Source: a virus
Strand: one strand, 5' to 3'
DNA: 45,046 nt
IMG/VR virus record: IMGVR_UViG_3300012008_000001
Span: 1 to 45,046 of that record
Numbering within the stretch: the stretch's first letter is position 1; each line of letters begins with the position of its first letter. The position numbers and the translations under genes were made by a program. Of this stretch, positions 1-45,046 are shown piece after piece. The notes beneath the pieces are model-generated. The model searched no databases. It worked only from the letters and a program-made list of their open reading frames with translations, and had not been told where the DNA came from.

Positions 1-99
1 ATCGAAGCAGAAGCGGCTCGTAAAGAGCGAGAAAAAATTGCCAGAGAGAGTAAAGCAAACGGCCCAGCTCGTAATGCAACTCAGGCTCAGACTGGCACC
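1..99. repeat. Terminal direct repeat (left copy), circularisation overlap
   Basis: Bases 1-99 are identical to 44948-45046. The repeat lies inside a coding frame that reads through from the right end into the left end. An exact 99-base overlap is typical of assembly of a circular or terminally redundant molecule, so it is better read as a closure signal than as a biological repeat. The unique length is then 44,947 bp. Confidence 0.95.
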
Positions 100-147
100 A
101 AAACGGAAGACCAAAAGAGACTTGAGCGATTTTCGACCTGGGATTAA
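1..147 (+). CDS. Putative scaffolding protein, C-terminal part (continues from the right end)
   Basis: This is the 3' end of the gene that starts at 44261. The frame is open from base 1 (IEAEAARKERE...) to a TAA at 145-147 and ends in the residues RLERFSTWD. Joined across the 99-bp overlap the whole protein is 277 residues. The basic, charged C-terminus is what scaffolding proteins use to bind coat protein (family knowledge). The coat gene follows 28 bases downstream. Confidence 0.8.
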   Translation: MEAEAARKEREKIARESKANGPARNATQAQTGTKTEDQKRLERFSTWD

Positions 148-175
148 TAACCCCTAAAGAAAGTGAATAAAAATC

Positions 176-1015
176 ATGGCTCAAAACTATGCAACAGACG
201 TACTGGATAAAATCGACGAACGATTTTATGTAGAGTCTAAAACCAACGCCATTGTCAATAATGGCATCGAGATGGACTTTAGCAATGGCAACAACGCTGT
301 AACCATCTACAACATGAACGTCGTAGCAGAAAACGACTACGTCCGAAGCGGTATCATGCGCTACGGTCCTCTGGTTGAACTAGGTAACGGTGTTCAAACC
401 TTTATCCTTTCACAGGATAAGTCGTTCTCAATTTCAATCGACCGTGGAAACCGCGAAGACTCAAAGATGGTTCCTGCCATCGACGAGGCTGTTAAGCGCC
501 AAGTCCGCGAAGTGTCAATCCCTGTGACTGACATTTACCGCCTGAGCATCGCAGCTACTTATGCAGTTGCTAACTCCCAGTCGGTTGTCCTGGCTATTAC
601 GGCTTCAAACGCCTTTAGCTCAATCCTAACTCAGCGCGCTGCCTTGCAGGACGCAAAAGTTAGTCTCGACGACATGGTGTGCTACGTCACTCCTGCTGTC
701 GAAGCGTTCCTGTGGCTCGACCCAACCTTTAAGTCTGCTGTAAACCTAGCTTACGCAAGTAAAGTTACTGGTGTTATCGGTACGGTCTTAGGTATGACGA
801 TTGTTACTTGCCCAACTAGCTATTACATCGCTAACTTCGGCTTCATGCTCATTTCCAAAAAAGTGCTTGTCGCTCCAACGAAGTTCAACGAAATCAAAAC
901 TGGTGACGGCTTCCCATTCGGTATTAGTGGTATGGTGGCCTTTGGTCGTCGTTACTACGACTGCTTCATTCCTGCCAACAAGGGTGTCGCCATTCGTGTT
1001 CAAAAAATAGCTTAA
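176..1015 (+). CDS. Major capsid (coat) protein
   Basis: A 279-residue protein placed directly after the putative scaffold and before small decoration-like genes, which is the standard position of the coat gene in short-tailed phages. The composition is even, without low complexity, with alternating strand and helix segments (a helix-rich part near residues 100-150, then VLGMTIVTC and KVLVAPTKF strands) compatible with an HK97-fold coat subunit that would form the icosahedral shell. I recognise it by context and general character rather than by a motif. The start is preceded by AAAGAAAG. The size is at the small end for HK97-fold coat proteins. Confidence 0.8.
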   Translation: MAQNYATDVLDKIDERFYVESKTNAIVNNGIEMDFSNGNNAVTIYNMNVVAENDYVRSGIMRYGPLVELGNGVQTFILSQDKSFSISIDRGNREDSKMVPAIDEAVKRQVREVSIPVTDIYRLSIAATYAVANSQSVVLAITASNAFSSILTQRAALQDAKVSLDDMVCYVTPAVEAFLWLDPTFKSAVNLAYASKVTGVIGTVLGMTIVTCPTSYYIANFGFMLISKKVLVAPTKFNEIKTGDGFPFGISGMVAFGRRYYDCFIPANKGVAIRVQKIA

Positions 1016-1032
1016 TAGAAAGGTAAGAAAAT

Positions 1033-1971
1033 ATGGAAAATGGTTTAACCGCAAAGCTCAAGGCTTCCGCTCCTGGTCAAACAGCAGAGGAAACCAACAG
1101 CGCAACAGGTACCGCTGGACTGTATCGACACCCTATTAGTGGCGCTGAGGTTATAACCCTCAGTGACCCACTGTACGGCGATGCACAAAGCGAAGCCGCT
1201 CTCCGCGTCGGATTTGTCCGTGTGCGAGACTCAAAGCCCGAAGAGATTGTGCAAATCAATCTTGTTCAGGAAGTCACATCTGCTAAAACAGGTGCTGGCG
1301 CAAGTGACGACATGAAGGGTCTTTTGGCTCGCATGAACGCACTTGAGGCTGAAAACGCCGCACTAAAGCAGGGTACAACTCCTGACAGTGCTAGCCAGGT
1401 TCCTGGTGGCGAACAAGCTAAAGTAGATGGTGCAAACGCTGTAAATGCTCAGGCATCTACAACTGATGTTGCTCCTGTCCAAAACGTAGCTCCTGCCGAT
1501 GGCGTAGCTGGCGATAGTGGTACAACTCCAGCCGTACCCGAAGTCGTCCCTGCCGATGCAAGCGTAACTGGTGGTGCCCAGCCTGCACCTACTGATGTTG
1601 TTGGTGGTCCTGCCACTGGACAACCAGTGCCAACCGTTCCTAGTACCGATGGCGTTAAAGACGCTGGAAGTGTCCAGGCTCAGGCCGCAAGTGCCGCAGC
1701 CGCAAATGGTGAGTCTACCCAGACTCCCGAAGCTCCCGTTGCTCCTAACGATGCGTCTAACGCAACGCCAACAGCTAACGATGCTAGCACCGCTAGCGAT
1801 AGCACCGAAGAGAACACCCCAGATGGTGCCTCTACCTTGCCACTCGCTGAGCAAAGCACCGATGAACTCAAAGAAACTGCTTCTGCCGAGGGCCTCGATG
1901 TCGCAAACCTTTCAACAAACGAAGATTTAATTGCCGCTATTGAAGCAAAGCGCGCAGAAAGTGGTAAATAA
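1033..1971 (+). CDS. Capsid-associated protein with C-terminal HeH/LEM-like domain
   Basis: 312 residues in three parts. Residues 1-85 form a compact N-terminal domain (LYRHPISGAEVITLSDPLYG). Residues 95-112 are a short coiled coil (LLARMNALEAENAALK). About 150 residues of Ala/Pro/Thr/Ser/Asp-rich linker follow. The end (TDELKETASAEGLDVANLS...EDLIAAIEAKR) has the helix-extended loop-helix pattern of HeH/LEM or Rho-N-like nucleic-acid-binding domains. Such proteins often sit next to coat genes and may decorate the capsid or touch DNA; that role is inferred. The gene is 17 bases after the coat gene with an AAAGGT ribosome site. Confidence 0.65.
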   Translation: MENGLTAKLKASAPGQTAEETNSATGTAGLYRHPISGAEVITLSDPLYGDAQSEAALRVGFVRVRDSKPEEIVQINLVQEVTSAKTGAGASDDMKGLLARMNALEAENAALKQGTTPDSASQVPGGEQAKVDGANAVNAQASTTDVAPVQNVAPADGVAGDSGTTPAVPEVVPADASVTGGAQPAPTDVVGGPATGQPVPTVPSTDGVKDAGSVQAQAASAAAANGESTQTPEAPVAPNDASNATPTANDASTASDSTEENTPDGASTLPLAEQSTDELKETASAEGLDVANLSTNEDLIAAIEAKRAESGK

Positions 1972-1973
1972 TC

Positions 1974-2381
1974 ATGGCTAATGCAACTGATGGCCGCGTC
2001 TCTGTAGACGTTTCAACCAACAAAACACTGGTAGCTGCTGACTCTGGTATCGTCCAGAACGTAGTTGCCGATGGTATTACAATTACCTTGCCCTCAACGG
2101 CTTTGGGACTTGAATATATCGTCCGCAATGGTGGCGCGAAAGTAAACAGCGGTGGCCCCGCTGGTGCCGTCTCAGACGGTAGTGTGCTTGTCACTGTAGC
2201 CCCTGCGGCTGCTGACGGTTTCACTGGTAACGGTTTCACCGCTGCCGTGAACAAGGCCGCTCTTAACACGAAAGCTACAAGTAACGTGGGCGACGAAATT
2301 CGCTTTAGCGGTACTGGTACTGCTGGTGTTACGGGTTGGGTACTCGGTGCCGTAAAAGGTATCTGGGCCCGCCAGCCTTAA
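1974..2381 (+). CDS. Putative capsid decoration or head protein
   Basis: A 135-residue Gly/Ala/Val/Thr-rich protein predicted to be all beta (LVAADSGIVQNVVADGITITLP, then VLVTVAPAAADGF). It begins 2 bases after the preceding stop and its ribosome site is the GAAAGTGG at the end of that gene. It is the last gene before a strong terminator, so coat and decoration genes end one transcription unit. A cement/decoration role is inferred from size, beta character and position next to the coat gene. Confidence 0.5.
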   Translation: MANATDGRVSVDVSTNKTLVAADSGIVQNVVADGITITLPSTALGLEYIVRNGGAKVNSGGPAGAVSDGSVLVTVAPAAADGFTGNGFTAAVNKAALNTKATSNVGDEIRFSGTGTAGVTGWVLGAVKGIWARQP

Positions 2382-2402
2382 TCCAGCTTATGGATTGCAA
2401 AG

Positions 2403-2427
2403 AGAGAGCTTTCGGGCTCTCTTTTTT
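2403..2427 (+). terminator. Rho-independent terminator after the capsid genes
   Basis: Stem AGAGAGC (2403-2409), loop TTTCGG, stem GCTCTCT (2416-2422), followed by a run of T to 2427. It lies 21 bases after the stop of the decoration gene. It separates the head module from the tail module, which restarts at the promoter at 2452. Confidence 0.9.
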
Positions 2428-2451
2428 GTTATACTTGTGCTTAGTGAAATG

Positions 2452-2460
2452 TGGTATTAT
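2452..2460 (+). promoter_or_regulatory. Extended -10 late promoter (TGG-TATTAT)
   Basis: TGGTATTAT directly after the terminator at 2403-2427 and 33 bases before the next start codon. There is no good -35; the TG dinucleotide one base before the hexamer makes it an extended -10 element. It shares this architecture with the elements at 5560, 10147, 15177 and 17289. Confidence 0.65.
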
Positions 2461-2493
2461 GAGTTCATAATCTAATGCAGGAAAACTAAAAGT

Positions 2494-2727
2494 ATGGTTA
2501 CTACCAAGATTTACCAGAACAACGGAAGCGAAACAGTCAATATCATTGGTGTTGGTGAAATCCCTGCTGGCGAAACGCTCAGCGTTACCAGTGAGTACCA
2601 CCAACCTGTCGTGATGGCAAATTACCCCGATGTTGTGGAATTGGTGGACGAAGAGGCAAAAGCCGACCAATCAACTGCTACCGAAACACAAGCCCAACAG
2701 GAGACACAAAATGAAGAAACTGTTTAA
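2494..2727 (+). CDS. Small putative structural protein
   Basis: 77 residues. The first 50 are beta-rich (VTTKIYQNNGSETVNIIGVGEI, with PAGETLSVTSEYHQPVV), and the last 25 are a Gln/Thr/Glu tail. It is the first gene after the 2452 promoter, with AGGAAA upstream of the ATG, and overlaps the next gene by 17 bases. I do not recognise a family. The position suggests a virion component. Confidence 0.6.
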   Translation: MVTTKIYQNNGSETVNIIGVGEIPAGETLSVTSEYHQPVVMANYPDVVELVDEEAKADQSTATETQAQQETQNEETV

Positions 2728-3604
2728 TATTCCGCTTATTGGCCGCGTTATTGTCGCTACCGACCGTTTTGGCTCTGCTACTCGCTCAAAGATTGTTACT
2801 GGCGACCAAGCTTATGAAACTAATCTTTCTGTCGAAGTCCGTGATAAAAATGGCAATCTCAAGAAAGCCAAAGATGTTATGGACCTCAATTGGTTCGACC
2901 GCTTGCGTTTTGGTAATAAAACAGCTATCGACCTTGGTTCAGGGCTTGTCACCAACGTAGGCGTACTCGCTCTCGCTAATGACTGGAACTTAGCAGGACC
3001 ATCGGGCGCTCCAATCAATACAATCAAGCTAGCAAACTGGCATCACACAGGAACGGGCGCTACCGCTGCTGCCGCCACCGACATCAAAATTCAGACTATT
3101 TCAACACAGGGTGGCCAGACACCAGTGGCAGGCGCTCAAAGCCTTATTTCAGCCGCTAACTTACAGAAGTACCAGACTGTTGCTACTATTCCTTTCACGG
3201 GGACCGAAGCAGTTACAGAATGGGGCTTGATTTGTGGTTCGGCCGTTTCCAGTGCAACTGGTTCGCCTGCTACGGCTGGTTCAGCTACTAGCGCTACCGT
3301 CACGAGTACGCCACTTACGGCTAGTTCTAGCACCGTCCAGGGCTTGCAGCAAAACATTTTCCACGATACTGGTAACGCTACGCCACTTTGGGGGCTTGTT
3401 ACCTCTAACACAACCTCAGTTGTCACGGTTCCTGCCTGGTACAAAGTATCCGACGGCACTGCCGCTGGTACGACTCCAGCTAACACCGACACATTCGTAA
3501 CTCGGCCAGTGCTCTGGGACCACAAAGTTTTCAGCGCCATTAATGTAGTATCAGGTGACTCTATCCAGTTCACCTACCAACTTACGGTAGTCAGTGGGGG
3601 ATAA
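2711..3604 (+). CDS. Putative virion structural protein
   Basis: 297 residues when started at the ATG at 2711, which has a strong AGGAGA ribosome site and begins MKKLFNIPLIGRVIVATDRF. A more upstream in-frame ATG has no such site and would lengthen the overlap with the previous gene. The C-terminal 60 residues (RPVLWDHKVFSAINVVSGDS then IQFTYQLTV) match a motif I recall in head/neck-proximal proteins of many phages; the middle is Ala/Thr/Ser-rich beta sequence. The exact role is unknown; it is followed after 5 bases by a collar protein. Confidence 0.6.
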   Translation: MKKLFNIPLIGRVIVATDRFGSATRSKIVTGDQAYETNLSVEVRDKNGNLKKAKDVMDLNWFDRLRFGNKTAIDLGSGLVTNVGVLALANDWNLAGPSGAPINTIKLANWHHTGTGATAAAATDIKIQTISTQGGQTPVAGAQSLISAANLQKYQTVATIPFTGTEAVTEWGLICGSAVSSATGSPATAGSATSATVTSTPLTASSSTVQGLQQNIFHDTGNATPLWGLVTSNTTSVVTVPAWYKVSDGTAAGTTPANTDTFVTRPVLWDHKVFSAINVVSGDSIQFTYQLTVVSGG

Positions 3605-3609
3605 ACCTC

Positions 3610-4671
3610 ATGGCTGATGCACACAAAAACTTCGCATATTCCACAGTAGCAACGGCACCAAGCACACCGACGGCTGGTACTTCTTTGGTGGTTGGTGCTG
3701 GCGCTGGCGTAAACTTCCCAGCCGCCCCTTTTAATGCCACCGTATGGCCCGCTGGTTCCCAGCCGACTGTCTCCAATGCGGAAATTGTCCGTGTTACGGC
3801 TATTTCGACCGATACTTTTACAATTACTCGTACTCAAGAGAGTAGTGCTAACCGCTCTATCTTGGTGGGCGACCAGATTGCCGCAGGCATCACTGTAAAA
3901 GCTCTCACGGACATTGAGCCGTATATTAACCCTACGGGTGCTATTAGCCCGTATGCGGGTCGTACAGCGCCTAGCAACTGGTTAATTTGTGACGGTGCCA
4001 GTGTTTCGCGCACCACTTATGCAAACCTTTTTGCGACCATTGTGCCAAATGTGGGCAACCCGACTGTTACTATTGCCACTCCTGGCGTGTTTACGCTGGC
4101 CTCTCACGGCTTTCAGACAGGTGACACGATATTCCTTACCACTACGGGTGCTTTGCCTACTGGATTGACCGCAAACACGGTTTACTACGTTATTTTTGCT
4201 AGTTCAAGTACATTCCAGTTAGCAACTACCTTTGCAAATGCCCTTGCGTCCACGGCAATTACTACGTCAGGTACACAGAGTGGCACCCACACCATTTGGG
4301 CGTGTCCGTACGGGCTTGGTGACGGTTCTACTACTTTTGGTGTTCCAGACCTCAAAGGACGCGTTGCAGCGGGTAACAATTCAATGGGTATTGGTGGTGT
4401 TACTAGACTTACTCTATCGGCCACTGGTGGTTCAGCGGGTAACTTAGGTGCAAGTGGTGGTGAACAGGCTCACCAACTTATTACTGCCGAAGTCCCATCT
4501 CATACTCATACACTTCAATCATTCACCGCGGGTGCTGGTGGTGGTGGACAGCCACTTAGTTCAAATAACACTGGTAGCCAATCTTTCCCTGCTACTAACT
4601 CCATCGGTGGTGATGGTTCTCACAACAACGTCCAGCCTACTCTAGTCGTAAACTACATAATCAAGACGTAA
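3610..4671 (+). CDS. Tail collar-domain fibre protein 1
   Basis: 353 residues. Residues 115-140 (GAISPYAGRTAPSNWLICDG) begin a phage tail collar domain, which resumes at FGVPDLKGRVAAG near 240. Between the halves sits a roughly 90-residue insertion containing LPTGLTANTVYYVIFASSST, a small beta domain. The C-terminus has SHTHTLQ, a Gly-rich stretch and ends HNNVQPTLVVNYIIKT, the usual end of collar-type receptor-binding proteins. It probably forms a short fibre that contacts the cell surface. A second collar protein with a different insertion lies at 15206. The ribosome site is a purine-rich GTGGGGGA. Confidence 0.8.
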   Translation: MADAHKNFAYSTVATAPSTPTAGTSLVVGAGAGVNFPAAPFNATVWPAGSQPTVSNAEIVRVTAISTDTFTITRTQESSANRSILVGDQIAAGITVKALTDIEPYINPTGAISPYAGRTAPSNWLICDGASVSRTTYANLFATIVPNVGNPTVTIATPGVFTLASHGFQTGDTIFLTTTGALPTGLTANTVYYVIFASSSTFQLATTFANALASTAITTSGTQSGTHTIWACPYGLGDGSTTFGVPDLKGRVAAGNNSMGIGGVTRLTLSATGGSAGNLGASGGEQAHQLITAEVPSHTHTLQSFTAGAGGGGQPLSSNNTGSQSFPATNSIGGDGSHNNVQPTLVVNYIIKT

Positions 4672-4675
4672 TGCC

Positions 4676-5605
4676 ATGTTTGGAACAAATTACTTTGGCC
4701 AACCATACTACGCCCAAGGCTATGCAGGCACGGTCGCGGGTACCGTCTACACCTCGACACTCACAGGTAGCTTGACTTCCAGCGGCGCTCTCCCAAAGCA
4801 AACGGCTCGTATTGTCACGGCTCAGCTCACATTTACAGGGGTATTTGCAAAAAAAAATCAAAAGACTTTCACTGCCAACCTTAGTTTTGTTGGTGTATTT
4901 CTGAAAACTATAAAACGCCTCTTGACTGCCAACCTCAGCTTTACAGGTGCATTTTCTCGCCAAAACAAAAAAACGCTCACTGCCAATCTGACTTCTACAG
5001 GCAATTTGAAAAAATCTACGGCTCGGTTGCTCACAGGTAGCGTGAGTTTCATTGGTTCACCGTTCTTTAAACTGATAAAAATGCCGTTTACTGGCAGCGT
5101 TAGTTTTGTTGGTAACTTCTTTAAAACACCTAAAAAGCCACTCACGGGCCAGCTTAGTTTCATTGGTGGCTTTACCAAGCGCGCTAATCGGTCGCTCACT
5201 GCTAACCTCAGCTTTTTAGGGGTGTTTAAGAAGACCACCAAGCGGTTACTCACTGCTGGCGTGTCGTTCAGTGGATTTTTGGCACATTTATTTGGTAAAT
5301 TCTTCATTCCGACTCTAACTTTTGTTGGTAGCTTTGCCAAAACCACGATGAAAGTATTTACGCCGACGCTCTCATTTAGTGGCCTGATGTCGTTTTTCCA
5401 CGCAGCTATGGTCCGACCGCTCAGCATTATTATGAATACTTTTAGCCGTACCTCTGATATGAACGAGTCGTCTACTTCGGCTAGCCTGTCGGGCGCTAGT
5501 CCAGTTGTAGGCTTATCTGACGCCACCAATAAAAGTGATATTACAAGTAGTAACCCTAATGCTATAATCAATTCAGACGATAATAAAAGGACGCTAGGAA
5601 ACTAA
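4676..5605 (+). CDS. Tandem 18-residue repeat protein (tail/structural)
   Basis: 309 residues. From about residue 25 to 241 the protein is made of about twelve 18-residue units of the form xxLLTANLSFTGVFKKTx, alternating a hydrophobic strand with a Lys/Arg-rich turn. The last 60 residues are Ser/Asn/Asp-rich and non-repetitive. The regular strand-turn period suggests a beta-solenoid or stacked-hairpin fibre or a membrane-active protein. I recall similar repeats in environmental phages but no assigned function. It lies 4 bases after the first collar gene. The long reading frame on the opposite strand is a shadow of the repeats. Confidence 0.7.
   Translation: MFGTNYFGQPYYAQGYAGTVAGTVYTSTLTGSLTSSGALPKQTARIVTAQLTFTGVFAKKNQKTFTANLSFVGVFLKTIKRLLTANLSFTGAFSRQNKKTLTANLTSTGNLKKSTARLLTGSVSFIGSPFFKLIKMPFTGSVSFVGNFFKTPKKPLTGQLSFIGGFTKRANRSLTANLSFLGVFKKTTKRLLTAGVSFSGFLAHLFGKFFIPTLTFVGSFAKTTMKVFTPTLSFSGLMSFFHAAMVRPLSIIMNTFSRTSDMNESSTSASLSGASPVVGLSDATNKSDITSSNPNAIINSDDNKRTLGN
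4748..5398 (+). repeat. In-frame ~54-bp degenerate coding repeats (about 12 units)
   Basis: Units encode TLTGSLTSSGA, FTANLSFVGVF, LLTANLSFTGAF, LTGSVSFIG, FTGSVSFVGNF, LTGQLSFIGGF, LTANLSFLGVF, LTAGVSFSG, FIPTLTFVGSF and FTPTLSFSG at an 18-residue period. Nucleotides have diverged more than the protein, so the array is old or under selection to stay non-identical. Confidence 0.85.
5540..5568 (+). promoter_or_regulatory. Promoter ATTACA-N17-TATAAT with extended -10
   Basis: TGC-TATAAT at 5560-5568 is a perfect extended -10; ATTACA at 5540-5545 lies 17 bases upstream and matches the -35 consensus at four of six positions. It sits in the last codons of the repeat-protein gene and precedes the tail-assembly genes that start at 5607. 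Confidence 0.6.
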
Positions 5606-5606
5606 T

Positions 5607-5927
5607 ATGGCAACACAAAGAATTACCACCGTTCAAGGAAACACCGCACCACCACTGTTACTGACCGCTAAGCGCTCTGGCACTGCTATTGACGTTACTG
5701 GTGCCACAGTTGATGTAATAATTGCAAAGGGTGGTGTTCAAGTGAACACTGGCCACACGTTGTGTACCATCGTTACGCCGACGTCGGGTATCGTAAGTTA
5801 TACTCCTCAAGCGGGTGATTTTGCCACTCCTGGCACCTATAAGGCTGATTTGCGCGTTACCTATGCTGATGCAACAGTTGAGACTCTGTATGACCAACTT
5901 TTAATAAAAGCTAGGAAACACTTATGA
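5607..5927 (+). CDS. BppU-like N-terminal domain protein
   Basis: 106 residues. The pattern TTVQGNTAPPLLLTAKRSGTA, then DVTGATVDVIIAKGG and DFATPGTYKADLRVTYADA, matches the small Ig-like domain found at the N-terminus of BppU-type baseplate proteins and in stand-alone form in many phages. It likely joins receptor-binding or neck parts; the role is inferred from the fold. It overlaps the next gene by four bases (ATGA), indicating translational coupling with the head-tail adaptor. Confidence 0.6.
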   Translation: MATQRITTVQGNTAPPLLLTAKRSGTAIDVTGATVDVIIAKGGVQVNTGHTLCTIVTPTSGIVSYTPQAGDFATPGTYKADLRVTYADATVETLYDQLLIKARKHL

Positions 5928-6586
5928 TATTATCTGATATTCGTTTTTCGGTTCGTAACCGTCTCGATGACACTAGCTTTGACCAATCCACTGTCGATGA
6001 GGCTATTAACTTCGTTCACGACGAAGTTTTCAATGAACACCGTATCCGTTTTATGGAAACGAACGATGACCTTTTTGTTTCTCCGAACGACACTACCGTT
6101 GATATGCCCGACGACATGCAAACACTGATAAATGTTCACGTTACTAGCCCGATAGTCTACAACATTTTGAACAAATACATGGAGTACGGCGATTTTATGA
6201 AAGCCTACCCTGGCTATATGACATACACGCCCTCAGAAGTATATTTGTGGACTGATTTTGGCAATGCTATGCGATTTGCTTCACCTGTTTTGGCGGCCAC
6301 CACCATCAATATCGACTACCTACGCCGACCACAGCTTTTGGTGGGTGATGATGACATCTCGGATATTCCCGACCAGTACAAAGAAATGGTCGTTTTAGGT
6401 GCTCTAGCCCGCTGTATGGAGCGCAACGAAGACTACGGCGAGGCCAGTAGCGAGCGCAACAACTATAATGCTCTGAAAACTACGTTTATTCGCAATGAGG
6501 GACGCGGTGGCATCAAACTTGGCCCAACAATTATGCGTACTAACAGGCGTGGACGAGGAAGTTACCGCGCAGATAGGGACTTCTAG
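5924..6586 (+). CDS. Head-tail adaptor (gp11/gp4-like)
   Basis: 220 residues, close to the size of T7 gp11 and related adaptors. It starts MILSDIRFSVRNRLDDTSFDQ, a helical N-terminus with a DxxxVDEAINFVHDEV helix typical of the adaptor family, then a beta insertion (DDLFVSPNDTTVDMPDD), then a helical core. The C-terminus is very basic (MRTNRRGRGSYRADRDF) and may reach into the portal. Family members form a dodecameric ring under the portal. The nozzle gene follows 2 bases later. Confidence 0.7.
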   Translation: MILSDIRFSVRNRLDDTSFDQSTVDEAINFVHDEVFNEHRIRFMETNDDLFVSPNDTTVDMPDDMQTLINVHVTSPIVYNILNKYMEYGDFMKAYPGYMTYTPSEVYLWTDFGNAMRFASPVLAATTINIDYLRRPQLLVGDDDISDIPDQYKEMVVLGALARCMERNEDYGEASSERNNYNALKTTFIRNEGRGGIKLGPTIMRTNRRGRGSYRADRDF

Positions 6587-6588
6587 TT

Positions 6589-8589
6589 ATGCAGTCGGCA
6601 TTTTCACCGCCGCGCGGCAACCCACAGGCTACAGCTCAGCCAGCCGTTGAAGAAACCTACGACTTGCGTGGGCTTGATTTAATTACGCCCGATGAAATCA
6701 TGGGGCCAGGTCGCAGCCCGTGGACGATTAACTCGCGTATGCGCGCCCGCAACGATGGTGAAAATCGTGTTGCTAACCGTACTCGTAAGGGTTCAGGCCA
6801 TCTATCGACGCCTGTAGGCCAAGTTATTGATGTTCAGAATACCACTACTCCGACTACTGATATTGCATTTAGCACCACTTCGGTTATCGCTCAGCCACTT
6901 GTACCGACCACTACGGCAGCACTCACTCGGTTGGATACGGCTATCAAGAAAATAGGCACCGCAACGGGCCACATTATCGTAGAAATCTACACCAACAACG
7001 GTGGTATCCCAGGCACTATGATTGCTCAGGGTTCAATCTTGGCTAATATGGTGACGACTTCGTACCAGTTTTTAACTTCGTATTTTATCGACGCTCCGAC
7101 AGTTACCAGTGGTGCTACCTACTGGGCTGTTTATTATATCCAGGACAACGGCTCAGGCTCTTATTACTTGCAGCAGACCGCACAGGTTGGCTCGGCCGAT
7201 TTACTGTCAAATAACGTCTCAGCGGGCTCTTGGAACACGATACCAGCCTCAATCCAGTACAAGACTTATCTTTCGACTCCAGGCGGCGTAAAGGGCTTCC
7301 ATTTGCGTTACCCAAGCGATGGCAACAACCGTATCATATTTGCTCAGGGCACTAGCATTTACGCGGTCCCAAAGAACACAGGGGTACCATCGTCATTTGA
7401 TACTGGCTTGAACGCTTCGGCCGCTCATTATCGTTTCTGCCAGGTGCAAGATATGACGATTTACTGTAACGGCTTTGACCCATTGCGTTGGTGGAACGGT
7501 ATTGACACCCCAACCAACTTAGGTGGTGTGCCAACAATCAACCCGACGCATGTTATCCCGTGGAAAAACCGCTTATTTGTTGTGAGTGCTGGCAACCGCG
7601 TGGACTTCTCGGATTTGCTCAGTTACGAGTCCTACCCATCGGTGAACTTCTTTTACGTCCCAGACCCTAAGAGCCCAGATAGCATTGCTGGCGCCGTGGT
7701 ATTCCAGGATAATCTGGTATTCTTGACTCACAAAACCAAGCACATCATTATTGGCTCGGATATTTCTAACTTCACCCGCAAAGAGTCCATTGGTACCAAG
7801 GGCGCTGTAAGCCAGGAAGCTATCGCCACCGACCGCAACTTCGTGTACTTTATGGCCGACGACCTACAGATTTACCGCTGGAATGGCGTATCTGACCAGC
7901 TTATGAGCGATATTATGCAGCCAGAGTTCCAGGGCATTAGTGACCCTAGTTCGGTCCGTCTCAGCATTTACCGTAACCAACTTCGCGTAAGCTACGCCAA
8001 ATCACCAAGTTCAACCGCCAATCGTACAGCAGTTTTTGATATTACTTTGGGGGAGTGGTTTCTCGACACCGACCACCCAGTGAATGGCTACTCTAGCCTT
8101 TATCTCGACAAAAACGAACTGGTTGAGTTTAGCTCGCTCGTCGGCCGTGTCTATTACGGTGAGGCACAGGGTTCAGACCTCGGCAAGAAAATTGACTGGA
8201 AGTTTTGGACGAACTACAAAACCTATGCTTATAGGCGACGTACAGGCCAGACGTTCGGCGGTGCCAGTGCTAAGAAGCGTATTAAGCGTTTCAGGCCCGT
8301 GGTGCGTATTCAGAACGCCAATTACACGATGTCCGTGGGTAAGGATATGAACTTCAATAATACCCCTGATATGCGGCCCTACACAGTTGCAGGCGGCGGC
8401 GCAACCTGGGGCGGTGGCGGCAAATGGGGCGATGGTAGCAAATATGGTAGCCCTAAGCAGTTACAGGCGCGTTCAGCAATGAGTGGCCGTGGCGAACATA
8501 TCCAGTATCGCTTTGAGCGTAAGGGCGTCGAAACGCCTGTCGAATTGTACGGCTACATCGCGCAGTACAAAGTCGGAAAGCAGAAATAA
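6589..8589 (+). CDS. Tail nozzle protein (beta-propeller, gp12/gp10-like)
   Basis: 666 residues. After an N-terminal arm (ETYDLRGLDLITPDEIMGP) there is a jelly-roll-like insertion at roughly residues 95-215 (IIVEIYTNNGGIPGTMIAQG, then ATYWAVYYIQDNG). The core from about 225 to 490 shows propeller-blade repeats: RFCQVQDMTIYCNGFDPLRW, HVIPWKNRLFVVSAGNRVDF, VFQDNLVFLTHKTKHIIIGS, FVYFMADDLQIYRWNG. This is the character of T7 gp12 and P22 gp10, which form the distal tail tube. The end is Gly/Trp-rich (GGGATWGGGGKWGDGSKYG). Order adaptor-nozzle is as in other podoviruses. Confidence 0.75.
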   Translation: MQSAFSPPRGNPQATAQPAVEETYDLRGLDLITPDEIMGPGRSPWTINSRMRARNDGENRVANRTRKGSGHLSTPVGQVIDVQNTTTPTTDIAFSTTSVIAQPLVPTTTAALTRLDTAIKKIGTATGHIIVEIYTNNGGIPGTMIAQGSILANMVTTSYQFLTSYFIDAPTVTSGATYWAVYYIQDNGSGSYYLQQTAQVGSADLLSNNVSAGSWNTIPASIQYKTYLSTPGGVKGFHLRYPSDGNNRIIFAQGTSIYAVPKNTGVPSSFDTGLNASAAHYRFCQVQDMTIYCNGFDPLRWWNGIDTPTNLGGVPTINPTHVIPWKNRLFVVSAGNRVDFSDLLSYESYPSVNFFYVPDPKSPDSIAGAVVFQDNLVFLTHKTKHIIIGSDISNFTRKESIGTKGAVSQEAIATDRNFVYFMADDLQIYRWNGVSDQLMSDIMQPEFQGISDPSSVRLSIYRNQLRVSYAKSPSSTANRTAVFDITLGEWFLDTDHPVNGYSSLYLDKNELVEFSSLVGRVYYGEAQGSDLGKKIDWKFWTNYKTYAYRRRTGQTFGGASAKKRIKRFRPVVRIQNANYTMSVGKDMNFNNTPDMRPYTVAGGGATWGGGGKWGDGSKYGSPKQLQARSAMSGRGEHIQYRFERKGVETPVELYGYIAQYKVGKQK

Positions 8590-8996
8590 TGCCTGATTTA
8601 AACCCTGGCTTGCCACTACAGGGCGGCTTTTTACAAAGTCTCACTCCTAATGCTAGTAAAGAAGAGCAAACAGGGGTGATTAACGATATAATCAACCGTC
8701 TCAACGATTTGCTTCAAACTCAGGTATTTTCGGACGGCACCAACAAGCGTATGCTTATTGGCTACCAGAAAAACGGTTGGGGCCCAGGCAAGAACTTCGG
8801 TATTAAGATTTCTATGGTTGGTATCGACGTCACGCTGGCGACTCACGCACAACTACTATTTAGTATGGACTTGGCTACCTGGCAGTGGTTCGACCCAACT
8901 GGCCGAAACTTTGTCAATATCGGCCTACGTTCGACTGGCACCCACGGCTTCGAGATGGCGAAACCAAGTACGTCATTGGTAGACCCAAATGCCTAG
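8589..8996 (+). CDS. Tail-associated protein with DGTNKRMLIGYQ motif
   Basis: 135 residues. An N-terminal helix (EEQTGVINDIINRLNDLLQ) likely trimerises, followed by SDGTNKRMLIGYQKNGWGPG and a beta segment ending TGRNFVNIGLRSTGTHGFEM. I recall this module at the C-terminus of fibre or tail proteins in several phage groups, where it appears as a knob. Start and the previous stop share the A of TAATG. Confidence 0.55.
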   Translation: MPDLNPGLPLQGGFLQSLTPNASKEEQTGVINDIINRLNDLLQTQVFSDGTNKRMLIGYQKNGWGPGKNFGIKISMVGIDVTLATHAQLLFSMDLATWQWFDPTGRNFVNIGLRSTGTHGFEMAKPSTSLVDPNA

Positions 8997-9744
8997 CCAA
9001 ACTTCCCTCACCAGTGATTTTGATTATCTTAAAATACTTCAAGATAACACGATTACTGTTACTACTGCGACACCGAGTGATGGTGATTTTGCGTTTCCAG
9101 TAGACCCGTTCGGTGGCTTTGGCAGTGGCGAGCAGGGCGTGGTTACTATTCCGCATAACCTTGGCAGCGTGCCGCTAGTACGGGCGTTCATCGACTCAGG
9201 CAACAATGGCCTCTGGTACAGCTCCTATCAGCAAAATGGCTACATTCTGATTGACCCGAACTTGCTTACTTTGGTGGACGCTACTAATTTGAAACTCTGT
9301 GTGAACAGTGGCTCTCACCAGTCAAATATCCCTGTTTGGTACCGCATCTATAAAACTAGCAATCAGGCTATAAACTCTGACGACCGTATTGACAAAATCT
9401 TTATGAAGAGCGACCCTGCTGCGCCAACCCAGATTACTTTGGGGGCTTGTACCTTTTCATCGGATAACGTCCAGGGTAAAGTCACCATACCGCATAACCA
9501 GGGTGAAGCGGTTGCCTGGCGTATGCAGTTCAGCCAGAACGGCACCGACTGGTACAACGATGCTAATTTCATCTATGGCCCACCTGACACGGGCTCTGGC
9601 CCAGTAGGTGGCCCGTACAGCTATTACTACTACTGCCGTGCCTATGCCTCTGGTGACAGCACCAATTTCTATATCTTGTTTGAGCACAATTACCCTACTT
9701 CTGTAACCTTATATGCGCGTTGGACGCTGGACTATCGAACATGA
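8989..9744 (+). CDS. Putative tail/virion protein with duplicated beta domain
   Basis: 251 residues, all beta. Two halves each contain a VTIPHN(L/Q)G strand (about residues 46-53 and 165-172) followed by aromatic-rich segments (NGLWYSSYQQNG, GTDWYNDANFIYG), so the protein probably arose by internal duplication. The C-terminus is Tyr-rich (GGPYSYYYYCRAYA). It overlaps the gene before by 8 bases and the gene after by 4 (ATGA). I do not recognise a family; placement among tail genes suggests a fibre or knob. Confidence 0.55.
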   Translation: MPSQTSLTSDFDYLKILQDNTITVTTATPSDGDFAFPVDPFGGFGSGEQGVVTIPHNLGSVPLVRAFIDSGNNGLWYSSYQQNGYILIDPNLLTLVDATNLKLCVNSGSHQSNIPVWYRIYKTSNQAINSDDRIDKIFMKSDPAAPTQITLGACTFSSDNVQGKVTIPHNQGEAVAWRMQFSQNGTDWYNDANFIYGPPDTGSGPVGGPYSYYYYCRAYASGDSTNFYILFEHNYPTSVTLYARWTLDYRT

Positions 9745-10142
9745 GCGACGCCTACCAAAATCAGATTATGAACTCTGACCTGGACGCTTTTAAGCAGTCG
9801 GGTATTTTGACGGGCTCAGTTACTTTTGCTGCACCAATTGGTGCAGGCCAAGAGGTTCAACTACTCACAACACCGCAAGTTATAGACTCGCTGGACTTTG
9901 CCCAAATCCTGTTCGATAATAGTAACTATCATAGCGGTCGCTATAGGGATATGTCCCTAGAAAACGCTACGATGCTGAACGAGACGACCCGTAATAGCCA
10001 ATTACAGATAAATGTGTTTCAGAAAATCACGGGTAACACAATCCAATTCGGGGCCACAGTTTTCAATCCATACGATGGTGCAGTGAACCCGACGACCACC
10101 ACGGTAAATTTTCTTTATGTACCTTATCAGGCAACGATATAA
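9741..10142 (+). CDS. Putative tail protein
   Basis: 133 residues when started at the ATG at 9741, which overlaps the preceding stop as ATGA; an in-frame start 21 bases upstream would lie inside the previous gene and has no ribosome site. The protein has a helical N-terminus (AYQNQIMNSDLDAFKQSG) and then beta strands ending TTTTVNFLYVPYQATI. It shares beta character with the previous gene. Unknown function, last gene of this transcription unit. Confidence 0.5.
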   Translation: MSDAYQNQIMNSDLDAFKQSGILTGSVTFAAPIGAGQEVQLLTTPQVIDSLDFAQILFDNSNYHSGRYRDMSLENATMLNETTRNSQLQINVFQKITGNTIQFGATVFNPYDGAVNPTTTTVNFLYVPYQATI

Positions 10143-10145
10143 AAT

Positions 10146-10161
10146 GTGGTAGAATAACCAC
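10146..10161 (+). promoter_or_regulatory. Late promoter with palindrome GTGGT-AGAATA-ACCAC
   Basis: TGG-TAGAAT (10147-10155) is an extended -10, and the same bases form an inverted repeat GTGGT/ACCAC flanking it, so a regulator or hairpin could cover the promoter. AACC plus an AAGGAG ribosome site follow, as at 15177. Confidence 0.55.
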
Positions 10162-10178
10162 AAGGAGAAATAAACAAA

Positions 10179-10904
10179 ATGGCAGCACCAGCAGTACAAA
10201 ACTTATCAGATATAGTCGCACAAATCGGCGCCGCCTACGCGCCTCAAAAGGCTCTTATCGACCAGTCGATTACGGCCAATGACCAAAGTGGTGCTGCTCA
10301 GACACAGGGTATCGAAGCTAAAAAGACCCAGGCTTTCGGTGGTATCGACCAAACAGCCACCGACCGAGGTATGGCTTTTTCGGGTTTCACACCTGATGCT
10401 GAGGCTAAGTACACGGGCTCAACTTATTTGCCAGCACTCGCAAACTTGCAAAACACTATCGCTAGCACTCGTAACAGCTTACTTGGCAAAAAGGCTGGAC
10501 TTGATACTGCCGCTAATACTCAAGCGTTCAGTGTCCATGAGGGCCAAGTCAAAGATGCACAGGCATGGCAAGATGCTCAGGACGCCGCAGCTCGCGCTGA
10601 ACAGCAACGTCAGGAACAGAACGCCTTTACAGCCAATCAAAACGACCTCAACCGTCGTGCTCAGGCCGCAGCGGCCGCTGCTAAGCCAGGTGCTCAACCA
10701 ACTGCCGCAGATATTAAAAAGGCCGATGGCTCCGCTATCGCAGGCTCACTGTCTCACGCTACTGGTAAAGACGGTTATGTATCGCCTGCCAGCTACGCCG
10801 CAGCTAAAGCGGACTGGGTAAATCAAGGTTACAGCTCACAAGAATTTGATAACGCATATAGTAACTTTAGAAATCCTAAAAATTCATATTACAAAGTAGG
10901 GTAG
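10179..10904 (+). CDS. Internal virion (ejection) protein, small
   Basis: 241 residues, almost wholly helical and Ala/Gln-rich, with a coiled-coil centre (AQAWQDAQDAAARAEQQRQEQ) and a Gly-containing N-terminal part. Such proteins upstream of a very large Ala-rich protein are the ejection proteins of podoviruses, which leave the capsid first and help form the channel through the envelope. The C-terminus SNFRNPKNSYYKVG resembles the ends of other linker-type virion proteins. AAGGAG precedes the ATG; the large ejection gene begins 3 bases after the stop. Confidence 0.6.
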   Translation: MAAPAVQNLSDIVAQIGAAYAPQKALIDQSITANDQSGAAQTQGIEAKKTQAFGGIDQTATDRGMAFSGFTPDAEAKYTGSTYLPALANLQNTIASTRNSLLGKKAGLDTAANTQAFSVHEGQVKDAQAWQDAQDAAARAEQQRQEQNAFTANQNDLNRRAQAAAAAAKPGAQPTAADIKKADGSAIAGSLSHATGKDGYVSPASYAAAKADWVNQGYSSQEFDNAYSNFRNPKNSYYKVG

Positions 10905-10907
10905 CTT

Positions 10908-13900
10908 ATGGGAAATTATGTAAGCCCATTCAGCTCTCCAGGGACTAGCGGCGGCGGGGGCAGTTCGCCCCGCAACCCTGGCGCTGGCTATACGTCACCC
11001 AAGATGGCGGGCTACAAAAGTCCGCTTGCTAGTCGTAACTATAACGGCCTTGAAGCGCCCGACCCACTAAAGTCGGGGTTTTCAGTTGGTGGTAAGAACT
11101 ACAACAATATCGACCACTATGTGGCTAGTTTTGATAAATTCAATCCACAACAGCGCAAGCAACAGTATGATGCTCTCGGCAAATCCAATGACCCACTTTC
11201 ACAGAGTATTTACTCTCAGCTCAATCAAAAGGGCCGTGCTCAGACGACCAGTGCCACACAACACGCTAAAAATGCAGCCACAGACGTCGGCCACGGCATC
11301 TCTGCTACTGGTCGTTTTCTTCTTGGTGGTACCGCTAAGCTCATTAACCAGGGCTATCAAGAGGGCAAGCAAGTTGTCGATACCACGAAGATGGAAGCGG
11401 CAAATATCACTCATAACCAAACTGCTGCTGGCAACGCCAATAAACAATCTCAGAAAGACTACCAGGGTTTCCAAAAAGGCAAGGGTGGTATTTTGGGTGT
11501 TGGTACACTCACATCTGAAAAAGAAGCTAAACAGGGTGATTTAAAGACTGGTGCCAAAGAAATTGGTGGCGGTACTCTGATGGCTGCTGGCGAATTACTA
11601 CCATTTGCTAAAGGTGTCGGTATTGGTGCTAAGGGTGCCGAAGAGGGTGCCAAGTTTATGTCGGCTGGTCGTAAGGCTGAATTGGCTGCCCGTGCTGCCG
11701 AAGACGCTTCAAAGCTCTCTAAGGGTGAGAAAGCTGCCCAAGTGGCTATTGCTGGCGGTAAGCGTATCGCAGTGAATGGTGCATATGGGGCTGTTGGCTC
11801 GACGGGTAGCCAGTTGGCTACTGACGGCAAGGTAAATCCATTCCAGGTCGTAAAAGACGCTGGTGCCTCGGCTGCTACGGGTGAAATTGTCCATGCGGGC
11901 GGTGCCTTGCTGAGCAAGGTATTTAGTCGGGGCTCCGACGCTGCACTGAAAGATGCTGTGGCTGCTCGTAAAAACGTAGCTATTAATCCTGATACTATCG
12001 ACGCCGCTGCTAAAGACATTCCGAAAGACACAGGCCAAAAACTATTGCCCGCTGGAAATATCCAAAACAACTCTGAGAGCATTGTTAAGGGGACTCCAGC
12101 GGTTCCAGGTGACGCGGGTACGCCTAGCAAGGTTCCAGTGTCCGAAGCCGAGTACAAGGCCCGTTTCGACGCTCTGAGCAAGTCCTACGATAGCGGTATG
12201 AAAGCTGCCCAGCGCCAGACTGGTAGCCTAGCTCAAAGCATTGCTGCCGACCAGGTCCACGAAGACCACCTGAACGCCCTAAATCAACTCGACCACGAAT
12301 TTGCTAATGGCAAATCCAACCCAGACTACCGCCCAGCTACAAGCGGCACTCCAGCCACGCCTGATACCAAAGTCCAAAGTGGCTTCCAAATCGTTGGCAA
12401 TGCTGCCCAGGCTGCTGTACATGCTCCAGTCGTTGCCAATGATGGCCGCGCCCAGCTTCACCAACGTATCGGGCAAATTGACTCGATTATTAAATCTGCC
12501 CAGAATAATGGCACTACCCGCACCCCAGAAGAGCTCAGAGGGCTCATGCGCGAGCGACAGGCTGCTCAGGGTGTTATCGACGGTACCCACACTTATCAAG
12601 AGGTGTATGGCAAAGCGCCAGGTGGTACTAAACCGCTACCTTTTGGTGATACGGCTGCTGCCGAGGGCCAGCACAAGCCAGGCGATACAATGCCCACCAA
12701 AGATACACCAGTCGCTACTGGTAGTTCGATGTTTACGACACTGCCAGAAGTCAAAGCGGGCGATACCAAAGCTCCTGAGCTACACCGCGCGTTCATCGCT
12801 AGCCAATACGAAAAACTAGGTGGCGCTATCCAGGACGCTAAAAAGGGCATGACTGAACACGATATTAAGCTCATTGAGAGTATCGAAAGCCCTATTAAAA
12901 TGACTCCTGAACAGGCTGCCCAGCGCGTAGCTGATATTGCCAAAACTGCTGATAACCCAGACAAATTTACCAAAGCGGCTGCCGCACTCAAGGACTTTGC
13001 CGATGCTCGACTAGCCAATGATACCGCTCTAGGCCGTGATGTCGGCAAGCGCGAAAACTACCTGTCTCGTTTCTACAAGCGCGGCACCACAGCCCAGTCG
13101 GCCGCTCTTGACCGTTTGAACCTGACGGGCGCCGCATTGCCTGGCTACACCAAATCTCGTAGTATTGCTACTCAAGCCGAAGCTGATGCTTTGGCGGCTC
13201 TTAAAAATGCCGACGGTACGCCGAAGTTCCCACAGCTCCAGCGGGCCAATGCCAACGTCTTTGAGGACGCTAAACAAGCCGTCGATATGGCCAAAGCCGA
13301 CCACGGCAAACAGGCAGTGAAACTGGCACTAGAACAGGCACACCCTGGCACCAAAGTCGGTGTCAATAAGATTGGCTTTGACCCTGAGACTGGCCAGACG
13401 TACAAAGGGCTCGACATTAAGGGTGGCAATGGCCTCTCACTGCCCCAGCATTTAGCTGAGACGTACAATAAGCGCGCTCCCGTTACTCAGAAAACGAATT
13501 TTGGTATTAAGCTGCCAGACGGCTCTATTACGCCTGTCCGCGACAATGAAGTTATCCAACAACTCAAAGCCACAGGTGGCAAACTGGTAGACCCTGTTAC
13601 TGGCAAGAGCTTGCACAGCAACGCTGTATCCCGCATGGTCCGCTCGACAATTAAAGACCCTGTCGGTGGCTACGATAAATTGAACGCCAACTTGAAGTAT
13701 TCAATTCTTGGTGGTGGTACATTCCACGCCGTCACTACCGCTGGTACTGTCGGTGGCCAACAGGCAATGCGCGCGCTGACTCACCCGCTCAAAATTCCAT
13801 CTATGATTGGCGACAACTTGAAACTAATTCGTGGCACTGTTAGCCAGGCATCACACGATGCTGTTATGGCGGCTCACGAAGCCGATGGCTCACTTAGTTT

Positions 13901-15176
13901 TGCTAAGCTCGTCGGTACTACTCTGTCACCAAAGGAAATCCTGGGCGATGCTCACACCAACTGGTCCGACAAGATGAAAGAGAGCAAGTGGAACCCAATT
14001 AAGCAAGTCCACGATGCTGTATTTGCCCGCCAAATCCCCGAAGCTAAGATGATGATTATGAAACAGTCTATGCAACAGAAATTCAAGGGCATAGACTTCA
14101 ATAATCCAACAGCCGACCAGGTGGCCTACGGTCGTAAGGTAGCTAGCGCAGTTAATAACATTGGTGGTATTAATCGTGCCGTCGAGGGCTTGTCTCCAGG
14201 CACAGCTAAAAAGCTCAGCCGCGTATTGCTAGCTACGGACTTTACCGAGGGCAAAATGCGTATTATGGCCAATGCTCTTACAAAGACTGGGCCACAGGGC
14301 AATATTGCACGGCAAATGGTCGTTGGTAAATCATTGTTATTTGCTATCCCAGGACTGGCAGCCGCCACAGCCGCAGGCACGCTCGACTGGAACAAGCCCC
14401 AGGATGTTCGCAAAGCTATTGTGGACCAGTTACTCGACCCTAGCATTGCTACAAACGATAAGGGCGCACCGACTAAATCAAACCCACAGGGCGCCACGCA
14501 GGCTATCCATTTCCCTAGCACGTTTATTTCAGAGTTCGGTAAAATCCTCAAGCCAGCACTGGACCCGCTCTCTACGAATAAAACTCAGGGCGCCAAAGAC
14601 TACCTAACTAACCGTGTCGCGGCGCTCCCAGCCGTCGGTGCCCGACTGGCTCAAAATAAGGACTTTCAGGGCAACCCAATTTATGGCAGTGATAAAAGTG
14701 GTAATCCTATCTCTGGCAAACAATCAGCACTCAATGTCGTAAACCAGGTGGCGCCTATCCCTATCGTCCAGGGCCAGAAAAAAGCTAGTGGCCAAACAAC
14801 CCGCGATACTTTGCTTAATATTGGTGGACTTCGTGTATCGGCCGACCCGAACGCTGCTAGTGGCCAACACACCCAGGCAATCAAAGATTTCTATACTACA
14901 CTCAATCAGGCGTCCACTGAGCACACTAAGGTATCCAAAGCGATTAGTGCTGCCTTGGCTCAAAACAACCCATCACAGGCGTACAGAATTGCTCAGGCGT
15001 ACAATGAAAGCCTGCCACAACGCTTGCAGCCATTCCAGCAAAAATACCAGGACCATTACAACCCAGCCTGGGACACAGAATTTAAGAAATTACAGATACC
15101 GCTAACTGCTAGCTCGTTTAAATCCCGCCAAAAATCAAATAGCTTGCAGTCGGCTATTCTTGACCCGAATTATTAG
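10908..15176 (+). CDS. Large internal virion (ejection) protein
   Basis: 1,422 residues, by far the largest gene. The N-terminal 60 residues are Gly/Ser/Pro-rich and disordered. Residues 100-320 contain Ala/Gly helices (KEIGGGTLMAAGELLPFAKG, GKRIAVNGAYGAVGSTGSQL) compatible with membrane insertion. The middle is polar and repetitive in style; residues 960-1190 carry longer helices, and GKSLLFAIPGLAAATAAG near 1141-1158 is a clear hydrophobic segment. I see no lysozyme motif. This matches the largest ejection protein of podoviruses in position and size; a tape measure is less likely because no long-tail genes are present. Confidence 0.65.
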   Translation: MGNYVSPFSSPGTSGGGGSSPRNPGAGYTSPKMAGYKSPLASRNYNGLEAPDPLKSGFSVGGKNYNNIDHYVASFDKFNPQQRKQQYDALGKSNDPLSQSIYSQLNQKGRAQTTSATQHAKNAATDVGHGISATGRFLLGGTAKLINQGYQEGKQVVDTTKMEAANITHNQTAAGNANKQSQKDYQGFQKGKGGILGVGTLTSEKEAKQGDLKTGAKEIGGGTLMAAGELLPFAKGVGIGAKGAEEGAKFMSAGRKAELAARAAEDASKLSKGEKAAQVAIAGGKRIAVNGAYGAVGSTGSQLATDGKVNPFQVVKDAGASAATGEIVHAGGALLSKVFSRGSDAALKDAVAARKNVAINPDTIDAAAKDIPKDTGQKLLPAGNIQNNSESIVKGTPAVPGDAGTPSKVPVSEAEYKARFDALSKSYDSGMKAAQRQTGSLAQSIAADQVHEDHLNALNQLDHEFANGKSNPDYRPATSGTPATPDTKVQSGFQIVGNAAQAAVHAPVVANDGRAQLHQRIGQIDSIIKSAQNNGTTRTPEELRGLMRERQAAQGVIDGTHTYQEVYGKAPGGTKPLPFGDTAAAEGQHKPGDTMPTKDTPVATGSSMFTTLPEVKAGDTKAPELHRAFIASQYEKLGGAIQDAKKGMTEHDIKLIESIESPIKMTPEQAAQRVADIAKTADNPDKFTKAAAALKDFADARLANDTALGRDVGKRENYLSRFYKRGTTAQSAALDRLNLTGAALPGYTKSRSIATQAEADALAALKNADGTPKFPQLQRANANVFEDAKQAVDMAKADHGKQAVKLALEQAHPGTKVGVNKIGFDPETGQTYKGLDIKGGNGLSLPQHLAETYNKRAPVTQKTNFGIKLPDGSITPVRDNEVIQQLKATGGKLVDPVTGKSLHSNAVSRMVRSTIKDPVGGYDKLNANLKYSILGGGTFHAVTTAGTVGGQQAMRALTHPLKIPSMIGDNLKLIRGTVSQASHDAVMAAHEADGSLSFAKLVGTTLSPKEILGDAHTNWSDKMKESKWNPIKQVHDAVFARQIPEAKMMIMKQSMQQKFKGIDFNNPTADQVAYGRKVASAVNNIGGINRAVEGLSPGTAKKLSRVLLATDFTEGKMRIMANALTKTGPQGNIARQMVVGKSLLFAIPGLAAATAAGTLDWNKPQDVRKAIVDQLLDPSIATNDKGAPTKSNPQGATQAIHFPSTFISEFGKILKPALDPLSTNKTQGAKDYLTNRVAALPAVGARLAQNKDFQGNPIYGSDKSGNPISGKQSALNVVNQVAPIPIVQGQKKASGQTTRDTLLNIGGLRVSADPNAASGQHTQAIKDFYTTLNQASTEHTKVSKAISAALAQNNPSQAYRIAQAYNESLPQRLQPFQQKYQDHYNPAWDTEFKKLQIPLTASSFKSRQKSNSLQSAILDPNY

Positions 15177-15185
15177 TGATACAAT
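15177..15185 (+). promoter_or_regulatory. Extended -10 late promoter (TGA-TACAAT)
   Basis: TGATACAAT overlaps the end of the large ejection gene and is followed by AACCGTAAGGAG, which is -10, spacer and ribosome site in one compact unit. The arrangement repeats that at 10147 and resembles 44208. Confidence 0.65.
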
Positions 15186-15205
15186 AACCGTAAGGAGAAA
15201 CACAA

Positions 15206-16051
15206 ATGCCAATTATTAACCCGACACTACCAAACGACGGCGAGACAATCGACGCTTCCGACGTAAACACGCCGTTTAACGCTATTCTTGGCGTTTTGAA
15301 CGGTGGTATCGACGCAAATAACCTGGCGAGTGGTGCGGTTACTTTGGCTCAACTGGCGGCTTCTCTGACGCCATTTTTAGTACCTACAGCAACTTTGGTG
15401 CCTTTCGCGGGCTCCGCGTCTCCAACTGGCTGGCTGATTTGTGATGGTAGCTCACTGCTCCGCGCTACTTATCCTGCTCTATTTGCTGCAATCGGCTCAA
15501 ATTTTGGCTCAGTCGATGGCACTCACTTTAACGTCCCAGATATGCGTGGCCGTATTCCTGTTGGCCGTGAAGCTATGGGCGGTACTACTTCTAACCGTAT
15601 CGAACGCTCTACGACCATTAGCACGACCAATGCTAGCCCAACTGCTACTGTAGGCTCTGCAACCAACCTATCACGCGGTATGGCTGTCGTGGCGGCTGGT
15701 GTACCCGCTGGTACGACTATTACAAATATAGTTGGTACTTCGATTACGCTTAGTGCCAACGCTACGGCTACTGCATCAGGTATTGCCGCTCGTTTCTCAA
15801 TGCTTGCCAACGACCCAGAAGTTCTGGGTGCTGCTGGCGGTACTGACGTACACACCATCGTTCTCGACCAGTTAGCAGGCCACTTCCACACGGTAGCCTC
15901 ATTTACGGCTGGTCCTGGTGGTGGTGGTGCTCCATATAGTTCTGGTAACACGGGCACTCAATCCAACCCAACTACCAGTGTTGCTGGTGGCGACCAGGCC
16001 CACCCGAACATGCAACCATCCCTAGTAACTAACTACATAATAAAAATCTAG
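15206..16051 (+). CDS. Tail collar-domain fibre protein 2
   Basis: 281 residues. Residues 1-60 form an N-terminal anchor (LPNDGETIDASDVNTPFNAI). The collar domain starts at LVPFAGSASPTGWLICDG and continues through FGSVDGTHFNVPDMRGRIPVG. An insertion of about 65 residues follows (GMAVVAAGVPAGTTITNIVG). The C-terminus HFHTVASFTAGPGGGGAPYS to NMQPSLVTNYIIKI is clearly homologous to that of the collar protein at 3610-4671. Two collar proteins with different middle modules suggest two adhesins or branches. It has its own promoter and an AAGGAG ribosome site. Confidence 0.8.
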   Translation: MPIINPTLPNDGETIDASDVNTPFNAILGVLNGGIDANNLASGAVTLAQLAASLTPFLVPTATLVPFAGSASPTGWLICDGSSLLRATYPALFAAIGSNFGSVDGTHFNVPDMRGRIPVGREAMGGTTSNRIERSTTISTTNASPTATVGSATNLSRGMAVVAAGVPAGTTITNIVGTSITLSANATATASGIAARFSMLANDPEVLGAAGGTDVHTIVLDQLAGHFHTVASFTAGPGGGGAPYSSGNTGTQSNPTTSVAGGDQAHPNMQPSLVTNYIIKI

Positions 16052-16059
16052 GTGTTTGT

Positions 16060-16101
16060 ATGTTTTCTAACATCATCGAAACCGAAACAGGAACACAATA
16101 A
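16060..16101 (+). CDS. Possible 13-residue leader peptide
   Basis: ATG to TAA encodes MFSNIIETETGTQ directly between the collar gene and the next gene, whose GTG begins at the base after the TAA. GGTG lies 5 bases upstream of the ATG. It could couple translation to the downstream GTG start, or be chance. Confidence 0.25.
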   Translation: MFSNIIETETGTQ

Positions 16102-16464
16102 GTGGATGTCTTATCAATATCAGCAACTATATTCGGGGTCGTCGCTATTGCTGGTGGTGCCGCAGGGTATTTCAAAGCAAGCCGTGGCGACTCGATTATT
16201 AAGTACCAAGCAACCGAAATTGCTCTCCGTGATGGTTCAATTACCAATCTTAAAACAGATTTGGCAGCGGCAACTCAAAGCTGCGATGCCAAAGACGAGA
16301 CTATCTCTGAGCTAAGAAAGCATAACGAGTATCTACAAAAATTGGGGCAGGGGTCGCCAGAACTCAAAAAATTGGCTGGTGTTCAAGAGAAATTAATTAC
16401 TTCAATTGATAACCAAACAAAGGCCATTACGGCTTTGCTGCAAGGCAAAGGGGGAAGAAAATGA
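16102..16464 (+). CDS. Membrane-anchored coiled-coil protein of the lysis region
   Basis: 120 residues from a GTG start (AGGAAC upstream). Residues 4-23 are a transmembrane segment (LSISATIFGVVAIAGGAAGY), followed by a polar helical part (IIKYQATEIALRDGSITNLK...ETISELRKHNEYLQKL). This is the shape of spanin-like or phage-lysis accessory proteins, anchored in the membrane with a coiled coil outside or inside. It overlaps the next gene by four bases (ATGA). No signal peptidase site is obvious. Confidence 0.6.
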   Translation: MDVLSISATIFGVVAIAGGAAGYFKASRGDSIIKYQATEIALRDGSITNLKTDLAAATQSCDAKDETISELRKHNEYLQKLGQGSPELKKLAGVQEKLITSIDNQTKAITALLQGKGGRK

Positions 16465-17027
16465 GCGACCACGCTTCAACACAAGATTTAATTCATCGAA
16501 TAGAAAGTAAAGACCGTAAATTCAGAACCGCCCAGGCTCTATTTATGATTATGCTTCTTGCAGTTTTGACGGGTATTATTTTTGTTCAGTTCCGTACCTT
16601 GGATACAGTTAAACAACAGCTCGTAGCGTCCAAAGCTACGGCAGCCGAAACCACCAAACAGAGTGACGACCAACGCGATAAAATTATCCGTCGCCTCGAT
16701 TGCATGGTGGCATTTTTTAGTCAAACTGACCGTACCAATTTGAGTATTGCCGATATTGATAAGTGTTCACTTAATCGTGACTCCAATGTACAACAATTCT
16801 TCTCTCAACCAGAGAGTACACCAAGCGCAAAATCACCAAATATAAATCAGCCTAGCTCTGGCAGTACCAATAATGGGGCTACAACCAACGATGGCACTCC
16901 AGCTACTGTTCCAAGTAATCAGGCTCCAACACCTGTACCAACCCCTGTTACTGTTCAACCAACACCCCCTCTCAAAGTTCTTGGTGTACCAATTTGCATA
17001 CCTTTTACAGAGGTATGTGTTAGATGA
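16461..17027 (+). CDS. Membrane-anchored protein with Cys pairs and Pro/Thr linker
   Basis: 188 residues. Residues 25-43 form a transmembrane helix (ALFMIMLLAVLTGIIFVQF), then a coiled coil, then a small domain with two cysteines (RRLDCMVAFFSQTDR to DIDKCS). A Ser/Asn/Pro/Thr linker follows, and a conserved-looking end GVPICIPFTEVCVR. The linker suits crossing a cell wall. The next gene repeats the Cys-domain in short form, so the two are probably paralogues. A cell-surface or spanin-like role is inferred from location before the endolysin. Confidence 0.6.
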   Translation: MSDHASTQDLIHRIESKDRKFRTAQALFMIMLLAVLTGIIFVQFRTLDTVKQQLVASKATAAETTKQSDDQRDKIIRRLDCMVAFFSQTDRTNLSIADIDKCSLNRDSNVQQFFSQPESTPSAKSPNINQPSSGSTNNGATTNDGTPATVPSNQAPTPVPTPVTVQPTPPLKVLGVPICIPFTEVCVR

Positions 17028-17287
17028 AAGAATACCAACATGGTAATTTATCAGCTATCCTCTGGCTTTCTACCATTAGTATTTTGGTGGGTTTACTCTC
17101 AATAGTTTTGGCATCTCAAGTTCAAAATGCCAAAGTTAGCAAAGATAATAATACCTACCTACGGCTCAATGCTTGCATTGTCTCGGTCCCACCACAGCGT
17201 CGCACACCTGAGTATGTAAAATCCTGTTATGTTTCAGCGGACCAATCAAATGGCACCTCTGTTCAACGCTATGGTGATGGCAAATAA
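17024..17287 (+). CDS. Short membrane protein with C-x(n)-C 'RTPEY' domain
   Basis: 87 residues. Residues 9-30 are a transmembrane helix (SAILWLSTISILVGLLSIVL), followed by NTYLRLNACIVSVPPQRRTPEYVKSC, a two-cysteine module I recall in small membrane proteins of actinobacterial and Patescibacteria-linked genomes. It overlaps the preceding gene (AGATGA). Stop is 17 bases before the leaderless endolysin. Likely topology: N-in, Cys module outside. Confidence 0.6.
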   Translation: MKEYQHGNLSAILWLSTISILVGLLSIVLASQVQNAKVSKDNNTYLRLNACIVSVPPQRRTPEYVKSCYVSADQSNGTSVQRYGDGK

Positions 17288-17288
17288 G

Positions 17289-17297
17289 TGCTACAAT
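17289..17297 (+). promoter_or_regulatory. Extended -10 promoter for a leaderless endolysin mRNA
   Basis: TGC-TACAAT with the hexamer at 17292-17297. Only seven bases separate it from the ATG at 17305, so transcription is expected to start at or within a base of the start codon. No ribosome site exists. The element also lies in a GTGCT...AGCAC inverted repeat (17288-17302), which could be an operator. Confidence 0.7.
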
Positions 17298-17304
17298 AAG
17301 CACT

Positions 17305-18318
17305 ATGGCAGACATAGGACTTGATTACGCAGGAAGCTCACCAGGCGCAGCAGCAGTAAAGGCCGCTGGCTTCAACTTTGTAATGCGGTATCTCTCCCGC
17401 TACACCGCCAAAACAATCAAGAAACCCGAATACGATGATATGACTGGCAATGGCGTCGGCGTCGGCCTAGTCTTTGAAGATTACGCTAACCAGGCACTCC
17501 AGGGCTTTGCCCAGGGCGCCGCAGACGCTCAAGTGGCTCTTGACCAAGCTAACGCGCTTGGCTGGCCCGAAAGCCGCCCATTATACTTTGCAGTCGATTT
17601 TGACATCAATGATGCCCAGAAACCCGTAGCAGGCGAATATATGAAAGGCGTACACTCAGTTATCGGCGTCGGCCGAGCAGGTGCTTACGGTGGCTACTGG
17701 TGGATTAAATACTGTGTTGATAACGGGCTCGCTACATTCTTTTGGCAGGCAGTTGCTTGGTCGGGTGGCCAGGTTCACCCTAGCGCAAACTTGTTCCAGA
17801 GGCTTGGTGGGACTACAGTAAACGGTACGAGCTGTGATATTAACGATGCTCTCAAAGCAGATTACGGGCAAAATAACTACAAAGGGGACCCAGATATGGC
17901 AAACGCACAACAAATCGACGACACTATCGCTCTTATTAACCAAGTAGGTTGGGCGCACGATGCTACCCCAGCTATATTTGATAACTTACGCCAATACCTT
18001 GGTAACAACTACATTGACGGTATTATTCAGATTATGAAAAATGCCGATGTGGACCCTAACTCCGCAAAGGGTATGCTGCACACCACACAGGCTCAGCTCA
18101 CCGATATTTCTACCCAGCTAGCGGCAGCTCAGAACCAGGACAATGTCGATAAAGCCGCTTTGGCCGACGCTCTCAAGAAAATCGACGACCTACAAAAGCA
18201 ACTTGCGACACCTGGAACTCCGACTACACCTACCGACCCGACCACACCAGTCGTGACTGTTGGCGGCAACCAAAGCTTCTGGGATTGGGTTAAAAGTCTC
18301 TTTTCCAAGAAACCGTAG
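17305..18318 (+). CDS. Endolysin, DUF1906 (GH25-like TIM barrel) with cationic tail
   Basis: 337 residues. Residues 1-195 match the DUF1906/Rv2525c-like glycoside-hydrolase-like domain: GLDYAG at the start, GLVFEDYANQALQGFAQGA, PLYFAVDFDIND with acidic residues on strand ends, GAYGGYWWIKYC, and the closing FQRLGGTTVNGTSCDINDA. Members are thought to cleave cell-wall glycans. Residues 200-290 are helical with a coiled coil (QLTDISTQLAAAQNQDNVDK). A Pro/Thr linker leads to a short amphipathic, basic end (SFWDWVKSLFSKKP). No signal peptide, so release would depend on the holin 34 bases downstream. Confidence 0.75.
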   Translation: MADIGLDYAGSSPGAAAVKAAGFNFVMRYLSRYTAKTIKKPEYDDMTGNGVGVGLVFEDYANQALQGFAQGAADAQVALDQANALGWPESRPLYFAVDFDINDAQKPVAGEYMKGVHSVIGVGRAGAYGGYWWIKYCVDNGLATFFWQAVAWSGGQVHPSANLFQRLGGTTVNGTSCDINDALKADYGQNNYKGDPDMANAQQIDDTIALINQVGWAHDATPAIFDNLRQYLGNNYIDGIIQIMKNADVDPNSAKGMLHTTQAQLTDISTQLAAAQNQDNVDKAALADALKKIDDLQKQLATPGTPTTPTDPTTPVVTVGGNQSFWDWVKSLFSKKP

Positions 18319-18352
18319 TATACTAAAAGCATAAATTGAAAGGATAAACACT

Positions 18353-18649
18353 ATGGACCCAACACAATACGTTCTACTGGCAGCCGTAATCGCAGGAGTT
18401 ACCGAACTCATTAGCCGACTTCGCGCGCGAGACGCATGGGGCGCTGTTACGATTTTTTGTGCCGCTGTAATTGGTGGTTTATTTGGCGCTTTTCACTACC
18501 TCAGCCTAGACGTTGTAACAGGTATCGCAACTGGCTTTGGTGCCGCTGGTGCCCTCAAAACTGTTAGTAAAATCGGCCAGGGCAGTAGCCCGACACCTAA
18601 CACGGTTGTCGTTGCTCCTAAGCAACCCACGAATGGACAGGTAGGTTAA
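18353..18649 (+). CDS. Holin
   Basis: 98 residues with three hydrophobic segments: YVLLAAVIAGVTELI (6-20), WGAVTIFCAAVIGGLFGAFHYL (29-50) and DVVTGIATGFGAAGALKTV (53-71), then a polar tail. Immediately after the endolysin and with an AAAGGA ribosome site, this fits a holin that forms membrane lesions to release the endolysin. A weak -10 (TATACT, 18319-18324) precedes it. Confidence 0.7.
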   Translation: MDPTQYVLLAAVIAGVTELISRLRARDAWGAVTIFCAAVIGGLFGAFHYLSLDVVTGIATGFGAAGALKTVSKIGQGSSPTPNTVVVAPKQPTNGQVG

Positions 18650-18650
18650 T

Positions 18651-18800
18651 ATGCTTTGGACAATCTTCGTTATTTTGGTGGTCCTATGGTTACTGGGACT
18701 TGTCGGCCATATCGGTGGCGGGCTCATCTATTTACTTTTAGTGATAGCATTAGTAGTATTAATCTATAATCTATTAACAGGAAGAAACAAAGGAGTCTAA
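18651..18800 (+). CDS. Lmo0937-family (DUF5670) small membrane protein
   Basis: 49 residues: MLWTIFVILVVLWLLGLVGH, then GGGLIYLLLVIALVVLIYNL and a short basic end. This is the two-helix hairpin of the Lmo0937 family, which begins MLWTI and is widespread in bacterial genomes with no firm function. It starts 1 base after the holin stop and ends 1 base before the next ATG. Its presence in the lysis cassette suggests a second holin, an antiholin or a host-derived membrane peptide. Confidence 0.75.
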   Translation: MLWTIFVILVVLWLLGLVGHIGGGLIYLLLVIALVVLIYNLLTGRNKGV

Positions 18801-18801
18801 A

Positions 18802-19050
18802 ATGGCAAACGCAACAGTACCAACAGTTAAGAAAGTTAGCAAACAAAAGCCTGTAGAGGGCTCAGCAGCCGAAGAAGCTACTGAAACTCCCGCATTTGAG
18901 CGTATCGAAGACGCTCACGATGAAACTACCCAAATCAAAAAGGGTACAGCTCGTCACACTGCTTTAATGAACAGTTGGAAAGCGCCTAGCAAGGGCGGCA
19001 AAACTGTCAAGCTCGGCCACAAAACTGGCGCACCTAAAGCTACAAAATAG
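18802..19050 (+). CDS. Small basic protein, end of the late operon
   Basis: 82 residues, charged and probably disordered, with an acidic middle and a basic end (NSWKAPSKGGKTVKLGHKTG). AAAGGAG precedes the ATG. It is the last plus-strand gene before the terminator at 19062. No family recognised. Confidence 0.6.
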   Translation: MANATVPTVKKVSKQKPVEGSAAEEATETPAFERIEDAHDETTQIKKGTARHTALMNSWKAPSKGGKTVKLGHKTGAPKATK

Positions 19051-19061
19051 TCTCACACAAA

Positions 19062-19098
19062 AAAAGACTCCGAGGGGGTGGGCACCGCGGAGTCTTTT
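19062..19098. terminator. Strong bidirectional terminator between convergent late and early operons
   Basis: Eleven base pairs: AAAAGACTCCG (19062-19072) pairs with CGGAGTCTTTT (19088-19098), enclosing GGTG/CACC. The plus strand ends in TTTT and the complement ends in a run of seven T, so it can stop both converging transcripts. Confidence 0.9.
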
Positions 19099-19127
19099 AA
19101 TTTGTACCGATGTTTGTTTGTAAGCTC

Positions 19128-19154
19128 ATAATAGCATAAGCAACTCAAAGTCAA
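19128..19154 (-). promoter_or_regulatory. Candidate minus-strand promoter facing the terminator
   Basis: On the minus strand TTGACT (19149-19154), then 15 bases, then TGC-TATTAT (19128-19133). Transcription would run only about 60 bases before the terminator at 19098-19062, which would give a small RNA. The short spacer is a weakness. Confidence 0.3.
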
Positions 19155-19177
19155 GCACGTTTTATTTTAAACGTGCT
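19154..19177. terminator. Hairpin over the stop codon of the convergent membrane gene
   Basis: Perfect 9-bp stem AGCACGTTT (19154-19162) / AAACGTGCT (19169-19177) with loop TATTTT. It contains the minus-strand stop codon. On the plus strand it is followed by GTTTTA, so it may be a back-up terminator for late transcripts and a 3' stabiliser for the minus-strand mRNA. Confidence 0.55.
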
Positions 19178-19410
19178 GTTTTATCTTGAGCGTCGATTTT
19201 TACCTCAGCCCTGGACGCCTGCCAGCTACTAAAATGGCCAACGAAATTGGCCCAGACAGACATCATCGCAATCCACACAATGGAGCCTTTTAGGCCCGTG
19301 AATACGGTGATAGGAACTAGCAGCCCCCAAAGTATCGTCATAATGCCGTGAAAGGCTCGTAGGAACGCTGCATCATCTAATTTGTCGAGTACGGGTTTTA
19401 TAAATTTCAT
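19162..19410 (-). CDS. Small two-helix membrane protein
   Basis: 82 residues, with hydrophobic segments at about 19-39 (AFHGIMTILWGLLVPITVF) and 43-58 (SIVWIAMMSVWANFVG), basic ends. It is the last gene of the minus-strand block, downstream of a secreted cell-wall protein and a two-helix membrane protein. Holin-like topology is possible, but no family is recognised. The ribosome site AAGAAAGA lies upstream. The gap to the next gene (209 bp) holds only hairpins. Confidence 0.55.
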   Translation of the reverse strand: MKFIKPVLDKLDDAAFLRAFHGIMTILWGLLVPITVFTGLKGSIVWIAMMSVWANFVGHFSSWQASRAEVKIDAQDKTARLK

Positions 19411-19542
19411 GTGAAAATCTTTCTTTTAAGCGAGAGGCGGGGAGTGACGGCTGTACTAGGCGTTTGGGCCGAAGCTTACTTTGCGGTTTCGTGGCCAACT
19501 AATTAAGTATGCACCCGCGTCACCTACGAACGTCGCCACGGC

Positions 19543-19598
19543 AAGTCAGAGACTTTAACGGCGTCCGATTGGACGGTCCAGGGCTCTCGCATGGCCCT
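19543..19598. other. Cluster of three tandem hairpins
   Basis: AAGTC-AGA-GACTT (19543-19555), CGTCC-GATT-GGACG (19562-19575) and AGGGC-N9-GCCCT (19580-19598) follow one another within 56 bases just past the end of the secreted-protein gene. No tRNA cloverleaf fits. They could be a processed 3' structure or a small structured RNA. Confidence 0.4.
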
Positions 19599-19619
19599 CG
19601 ACCTATCCCACATTTTACA

Positions 19620-20198
19620 CTACCACCAGTGATTATTCAGCCAAAAACCGTAAGCAGCTTCCCAGCTACCGTATTTACTGATTGCATAGTTGGTGAAGAA
19701 CTCATTTTGGCAAGCATAGTCGGCGCCACAGGGCAGTTTTGAACCTGGACACGCTTGGCCTATGCCACGACACCCCAGACTATTCACAGCGTTCAAATTA
19801 CAGCCGCTTTCATGGCTATAAATGTACTGGGAGTACATATTATCGCCACAACCCGCTACAACGGCTGAAACGGGCTGAGAAACGGCCACAGGAGCAACTG
19901 CGGCTGGCTTATCAATACAATTGAATGGCGCGTCCTGAGCTATGTATTGAGTGCTCTGGTCGCAATGATTTGGGTTATCTTGCCAAGTTGTCGGCACTAC
20001 CGCAACAGGGGTAGATACTGGCACTGGTGTAGCCGTAACAGGGGTAGCCACTTTTGAACTTGTCGGCACTACCCTGTTAATGCTTGCTTGCTTAGGTGTT
20101 ACTGGGCGTGGTACGGGGGCTGCATAAACCACCATACTACTAGTTATCAGAAGCGCTGCCGTAACTTGCAACGCATCTAAGATATGAGTTTTTTTCAT
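19620..20198 (-). CDS. Secreted cell-wall protein with Saccharibacteria-type NHWW domain
   Basis: 192 residues from the ATG at 20198 (a TTG 18 bases upstream is a weaker alternative). A signal peptide is clear: MKKTH, hydrophobic ALQVTAALLITSSMVVYA, then APVP. About 95 residues of Pro/Val/Thr/Ala linker follow with Cys pairs (NPNHCDQSTQY, APFNC). The last 70 residues (SQYIYSHESGCNLNAVNS, RGIGQACPGSKLPCGADYAC, YGSWEAAYGFWLNNHWW) are a lysozyme-like transglycosylase domain with HESGC at the expected catalytic Glu. I associate this domain with Saccharibacteria. It may remodel peptidoglycan outside the cell; the second wall enzyme of the phage. Confidence 0.7.
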   Translation of the reverse strand: MKKTHILDALQVTAALLITSSMVVYAAPVPRPVTPKQASINRVVPTSSKVATPVTATPVPVSTPVAVVPTTWQDNPNHCDQSTQYIAQDAPFNCIDKPAAVAPVAVSQPVSAVVAGCGDNMYSQYIYSHESGCNLNAVNSLGCRGIGQACPGSKLPCGADYACQNEFFTNYAISKYGSWEAAYGFWLNNHWW

Positions 20199-20246
20199 AG
20201 TCGCGACCCTGGACAATGACAGATGTGGGCCTCAGCTAATCCTCTC

Positions 20247-20441
20247 TTATTTAGATTTCTTATTGGAAAGACGAACTTGCTTCACCACATGGTTTATGAT
20301 GAGTGCTACGCCGACAAACACGACGATGACTCCAACTATACCACGACTGCCAACTTGAACGCGATTGTCCAAGATGAGCCCTGCTATTACGACCATTGTG
20401 AGGCCGAACGGTTCTAGTGCTGTTACTATTTTGTCGTACAT
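20247..20441 (-). CDS. Two-helix membrane protein, possible second holin
   Basis: 64 residues, hydrophobic stretches at about 13-25 (GLTMVVIAGLILD) and 34-54 (GIVGVIVVFVGVALIINHVV) and a basic C-terminus (RLSNKKSK). First gene of the transcription unit started by the promoter at 20474, with AAGGAG. It precedes the secreted wall protein, so it could be a holin or export helper for it. No family recognised. Confidence 0.6.
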   Translation of the reverse strand: MYDKIVTALEPFGLTMVVIAGLILDNRVQVGSRGIVGVIVVFVGVALIINHVVKQVRLSNKKSK

Positions 20442-20473
20442 TTGTTGCTCCTTTTTGATTAATGAACTACATC

Positions 20474-20502
20474 AGTGTATCACGCCATAGGCTTCTTGTC
20501 AA
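20474..20502 (-). promoter_or_regulatory. Early-type promoter A (TTGACA-N17-TACACT)
   Basis: On the minus strand TTGACA (20497-20502), 17-bp spacer with GCCTATGGC, TG one base before the -10, TACACT (20474-20479). It lies just past the HAD gene stop and drives the 20441-19162 unit. Nearly identical in layout to the promoters at 28443, 30451 and 36655. Confidence 0.85.
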
Positions 20503-20504
20503 GT

Positions 20505-20894
20505 CTATTTTTCTCGCACGATGATATTTACTACACCACCATCGAAACTCTGTTGGTCGTCGTAAGCAATATCTGGTCTAAAAGCATCAGCACGCAGCAT
20601 AGGGATAACATTATGCTCAGTTACTCGTACCTCTACTTCTTGAAGTTTACGCCACTGTTTTAAATGACAGTTCGCTGTTTTAACATATTTCTGTAGCCCA
20701 AAAAACTCGCGCATTTCTTGGCAGTATTCAGCACCGCGATTACTCCATAGGTGTATTTCAGTATTTTTGCACTTATAGTGGAAACGTAGCGTATCTAGCA
20801 CATCTTCATTTACCTCAATATCAGTACGGTGTCGTTCTTCTGAGTTTTTACGCAAGGTACCATCAATGTCAAAAGCAATCGTAATTTTTTTCAT
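20505..20894 (-). CDS. HAD-superfamily phosphatase
   Basis: 129 residues. Motif I is FDIDGTL with the nucleophile and acid/base Asp at residues 9 and 11; motif II is LWSNRG with Ser51; a later acidic pair AYDDQ is motif IV. The conserved Lys of motif III is not obvious. Small phage HAD enzymes often remove 5' or 3' phosphates from nucleotides or nucleic acid ends; the substrate here is unknown. AAGGAG precedes the ATG inside the tiny upstream gene. Last gene of the long minus-strand unit started at 28443. Confidence 0.75.
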   Translation of the reverse strand: MKKITIAFDIDGTLRKNSEERHRTDIEVNEDVLDTLRFHYKCKNTEIHLWSNRGAEYCQEMREFFGLQKYVKTANCHLKQWRKLQEVEVRVTEHNVIPMLRADAFRPDIAYDDQQSFDGGVVNIIVREK

Positions 20895-20971
20895 TTCTTA
20901 GGCTCCTTAATCTTCTTACAAAAACAGCACGGGCTATGCTCACAGTGCGGGCATTTATCCGCGAAGCTCAT
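20891..20971 (-). CDS. 26-residue Cys-rich zinc-knuckle microprotein
   Basis: Encodes MSFADKCPHCEHSPCCFCKK plus IKEPKK. It starts on the A of the previous stop (TAATG), ends by overlapping the next start (ATGA), and carries the ribosome site of the next gene. CPHC...CCFC can hold one zinc ion. Tight fit in the operon argues that it is translated; function unknown. Confidence 0.55.
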   Translation of the reverse strand: MSFADKCPHCEHSPCCFCKKIKEPKK

Positions 20972-21276
20972 TAGCTTACGTCCACCCTCACCGCCAATAT
21001 TGGTGGCATCGCGCCCTCTATTACAGGGTCGAAACTGGGGCTACTGAGCATCATCATCACGCCGTCTCGTTCTGGCGCGGCCCAGACACTCTCTACCACG
21101 GCATCGTCAGGTATACCAGTAGTAAACTTAGTATTGGCACGCCAACGAACACCCTCTTTAAACAGGCTCATAAACCCCGCGCGCTCGATAAATAGTATCG
21201 CCAGGTGGCGTACCCGTACCTCTTGCAAGTCGGGCTTTTTAACTTCAAATCGTTCGTCTTCGTCTTTTTTAGTCAT
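20971..21276 (-). CDS. Hypothetical protein
   Basis: 101 residues if started at the ATG at 21276, which overlaps the end of the RusA gene and has GGAG upstream; a longer form starting at 21321 would run deep into RusA and is less likely. Segments: a charged N-terminus, LQEVRVRHLAILFIERAGFM, then GVRWRANTKFTTGIPDD and a C-terminus with ILAVRVDVS. It may be a small alpha/beta protein. No family recognised. Confidence 0.55.
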   Translation of the reverse strand: MTKKDEDERFEVKKPDLQEVRVRHLAILFIERAGFMSLFKEGVRWRANTKFTTGIPDDAVVESVWAAPERDGVMMMLSSPSFDPVIEGAMPPILAVRVDVS

Positions 21277-21643
21277 CGAGGTAAATCTCCACTCTTGGGT
21301 TAAGTTTATCGTGCCCACCATATTGAAGTTGTAGGCAATCTACGAAATTCACGTTGTCGTCTTCGATAATCTGGGCGGCCGTGAGAGCGTCCATAACACT
21401 GCTGGCAGCATTATCGAGGTCATGGCGGCGCAAATTATCAAAGAAAAATATACAGGTAACGCTTATTGGGTAGCCAGAAACGTGGTAGCCCTTGAACTGT
21501 TGGCTTAGTTCACCGAGTGCCCGCTCCTGCCAATCTTTCACGGCAGGCGCACTCCGCAGAAACGGGCGCCCAGTGGCACGATTAACAGATATAATCTTGC
21601 GATTTTTCTGGCTAGGTACGTTACCCTTGACGGTGAGCAGCAT
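21269..21643 (-). CDS. rusA: RusA-type Holliday junction resolvase
   Basis: 124 residues, the usual RusA length. It begins with a strand and the VPSQKNRK motif, then RRHDLDNAASSVMDALTAAQ with Asp75 and Asp77-Asn78, Asp85, and IIEDDNVNFVDCLQLQYGG with Asp95/Asp96, the acidic residues that bind metal in RusA, and ends PRVEIYL. It would resolve branched DNA before packaging. It shares TAATG with the homing nuclease upstream. Confidence 0.9.
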   Translation of the reverse strand: MLLTVKGNVPSQKNRKIISVNRATGRPFLRSAPAVKDWQERALGELSQQFKGYHVSGYPISVTCIFFFDNLRRHDLDNAASSVMDALTAAQIIEDDNVNFVDCLQLQYGGHDKLNPRVEIYLDD

Positions 21644-22128
21644 TATATTGACCGCCTAACTGCAATAGCTTCTTCAAGCGTTTTGTATTTACCGTAATAT
21701 CGTCTAACACCGTTTCTTTGAACCAAAACCTCAAACCCGTTATGTTTACGGCTTACACCTGTTACGCCAGTGCTATTATTTATCCCCATTCTTCGATTTT
21801 GTGCTTGTTGTGTCTTAGTGGCCCAGCGACAATTTTTAGGTGAGTAACCCCCGTTATTATCTATACGGTCGATACTATGTAACTTAGATGGACGTGGGCC
21901 CATATCTATTAAAAAATTATCAAAACTTTTTAGCCATCTGTCACAAATCGTGATGCCTCTACCACCATAGTGGCGATAGTATTGGTCATTTGGGTTAAGA
22001 CAACGACTTTTCATGCTATGCCACGCTTTACGTTCAGGGTTTGCTCGTAAGTAAATAGTGGAAGAGTGACTGTTGCACATCTCATTACGTCGTGTCGGCC
22101 TATCACACCCTTGTATTTTACAAATCAT
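21643..22128 (-). CDS. HNH homing endonuclease with AP2-like DNA-binding domain
   Basis: 161 residues. The N-terminus has a small zinc motif ([19 protein letters not shown]). Residues 35-115 are an HNH core of the homing type ([20 protein letters not shown], then [20 protein letters not shown]). The C-terminus [20 protein letters not shown] to [12 protein letters not shown] is an AP2-like DNA-binding domain. Free-standing genes of this sort spread themselves between phage genomes. It overlaps the upstream HNH-like gene by 11 bases, so insertion was neat. Confidence 0.85.
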
Positions 22129-22384
22129 GGTGAGCTTTCTGATGGCAATCGCGAGTCAGCCATACCATTTTAGATTTATCGAACAACAGTTTACCAGAAC
22201 GGCCCCAAACATGATGTAAGTCGAGTTCTGGCAAGCCAACACCACAACGAGGTAGATTTATTTTCCAATCTTGGCAGTGTAAAATACCCTCTTCGTCGCG
22301 GTCCTTAACTGCCTCAGCGTCTCTAAATGCTTTCCAAGCATCAGCCGTCGGGCCCCTACGTTTGAGAGGTGTTCTGCGTAACAC
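22118..22384 (-). CDS. HNH-like/NinG-type recombination nuclease
   Basis: 88 residues from a GTG with a strong AAGGAG. It begins with a basic [11 protein letters not shown], has [13 protein letters not shown] and ends [11 protein letters not shown]...[14 protein letters not shown]. The Cys/His spacing and the HH, N-less WL, CHQxAH order fit the short HNH/NinG-like nucleases that process recombination intermediates in phages. The role is inferred. Confidence 0.65.
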
Positions 22385-22628
22385 GCCAGTATCTCCTTGG
22401 TAAAATTACTTGTTTTTCGTAGGGGGGTCGCTCGTACATAATTCCTTTGGTGGCAAAGTCATCGACTGTCGCGTGGTAAATCTTTTCCAGGTAGTGAACT
22501 TCCACTCGGTCGAAGTTCTGGCTTTTCAGAGCGGACAGGGATACTCCGAACCCGTCCATCTTTCGCATTAGGACTACTTGTTTCCCGCGCTTTATTAGGG
22601 ACTTGCCCACTATCGTCCCGTAACTCAC
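22356..22628 (-). CDS. Hypothetical protein
   Basis: 90 residues from a GTG that overlaps the preceding stop (GTGA). Mixed alpha/beta: GTIVGKSLIKRGKQVVLMRK, SLSALKSQNFDRVEVHYLEK, and a basic end with RRYWRV. It overlaps the HNH-like gene downstream by 29 bases. No family recognised. Confidence 0.55.
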   Translation of the reverse strand: MSYGTIVGKSLIKRGKQVVLMRKMDGFGVSLSALKSQNFDRVEVHYLEKIYHATVDDFATKGIMYERPPYEKQVILPRRYWRVTQNTSQT

Positions 22629-22987
22629 TTGGTGCCTTTGGCTTTCTTTTTGGCTGAAACTTGTGCTTTAGGTCCTCGAACCTCATCTTGAATTTTATGC
22701 TCCCGCCGCGTCTGCCAACCCTTACGGACGGCTTCGCTTCGTTCTTCAACGGTGCGGGTGGCTGACTTTTCACTTGCGGCTTTGCTAATTTCTTTGAGCT
22801 TCTGCGGGTCTGTATCTTTGAGCTTACCAAAGTAACCGCGAGTCCCAAGACGAGCACCCATGCTACCAATTCTCTTATTGAAATCGGGGCCATGATTTTT
22901 CTCCCTAGTTATCTGAGCTTTCTTGGCGGCCGCTTTTCTATCGAATTGCGGTATACGCCTACCCAGTTTATCGCGTTTTTCTTCCAT
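22625..22987 (-). CDS. Lys/Arg-rich protein with KGG-like motif
   Basis: 120 residues, strongly basic. The central IGSMGARLGTRGYFGKLKDT with DPQKLKEISKAASE resembles the Gly-rich helix repeats of stress-type KGG proteins, where it binds nucleic acid; the tail is VSAKKKAKGTK. A role as DNA-associated protein is possible. AAAGG precedes the ATG. A reading frame on the same strand at 22459-22893 is a shadow of this gene and the next. Confidence 0.55.
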   Translation of the reverse strand: MEEKRDKLGRRIPQFDRKAAAKKAQITREKNHGPDFNKRIGSMGARLGTRGYFGKLKDTDPQKLKEISKAASEKSATRTVEERSEAVRKGWQTRREHKIQDEVRGPKAQVSAKKKAKGTK

Positions 22988-22998
22988 AGTGCTAACCT

Positions 22999-23352
22999 TT
23001 AAGTGTTAAATGAGTCGTCCACGGCTTTTTTGAAACCGTATATCGCTTTGTTGTAATAGGGTAGGAAATCTTCTTTTGAACCACCAAGACTCATGTGCTT
23101 AGCGAACAGGCTGCGGCGCAAATCCTGTGATGGTGAAACACTGCCTTTGGCGGTGGCGTTTTCCTTTGGTATCTCAGTACCATCAAATTCGTTAGTCTTA
23201 AACGCTAGCCAGCCCGCCTGCTTCCAATACTGGTCCATGAGCAGATACTCTTTCGAGTCTATCTCTTCCATTGTTTGGAACACAAGATTAACCGACCCGT
23301 CGTTATTACGGGTCGATTTCTTGAGCTGCGTTTTAAGCAGTAGTGTTTTCAT
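22999..23352 (-). CDS. Hypothetical protein next to the sponge gene
   Basis: 117 residues. It has a strand-rich first half (LLLKTQLKKSTRNNDGSVNL) and a helical end (KEDFLPYYNKAIYGFKKAVD). It starts on the stop of the Tad1/Acb2-like gene (TAATG), so the two are translationally coupled and may work together. No family recognised. Confidence 0.55.
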   Translation of the reverse strand: MKTLLLKTQLKKSTRNNDGSVNLVFQTMEEIDSKEYLLMDQYWKQAGWLAFKTNEFDGTEIPKENATAKGSVSPSQDLRRSLFAKHMSLGGSKEDFLPYYNKAIYGFKKAVDDSFNT

Positions 23353-23717
23353 TAAAGCGCGTGCTGGCCCTCTACGCCACGGTCAGCACGGTCTTTGCGT
23401 CGGCCATCAAGTGCCGTAAGAGCTTTCTTGAGGTTGTCGATTGCATCGGCGTTGTACTGAGTTTCATATTTGCTAGCCTGGAAGAACTCTAGGCGCTGTA
23501 GGGCTGCGTAAATAGCGTCCTCTACAAAAGCACCGTTACTAGGCGCCAGGTTGCCCTCGGCGTCCTTGCCGCGTGGGCCGTCCTGCCAGTCAATGATGAC
23601 TCCCTGGCCACGTACGCCACCACCAGTAGGGTTTTCGTCCTGGTCCACACCATTAGTGAGCACCAGGGGTTGTACGTTCAGCGCTAAATAGTTGTCGGGT
23701 ACAGATGTTTCGTTCAT
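23352..23717 (-). CDS. Tad1/Acb2-like signal-nucleotide sponge (anti-Thoeris/anti-CBASS candidate)
   Basis: 121 residues. Residues 36-80 (RGQGVIIDWQDGPRG, then SNGAFVEDAIYAALQRLEFFQ) resemble the N-terminal half of Tad1-type proteins, and residues 88-119 (YNADAIDNLKKALTALDGRR to DRADRGVEGQH) match the helical hairpin shared by Acb2 and Tad1, including the characteristic R-G-V-E-G-x-H near the end. Family members bind and hide immune signal nucleotides (cyclic oligonucleotides of CBASS, gcADPR of Thoeris). Which ligand this one binds cannot be read from sequence. AGAGGA precedes the ATG. Confidence 0.7.
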   Translation of the reverse strand: MNETSVPDNYLALNVQPLVLTNGVDQDENPTGGGVRGQGVIIDWQDGPRGKDAEGNLAPSNGAFVEDAIYAALQRLEFFQASKYETQYNADAIDNLKKALTALDGRRKDRADRGVEGQHAL

Positions 23718-23719
23718 AG

Positions 23720-24067
23720 TTATTTCCTCTTTCGCTTTAATTTAAGTTCTGCGGCCTCAGCGCGAGCTTTCCACTCATCACGGTCGCTGGTACGGTCCAG
23801 TTCTTTGTCGCGCACTTCAATGCGGCGCTCTAGGAACTTGATACGATTAGCCAAGGCTTCATTGGCCCCCAAAGCATGTCCAGCGTTCTGGGCAAGTTCC
23901 ACAATTTTTGCTACTGCGGGGTCGAGTTGCCTTTTAGCAATCTGCTTTCTAAGATGGTTGCGGCGTTCACCCATTTGTCGAAAATCACGGGACATCATAT
24001 CCATAGAGTCTTCGGCTTGGGATAGTTCCTGCTCCAAATTCATTTCGTCGTCTTCTGGGAATTGCAT
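23720..24067 (-). CDS. Coiled-coil hypothetical protein
   Basis: 115 residues, helical nearly throughout, with charged heptad stretches (EQELSQAEDSMDMMSRDFRQ, RIKFLERRIEVRDKELDR) and a basic tail (LKLKRKRK). AAAGGGG precedes the ATG. It could be a structural adaptor or DNA-associated protein. No family recognised. Confidence 0.55.
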   Translation of the reverse strand: MQFPEDDEMNLEQELSQAEDSMDMMSRDFRQMGERRNHLRKQIAKRQLDPAVAKIVELAQNAGHALGANEALANRIKFLERRIEVRDKELDRTSDRDEWKARAEAAELKLKRKRK

Positions 24068-24068
24068 A

Positions 24069-24266
24069 CTACCCCTTTCGTTTAACGGTCAAAAAGCCGT
24101 TCCTTGGGTTTTCGCTTACTTCGCGGTCGTCGGGCAGCACGGTAGCTGTCTCTGGCCGAGCGTCTTTACTGAAATAGAAAATGCGTTGGACCTTGCCACC
24201 TCGGAGTGTTACGTCTTTGGCGTTCAGGTGGTACAGAGTACCTTTGCTGTTGCGGTGTGAATACAT
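24069..24266 (-). CDS. Small protein of a type common in Patescibacteria
   Basis: 65 residues: SHRNSKGTLYHLNAKDVTLR, GGKVQRIFYFSKDARPETAT, then ENPRNGFLTVKRK. I recall short proteins with YYLN...VTLRGGK...IYYFSKD...P...ENPRNGFL from Saccharibacteria and relatives; there they are of unknown function. This is one of the two host clues in the window. AGAGG precedes the ATG; 1 base separates it from the next gene. Confidence 0.6.
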   Translation of the reverse strand: MYSHRNSKGTLYHLNAKDVTLRGGKVQRIFYFSKDARPETATVLPDDREVSENPRNGFLTVKRKG

Positions 24267-24268
24267 GA

Positions 24269-24673
24269 TTATACCTCTAAGTTATTTAGTATGTGGTCGG
24301 CTACTTCGTGGCTGCTACTGGTAAGAGCTGAGCTTTGAGCAAGTTTCCGTGCTACGTCTGAGCTACCGTAAGAGTCTTCTGCGGCAACGCTGTCACTACC
24401 CTTGTATGGATGCGCCAGGACGCTCTCTAGGCGGTGGGCAATAAGCGTGAGCTTATCGTGCAAGCTAACCTGGCGGTCGGTGAGCTGATTGTGGGCTGCT
24501 TCAACAGGTGAAACATCACGTTGTGAGGCTTTTGCTGCCAAACCACTAGGGTAAGACTTTTCGGTTACTTCGTGCTGGTGCGCGCTTTCTACTGGGCCCT
24601 CTGAGCCGTTCAAAGTGTCGCCAAGCTGCGGTGATACCGTAGTTCCTGGCTGTGGTGCGTTTCCTGGTTCCAT
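24269..24673 (-). CDS. Hypothetical protein, polar and largely disordered N-terminus
   Basis: 134 residues. The first 60 are Pro/Gly/Ser/His-rich, the rest helical (LTDRQVSLHDKLTLIAHRLE, then SSSHEVADHILNNLEV). AAGGAG precedes the ATG. No family recognised. Confidence 0.5.
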   Translation of the reverse strand: MEPGNAPQPGTTVSPQLGDTLNGSEGPVESAHQHEVTEKSYPSGLAAKASQRDVSPVEAAHNQLTDRQVSLHDKLTLIAHRLESVLAHPYKGSDSVAAEDSYGSSDVARKLAQSSALTSSSHEVADHILNNLEV

Positions 24674-24706
24674 ATTTAACTCCTTAAATTATTAAACAAA
24701 TTTATA

Positions 24707-25144
24707 TTACGCCTCTTCGTGGCGCTCTTCAATGAACGTGTTGGCATCCACCAACTCAAGCTCAGCCTGGCGCTCATCGTCGGTCATTTCGCGTGTAGAG
24801 ACGATTTCCTGCGTGTCTGTGCGGGTTTTGGTGACTGAACCTAGTTCATAGTCATATTTGACTTCAACGGTCACATCGCGGCGCTCTGAGCGTGTGGCGA
24901 CGATATTTGCCAACTTGGTTTCTTTGGCTTCGGCAATTTTCAGGTCGGCGTTTAATTCTGCCATAACTGATTTCTTGCGCTCGGACATTGCGATTGTCTC
25001 GCGGTGGGCGTCGGCTAGCTCGCGGGCTCGGCCATTCCACTCTACATCGTTCAGGTCACAAGACAATTCCTCAGCAATTTTGATTACCTTTGGTGGGATA
25101 CCCTCGGTGCTGGCGACCGCTTTAGATTTCTTCGTTACTGCCAT
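24707..25144 (-). CDS. Hypothetical helical protein
   Basis: 145 residues with an N-terminal basic stretch (MAVTKKSKAVAS), a long helical middle (RETIAMSERKKSVMAELNAD to KETKLANIVATRSER) and then strands (VTVEVKYDYELGSVTKTRTD). The coiled-coil-plus-beta layout resembles small phage nuclease inhibitors or regulators only superficially. It overlaps the gene upstream by 23 bases. Confidence 0.55.
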   Translation of the reverse strand: MAVTKKSKAVASTEGIPPKVIKIAEELSCDLNDVEWNGRARELADAHRETIAMSERKKSVMAELNADLKIAEAKETKLANIVATRSERRDVTVEVKYDYELGSVTKTRTDTQEIVSTREMTDDERQAELELVDANTFIEERHEEA

Positions 25145-25313
25145 ATAAAACTGCCTTTCTTGCTCGTTTAGTATTCTTCAACATAGCTTTCTTACTGACG
25201 GGCTTTCTAGGCCAGTCGGGTGAGCTATGAGCTTTACCCTTTGGGTTAAATTCCTCTCCCTGCCCGCGTAAGCCTGCCTCTCGGCGCTTGCGGTACTCTG
25301 CTTTGAAACCCAT
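25122..25313 (-). CDS. Small Lys/Arg-rich protein
   Basis: 63 residues when started at the ATG at 25313, which has AAAGG four bases before it; an ATG at 25328 lacks a ribosome site. Sequence is very basic (GFKAEYRKRREAGLRGQGEE, VSKKAMLKNTKRARKA). Likely nucleic-acid-binding or disordered. No family recognised. Confidence 0.5.
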   Translation of the reverse strand: MGFKAEYRKRREAGLRGQGEEFNPKGKAHSSPDWPRKPVSKKAMLKNTKRARKAVLYGSNEEI

Positions 25314-25362
25314 TACCTTTACCCCCATTTAAAATTTATTCAACACTTCCCTGAACTCCATC

Positions 25363-25800
25363 TCACCCCAGGTCGTAAGGGCTGCCAATGTCTTCGTGGT
25401 GGACGTTATCAAACGTCTGGCCACCAACACCAAGCATACGAACGCCAGTATCGAAACTAGTCTCAGGAATTTCGATATTGCGCTTACGGGCCTCTGCGCG
25501 TAATGGCTTACTAATCTTACGGCCGTTAGTGAACAGGTGGCCTAAGATGTTGGTAAGGTGGTCGTCTTCCAATTTGTGAATGGCAATCGACTTGCCCTCG
25601 GCGGTTGTCCAAATGAACGGGTGCAAATCGTCGTTTTCCTGCACCAACTCTTTGAGTACACTGATACGCTTCATAAGCGTACTAACTTCGGTCAAGGCTT
25701 CTGCAAGCTCTTCGGCCGCTTCGTGATTGTAATTTTCATCACGGTTGAGCAATTTGTATTCCTTTGCTCGTAGGATTTCTGGTTCGTCGCTTCGTGACAT
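25363..25800 (-). CDS. Phage protein with W-T-x-x-G...DDHLTN motif
   Basis: 145 residues. The middle FIWTTAEGKSIAIHKLEDDH plus LTNILGHL matches a motif I have seen in many uncharacterised phage proteins (an instruction-like W-T-x-D-G and a His-Leu helix). The N-terminal half is helical with a leucine-rich stretch (EELAEALTEVSTLMKRISVL). AAAGGA precedes the ATG. Confidence 0.55.
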   Translation of the reverse strand: MSRSDEPEILRAKEYKLLNRDENYNHEAAEELAEALTEVSTLMKRISVLKELVQENDDLHPFIWTTAEGKSIAIHKLEDDHLTNILGHLFTNGRKISKPLRAEARKRNIEIPETSFDTGVRMLGVGGQTFDNVHHEDIGSPYDLG

Positions 25801-25812
25801 ATTATTCCTTTC

Positions 25813-26097
25813 TTAGAACGGTATATCGTCTAAATTAATTGGGTCGTCTGGTGTGCCAGCCTCAGTTTTCTTTGGTGGCTCATCGGTTTTAGCATCTTCT
25901 TTGGGCTTAGCTGCTTCTGCCTGTTTTTCTAACAAATTTTGCATATCGTATCTGGCGCTACTTGATACCTGTTTTATCAGTTCAAATGGCTTTTCGATAT
26001 CAAAGGCTTTGGCTAAGGCAAAAAGTGCTTTGTAAAGTCCACCAATAGCCTCGATTTGGTCGTAACTTTCTGGTGACGAAAAATCAATGTACTTCAT
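25813..26097 (-). CDS. Small protein with SSB-like acidic C-terminal tip
   Basis: 94 residues. Helical first 65 residues (IEAIGGLYKALFALAKAFDI), then a Lys/Glu/Pro linker and the end DDPINLDDIPF. A terminal D-D-I-P-F is the peptide by which bacterial SSB recruits repair and replication proteins. The gene starts on the stop of the SSB-like gene (TAATG) whose end is similar (DIKDVPF), so two neighbours carry the same docking tip. It may be a helper that competes for or adds SSB contacts. Confidence 0.6.
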   Translation of the reverse strand: MKYIDFSSPESYDQIEAIGGLYKALFALAKAFDIEKPFELIKQVSSSARYDMQNLLEKQAEAAKPKEDAKTDEPPKKTEAGTPDDPINLDDIPF

Positions 26098-26927
26098 TAG
26101 AATGGTACGTCCTTGATGTCGATTTTACCGTTGCCAGTATCTACCGTCTTAGCGGGCTTTGCTGGGGCTGCGGGTGCAGCGGCAGGCGCGGCTGGTGCTG
26201 GGGTTTCGGGACCATCGGACTCTGGCACATTGCCGTCCAAAGCTTCCTCTTCATCGTCACCAGTCAAGTCTTCAATCTCTACGTCGGCAACTGGCTTAGA
26301 TGGTGCTGGCTTGTTGAAATACTGGGCCAGGTATTGCTGCAACTCTCGGTCAATATCTTTGGCCTTAGCATCAGTTTCAGGGGTAACTTGGCGCGCTTCA
26401 AACACTGGTATGAAGTAGTCAGTCTTACCATTTTTGGCGGCTGTAGCTTCCGTGATAACCACGGCAATTTGGTACATTTTCTGGCCAGGGTACTGGTTAC
26501 TAAATTCAATCCAGGCACTAATCGCGCTGCCCGCCAATTTCAAATGGCCCAGGACTAGTTCGTTTCCATCGTTCATGTAGGCGATATATACGGACTTGGT
26601 GTACTTGCCGCCAGCCGCCAAAATGTTGGTGATGGCCTGGCTCTTGTACACGCCCTCAGCTTTAACGCCCGCCTTAGTTTTCACAATCAGCGTGTCGGTG
26701 GTGAGGTTTTTAACCTCGTTGGACCAGTAGCCACTCTGGTCTTTTTTACTGAAACCAGTAATGGTGTTGAGCTGTTCCAGCACCAGGAAACTGAACGGCA
26801 AATCTACTTCATAACTCTGCTTATCCTCTTTCGAGTAGTATTTGATTTTGCCTGTGCTACCGCTCCACTCGAAAAATCGGGTTGCTGGGTTGCTCTGGCC
26901 GTCGGCCGTTGGGTTACTTCTTGACAT
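26097..26927 (-). CDS. Phage single-stranded DNA-binding protein (putative)
   Basis: 276 residues. Residues 15-180 are a beta-rich domain (TRFFEWSGSTGKIKYYSKED, LPFSFLVLEQLNTITGFSKK, ELVLGHLKLAGSAISAWIEF) of a phage family that I believe binds ssDNA. Residues 210-265 are an acidic then Ala/Pro linker, and the C-terminus GKIDIKDVPF copies the SSB acidic tip. It sits beside nuclease and recombination genes. The order OB-type domain, linker, acidic tip is the layout of SSB. AAGGGGAG precedes the ATG. Confidence 0.6.
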   Translation of the reverse strand: MSRSNPTADGQSNPATRFFEWSGSTGKIKYYSKEDKQSYEVDLPFSFLVLEQLNTITGFSKKDQSGYWSNEVKNLTTDTLIVKTKAGVKAEGVYKSQAITNILAAGGKYTKSVYIAYMNDGNELVLGHLKLAGSAISAWIEFSNQYPGQKMYQIAVVITEATAAKNGKTDYFIPVFEARQVTPETDAKAKDIDRELQQYLAQYFNKPAPSKPVADVEIEDLTGDDEEEALDGNVPESDGPETPAPAAPAAAPAAPAKPAKTVDTGNGKIDIKDVPF

Positions 26928-27250
26928 TATATTTCTCCCCTTTCAAATAGGTAGCTTATTGAACTTAGTTGATTAGTTAATCTATCGACCTCTTGCTTTT
27001 CATAATCAAGCACTAGGTCTTCTTTAACTTCGGTAAAATTAGTGATTGGTAACAAATCATCATTTAACTCTGGGTAATCGTAGTTACCATCTGTAAGTCT
27101 AAAAGTTTTACCGTCTATAGTTATTTTTAATTTACTACCAATTGGGTGTTTTTGTATAAAACGTGCTAACTCTTTATATTCTTCTTTAAACCGTTTTTTG
27201 GCTTGTTGAGTAATTTTTGCCTGGACTGCGGCAACTTGTTTGTCTGCCAT
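26927..27250 (-). CDS. Hypothetical protein of the recombination cluster
   Basis: 107 residues. Helical and Lys-rich at the start (QAKITQQAKKRFKEEYKELA), a small beta part (KLKITIDGKTFRLTDGNYDY), and a helical end (VDRLTNQLSSISYLFERG). Start and the stop of the nuclease gene share one base; it ends on the start of the SSB-like gene. Lower GC than its neighbours. Could be an annealing helper; not recognised. Confidence 0.55.
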   Translation of the reverse strand: MADKQVAAVQAKITQQAKKRFKEEYKELARFIQKHPIGSKLKITIDGKTFRLTDGNYDYPELNDDLLPITNFTEVKEDLVLDYEKQEVDRLTNQLSSISYLFERGEI

Positions 27251-28413
27251 TACGCTACCTCTTTAGCCTTTCCGAGCTCCAATAGCCCCTTTTTAGATTT
27301 ATCCATAAAACGGTAACAGGTAACAACACACTTCCACCAGTTTATGCAGTCTTCAATTGTCAGGCCAAGCTCACTGGCATAGATGACATCAAAGTTACCG
27401 TCCTTGCGGGCCGAGATGATTGCTAGGTCGTCGGGCATCGTATGGCCCATTTCAGCCCACGCACACGCATAGGCGGCACTTTGTACGAAATAGCTGTAAT
27501 ACACGCCCATAGGTGCCGCAGCGTCCTTTGAGGCGCTAGCATTGCTGGTCTTCCAGTCGGCTAGTATCATAATCTCTTCTTTGTCAGGGAACATTTCGGG
27601 TACTGGGTGGTCTTCCTTGTCGATATTGAACAAGCCGTCGAACGTACCGCTGTAGTCAAGCTCCAGTGAGTAAATCAGGTCTTCGGCGCCTAGCAGTTCA
27701 GGTCGTATTTTATCCCACCAAATCTTGAACTGGCCAAAAGCGGCTTCGGCTTGCTGGACGTCGCCTGCAAAATCACGGAGTGCCTGGTCCTTTTCGGCTT
27801 CACTTTCGTATTCGGCCTCTTTAATCGACCACATATAGCTCTCGCCAATGTCGAAGTTTGAGCCACGGATAGGTGGCAGTATCAGCTTCGGCTGGCCGCT
27901 CTCATCGAGTACGGGCTCGCCGTCTTCGTCCACTTCATCGAGTAGGTGGTTAGGGTTGGCCAATACATAGTGCTCGATTGCATCGTGAACGATTGAGCCA
28001 ATGTCGGCGCCCTTTTTCTTCTTACGCAAGTGCGCCTTGCTGGCACTTACTACTAGTGGCATCAGCGCGTCTTGGTCGAGTGCCTGAACTTTGCCGTCGG
28101 CATCGTACAGACTACCAACACCTTTAGAAAAGCCCGTCATACGGTCGCCCTTGTCGTTGGTGAAGTCGTAGAAACCTGTTAGCTCGCGCAGTGCCAAGCC
28201 CATCGGCCAAGTCATCAGGCCCTTTTTCTCTAAGGTGTCACCGAGTAAAGTAGTCGTACCCTTTGGACGCTTCGCTTTGCCCCACGCCTTTGGGTCGCTC
28301 TCTGGCAAGTCCCAGTTTTCACGCATACGTCGGAAGTACATATGCGGCTTGTCGAGGTAGTTAATTTTAACTTTCCCCTCATACAAGATTTTCTCGATGT
28401 CCTTAAATGCCAT
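27250..28413 (-). CDS. PD-(D/E)XK nuclease (RecB/Cas4-like exonuclease)
   Basis: 387 residues. His143 and Glu147 in GSIVHDAIEHYVL, then ELDYSGTFDGLFNID with Asp259, and MILADWKTSN with Asp286-x-Lys288 form the nuclease core GTFD...DWK. No four-Cys iron-sulphur cluster is seen. It would trim dsDNA ends for recombination together with the SSB-like protein two genes downstream. First gene after the promoter at 28443, AAGGAG before the ATG. Confidence 0.8.
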   Translation of the reverse strand: MAFKDIEKILYEGKVKINYLDKPHMYFRRMRENWDLPESDPKAWGKAKRPKGTTTLLGDTLEKKGLMTWPMGLALRELTGFYDFTNDKGDRMTGFSKGVGSLYDADGKVQALDQDALMPLVVSASKAHLRKKKKGADIGSIVHDAIEHYVLANPNHLLDEVDEDGEPVLDESGQPKLILPPIRGSNFDIGESYMWSIKEAEYESEAEKDQALRDFAGDVQQAEAAFGQFKIWWDKIRPELLGAEDLIYSLELDYSGTFDGLFNIDKEDHPVPEMFPDKEEIMILADWKTSNASASKDAAAPMGVYYSYFVQSAAYACAWAEMGHTMPDDLAIISARKDGNFDVIYASELGLTIEDCINWWKCVVTCYRFMDKSKKGLLELGKAKEVA

Positions 28414-28442
28414 AAGTGTTGCTCCTTTTGGTTAGTGTTACT

Positions 28443-28471
28443 ACGTTATCAAACCATAGCCTATTTGTCAA
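28443..28471 (-). promoter_or_regulatory. Early-type promoter B (TTGACA-N17-TAACGT)
   Basis: Minus strand: TTGACA (28466-28471), 17-bp spacer with GGCTATGG, TG one base before the hexamer, TAACGT (28443-28448). It lies just after the stop at 28477 and 30 bases before the nuclease gene. It heads the longest minus-strand unit. Confidence 0.85.
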
Positions 28472-28476
28472 GCCCA

Positions 28477-28692
28477 TTATTGTGGTCCTCGCCAAAATCC
28501 CTGTTCGTCCTCTGGCTGTGGGTCACGCTTCAAAACAGCGTCCCAGGCTTCGTCTGAGTGCTCACAGCTCTTGCCGCGGCAGTTGTAGCCAATATAGACG
28601 CGCGGGCAATTGTCTTCGAGTGCCCAACGGTTAAACTTCTCAAAAGCTACACCCAGGCCAAATGCTATCACCATAAAAATTATTATTCTCAC
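28477..28692 (-). CDS. Membrane-anchored small protein
   Basis: 71 residues. Residues 1-16 form a transmembrane anchor (MRIIIFMVIAFGLGVAF), followed by a Cys pair (DNCPRVYIGYNCRGKSCEHS). ATGA overlap with the gene before. Likely exposed at the envelope. No family recognised. Confidence 0.55.
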   Translation of the reverse strand: MRIIIFMVIAFGLGVAFEKFNRWALEDNCPRVYIGYNCRGKSCEHSDEAWDAVLKRDPQPEDEQGFWRGPQ

Positions 28693-28880
28693 TTCGTTGT
28701 TCTCCCAAAAAATGTTAGTAAATCTTCCTCTGGCATAGTGTAGTAGGCTTCAAAATTCGGGGTCGAGTCCACCATAAGCACACGGGTAAGCTCGATATCC
28801 CATTTGGTTGCTAGCTTCTTTGGTGGTACATGAAACTTATCTAGGAACAGTTTTACTAGATTGTATTGTCGTTCGTTCAT
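28689..28880 (-). CDS. Hypothetical small protein
   Basis: 63 residues, helical, starting NERQYNLVKLFLDKFHVPPK with KKLATKWDIELTRVLMV. The first 40 residues could form a small helix-turn-helix. ATGA overlaps on both sides show it belongs to the operon that starts at promoter C. Confidence 0.5.
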   Translation of the reverse strand: MNERQYNLVKLFLDKFHVPPKKLATKWDIELTRVLMVDSTPNFEAYYTMPEEDLLTFFGRTTK

Positions 28881-29083
28881 ATTTCGCTCACATCTGTTAC
28901 TTTAAAAACTACGTCCTCGACTGGTATATTTTCACGCTCTAGGCCAGCTTCAAACTGTCTCTTGGCTTCTTGGGCTGCCAACTTCATTGACTTGGCCTCG
29001 AAATCCTCAGTCGCCTCTATCTCTTCTGGGTGGTCGGTAAGAGCTCCGAACACCGCTATCATGCTAACGCGGTAAGTTTTCAT
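28877..29083 (-). CDS. Hypothetical small protein
   Basis: 68 residues. Begins YRVSMIAVFGALTDHPEEIE and continues with a long helix (EAKSMKLAAQEAKRQFEAGL) and a strand (VVFKVTDV). A beta-alpha-beta mini-domain is likely. Both ends overlap neighbours by four bases. Confidence 0.5.
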   Translation of the reverse strand: MKTYRVSMIAVFGALTDHPEEIEATEDFEAKSMKLAAQEAKRQFEAGLERENIPVEDVVFKVTDVSEI

Positions 29084-29232
29084 AACATTTCTACCTGTCT
29101 CAGATACACCCCAGAGTGCATACCGTTATCGAGGTTCATAACTAATTGCCCAGTTGGTAATTCTTCATTGGTTAACTCGCCAGTTTCACCGTACCACGGG
29201 TGTTTTCTATCTTTGATGATGCAACGCTTCAC
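29080..29232 (-). CDS. 50-residue hypothetical protein from a GTG start
   Basis: GTG at 29232 overlaps the previous stop (GTGA) and its own stop overlaps the next start (ATGA). It encodes MKRCIIKDRKHPWYGETGEL, TNEELPTGQLVMNLDNG and MHSGVYLRQVEML, a small beta-rich protein of SH3-like flavour. The perfect fill of the gap between two coupled genes supports translation. Confidence 0.6.
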   Translation of the reverse strand: MKRCIIKDRKHPWYGETGELTNEELPTGQLVMNLDNGMHSGVYLRQVEML

Positions 29233-29582
29233 CCCATCACTCCAATCAGTTCATTACGGCGCGCGATTTCTTGGTCGAGTACTTTTAGTTGGCCATTGAT
29301 ACGCACCACACCGTTGTACCAGTGATGGATAAAATCCTCAGCACCAACTGGTATTGGTACCATTGCGCCAGGTGTCGGGTCAATCGGCAAGTGGATTTCA
29401 AAGCGGTCGGCAATATCTTTGTAGTCATCGAGTTGGTGGCCTAGCACTTGGTAAACAGCCTGGATACTCTGCCAGCTCCAACTCATTGGGCTGGGGTGTT
29501 TCGGGTTAGTGACAATGTTGGCTTCAAATATTCGTTTGCGTCGCTCTGCCCACGGTATTAATGCCTCAGCTAAGTTGCTCAT
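29229..29582 (-). CDS. Hypothetical protein
   Basis: 117 residues. Trp-rich and helical: LIPWAERRKRIFEANIVTNP, SWSWQSIQAVYQVLGHQLDD, FIHHWYNGVVRINGQLKVLD. Coupled by four-base overlaps to both neighbours. No family recognised. Confidence 0.5.
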   Translation of the reverse strand: MSNLAEALIPWAERRKRIFEANIVTNPKHPSPMSWSWQSIQAVYQVLGHQLDDYKDIADRFEIHLPIDPTPGAMVPIPVGAEDFIHHWYNGVVRINGQLKVLDQEIARRNELIGVMG

Positions 29583-29929
29583 TTTAGGCCCATTTTCCCT
29601 TTCTTTAATGATTTCATTTTCTTAGGGTCACGTTCCCAGGCTTTCAGTTCACCAGCTTTGGTACCAAATTCAGTGACAGGCACCTGGCAGTCATTGCAAA
29701 ACATAGGCACTTTGTCGCGGTCTAGTTCATGGCCGTAGTGGCTCATGCCCTCGTCCATACCGCCCAGGGCAACGTGTTCGCCCCAGATACGCATATTCTT
29801 GGTATCTTTTTTGGTGACTTTGATGTATACGGGGCTACCCTCGTAGTCGAACTTGAGCACGGTGCCAAGTTTAATTTCTTTGATACCCTTTTCCGAAATT
29901 ATATCGGTGATTTCCTCTTTTTTACCCAT
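29579..29929 (-). CDS. Hypothetical protein with a Cys pair
   Basis: 116 residues. It starts helical, has strands (TVLKFDYEGSPVYIKVTKKD), a CNDC pair (MFCNDCQVPVTEFG) and a basic end (KKMKSLKKGKMGLK). The four-Cys set for a full zinc ribbon is incomplete. Overlaps the exonuclease gene by 8 bases. Confidence 0.5.
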   Translation of the reverse strand: MGKKEEITDIISEKGIKEIKLGTVLKFDYEGSPVYIKVTKKDTKNMRIWGEHVALGGMDEGMSHYGHELDRDKVPMFCNDCQVPVTEFGTKAGELKAWERDPKKMKSLKKGKMGLK

Positions 29930-30425
29930 TGCGTTTTTCCTTTGCTAGTTCAAGTATGATTTTAAGAGCTTCGGCATTACCCATAGAGTCATTGACGGGG
30001 TTGTGGTCATGAATAGTTTTACGAAATTTCTTCCAACTTTGAGTATCGCCAAAATCATAGTTTAGGCCAGCCCAGAAATCGCTGATACGACGAGCTGAGT
30101 GGCCAAATGGATTTGGTATAAGCGTAAAATCAAATGCTCCTGAAATCCATTGCCAATCATAAGCGGGGTTATCACTTATAAAAATTGGTCGTCCTGGTGC
30201 TAATTCGTCAAGCCAACTAGAGAAATCACACATAACATCTTGGACTCTCCTTATTTGTTTACCTACAACAGGTATCGCGGGGTTAGCGGGGTCGGGTGTT
30301 CCCTCATAGATTTTCCCGTGAAAGGTTTTACGAGTTTCAAAATCAACAGCTCCAAATTCAGTCATAGTGCCATTGACAGGACTTTGGCCCCTAGCTTCGA
30401 CATCTACTAAAATCCATTTCTTCAT
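29922..30425 (-). CDS. DEDDh 3'-5' exonuclease
   Basis: 167 residues when started at the ATG at 30425, which has AAGGAG; a more upstream in-frame ATG at 30479 lies inside the -35 of promoter C and is rejected. Catalytic pattern: Asp8-x-Glu10 (VDVEARG), Asp85/Asp90 (ISDNPAYDWQW), and His141-x4-Asp146 (HNPVND). This matches DnaQ/RNase T-like exonucleases. It could proofread, trim DNA ends or degrade RNA. First gene of the unit started at 30451. Confidence 0.8.
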   Translation of the reverse strand: MKKWILVDVEARGQSPVNGTMTEFGAVDFETRKTFHGKIYEGTPDPANPAIPVVGKQIRRVQDVMCDFSSWLDELAPGRPIFISDNPAYDWQWISGAFDFTLIPNPFGHSARRISDFWAGLNYDFGDTQSWKKFRKTIHDHNPVNDSMGNAEALKIILELAKEKRNG

Positions 30426-30450
30426 AGTGAGTTGCTTCTCCTTACACATT

Positions 30451-30479
30451 AAGTTATCACACCATAGCCCTATTGTCAA
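30451..30479 (-). promoter_or_regulatory. Early-type promoter C (TTGACA-N17-TAACTT)
   Basis: Minus strand: TTGACA (30474-30479), spacer with GGGCTATGG, TG one base before the hexamer, TAACTT (30451-30456). It begins 6 bases beyond the primase stop codon and serves the exonuclease unit. Confidence 0.85.
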
Positions 30480-30485
30480 GTGGTA

Positions 30486-31493
30486 TTATTTGGCTATAGT
30501 CTCGGCAGTTTGAGTTGCTTCTTCTGTCGAGACTATTTCAAGTTCTTCTGCCCCTGGCCACACCTTTTGTACGGCCGCTGCAACGGGGTCTGGCGTATAA
30601 GTCGGTCCGAACAGCTCAGCAAAGCAATAGTCAGTAACCGACTGTTGCCCCTCAGCCTCGAACATCTCGCCCCAGTCTTTGTACGGGCTCCGTGGCTGTT
30701 TCAATCGGTACGGCATTACTTCTTCCAAAGCCTCTTTCAATTTATCGCCCGCCGCGTCATTATCGCCCGCATAAATCAGCTCAATACCCTCATTCTTACA
30801 ATGGGTAGCCATTTTTTTCATCAGTTCGCCACTGGCCGCGCTCGGTAGTGCTATCCACGGCACACCGCAATACTCCAGCACGGCCGCGTCACTGGTACCC
30901 TCACAAACAAATAGCTTGTGATTGTCCAAGTTCCAAGTGCCGTAACAGGTTGGTTTAGCATCTTTCCAAAAGTTAAAACGCGGTCCCGTGCCCAGGTTGC
31001 GCCACTGGCCGAACGGTACACTAGTTTTGGTAGCCGACCAGTACGGTATGAAATAGCGGTTGTTTTCCTTATCCCATCGCCAGCCCAGGTCATTGAGCAC
31101 TGAAATTGGTATGCCTTTGAAAACGTGGTCGTCAGGGATTTTATCCATGCTCTCCACCAAATCAATCAGGTCTACTGCGGTGTATTTGTGCTCGGTCATT
31201 GGCTTATCCCCACTGCTTCGTTTAATTTGTTGGCCAGGTCTTTGATTTCCGCTGAGAAGTTCGGGAAACGCTTTTGTAACGTGGAAACGTCCGCAACCAC
31301 TGTGACAATTGACAAACCAATCATCTTTGTAAATTTGTACAGAGGGGTGGGCATCGTCGTGGAGTGGACACTGAGATAGAATATAACGCTGTCCGTTTTT
31401 GTATTTGAGATTTGCGCGTTCAAGGGATAGTAAAACGTCGTTTTCGGTGAAGTTGTCATCAAAAGAGCCTTTCTGGTTTTGGTACTGGGTCAT
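30486..31493 (-). CDS. DNA primase (CHC2-like zinc finger plus TOPRIM)
   Basis: 335 residues. Zinc-binding residues Cys42, His45, Cys63 and Cys67 lie in SQCPLHDDAHPSVQIYKDDW and NCHSGCG, as in DnaG and T7 gp4. After a linker, the TOPRIM part has LFVCEGTSDAAVLEY (catalytic Glu) and ELIYAGDNDAAGDKL (Asp-x-Asp). It makes RNA primers for replication. The end is a long acidic tail. It overlaps the helicase gene by 35 bases; AAAGGA precedes the ATG. Confidence 0.85.
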   Translation of the reverse strand: MTQYQNQKGSFDDNFTENDVLLSLERANLKYKNGQRYILSQCPLHDDAHPSVQIYKDDWFVNCHSGCGRFHVTKAFPELLSGNQRPGQQIKRSSGDKPMTEHKYTAVDLIDLVESMDKIPDDHVFKGIPISVLNDLGWRWDKENNRYFIPYWSATKTSVPFGQWRNLGTGPRFNFWKDAKPTCYGTWNLDNHKLFVCEGTSDAAVLEYCGVPWIALPSAASGELMKKMATHCKNEGIELIYAGDNDAAGDKLKEALEEVMPYRLKQPRSPYKDWGEMFEAEGQQSVTDYCFAELFGPTYTPDPVAAAVQKVWPGAEELEIVSTEEATQTAETIAK

Positions 31494-32274
31494 AATCCAA
31501 TCCTTTCAATCTAGTGCCCACCAGCTTCATTTCGTAAGGGTAGCCAGGCGTTTTAGTAAAGCGTGATTTGTGCATTGTTAGCTGTAAAATATCGTCTTCT
31601 TTGCCCACTTCGATTACTTTGGTGGCCGCCTGCGCTATAGAGCCAGAGCCGACAATTTTATCCATGCCCTTGCCCATGCCCTTGTTGGTATGGCTTACCA
31701 GTATAATCGTCTTCTTAACCCGTTTCATTAACTGATTGAGCTTTTGCATAAATACCCGCTGGGCAATATATTCGTTTTCACCCCTGATAGCCTCGGCGCC
31801 CTCAAAAGCAAATTGCAAGTGGTCCAGTAAAATCAGGTCCACCTTTTGATTTACAAACCAGTTTTCGATGTATTCTAGCAATTCGTCCAGTTTCCAGGAC
31901 TTCATCAGGGCGTCCGTGGGTAGGCATAGCACGTTGCGCTCAGCGTTCATACGCTCATAGGCCGATTTGTCCAGTATGAAGCTCAGGCGCACCGATACGT
32001 CGGCTGCATCGTCTTCCAGTACCAATAATCCAATGCGCTCACCCTTTTTGATGTTCTCGGCTAGCATATTTAGCGCGACCAATGATTTTCCAATACCCGT
32101 GCTGCCATAGAGCAACACGACTTCGTAGCCATCGACGCGACCAAATCCACTGCCCAAATATTCATCGAGGCCATCGTTACCAGAAGTAAAGCGACTGGTC
32201 GAACCGTAGGTCATTTTCAGCTTTTCAGCGTCGGCCGCAAAATCACCGATATAGACAATCTGTTTAGAAATCAT
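31459..32274 (-). CDS. DnaB-type replicative helicase domain
   Basis: 271 residues, the size of the C-terminal domain of DnaB alone. Walker A is GSTGIGKS (57-64), Walker B is VDLILLD (145-151) followed by HLQF, and ILVSHTNKG is the sensor/H3 region, ending with QLTMHKSRFTK (arginine finger region). There is no DnaB N-terminal domain; the separate primase gene downstream supplies the T7 gp4-like partner. ATGA overlap with the replisome-organiser gene upstream. Confidence 0.85.
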   Translation of the reverse strand: MISKQIVYIGDFAADAEKLKMTYGSTSRFTSGNDGLDEYLGSGFGRVDGYEVVLLYGSTGIGKSLVALNMLAENIKKGERIGLLVLEDDAADVSVRLSFILDKSAYERMNAERNVLCLPTDALMKSWKLDELLEYIENWFVNQKVDLILLDHLQFAFEGAEAIRGENEYIAQRVFMQKLNQLMKRVKKTIILVSHTNKGMGKGMDKIVGSGSIAQAATKVIEVGKEDDILQLTMHKSRFTKTPGYPYEMKLVGTRLKGLDYDPVPKPERLF

Positions 32275-32963
32275 GCTTTGCCACCATTCGCAATGCGGAA
32301 GTCGGCAAGCTCTTTCGCCTCAATAGCGTCCCACTCTTCTTTGGTCCTGGTCGATTTCCTAGCTGGCCGCGCAACACTCATAAACTTGTCGATAGTGCTC
32401 GGCCGTATCATGTAGTCCAGGCTCAGCTCTTTCAGGCGGTCGCGGTGCCACGGGTCGGCGGCCTCAGCCCGCAGCGCAGCTTCAATTTCCACCAAAGAAA
32501 AAGTATCGAGAAGTTTCTTAGTACCTCTAGGCAAAACTCTAAAGTTTCGTTTAGTAACTTGATTAGCAATTTTTAAAAGTTCTTTTTCTAACTCCACAAT
32601 ATGATTTTTATTAGTTTTAGTATTATTGACTTGCGCTTTTTCGCTATAGCTATTATCTTTTTTCGCAATAGGGTCTATAAAAGCTAATCTCAGATACCGT
32701 CTGTTTCCAGCGGCTTTGTTTACTTTGGTGGTAATGAAGCCGCCGTCCACAAGCTGTTTTACCCATCGGCTTACGGCTTCTACGTTTACATCGTACAGTT
32801 TGGCAAAATAGTTGTTTGAAGCCCAACAAGTACCAGTTTGGTTACAGAGTGCTGTTATTTCAGCGTAAAGCAATTTAGCGTTAGCAGTTAGCTCTTTTGC
32901 GTACCGAACGTCCGCTGGTATATTGGCGTAGTAGTTCGGGCGTTCTAAATTTTCATTATCCAT
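32271..32963 (-). CDS. Replisome organiser / helicase loader-like protein
   Basis: 230 residues. Residues 10-95 are a winged helix (ELTANAKLLYAEITALCNQT, ASNNYFAKLYDVNVEAVSRW, LVDGGFITTKVNKAAGNRRY) of the HTH type at the N-terminus of DnaD/phage replication proteins. The C-terminus carries a domain like those of DnaB-binding phage proteins (SLDYMIRPSTIDKFMSVAR). It would bind the origin and load the helicase encoded next. AGAGGG precedes the ATG. Central part is AT-rich. Confidence 0.75.
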   Translation of the reverse strand: MDNENLERPNYYANIPADVRYAKELTANAKLLYAEITALCNQTGTCWASNNYFAKLYDVNVEAVSRWVKQLVDGGFITTKVNKAAGNRRYLRLAFIDPIAKKDNSYSEKAQVNNTKTNKNHIVELEKELLKIANQVTKRNFRVLPRGTKKLLDTFSLVEIEAALRAEAADPWHRDRLKELSLDYMIRPSTIDKFMSVARPARKSTRTKEEWDAIEAKELADFRIANGGKA

Positions 32964-32981
32964 TTTACCCTCTCTTAATGC

Positions 32982-33010
32982 TTGACAGGTAGAGATGGCT
33001 TTGCTAGGCT
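32982..33010 (+). promoter_or_regulatory. Plus-strand promoter inside the early block (TTGACA-N17-TAGGCT)
   Basis: TTGACA (32982-32987), 17-bp spacer, TGC, then TAGGCT (33005-33010). The spacer contains ATGGCTTTG, close to the CTATGG spacer of the early promoters but shifted by a base. It points away from the flanking minus-strand genes and lies 24 bases before a terminator-like hairpin, so a short RNA is expected. Confidence 0.55.
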
Positions 33011-33016
33011 AAACCT

Positions 33017-33060
33017 AAGTCTAGTCCAAGAAAAGCCGCTGCTCCACAGCGAGCTTTTTA
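33017..33060 (+). ncRNA. Candidate small RNA with intrinsic terminator
   Basis: Expected start about 7 bases after the -10 at 33005-33010. The transcript would contain GTCTAGTCCAA (33019-33029) and end in a hairpin AGCCGCTG / CAGCGAGCT (33034-33055) followed by TTTTTA. About 44 bases long. Prediction only. Confidence 0.4.
33034..33059. terminator. Hairpin terminator, possibly bidirectional
   Basis: AGCCGCTG pairs with CAGCGAGCT leaving one bulge; five T follow on the plus strand, and the complement ends in TTTT too. It could end a plus-strand small RNA and attenuate the minus-strand operon between 33097 and 32963. Confidence 0.6.
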
Positions 33061-33071
33061 CTTTTAGTGGC

Positions 33072-33098
33072 AATGTTTGAGTGTCTAGTCCAAACATT
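33072..33098. repeat. Perfect inverted repeat AATGTTTG...CAAACATT
   Basis: 8-bp arms (33072-33079, 33091-33098) around an 11-base loop, covering the stop codon of the 33097 gene. The loop holds a copy of GTCTAGTCCAA (33083-33093), the other copy being at 33019-33029. Confidence 0.55.
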
Positions 33099-33390
33099 AG
33101 TTCCAGCCTACCACTTTCATAATGATTGTGCTAGCCCCATATATGGTGTTAATGAGCCAATTGAAAGCACCATAGTAACCGACGAACTCAAGAAGTATCG
33201 AACCTGTTATTATGGTGGCCACAATTGCCGTCGTTGTCCACAATAACCACCGAACAAGATTTGTTACATAGGCTATAATTCCCGTCTTATTTTGTACAGG
33301 GTGATAAGCACTGTAAAATCTGGTTGGTCTAGGCTCACGCTTGCGCGGAAGCCAAATGTTTTTGCTAAGGTGAAGAATATCCGTACCCAT
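33097..33390 (-). CDS. Two-helix membrane protein
   Basis: 97 residues. A polar N-terminus with basic stretch (WLPRKREPRPTRFY), then hydrophobic helices at about 39-68 (IAYVTNLVRWLLWTTTAIVA) and 74-92 (GYYGAFNWLINTIYG). AAAGGAG before the ATG. Possibly a superinfection-exclusion or envelope protein by position in an early block, but no family is recognised. Confidence 0.55.
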   Translation of the reverse strand: MGTDILHLSKNIWLPRKREPRPTRFYSAYHPVQNKTGIIAYVTNLVRWLLWTTTAIVATIITGSILLEFVGYYGAFNWLINTIYGASTIIMKVVGWN

Positions 33391-33433
33391 AATGGTGTAC
33401 TCCTTTTTTGTTTAATTGCCATCATTTTACCTC

Positions 33434-34666
33434 TTATGCTTTCAAGTGGTTAGGTTGTTTTTTTACAAGGAAGCGAAACAGCGCGCACTCGTCCATCTGG
33501 CCAACTTCGCTGGTAACGATATTCTTGAAGCCGTGCGGTTCGGTGGTAACGCGGATTGTTTCCACGCGCCCCAGTCGCTCAGATATGCCCGCCAGGTCGT
33601 AAACGTGTAGCAATTTGCCAGGCGTTTCAGGGTCTAGCCGAACACCGCGCCCGACCATCTGGTAGTACAGCGCCAGGCTCATAGTTGGCCGCGCCAGCAC
33701 GATGCAATCGAGTACAGGCATATCGAAGCCTGTTGTAAATACTCCGACGTTCAGTAAATGCTTAACCTTACCTGTTTTAAAATCTTCGATGATTTGCTCT
33801 CGTTCACTTTTGGGGGTTTTTCCATCGACCATCGCGGCTGGTATCCCCATTGCCTCAATCAATTCTTTGGCATTTTTCGCTTGCTTAATGCTGCTGCAAA
33901 AGATTAGCGTTCGCTTGTGATTTTCATGTGAAAACTCGACGGCTTGAGCAATGCGCCTCAACCGTTTATCGTTCCAGAAGCGCTCTACACTGGCGTCGGT
34001 GAAGTCCGCGCCCGTGCTGTTTACCACCAATTCGTCGGTATCAACGTGCTCACTGTAATACTGGATAGGTGATAACCAACCCGCCTCGATAAGCTCGGCT
34101 GTCTCGATTTGGTATGCAATTTTCTTGAAGAAAAACGGGTGTATTCGGTTTATCATCTTTAGCGCGGCCGTGTAGTACAACTGGCCGCCCTCGGTAACGT
34201 ATTTCTGCTGGATACGGTAGGGTGTGGCTGTTAGGCCGCATACCCGCGTACAGCCAATGGCTTTGAGAAAACTGGTATACATACCGCCTAAGTTTTTAGG
34301 GTTTACCCCGTGGCACTCGTCGATAATTACATATTTGAAGTGCTTAAACAGCTCAGGTTTTTTGTAAATACTGCCAATGGTCGCGTAAGTAAATTTTGCG
34401 ATTTCTTTGCTGTTCATACTGGCGCTGTACATTGAAACGTCGGTGATGCCATAGCTCACCAGTTTATTGTAATTCTGCTCTAGGATTTCTTTGCTCGGCT
34501 GCAATATCAAAATTGGCTCATTGATTTGGTGGCAAATGTCCGCTATGATGAGCGACTTGCCCGCGCCCGTGGCTGCCTGTATCACAAATGGCTTGCCGTA
34601 TTTTTTCAAGTTGGCCACTGCTATATCGGCCGCTTTTTGCTGATAGTCTCGGAGTTGGTAGCTCAT
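33434..34666 (-). CDS. SF2 DNA/RNA helicase (DEAD/H-type, UvsW-like)
   Basis: 410 residues. Motif Q/I region LRDYQQKAADIAV and Walker A ATGAGKS (32-38); motif II DECH (116-119); motif III TATP (146-149); motif VI QMVGRGVR (336-343). Architecture resembles phage SF2 helicases that unwind branched DNA or R-loops and can start replication from recombination. Coupled (ATGA) to the HNH gene upstream. Missing accessory domains beyond the two RecA-like lobes apart from a short C-terminal tail. Confidence 0.85.
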   Translation of the reverse strand: MSYQLRDYQQKAADIAVANLKKYGKPFVIQAATGAGKSLIIADICHQINEPILILQPSKEILEQNYNKLVSYGITDVSMYSASMNSKEIAKFTYATIGSIYKKPELFKHFKYVIIDECHGVNPKNLGGMYTSFLKAIGCTRVCGLTATPYRIQQKYVTEGGQLYYTAALKMINRIHPFFFKKIAYQIETAELIEAGWLSPIQYYSEHVDTDELVVNSTGADFTDASVERFWNDKRLRRIAQAVEFSHENHKRTLIFCSSIKQAKNAKELIEAMGIPAAMVDGKTPKSEREQIIEDFKTGKVKHLLNVGVFTTGFDMPVLDCIVLARPTMSLALYYQMVGRGVRLDPETPGKLLHVYDLAGISERLGRVETIRVTTEPHGFKNIVTSEVGQMDECALFRFLVKKQPNHLKA

Positions 34667-35157
34667 CGTAGTAAATTCCTAACTCGGCTGGTTATGCCCT
34701 GTAGATTGTTGCCCCGCTTGCCATCTCGAAATTTGACTTTTTCGACAACTGCCATATTGCCAACGGCACTATTGCAAGGCTCACAAGCTAAACAGAGATT
34801 GTTAATATTTTCCTTGCCGCCGTGGCTGAACGATAAAAGGTGCTCAACGGTGTACTTGTCTAGGACTTTGTACCTAATTCCGCAAAAGAAACACTCTTTA
34901 CCGTCTCGGCTCGCGATGCGGGCTTTTAAATCTGTTAATGCGCGACGCTTACGGCTTACAACTTTCCACTTCTTGCCCTGTTTAAACAGGTTGTAAGCTG
35001 TCTCGCTCTCACCCGTAAAGGTTGTGCCCCGCTTACCAGTGTAAACGACGCTCACCCCGTTTTCTGTTCTAAATCGTACTAGTTCATAGGGGTTTGTGGG
35101 CGGTAATACTTCCGCCCCACAGTTCCCTAAGTAAGTTTTGAATTTCTCGGCGTTCAT
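34663..35157 (-). CDS. HNH endonuclease with N-terminal domain
   Basis: 164 residues. C-terminal HNH: CFFCG, TVEHLLSFSHGGKENINNLC, ACEPCNSAVGNM, giving two CxxC pairs for structural zinc around the HNH core. The N-terminal 60 residues (NAEKFKTYLGNCGAEVLPPT, SVVYTGKRGTTFTGESETAY) form a separate beta domain. It may be a homing nuclease or a recombination/nicking enzyme; conserved operon coupling (ATGA at both ends) favours a housekeeping role. Confidence 0.75.
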   Translation of the reverse strand: MNAEKFKTYLGNCGAEVLPPTNPYELVRFRTENGVSVVYTGKRGTTFTGESETAYNLFKQGKKWKVVSRKRRALTDLKARIASRDGKECFFCGIRYKVLDKYTVEHLLSFSHGGKENINNLCLACEPCNSAVGNMAVVEKVKFRDGKRGNNLQGITSRVRNLLR

Positions 35158-35408
35158 GCTGCTACTAAATCCTTGCCCTTTGCGGTTTCATCATCTATAA
35201 ACGCTTTGGCTTCTTCGATGGTGTTAAACTCATCGCCCAAACATTGGTCGGCTTCGCCGTCTTCGTCCCGTGTCCAAACATCGTACAAGGGATAATCAGT
35301 ATCACCGCCACCGTTGGTAATGAAATAGCCCAAGGTGCCATCGTCGTTTAGTTCGTAATTGTCCCAAGTCTCGACGCGGGCTTGGATTAAATGCTGCTTG
35401 TAAATCAT
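35154..35408 (-). CDS. Acidic hypothetical protein
   Basis: 84 residues, pI low, with many Asp/Glu (WTRDEDGEADQCLGDEFNTI). Mixed beta then helix (EEAKAFIDDETAKG). Acidic small early proteins can mimic DNA and inhibit host enzymes, but that is only a possibility here. AGAGG precedes the ATG. Confidence 0.5.
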   Translation of the reverse strand: MIYKQHLIQARVETWDNYELNDDGTLGYFITNGGGDTDYPLYDVWTRDEDGEADQCLGDEFNTIEEAKAFIDDETAKGKDLVAA

Positions 35409-35436
35409 TGTATTACCTCTGTTATTTTGCTATAAT
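35408..35436 (+). promoter_or_regulatory. Candidate plus-strand promoter TTGTAT-N17-TATAAT
   Basis: TTGTAT (35408-35413), 17-base spacer, TGC-TATAAT (35428-35436), on the strand opposite to the genes here. A palindrome GTTAA-GAACT-TTAAC (35441-35455) lies at the expected start and a GGGCGC/GCGCCC hairpin follows (35475-35491). The product would be a short or antisense RNA against the 35514-35882 gene. Confidence 0.4.
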
Positions 35437-35474
35437 TAGCGTTAAGAACTTTAACAATTTGATGGGGTTAGCAA

Positions 35475-35491
35475 GGGCGCGAAATGCGCCC
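35475..35491. terminator. GC-rich hairpin between operon genes
   Basis: GGGCGC-GAAAT-GCGCCC. No long T run follows on either strand, so it is a weak terminator or processing site between the 35514-35882 and 35154-35408 genes. Confidence 0.4.
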
Positions 35492-35513
35492 CGCTGTACT
35501 TCGTAGCTCATTG

Positions 35514-35882
35514 TTAATTCCAATCTGGGGCTAAGATACCGTAGCCACCCATGTCGGTGTAAGTTACTGGCATTTTGTCAATTGCGCGGGGGTCGCGGCT
35601 GTATGCTTCATCGTCTAGCTTGAGAGCATAGCCGCGCGGGTCGCCATTGATAAAGAAACCTTTAGGCAATTCGCCACCAAATAACTCTTTAGCTTCTTCG
35701 GTAAATTTCTTGTTTTGGCGTTCTTCGGTCGCTTCGCTTATATCTTCGTTGCAACACTTTTCAGCAAATGCGTGGGCGCGTCGCTCTAAACTGTTTAGTT
35801 TACCCATAGAGGTGTAAACATATCCCAATTCTTTCAGCTCTACCCAGTGTTTTGCTTTTGCATATTTCTTGTAATCTTTCAT
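35514..35882 (-). CDS. Hypothetical early protein with INGDPRGYALK motif
   Basis: 122 residues. The end KGFFINGDPRGYALKLDDEA and DMGGYGILAPDWN resembles uncharacterised proteins seen on plasmids and mobile elements. The N-terminal helix is Lys/Arg-rich. A GAAAGA ribosome site is upstream. It lies between an ArdC-like and an acidic protein, in a likely anti-host block. Confidence 0.55.
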   Translation of the reverse strand: MKDYKKYAKAKHWVELKELGYVYTSMGKLNSLERRAHAFAEKCCNEDISEATEERQNKKFTEEAKELFGGELPKGFFINGDPRGYALKLDDEAYSRDPRAIDKMPVTYTDMGGYGILAPDWN

Positions 35883-35935
35883 AGTTGTAAATCTTTCTAG
35901 CCGTTATGATGCGACGGCTGGCGCGGTTATATTGC

Positions 35936-36271
35936 TTAGGCTACTGATAGCAGAGCACTAGCGATTAGTAAATTGCTTTCGACTTCACTGGTGAGGCGTG
36001 TACCCTGTTCGATAAATTCGATTAAGTCCTTATCATCTTTGGCGGTTGTGTCGATTATATCGAACACCCGACCCCAACACGGTACGCGCTCACCCGCTTT
36101 GTTTTCGCGGTATCCACAGAACACCCCGACGGATTTAGCGCCTTTGTTTACACTGTAACCCATTGACTTTAACTGATTGAATGATGCAAAAGCTGGATAT
36201 TTGCCATTGCCTACAAGTGCCGCGTTTTGGCCACTGTATTCTGTGTTAGTTACAAAATTAAATGCGTTCAT
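35936..36271 (-). CDS. ArdC-like N-terminal-domain protein (putative antirestriction)
   Basis: 111 residues. The run EYSGQNAALVGNGKYPAFAS, FNQLKSMGYSVNKGAKSVGV, then CWGRVFDIIDT follows the ArdC N-terminal domain pattern Y-x-G-x-N, Tf-x-Q, lG-x-V-x-K-G-x-K, rVFd/n. That domain binds ssDNA and in ArdC protects incoming DNA from restriction. The metalloprotease-like C-terminal domain of ArdC is absent; the protein ends in a helix. As one of the first early genes, this timing fits antirestriction. Low GC bias like its neighbours. Confidence 0.55.
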   Translation of the reverse strand: MNAFNFVTNTEYSGQNAALVGNGKYPAFASFNQLKSMGYSVNKGAKSVGVFCGYRENKAGERVPCWGRVFDIIDTTAKDDKDLIEFIEQGTRLTSEVESNLLIASALLSVA

Positions 36272-36281
36272 CTGTTACCCC

Positions 36282-36413
36282 TTATGCGTACAGGCAGTAG
36301 AGGAAGCCTAGTACAAGCGTTGCCCAAAATAGGCTGTTGGTCGCTTCATCTATAAACTTCTGTCGTTTTGCCCGTGCTTTTAAATTAATGTGCGTACCGA
36401 CTTTGTAAGTCAT
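36282..36413 (-). CDS. 43-residue single-pass membrane peptide, first early gene
   Basis: MTYKVGTHINLKARAKRQKF with a basic N-terminus, then IDEATNSLFWATLVLGFLYC forming a membrane segment, ending LYA. AAAGG lies 7 bases before the ATG. It is the first gene after the 235-base leader from promoter D and its stop is 10 bases before the ArdC-like start. Small early membrane peptides can mediate exclusion; function here is unknown. Confidence 0.6.
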   Translation of the reverse strand: MTYKVGTHINLKARAKRQKFIDEATNSLFWATLVLGFLYCLYA

Positions 36414-36449
36414 TGCGTAACCTTTGTTTTATGTTTTTATTTGGTAGGG

Positions 36450-36531
36450 TGCAAGGCGTATGCTTCTGTTAAGTGCTAGCTTAACCGAGGTTCATTTTCA
36501 ACGCGCACCTTTTCTAGCGCGATACCTTGCA
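36450..36531 (-). promoter_or_regulatory. Structured 5' leader of the early operon (three-way junction candidate)
   Basis: Outer stem CCTTGCA/TGCAAGG (36525-36531 with 36450-36456), inner stems CGCGC/GCGCG (36502-36506 with 36517-36521) and GTTAAG/CTTAAC (36468-36473 with 36480-36485). Fully inside the leader between promoter D and the first gene. Could be an attenuator, ribosome-protection element or ligand sensor; no known riboswitch class is recognised. Confidence 0.4.
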
Positions 36532-36532
36532 T
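36476..36532 (-). CDS. Possible 18-residue upstream frame in the leader
   Basis: MQGIALEKVRVENEPRLS, ATG preceded by AGGGAAAC. It overlaps the structured leader, so translation of it could change the fold. Weak evidence. Confidence 0.25.
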   Translation of the reverse strand: MQGIALEKVRVENEPRLS

Positions 36533-36654
36533 GTTTCCCTGTTAGTGGTGGCGGTGGCAGTAGTCCTATTAGTTGGTTATCATGCCAGAGTTTCGCTAGC
36601 TTACTACTGTTCCCGTTCCCTGTGTCGCTTGCCGTGTAACAATTGACTAACTAC

Positions 36655-36683
36655 AGTGTACCAAGCCATAGGCATTATGTCAA
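36655..36683 (-). promoter_or_regulatory. Early promoter D (TTGACA-N17-TACACT), first early unit
   Basis: Minus strand: TTGACA (36678-36683), spacer with GCCTATGGCTTG, TG one base before the hexamer, TACACT (36655-36660). All three recognition elements (-35, TG, -10) agree well with the consensus, so it is probably the strongest early promoter. The leader to the first ATG at 36413 is about 235 bases. Confidence 0.9.
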
Positions 36684-36807
36684 TACTTTTCTTAGGGTTT
36701 ATTGCTAAAACTGTGGATAAGTCATTGCATAACAGGGGTGATAAGCATATAATTATAAGTAAGAAACACGGCTATTTTAACAATTGAACAGTTCAAAGCG
36801 CGCAAGG

Positions 36808-36840
36808 TGTAAGTATATTGCTTAGGCAATCAAACTTACA
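36808..36840. repeat. Two-tier palindrome upstream of the late operon
   Basis: TGTAAGT (36808-36814) pairs with ACTTACA (36834-36840); inside, ATTGC (36817-36821) pairs with GCAAT (36826-36830) around TTAG. It ends 25 bases before the late -10, where an operator or replication-protein site would be expected. The 10-mer ATTGCTTAGG also occurs at 35931-35940. Confidence 0.55.
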
Positions 36841-36864
36841 CAACGCCACAATCCAACGTATTTA

Positions 36865-36873
36865 TGCTAATAT
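36865..36873 (+). promoter_or_regulatory. Extended -10 promoter for a leaderless terS-like mRNA
   Basis: TGC-TAATAT with hexamer 36868-36873, six bases before the ATG at 36880, so the transcript is expected to begin on or next to the start codon. No ribosome site. Confidence 0.55.
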
Positions 36874-36879
36874 TGTGGT

Positions 36880-37251
36880 ATGAATACCAAGCCTAGAATA
36901 TACAAAGCAATCACACCCGAAACGGTGGCAATACACCGCGCCCGCAAGCTCATAGCGGGAAACGGTACAGCAGCAGTTAGGCAAGGCCAAGAGGGATATT
37001 TCAATCCATCAGCTAGAGCGCATAAGATAGAAAAGAAAAGCAAGGGCATAGCAACAGCACAATTTATAGATGAAAAGCTCGAACAGATTGGAAGCGACGC
37101 AATTAATAGGCTAGGCGACTTAGTGAACAGTACCGATGAACGCATCGCGCAGAAATCAGTACATTACACCATTGACCACATACGCGGACAAGCTACTAAG
37201 AAGTCAATCAGTCTCACAGGTAAGTTGAACATACAGAACGTGCTAGATTAG
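36880..37251 (+). CDS. Putative small terminase subunit
   Basis: 123 residues. The basic N-terminus (KPRIYKAITPETVAIHRARK) could hold the DNA-binding part; the end (RIAQKSVHYTIDHIRGQATK, then KSISLTGKLNI) has the helix-DHIRGxAT-beta pattern of many phage small terminases, which forms the oligomerisation region. It leads the packaging-side operon and lies upstream of TerL, though eight genes separate them. The mRNA is predicted leaderless. Confidence 0.55.
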   Translation: MNTKPRIYKAITPETVAIHRARKLIAGNGTAAVRQGQEGYFNPSARAHKIEKKSKGIATAQFIDEKLEQIGSDAINRLGDLVNSTDERIAQKSVHYTIDHIRGQATKKSISLTGKLNIQNVLD

Positions 37252-37303
37252 CGTAACAAGCCATATACAGCCTGTTAGAGCGCTTTAATTCTTTTGGTGG
37301 TAC

Positions 37304-37323
37304 TACCATAGCCCTATTGTCTA
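37304..37323 (-). promoter_or_regulatory. Degenerate copy of the early promoter
   Basis: Minus strand: TAGACA followed by ATAGGGCTATGGT, identical to promoter C through the spacer, but the -35 has one change and no good -10 follows at 17 bases (best TACCAC at 15). It points antisense into the terS-like gene. Probably weak or dead. Confidence 0.5.
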
Positions 37324-37325
37324 AA

Positions 37326-37690
37326 TGTAACAGTCGTCCATTACATATTCTGCGACGTGCATTATCTGTAACATAACAGGGGTGATAGCCGTAACAGTGT
37401 TACACTTAATGAAATAGCTGTAACACATACACCATATATAGCGTGTCGTATAAGCACGAACATAATCATTGTGCCAACGCCTAGGCTATAAACACATCAT
37501 GCTTAGGCTAAATGCCCCGTGCTTAGTGGGGCGGGTGGACACGCCTAGGTACTGACTGTCGTCTACACTCTTAGGTGAACGTAGTGAGACGTTACCGTAC
37601 CCTCGCACATTTCCTAGCCCCAAAATTTCCTACCATAATTTTCTATTACCTGTAACATCCCCCTTGTGTTTGTTACATTTAATTGTTACA
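37326..37690. repeat. Seven TGTAACA boxes (both orientations)
   Basis: TGTAACA at 37326, 37367, 37419, 37651; TGTTACA at 37398, 37671, 37684 (positions of first base), plus CGTAACA at 37390. Successive spacings are 41, 31, 21, 232, 20 and 13 bases; the first five are close to whole helical turns. Two more lie at 38306 and 38318 in the RecA-like gene. Such boxes often bind a phage regulator or initiator. Confidence 0.7.
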
Positions 37691-37692
37691 TT
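37684..37692 (+). promoter_or_regulatory. Extended -10 promoter for a leaderless mRNA, made of a TGTTACA box
   Basis: TGT-TACATT with hexamer 37687-37692, then TAATTT and the ATG at 37699. The whole unit (TGTTACATTTAAT) is duplicated 13 bases upstream (37671-37683). Because the -10 is also a TGTAACA-type box, any protein bound to the boxes would control this promoter directly. Confidence 0.6.
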
Positions 37693-37698
37693 TAATTT

Positions 37699-37881
37699 AT
37701 GGAACAAAACGATTGGATGAGTGATAGAGCCCGTGCTGAGGCTGAGAGACGCAATAGGGTGGCCCTGTTCGATAAGTTTGTGGATTTGGCGCTGGATGAT
37801 GTGATTACGCTGGAACAGGCGCTCACGGGCTATGTAGAGGAAATTACGGAAACGGAGCCCTGCGATGCGCCGAATAGTTGA
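37699..37881 (+). CDS. Small helical hypothetical protein (leaderless mRNA)
   Basis: 60 residues: NDWMSDRARAEAERRNRVAL, then FVDLALDDVITLEQALTGYV and an acidic end. No ribosome site; start set by the adjacent -10 element. Likely an all-helical regulator or structural peptide. Confidence 0.5.
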   Translation: MEQNDWMSDRARAEAERRNRVALFDKFVDLALDDVITLEQALTGYVEEITETEPCDAPNS

Positions 37882-37966
37882 TGTGGTGGCCTGGCTGTTC
37901 TGCGCCGCCTGTATTTTAGGATTTGCGTATTTGTATTTCACTATCGGGCAAGGCGGTAATTTGTGA
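37865..37966 (+). CDS. 33-residue single-pass membrane peptide
   Basis: MRRIVDVVAWLFCAACILGF with AYLYFTIGQGGNL. Overlaps the previous gene by 17 bases and the next by one base (TGATG). Unusual to have a membrane peptide beside packaging genes. Confidence 0.5.
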   Translation: MRRIVDVVAWLFCAACILGFAYLYFTIGQGGNL

Positions 37967-38154
37967 TGCACGGACCTGAAAAACGCGAAGAGATAGATTG
38001 GTTGCTGGAGCATGAGTATGCTTTGCAGGCGCAACTAGACCGCGTACACACCCGTTTGGAGCTGTTACTAGGCACCGTAGTCGTGGAGCGTGAAGTAGAT
38101 ACGCCTAAGCATTTAACCTTGGTGGTATCGAACCCACCAGATGGAGTAGCCTGA
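37966..38154 (+). CDS. Coiled-coil hypothetical protein
   Basis: 62 residues from the ATG at 37966 (a GTG three bases before is possible). Helical: EEIDWLLEHEYALQAQLDRV with HTRLELLLGTVV. Overlaps the RecA-like start (TGATGA). Possibly a partner of the RecA-like protein. Confidence 0.5.
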   Translation: MHGPEKREEIDWLLEHEYALQAQLDRVHTRLELLLGTVVVEREVDTPKHLTLVVSNPPDGVA

Positions 38155-39161
38155 TGAAAAGAATATGTGAATGGGACCAAAAAGAATTTAAAGCTAAGCG
38201 AGACGATGCCAGGTTTTGCTCGCCAAAGTGTCGAGTAGCAGCCGCTAGGCAAGTTGGCGCCGACCCTGAGACTGGAGAGATTATCGCGAACACCACCCCT
38301 GTTGATGTTACAGATAATGTTACAGATAATCCCGAAATTACCGCCAAGGCTGAGCGGCTGGGTATTACGGTCAAGGAATATAACCGCCGCATGGCCAGCT
38401 TTGTGAAAATGGGAATGGTAAAGGTGGAGTGGATTACGACGGGTATTGAAGCGTTTGATGCCCTAACCAAAATACCGCGTGGCCGTGTGACGCAAATCCA
38501 AGGCCCGTATGCCGTCGGCAAAACAACACTGTGCCTGAATATGATACGCGGGCTCAAAGGTATCCGCGTGCTATATATTGACTCCGAGGCCAGCTTAAAT
38601 CCTGAACTGCTGATGGAGCTGGGTATCGACGACCGCCAATTTACGCTGTGGAATGACAGCGCTTTTATCGAGGATATTTACGACGTGGTCCTGGCAGCCA
38701 CCAAGAGCGGCAAATACGACCTGGTCATTCTGGACTCTTTGGCGGCCTGTACGTTCCGTACCGAGGAAGAGGGCGACAGCACCGCTCATAACATCGGTCA
38801 GAAAGCCAAAATCGTAAACAAAATGATGCGGATTGTACCGATGCAGTGCAAAAATACCGACACGGCTTTGGTTATCATCAACCAGGAGCGCGAAGTGATT
38901 GGCAGTTATGCCCCGATTAAATACACGCCAGGTGGCATGGGCCCTGTCTACGCCGCCAGCCTAATCGTATCCCTCAAGACCATTAAATCGTGGCGCTTTC
39001 CTGAGAAGCCGAAAGACAATATCTACCTGGGCCACAGCGTCGAGGCTACCATCATTAAGTCCAAAGTCAATAATCCGTGGCGCGTAGCCAAGTTCAAGCT
39101 GTTTTACCCAGCGCCCGTAGCGCAAGTGCCAACAGCCGCAGAGAAATTGGGGGCAATGTGA
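38154..39161 (+). CDS. RecA/Sak4-like ATPase with N-terminal zinc-finger-like motif
   Basis: 335 residues. Residues 4-30 (ICEWDQKEFKAKRDDARFCS then PKCR) look like a small zinc finger of the C-x2-C...C-x3-C type, but the second position is Asp instead of Cys (C-E-W-D). Residues 95-320 are a RecA core: Walker A GPYAVGKTT (117-125), YIDSEAS (141-147), Walker B YDLVILDS (188-195), and VIINQER. It likely pairs homologous strands in recombination-dependent replication. It lies in the packaging operon rather than with the other recombination genes. Confidence 0.8.
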   Translation: MKRICEWDQKEFKAKRDDARFCSPKCRVAAARQVGADPETGEIIANTTPVDVTDNVTDNPEITAKAERLGITVKEYNRRMASFVKMGMVKVEWITTGIEAFDALTKIPRGRVTQIQGPYAVGKTTLCLNMIRGLKGIRVLYIDSEASLNPELLMELGIDDRQFTLWNDSAFIEDIYDVVLAATKSGKYDLVILDSLAACTFRTEEEGDSTAHNIGQKAKIVNKMMRIVPMQCKNTDTALVIINQEREVIGSYAPIKYTPGGMGPVYAASLIVSLKTIKSWRFPEKPKDNIYLGHSVEATIIKSKVNNPWRVAKFKLFYPAPVAQVPTAAEKLGAM

Positions 39162-39451
39162 AAACTTCAAATATCCTAGCGACCTGTAAAAAGGCGGCGG
39201 GCTCATGCCGCTGGAGCCACAAAGACGGCAAATTCATTGCTACTTTTGGTGGTCGTGGTATCGCTACTATCATTGGCCCGACCTGGCCGCGACACCAGAT
39301 TGTAACTAAGGCGATGGCTATTGAGCGCGAGCTGATTGCCGCTAAGAGAGGAGAACTAGATGCCGAAACTAGTGAATTATGGGATAGGAAAACGGGTAAA
39401 CGTATCCTTACTGGAGCGCCACTTAGAAATCTGGAAGACCCTCGAAAATAA
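39158..39451 (+). CDS. Hypothetical protein from a GTG start
   Basis: 97 residues. GTG at 39158 overlaps the RecA-like stop (GTGA), which fits operon coupling better than an ATG at 39077 inside that gene. Sequence NILATCKKAAGSCRWSHKDG, then TFGGRGIATIIGPTWPRHQI and a helical end, resembles an Arc/AbrB-like or dsRBD-like small alpha-beta protein only loosely. The end overlaps the next gene by 92 bases. Confidence 0.5.
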   Translation: MKTSNILATCKKAAGSCRWSHKDGKFIATFGGRGIATIIGPTWPRHQIVTKAMAIERELIAAKRGELDAETSELWDRKTGKRILTGAPLRNLEDPRK

Positions 39452-39671
39452 ATCGGAGTTCGTCCAGTTGTGCCTCGATAACGCGGTCGATATAATGACC
39501 TGGGATATACTGAAAAAGGAAGACCCAGAAACCTACCACATAAACAACCCGCCACTTGAAGAGGTAGTACCCCTGTACAATGCCAAACACCCGCTCAATA
39601 AATTAACCGCTGAACGATTAGGAAAAGAAACATGGCCAGTGAACTCTCCGAAGCCACCAGAGATTTGGTAA
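39360..39671 (+). CDS. Ribbon-helix-helix-like protein before TerL
   Basis: 103 residues with a very strong ribosome site (AGAGGAGAA). Residues 11-45 (KRVNVSLLERHLEIWKTLEN then KSEFVQLCLDNAVD) fit ribbon-helix-helix: a strand with alternate polar residues and two helices. The rest is helical with a Pro-rich end. It may be a transcription regulator of the late block or act with the terminase. It overlaps the gene before by 92 bases and TerL by 40. Confidence 0.6.
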   Translation: MPKLVNYGIGKRVNVSLLERHLEIWKTLENKSEFVQLCLDNAVDIMTWDILKKEDPETYHINNPPLEEVVPLYNAKHPLNKLTAERLGKETWPVNSPKPPEIW

Positions 39672-41584
39672 GAAGTCGGATACCCGACTATTGGACACTG
39701 ACGCCCGACGACCAGGCCGCCCGCGCCATTAAAGTTATCGCTCAAGATTTCTACATCTACTGCGAGCGCAACCTGATGATTAAGGACAAAGTTACCCGCC
39801 AGGTGGTACCGTTCAAGCTGAACTGGGCACAGAAGCTACTGGTGGAGCGCGTACTCGACGATATTGCCCACAAACGGCCAGTCCGCTATATCATTCTCAA
39901 AGCCCGCCAGATGGGGCTGAGCACCGTGATAGAGGCCCTTTGTTATTGGTGGACCACGACCCACCGCTATGTGAACTCAGTGATTATTGCCCACGAAACC
40001 GAAGCCAGCTCAAACTTGTACAAAATGTTCCGTCGCTACTACGATTTCAGTAATTCGATGTTCAAGCCAGACCGCAAATATAACACCAAGCGCGACTTGG
40101 TATTTGACGTCGAAGACCAGGTGAAAGAGGAGTATGCCGAGATGGGCCAGCCCGCGCCTGGCTTGCAGTCGGAAATCAAAACGATGGTTGCCAAAGAGGG
40201 TAAGGGTCGTTCAGATACGATTAACTTCTTTCATGGCTCAGAGGTTGCGTTCTGGGAAGCCAACTCGGACGTTGTTAGCTCAGCCCTACAGGCTGTACCA
40301 CTAGCGCCTGAGACGTTTGCTTTCCTGGAGTCCACAGCTAATGGTGTTGGTGGTTATTTCTACGACGAGTGGAACCTAGCCCAAAAAGGTGAGAGTGCGT
40401 TTAAGCCGTTGTTTTTTGCCTGGCATGAACACCCAGAGTATGAACTACCTGGCATTGTCGATATTTACAACGATGAAGAGTTGGAGCTTATCGAGATTTT
40501 CAAGGATAAAGGCTACAGCCTAGAGTCGTGGGACCGCAAGATTTTGTGGCGCCGTGAAAAAATGAAAGAGTTTCGCACCGACCCTAAGAAGTTTTACCAG
40601 GAGTATCCGAAAGATGATATGGAAGCGTTCTTATCGAGTGGTCGCCCAGTATTTGACATCAAGATGCTCAAGAAAATGGAGACGCTGGCGCTCAAACAGC
40701 CCGACCCAATCTTCGGTAACTTGGTACCAAATTCTGATGCCACGGCCAAAGAAAAATTTGTGCTTGAACAATTCAAGCGTACATTCCAGGACCAAGACCC
40801 GACGCCGCTTAAAATCTGGCAGTTGCCAATCCGCGACGACCCGACCACGCACCAGTCGGCCCACAAATACACGATTGCCGTGGACGTTTCCGAGGGCAAA
40901 CTCGAACAGTCCAGCGACAAAAAGGAAAACGACTACTCAGTTATCGACGTTATGGACGTTTCAAATCTGCGGACTGTTGCCCGTTGGCGCGGCCACATCG
41001 ACCCCGATTTACTTGGTGAAGTCGCCTTTGCGCTTGGCACATTTTACAACAATGCTCTGATTGCTGTTGAGGTAAACAACCACGGTATCAGCACCGTTCA
41101 GTCACTCCGCAATAAGTTCTACCGCAACCTATACCAGCGCGAAAGTTCCGAAGATGAACAGTTCCAGGTCCGCACTACCAAAATGGGTTGGGTTACGAAT
41201 AAAAAGACCAAGCCAGTAATCATAAACGAAATGGTGAAAGATGTTCGTGAGGGTGATATAATCGACCTAGACGTAGTATTTATACGCGAGTGCATGACCT
41301 ACGTTAGAGATGACCAGGGTTACACCAGCGCACAAGAGGGTACGTTCGATGACTGTGTTATGGCTAAGGCAATCAATTTGCAAATGGCTCAATGGTCGTC
41401 CTACGACACTGAATACGCTAAGGAAGCAATCCATAAACCAGTAAAGAGAAACAAATATGCAACCAGCCGCACCACAACCGACGACTTCGCAACCATCAGG
41501 ACAGGGACAAGACGCCCTGCCACAAACACCGAAAGTGTCGCCCGCCGACGAGCTGCAAGAGCAGCACACCGACGAAGTCGTTAA
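39632..41584 (+). CDS. terL: Terminase large subunit
   Basis: 650 residues. ATPase: Walker A-like KARQMGLST (90-98), Walker B region NFFHGSEVAFW (Glu204), C-motif LESTANG (232-238). Nuclease: AVDVSEG (Asp418), AVEVNNHG (Glu480) and FDDCVMAKA (Asp573/574) are the RNase H-type metal ligands. It packages DNA into the prohead and cuts it. The last 43 residues are Arg/Lys/Thr-rich (RNKYATSRTTTDDFATIRTG) and are encoded in the same DNA as the portal N-terminus, in another frame. GGAAAAGA precedes the ATG. Confidence 0.95.
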   Translation: MASELSEATRDLVRSRIPDYWTLTPDDQAARAIKVIAQDFYIYCERNLMIKDKVTRQVVPFKLNWAQKLLVERVLDDIAHKRPVRYIILKARQMGLSTVIEALCYWWTTTHRYVNSVIIAHETEASSNLYKMFRRYYDFSNSMFKPDRKYNTKRDLVFDVEDQVKEEYAEMGQPAPGLQSEIKTMVAKEGKGRSDTINFFHGSEVAFWEANSDVVSSALQAVPLAPETFAFLESTANGVGGYFYDEWNLAQKGESAFKPLFFAWHEHPEYELPGIVDIYNDEELELIEIFKDKGYSLESWDRKILWRREKMKEFRTDPKKFYQEYPKDDMEAFLSSGRPVFDIKMLKKMETLALKQPDPIFGNLVPNSDATAKEKFVLEQFKRTFQDQDPTPLKIWQLPIRDDPTTHQSAHKYTIAVDVSEGKLEQSSDKKENDYSVIDVMDVSNLRTVARWRGHIDPDLLGEVAFALGTFYNNALIAVEVNNHGISTVQSLRNKFYRNLYQRESSEDEQFQVRTTKMGWVTNKKTKPVIINEMVKDVREGDIIDLDVVFIRECMTYVRDDQGYTSAQEGTFDDCVMAKAINLQMAQWSSYDTEYAKEAIHKPVKRNKYATSRTTTDDFATIRTGTRRPATNTESVARRRAARAAHRRSR

Positions 41585-43679
41585 AGCTACCGATTTATCA
41601 CTTGAAAACGCCCTTAAAATGTATGATGACGCTAAGCGTTATACCGACACTGGGCTTCGCACCAACTGGGATAATTATTTTAAAGTCTACAAGGGCAAGC
41701 GCGTTGTCCGAAACTACGAGGGTATTTCTGACCCTGTAATCCGCGAGTCGCACACAATCATTGAGACTTTGGTGGCTAATATTGCGGGCGGCAATCCGAA
41801 ATTCCACTTTGTCCAGACCAACGAAGAGCAATCTACCGATACCGAAATCCTAAACGGTATGCTCGACTACTACATGATTTGTAACCAGATGGGCTTAAAA
41901 AACCAGGAGTGGGTACGCGAAATGTTGCTCTATGGCACGGCCGTACTGCACGTTGCCTGGCGCGATGGTAAGCCGTGGATTGAGAATATCCCGCTGCGTG
42001 ATTTCTTTGTAGACCCGACCGCTACCTGTATGGTACAGGGCGTTAATCCAGCACGTTACGCTGGATTTGAGTATTTGATAGATAAGGAAGTGGCCCGCCG
42101 CCAGCAGATTTACGACGCCGACCAACAGCAAATGGTACCTAAGTACCAGCATCTTGATGACATCGGTTTCGACGCCAGCTCAAACGAGACTTCTGGCGGG
42201 GCAAGCGGTGGCAACGGCGACCACAAGAGCATGGACAAAGCCTTTAAGGATATGTTCGCGGGCTCTACTTTGGGGACTAAGGCTACTGAAACTCAGCTTC
42301 ACGTTATCTTGATGTACGACCTAATGAGTGGCAAATTGGTTGAAATTGGCAACCGCAAACAGTTTATTTATTACCAGGAAACTCACTTACAGCGCGAAGA
42401 AATGACCAAAGAGGTCGAAATCGAAGTGCCAGATATGAACGACCCAAGTGGCATTGCTACTAAGTTCGTTAAAATCACCAAGAAACTCGACGCTATCGAC
42501 CCATTCTTGCCGTTTGCAGTGCTCCGCGACTACGTCGATACCAGCCAGTTCTATGGTGAGGGTGAAATGGCCATTATCATGGGCGATGCTGAGCTTTTAA
42601 ACGACTACGAGAGCATGGACATCGACAACAACGCTTACCAGAACACCCCGATGTACTGGATTGACCCGCAATTTGCCGACTTGGCACCTGAAATCGAAAC
42701 TATCCCTGGCGCCGTTTATCCAATTCCAAAGGGCGCTATGGGCGCGCTCGAACGACCACAGCTTTCTGGCGACCTGGACCAGAAGAAAGACCGTATTGCA
42801 CAGCGTATGCGCTCCGCTACGGCCGCAGATGAAGCCGTGCAGGGCCTTACTGCCGATAAAGGCCGTGTTACTGCTACGGAAGTCTCGACTAGCATTAGCC
42901 AGGCTCAAAACCGCTTTAGCACGAAGATTAGCAACCTCGAAAATGAGGGCTATGCTCAGCTTGGCAATATTATCTTCAAAATGGTACAGATTTTCGTTAC
43001 CACTACGACTGCCGTTCGCATTGTTGGCCCTATGGGCACTCACTTCAAAGACTTTGACCCGTGGGAGTATAACGGCGAGTGGGAAGCTCATGTCGAACTT
43101 GACACCACGATTAAGCAGAAACAGCTCGAAGTTGGCCAAAAAGACAACCAGATTTTCCAACAGCTCAGTGAAGACCCACACGGTGTCTTTGACCCAGTCG
43201 AAGTTAAGCGTTTTATCGTTCAGCACATCGACCCAACCGTTACCGATGAGAAATTCAATAAGATGCTTGCTAAAGACAAGGGCCCAACTGTCACCGAACA
43301 ACAGAACCAGCAGGAAATGGCACTTGAGCTACACAAAACTGAGATGATGGCCGCCGTACAGATTTACGATAAGACTACTCCGTTCATCAAGGCACAGATT
43401 GAAACTGCCCTGACATTTACCCCAGACCCAATGCACGAACACGAAGAGCATACTCTGGCTATGGGTGAGGGCGCTAAGCAGGCTGATTTGCTAAACCCAA
43501 TGACGACCGCCGATGGCCAAGCCGACCCAATGATGGCTAACCACGGCAACCCTGGTACTCCAGCAGGCCCACCTAGTGCCTCTGGCGGTGCTGGAACTCC
43601 CGAAGTGCCCGCAGGCCCACCAATGCCAACCCCAGCCACGCCGCCCCCAGGTATGCCTGGACAGCCACAACCAGCTTGA
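41457..43679 (+). CDS. Portal protein
   Basis: 740 residues, the size of P22/T7-type portals. Pro/Gln-rich N-terminus (MQPAAPQPTTSQPSGQGQDA), then WDNYFKVYKGKRVVRNYEGI, IIETLVANIAGGNPKFHFVQ, WVREMLLYGTAVLHVAWRDG, PLRDFFVDPTA, the wing and stem (YGEGEMAIIMGDAELLNDYE), RMRSATAADEAVQGLTADKG near the tunnel loop, and a Gly/Pro-rich C-terminal tail. It forms the 12-subunit ring at one capsid vertex for DNA entry and exit. The ATG has GTAAAGAGA upstream and lies 128 bases inside TerL. Confidence 0.9.
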   Translation: MQPAAPQPTTSQPSGQGQDALPQTPKVSPADELQEQHTDEVVKATDLSLENALKMYDDAKRYTDTGLRTNWDNYFKVYKGKRVVRNYEGISDPVIRESHTIIETLVANIAGGNPKFHFVQTNEEQSTDTEILNGMLDYYMICNQMGLKNQEWVREMLLYGTAVLHVAWRDGKPWIENIPLRDFFVDPTATCMVQGVNPARYAGFEYLIDKEVARRQQIYDADQQQMVPKYQHLDDIGFDASSNETSGGASGGNGDHKSMDKAFKDMFAGSTLGTKATETQLHVILMYDLMSGKLVEIGNRKQFIYYQETHLQREEMTKEVEIEVPDMNDPSGIATKFVKITKKLDAIDPFLPFAVLRDYVDTSQFYGEGEMAIIMGDAELLNDYESMDIDNNAYQNTPMYWIDPQFADLAPEIETIPGAVYPIPKGAMGALERPQLSGDLDQKKDRIAQRMRSATAADEAVQGLTADKGRVTATEVSTSISQAQNRFSTKISNLENEGYAQLGNIIFKMVQIFVTTTTAVRIVGPMGTHFKDFDPWEYNGEWEAHVELDTTIKQKQLEVGQKDNQIFQQLSEDPHGVFDPVEVKRFIVQHIDPTVTDEKFNKMLAKDKGPTVTEQQNQQEMALELHKTEMMAAVQIYDKTTPFIKAQIETALTFTPDPMHEHEEHTLAMGEGAKQADLLNPMTTADGQADPMMANHGNPGTPAGPPSASGGAGTPEVPAGPPMPTPATPPPGMPGQPQPA

Positions 43680-43704
43680 CATTTAGGCTATGGATTGATA
43701 CATT
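43676..43704 (+). promoter_or_regulatory. Promoter F, plus-strand member of the early-type family (TTGACA-N17-TACATT)
   Basis: TTGACA (43676-43681) overlaps the portal stop codon; spacer with GGCTATGGATTG; TG one base before; TACATT (43699-43704). The expected start is 43711, 19 bases before the next ATG, leaving room for AAGGAG. It would give an internal boost for scaffold and coat genes. Confidence 0.85.
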
Positions 43705-43729
43705 AATACTCTAACCAAGGAGCAACACT

Positions 43730-44179
43730 ATGGCAGTAGACCCAACACAAACGACACCCCCAGCGAATGTAGAACCAGGCGACGTTGAAGACGGCTCAGC
43801 AGTTGAGACGAAGACTCGTATTCAAAAAGTCAAAGAAGAGCATCAGAAAAAGGCCAATGAACGGGCCAACGCTCAGAATGAACTGAAAATTTCCTACAAG
43901 AAAATCAAAGATGAGCCCGCGTTCAAAGACATTTTGGCCAAGGCTACTCAATTTGCAGCTTATCACTTGACACTTGCCAAAGACGGCGTCGGCTACCAAC
44001 AGACTGGTCAAAAAGACGACAGCGGCAACCCTGTACAGCAAACTGTATTCTTTTCACATGAAAAGCGTGTTACTGAGCTCGACAAGGCTGCGGGTATCGA
44101 AGAGCTACAGAGCTACATCGAACGCCAGATTAGCGAAGAGGCATTAACCCCTGTCGCTCCCAAAAAAGTTGTAACTTGA
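43730..44179 (+). CDS. Putative head-assembly protein between portal and scaffold
   Basis: 149 residues. Acidic N-terminus, then a charged helix (KTRIQKVKEEHQKKANERAN), an alpha-beta middle (FKDILAKATQFAAYHLTLAK) and FFSHEKRVTELDKAAGIEEL. Small genes here often code for head chaperones or minor capsid proteins. AAGGAG precedes the ATG. No family recognised. Confidence 0.55.
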   Translation: MAVDPTQTTPPANVEPGDVEDGSAVETKTRIQKVKEEHQKKANERANAQNELKISYKKIKDEPAFKDILAKATQFAAYHLTLAKDGVGYQQTGQKDDSGNPVQQTVFFSHEKRVTELDKAAGIEELQSYIERQISEEALTPVAPKKVVT

Positions 44180-44207
44180 CCTACGTTTCTACTTGGTGGT
44201 AAAGTTG

Positions 44208-44213
44208 TACCAT
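44208..44213 (+). promoter_or_regulatory. Candidate late promoter TACCAT-AACC before the scaffold gene
   Basis: TACCATAACCGC matches the late TACAATAACCGT at 15180 in ten of twelve bases. A TTGACC (44176-44181) is 26 bases upstream, too far for a normal pair. Followed by AAGGAG 34 bases later. Confidence 0.4.
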
Positions 44214-44260
44214 AACCGCATTAGTGGTTAGCAATTTTAACTCACTAAGGAGAAACAAAG

Positions 44261-45046
44261 ATGGAAGAAGACTCCACAACTGTTGCAGCGAATGACCAGG
44301 CAGAGGATACCTCTACTGACTCGACAGCGACAACGGACGACCAGAACACCGATAACGGTGACGACCTGGACACATCGACATCAACCGAGGAAGACTCGAC
44401 TGATGGTGAAAGCGGCGACGCCGACACTACCACCGATGACAACTCAACCGATGAAGTTACTCACGCCAAGCAGTTCGATACCGACCTTGCTGAATGGGCT
44501 GAGAAAACTGGTCGTAAAATACCAGAGACGGACGAAGACCGTGCTTTACTTCAAGAAGTAAGAGACGGCCAACGCGAGTTCACCCGTTCCAAGCAGGCAA
44601 AAGACGCCGTAAAAGACGTTAATAAGGCAGTTAAAGATGCCCAGCCTGAGCAAACAGCAGACGAATATGCAGACCCTCTCGAAAAGAGGGTAGCAGAGGC
44701 AGAGGCCCGCCAAGCGGAGTCCGAAGCACTGCGCCTGCGTAGCGAATACGTCTCTGAAAACAATGTCACTGTCGAAGAGTCCAATGTTATGGCGACTATC
44801 TTGAAAGAGAAAGTCGAAAAGGCAGCCGCTATTAGTCCTGAAAAGGGCAAAGCAGCGTTTGACTACTGGTCCGACCCAGCAAACTTGGAAGACTGGCATG
44901 CTTTAGCGAAAGCTAGGCTTGCATCGACTAACACTGACACTTCCCAAATCGAAGCAGAAGCGGCTCGTAAAGAGCGAGAAAAAATTGCCAGAGAGAGTAA
45001 AGCAAACGGCCCAGCTCGTAATGCAACTCAGGCTCAGACTGGCACC
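44261..45046 (+). CDS. Putative scaffolding protein (5' part, runs off the end)
   Basis: 262 codons, in frame to the last base of the window; the remaining 15 codons and stop are at 100-147 after closure (277 residues). The N-terminal 65 residues are Asp/Thr/Ser/Glu-rich and disordered. From residue 70 it is helical and charged, with a coiled coil (LEKRVAEAEARQAESEALRL), then helices to a basic end. Acidic-disordered, coiled-coil, basic-tail order is typical of scaffolds; the coat gene follows. AAGGAG precedes the ATG. Confidence 0.75.
   Translation, partial: MEEDSTTVAANDQAEDTSTDSTATTDDQNTDNGDDLDTSTSTEEDSTDGESGDADTTTDDNSTDEVTHAKQFDTDLAEWAEKTGRKIPETDEDRALLQEVRDGQREFTRSKQAKDAVKDVNKAVKDAQPEQTADEYADPLEKRVAEAEARQAESEALRLRSEYVSENNVTVEESNVMATILKEKVEKAAAISPEKGKAAFDYWSDPANLEDWHALAKARLASTNTDTSQIEAEAARKEREKIARESKANGPARNATQAQTGT
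44948..45046. repeat. Terminal direct repeat (right copy), circularisation overlap
   Basis: Identical to 1-99. See the left copy. Confidence 0.95.

Follow-up and report, generated by a model that had tools for sequence, protein, structure and literature searches.

Does a small gene in an environmental phage encode a sponge for the nucleotide signals of bacterial immunity, and what would such a gene say about the host? The question is raised by P0001, the product of a leftward gene in the window, by which we mean the whole 45,046-nucleotide stretch analysed (IMG/VR record IMGVR_UViG_3300012008_000001). The Tad1 family is already described, large and frequent in phages. Tad1 forms hexamers that sequester gcADPR, cyclic dinucleotides and cyclic trinucleotides, and blocks the effectors of Thoeris and CBASS (PMC12043709).

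The window carries an exact direct terminal repeat of 99 bases (1-99 and 44948-45046) and therefore probably represents a complete genome. Among named relatives, the nearest is the Manatee Spring podovirus MW202692.1, which is circular and 44,932 bases long and matches at 70% for the terminase and 77% for the capsid protein. A sequence-only reading had proposed a 121-residue protein with a helical hairpin ending in R-G-V-E-G-x-H, and the frame lies exactly where it was placed: 121 codons run from an ATG to a TAA, a Shine-Dalgarno-like AGAGGA stands 7 bases 5' of the start, and the motif occurs as R-G-V-E-G-Q-H at residues 113-119, in the C-terminal part of P0001.

Family and predicted fold of P0001

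Searched alone against the PDB with phmmer, P0001 retrieved only Tad1 chains at E <0.01, the best being CmTad1 (8kbb, 3.4e-5). A profile built from P0001 and seven phage homologs reached 3.2e-28 for 8kbb and 2.6e-20 for CbTad1 (7uav), and the phage-homolog profile matched phiKZ gp184 at 5.5e-15. With tested Tad1 proteins P0001 shares a low 24-36% identity; SBSphiJ7 Tad1, one of these tested members, reaches 36% (E 6e-8). A more distant profile of five phage Tad1 homologs, from which the query and its near kin had been left out, still scored P0001 at E 3.6e-18, while none of 1000 shuffled versions fell below 0.96, which rules out a chance resemblance. This signal comes almost wholly from the C-terminal half; the N-terminal half is recognized at the sequence level by the near-family profile only (E 2.5e-10). 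Taken together, sequence comparisons firmly indicate the homology of P0001 with Tad1.

PF24729, the Acb2/Tad1 hairpin model, does not match P0001 and appears narrow, because it matches only one of eight phage homologs; more generally, the Pfam and NCBIfam models miss most phage Tad1 homologs tried. Their silence on P0001 was therefore not taken as absence of Tad1, most other family members being negative as well. All eight members of the A1 set, SBSphiJ7 Tad1 among them, match PHROG 2428, a group that P0001 and SBSphiJ7 Tad1 have in common. Weak matches of P0001 to MerD (0.096) and Sld3_N (0.0099, below the cut-off) were taken as chance, and a search for related loci with P0001 alone or the A1 set as query returned nothing.

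The AF2 model of P0001, computed as a monomer from a 53-row alignment, has a mean pLDDT of 93.4 and contains three strands (residues 19-24, 30-37 and 40-44) followed by two helices (65-80 and 87-112). The published Tad1 protomer consists of an N-terminal antiparallel sheet and two long C-terminal helices (PMC12043709), and the model agrees with this layout. In a Foldseek search of the PDB, ranks 1 to 20 were all Tad1 with a probability of 1.00, and rank 21 had an E-value of 0.28; CmTad1 (8kbb) aligned over the full length of P0001 with a TM-score of 0.72, and CbTad1 (8smd) with 0.58. P0001 shares its predicted full-length fold with the known proteins SBSphiJ7 Tad1, CbTad1, CmTad1 and phiKZ gp184, which are also phage-borne and similar in size. 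Among viral structure models the best match was a protein of Vibrio phage VP-1 (TM 0.81), the closest modelled relative, which owes its name 'Acb2/Tad1 hairpin domain-containing protein' to UniProt. It and its VAP7 counterpart are 42% identical to P0001 over 86% of its length; they belong to large Ackermannviridae phages, where the gene context is unlike that of P0001.

The designation 'Tad1/Acb2-like' holds only in its first part, which is borne out by sequence, fold and residues. Acb2, or anti-CBASS 2, works by a sponge mechanism like that of Tad1 (PMC12043709), and its two-helix hairpin is common to P0001. However, Acb2 proteins have no N-terminal β-sheet, whereas the model of P0001 does, and the only Acb2 protein found by Foldseek was T4 Vs.4 with a non-significant match (E 3.0, probability 0.23). 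An Acb2 protein or a Tad1/Acb2 hybrid was rejected on these grounds.

One scan of IMG/VR yielded 84 viral relatives of P0001 with 37-54% identity, of which 80 were kept. Twelve residues are invariant in 53 sequences: G33, Q45, G47, N61, G62, F64, E66, R75, N89, A92, R106 and R110. All except G33 and F64 are also invariant in the A1 set with its authentic Tad1. F79, N89, R106 and R110 align with chain positions 83, 93, 110 and 114 of CbTad1; allowing for one tag residue, these correspond to F82, N92, R109 and R113, which we take to be the ligand-site residues. P0001 deviates from many of its relatives at a conserved stretch, with T86 in place of C and Q87/Y88 in place of R/K and E, and these changes might alter its ligand preference. 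Since sequence, fold and conserved residues all support Tad1 membership, the sequence-only reading survives the two findings on which it could have failed, a lack of structural similarity and a loss of conserved residues: the fold matches, and the family-invariant residues are kept. The combined evidence supports P0001 as a full-length Tad1-family protein.

Within the family, P0001 belongs to a GNP-x-GG / NGAFVED subfamily that is common in environmental phages. In a tree from a short alignment, with many forks unresolved, it falls into a starred group of 15 rows that includes L009-L024-type sequences, apart from SBSphiJ7 Tad1.

Genomic setting of the gene

The gene lies in a leftward block encoding a primase, a KaiC/DnaB-like ATPase, a helicase and RusA, while the head and tail genes occupy the opposite strand. 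Its immediate neighbourhood is summarized in Table 1.

Table 1. The candidate Tad1 gene and its neighbours in the window
Feature	Position	Strand	Evidence
65-aa conserved flanking gene, left anchor	24069..24266	(-)	Homolog 74% in MW202692.1 and 48% in L106
115-aa probable coiled-coil protein, inserted with or beside Tad1	23720..24067	(-)	Lies between two genes that are adjacent in relatives
Tad1-family sponge gene (candidate), product P0001, 121 aa	23352..23717	(-)	phmmer, profile, AF2 model, absence from syntenic relatives
117-aa core phage gene, right anchor	22999..23352	(-)	58-65% identical homologs in three Tad1-less relatives

Homologs of the two anchor genes adjoin in MW202692.1 and in the IMG/VR contig L106; in the window the anchors are separated by the Tad1 gene together with the 115-aa gene. 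For the 115-aa protein, no homolog was found in phage records. A Tad1 profile that finds Tad1 in four positive controls detected none in the contigs L100, L105 and L106, though the homolog of the right anchor is present in all three. Because these relatives keep the right anchor in its gene order without Tad1, we regard the anchor as core and Tad1 as accessory. Such presence and absence within a conserved gene order is the pattern expected of counter-defence genes. The Tad1 gene also has the highest GC content of the 56 listed genes (55.2%, compared with 48.3% for the whole window), which fits a separate origin without proving one.

The same result bears on the right anchor, which the sequence-only reading had put forward as a possible partner of the sponge. 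The TAA of the Tad1 gene and the ATG of the anchor do overlap by one base, which might suggest a functional pairing; however, tight packing is general in this block, the anchor persists in the same gene order in the three Tad1-less relatives, and not one of the 80 Tad1 loci retrieved contains it. A partnership is therefore extremely improbable, and the proposal was abandoned.

Three further features of the window and its relatives were recorded. Close to Tad1, a 161-aa protein resembling HNH/AP2-type homing endonucleases (21643-22128, minus strand) is encoded between the gene at 22118-22384 and the RusA-like gene at 21269-21643, the homologs of which adjoin in L105, suggesting a second accessory insertion. 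In ten loci (L021, L026, L038, L044, L049, L053, L056, L058, L065 and L087), the Tad1-like gene and a terminase gene are no more than about 4 kb apart; the terminase is related to that of the window, and the context of Tad1 is quite unlike the one in the window. Finally, two collar- or fibre-like proteins on the plus strand (3610-4671 and 15206-16051) have near-alike C-terminal segments (H-x-HT...GGGG...NTGTQS...NYIIK), which suggests a duplication.

Proposed function and alternatives

P0001 is very probably a Tad1-type sponge, encoded by an accessory gene, that sequesters the cyclic oligonucleotides of CBASS and/or the gcADPR of Thoeris. Its oligomer, ligand, counter-defence activity and expression timing are features that we infer. 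P0001 would most likely assemble like known Tad1, as a hexamer of three dimers, and would hold the antiviral second messengers of the host without cleaving them, be it CBASS cyclic di- and trinucleotides, Thoeris gcADPR or both. Once the signal is sequestered, the suicide effector of the host would stay off. The gene itself is an accessory insertion, made together with the 115-aa gene or next to it, in the leftward block for replication and recombination of a podovirus-like phage.

Two other explanations were weighed. P0001 could be a Tad1-fold protein that travels in the virion and enters the cell together with the phage DNA instead of being made there afterwards, possibly still acting as a sponge. 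This possibility is raised by phiKZ gp184, a profile match that was shown to be injected (PMC10449902), with a review likewise describing the phiKZ Tad1 as injected (PMC13282480), and by the structural annotation of some relatives (Lactococcus 1706, Bacillus P59, Klebsiella Eowyn). In the window, however, the gene is located among replication and recombination genes and opposite to those for head and tail, which argues for expression inside the cell and makes a virion protein improbable. The low identity to tested members and the changed residues 86-88 would also be compatible with a drifted Tad1 fold that serves another nucleotide or phage regulation and has no action on CBASS or Thoeris. Against such drift, every family-invariant residue has been retained, and the accessory status of the gene is not that of a housekeeping regulator, so that we give this explanation little credence. 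Sequestration of a host immune signal thus remains our preferred reading of P0001.

Host clues and signal-based immunity

Two lysin candidates bear on the host. The main clue is the lysin-like protein with a C-terminal domain at 19620-20216 (minus strand), whose nearest matches among genomes lie in two MAGs (61-62%). Of these, G002 (0.8 Mb) falls in a phylum resembling the Candidate Phyla Radiation (CPR), and most sampled genomes of this CPR-like phylum measure 0.5-1.1 Mb. Ribosomal protein L30 is missing in 47 of 49 genomes of the phylum, whereas 13 of 14 controls have it; CPR bacteria are known for lacking L30. Lysins of this type were also seen elsewhere in the phylum, in 12 of 192 genomes. 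The second candidate (17305-18318, plus strand) contains an Rv2525c-like glycoside hydrolase domain and is closest to lysins of Mycobacterium and Gordonia phages. Judged by sequence similarity, the first lysin points to a CPR host and the second to Actinobacteria, and the two signals conflict. No close CPR provirus turned up when the terminase of the window was searched, its matches being limited to four of 287 genomes (27-34%). The host with a reduced genome assumed by the sequence-only reading is thus favoured by the first lysin and the L30 pattern, whereas the actinobacterial-type lysin and the provirus search speak against it.

Would bacteria of this kind use the signals that a sponge removes? 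In the CPR-like phylum, SMODS, the CD-NTase domain, was found above the cut-off in 15 of 287 genomes (about 5%) and TIR_2 in four of the 287; the Tad1 profile, which passed its positive control, found no Tad1 in the same genomes. G160 (0.7 Mb; L137:4446-6435, G160:C13) encodes NucC (E 2.5e-68) followed by a cyclase with an AGS_C domain, and cyclases stand beside 2TM or 4TM effectors in G204 (L140:537-2340), G255 (L138:4104-5949) and G126 (L141:3117-4939). This gene context supports the presence of putative CBASS operons in the phylum. A groundwater survey found defence systems in CPR genomes, and in groundwater phages anti-Thoeris was the commonest anti-defence type, accounting for 27.7% of anti-defence genes (PMC12259885). 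Together with the CBASS operons, these data make a sponge in such a phage plausible rather than startling.

A sponge gene suggests that hosts are exposed to signal-based defences but does not prove the presence of any one pathway in any one host. The claim that the host uses cyclic-nucleotide or gcADPR signalling is therefore kept as a suggestion, in line with the CBASS operons of the CPR-like phylum. We propose only tentatively that the phage infects a CPR (Patescibacteria) bacterium; the sponge would then indicate that ultrasmall episymbionts are under active selection by abortive immunity with nucleotide signals, CBASS being the likeliest form.

In environmental phages, Tad1 proteins of the GNP-x-GG / NGAFVED subfamily are widespread, yet Pfam and NCBIfam models miss them. 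The possible ultrasmall bacterial host is the only unusual point of this Tad1 gene. The CBASS operons described above, which pair cyclases with NucC or 2TM/4TM effectors, come from genomes of just 0.7-1.3 Mb and would be a plausible target of the sponge despite genome reduction. What is new here is one more phage lineage among the carriers of Tad1, possibly one that infects CPR bacteria.
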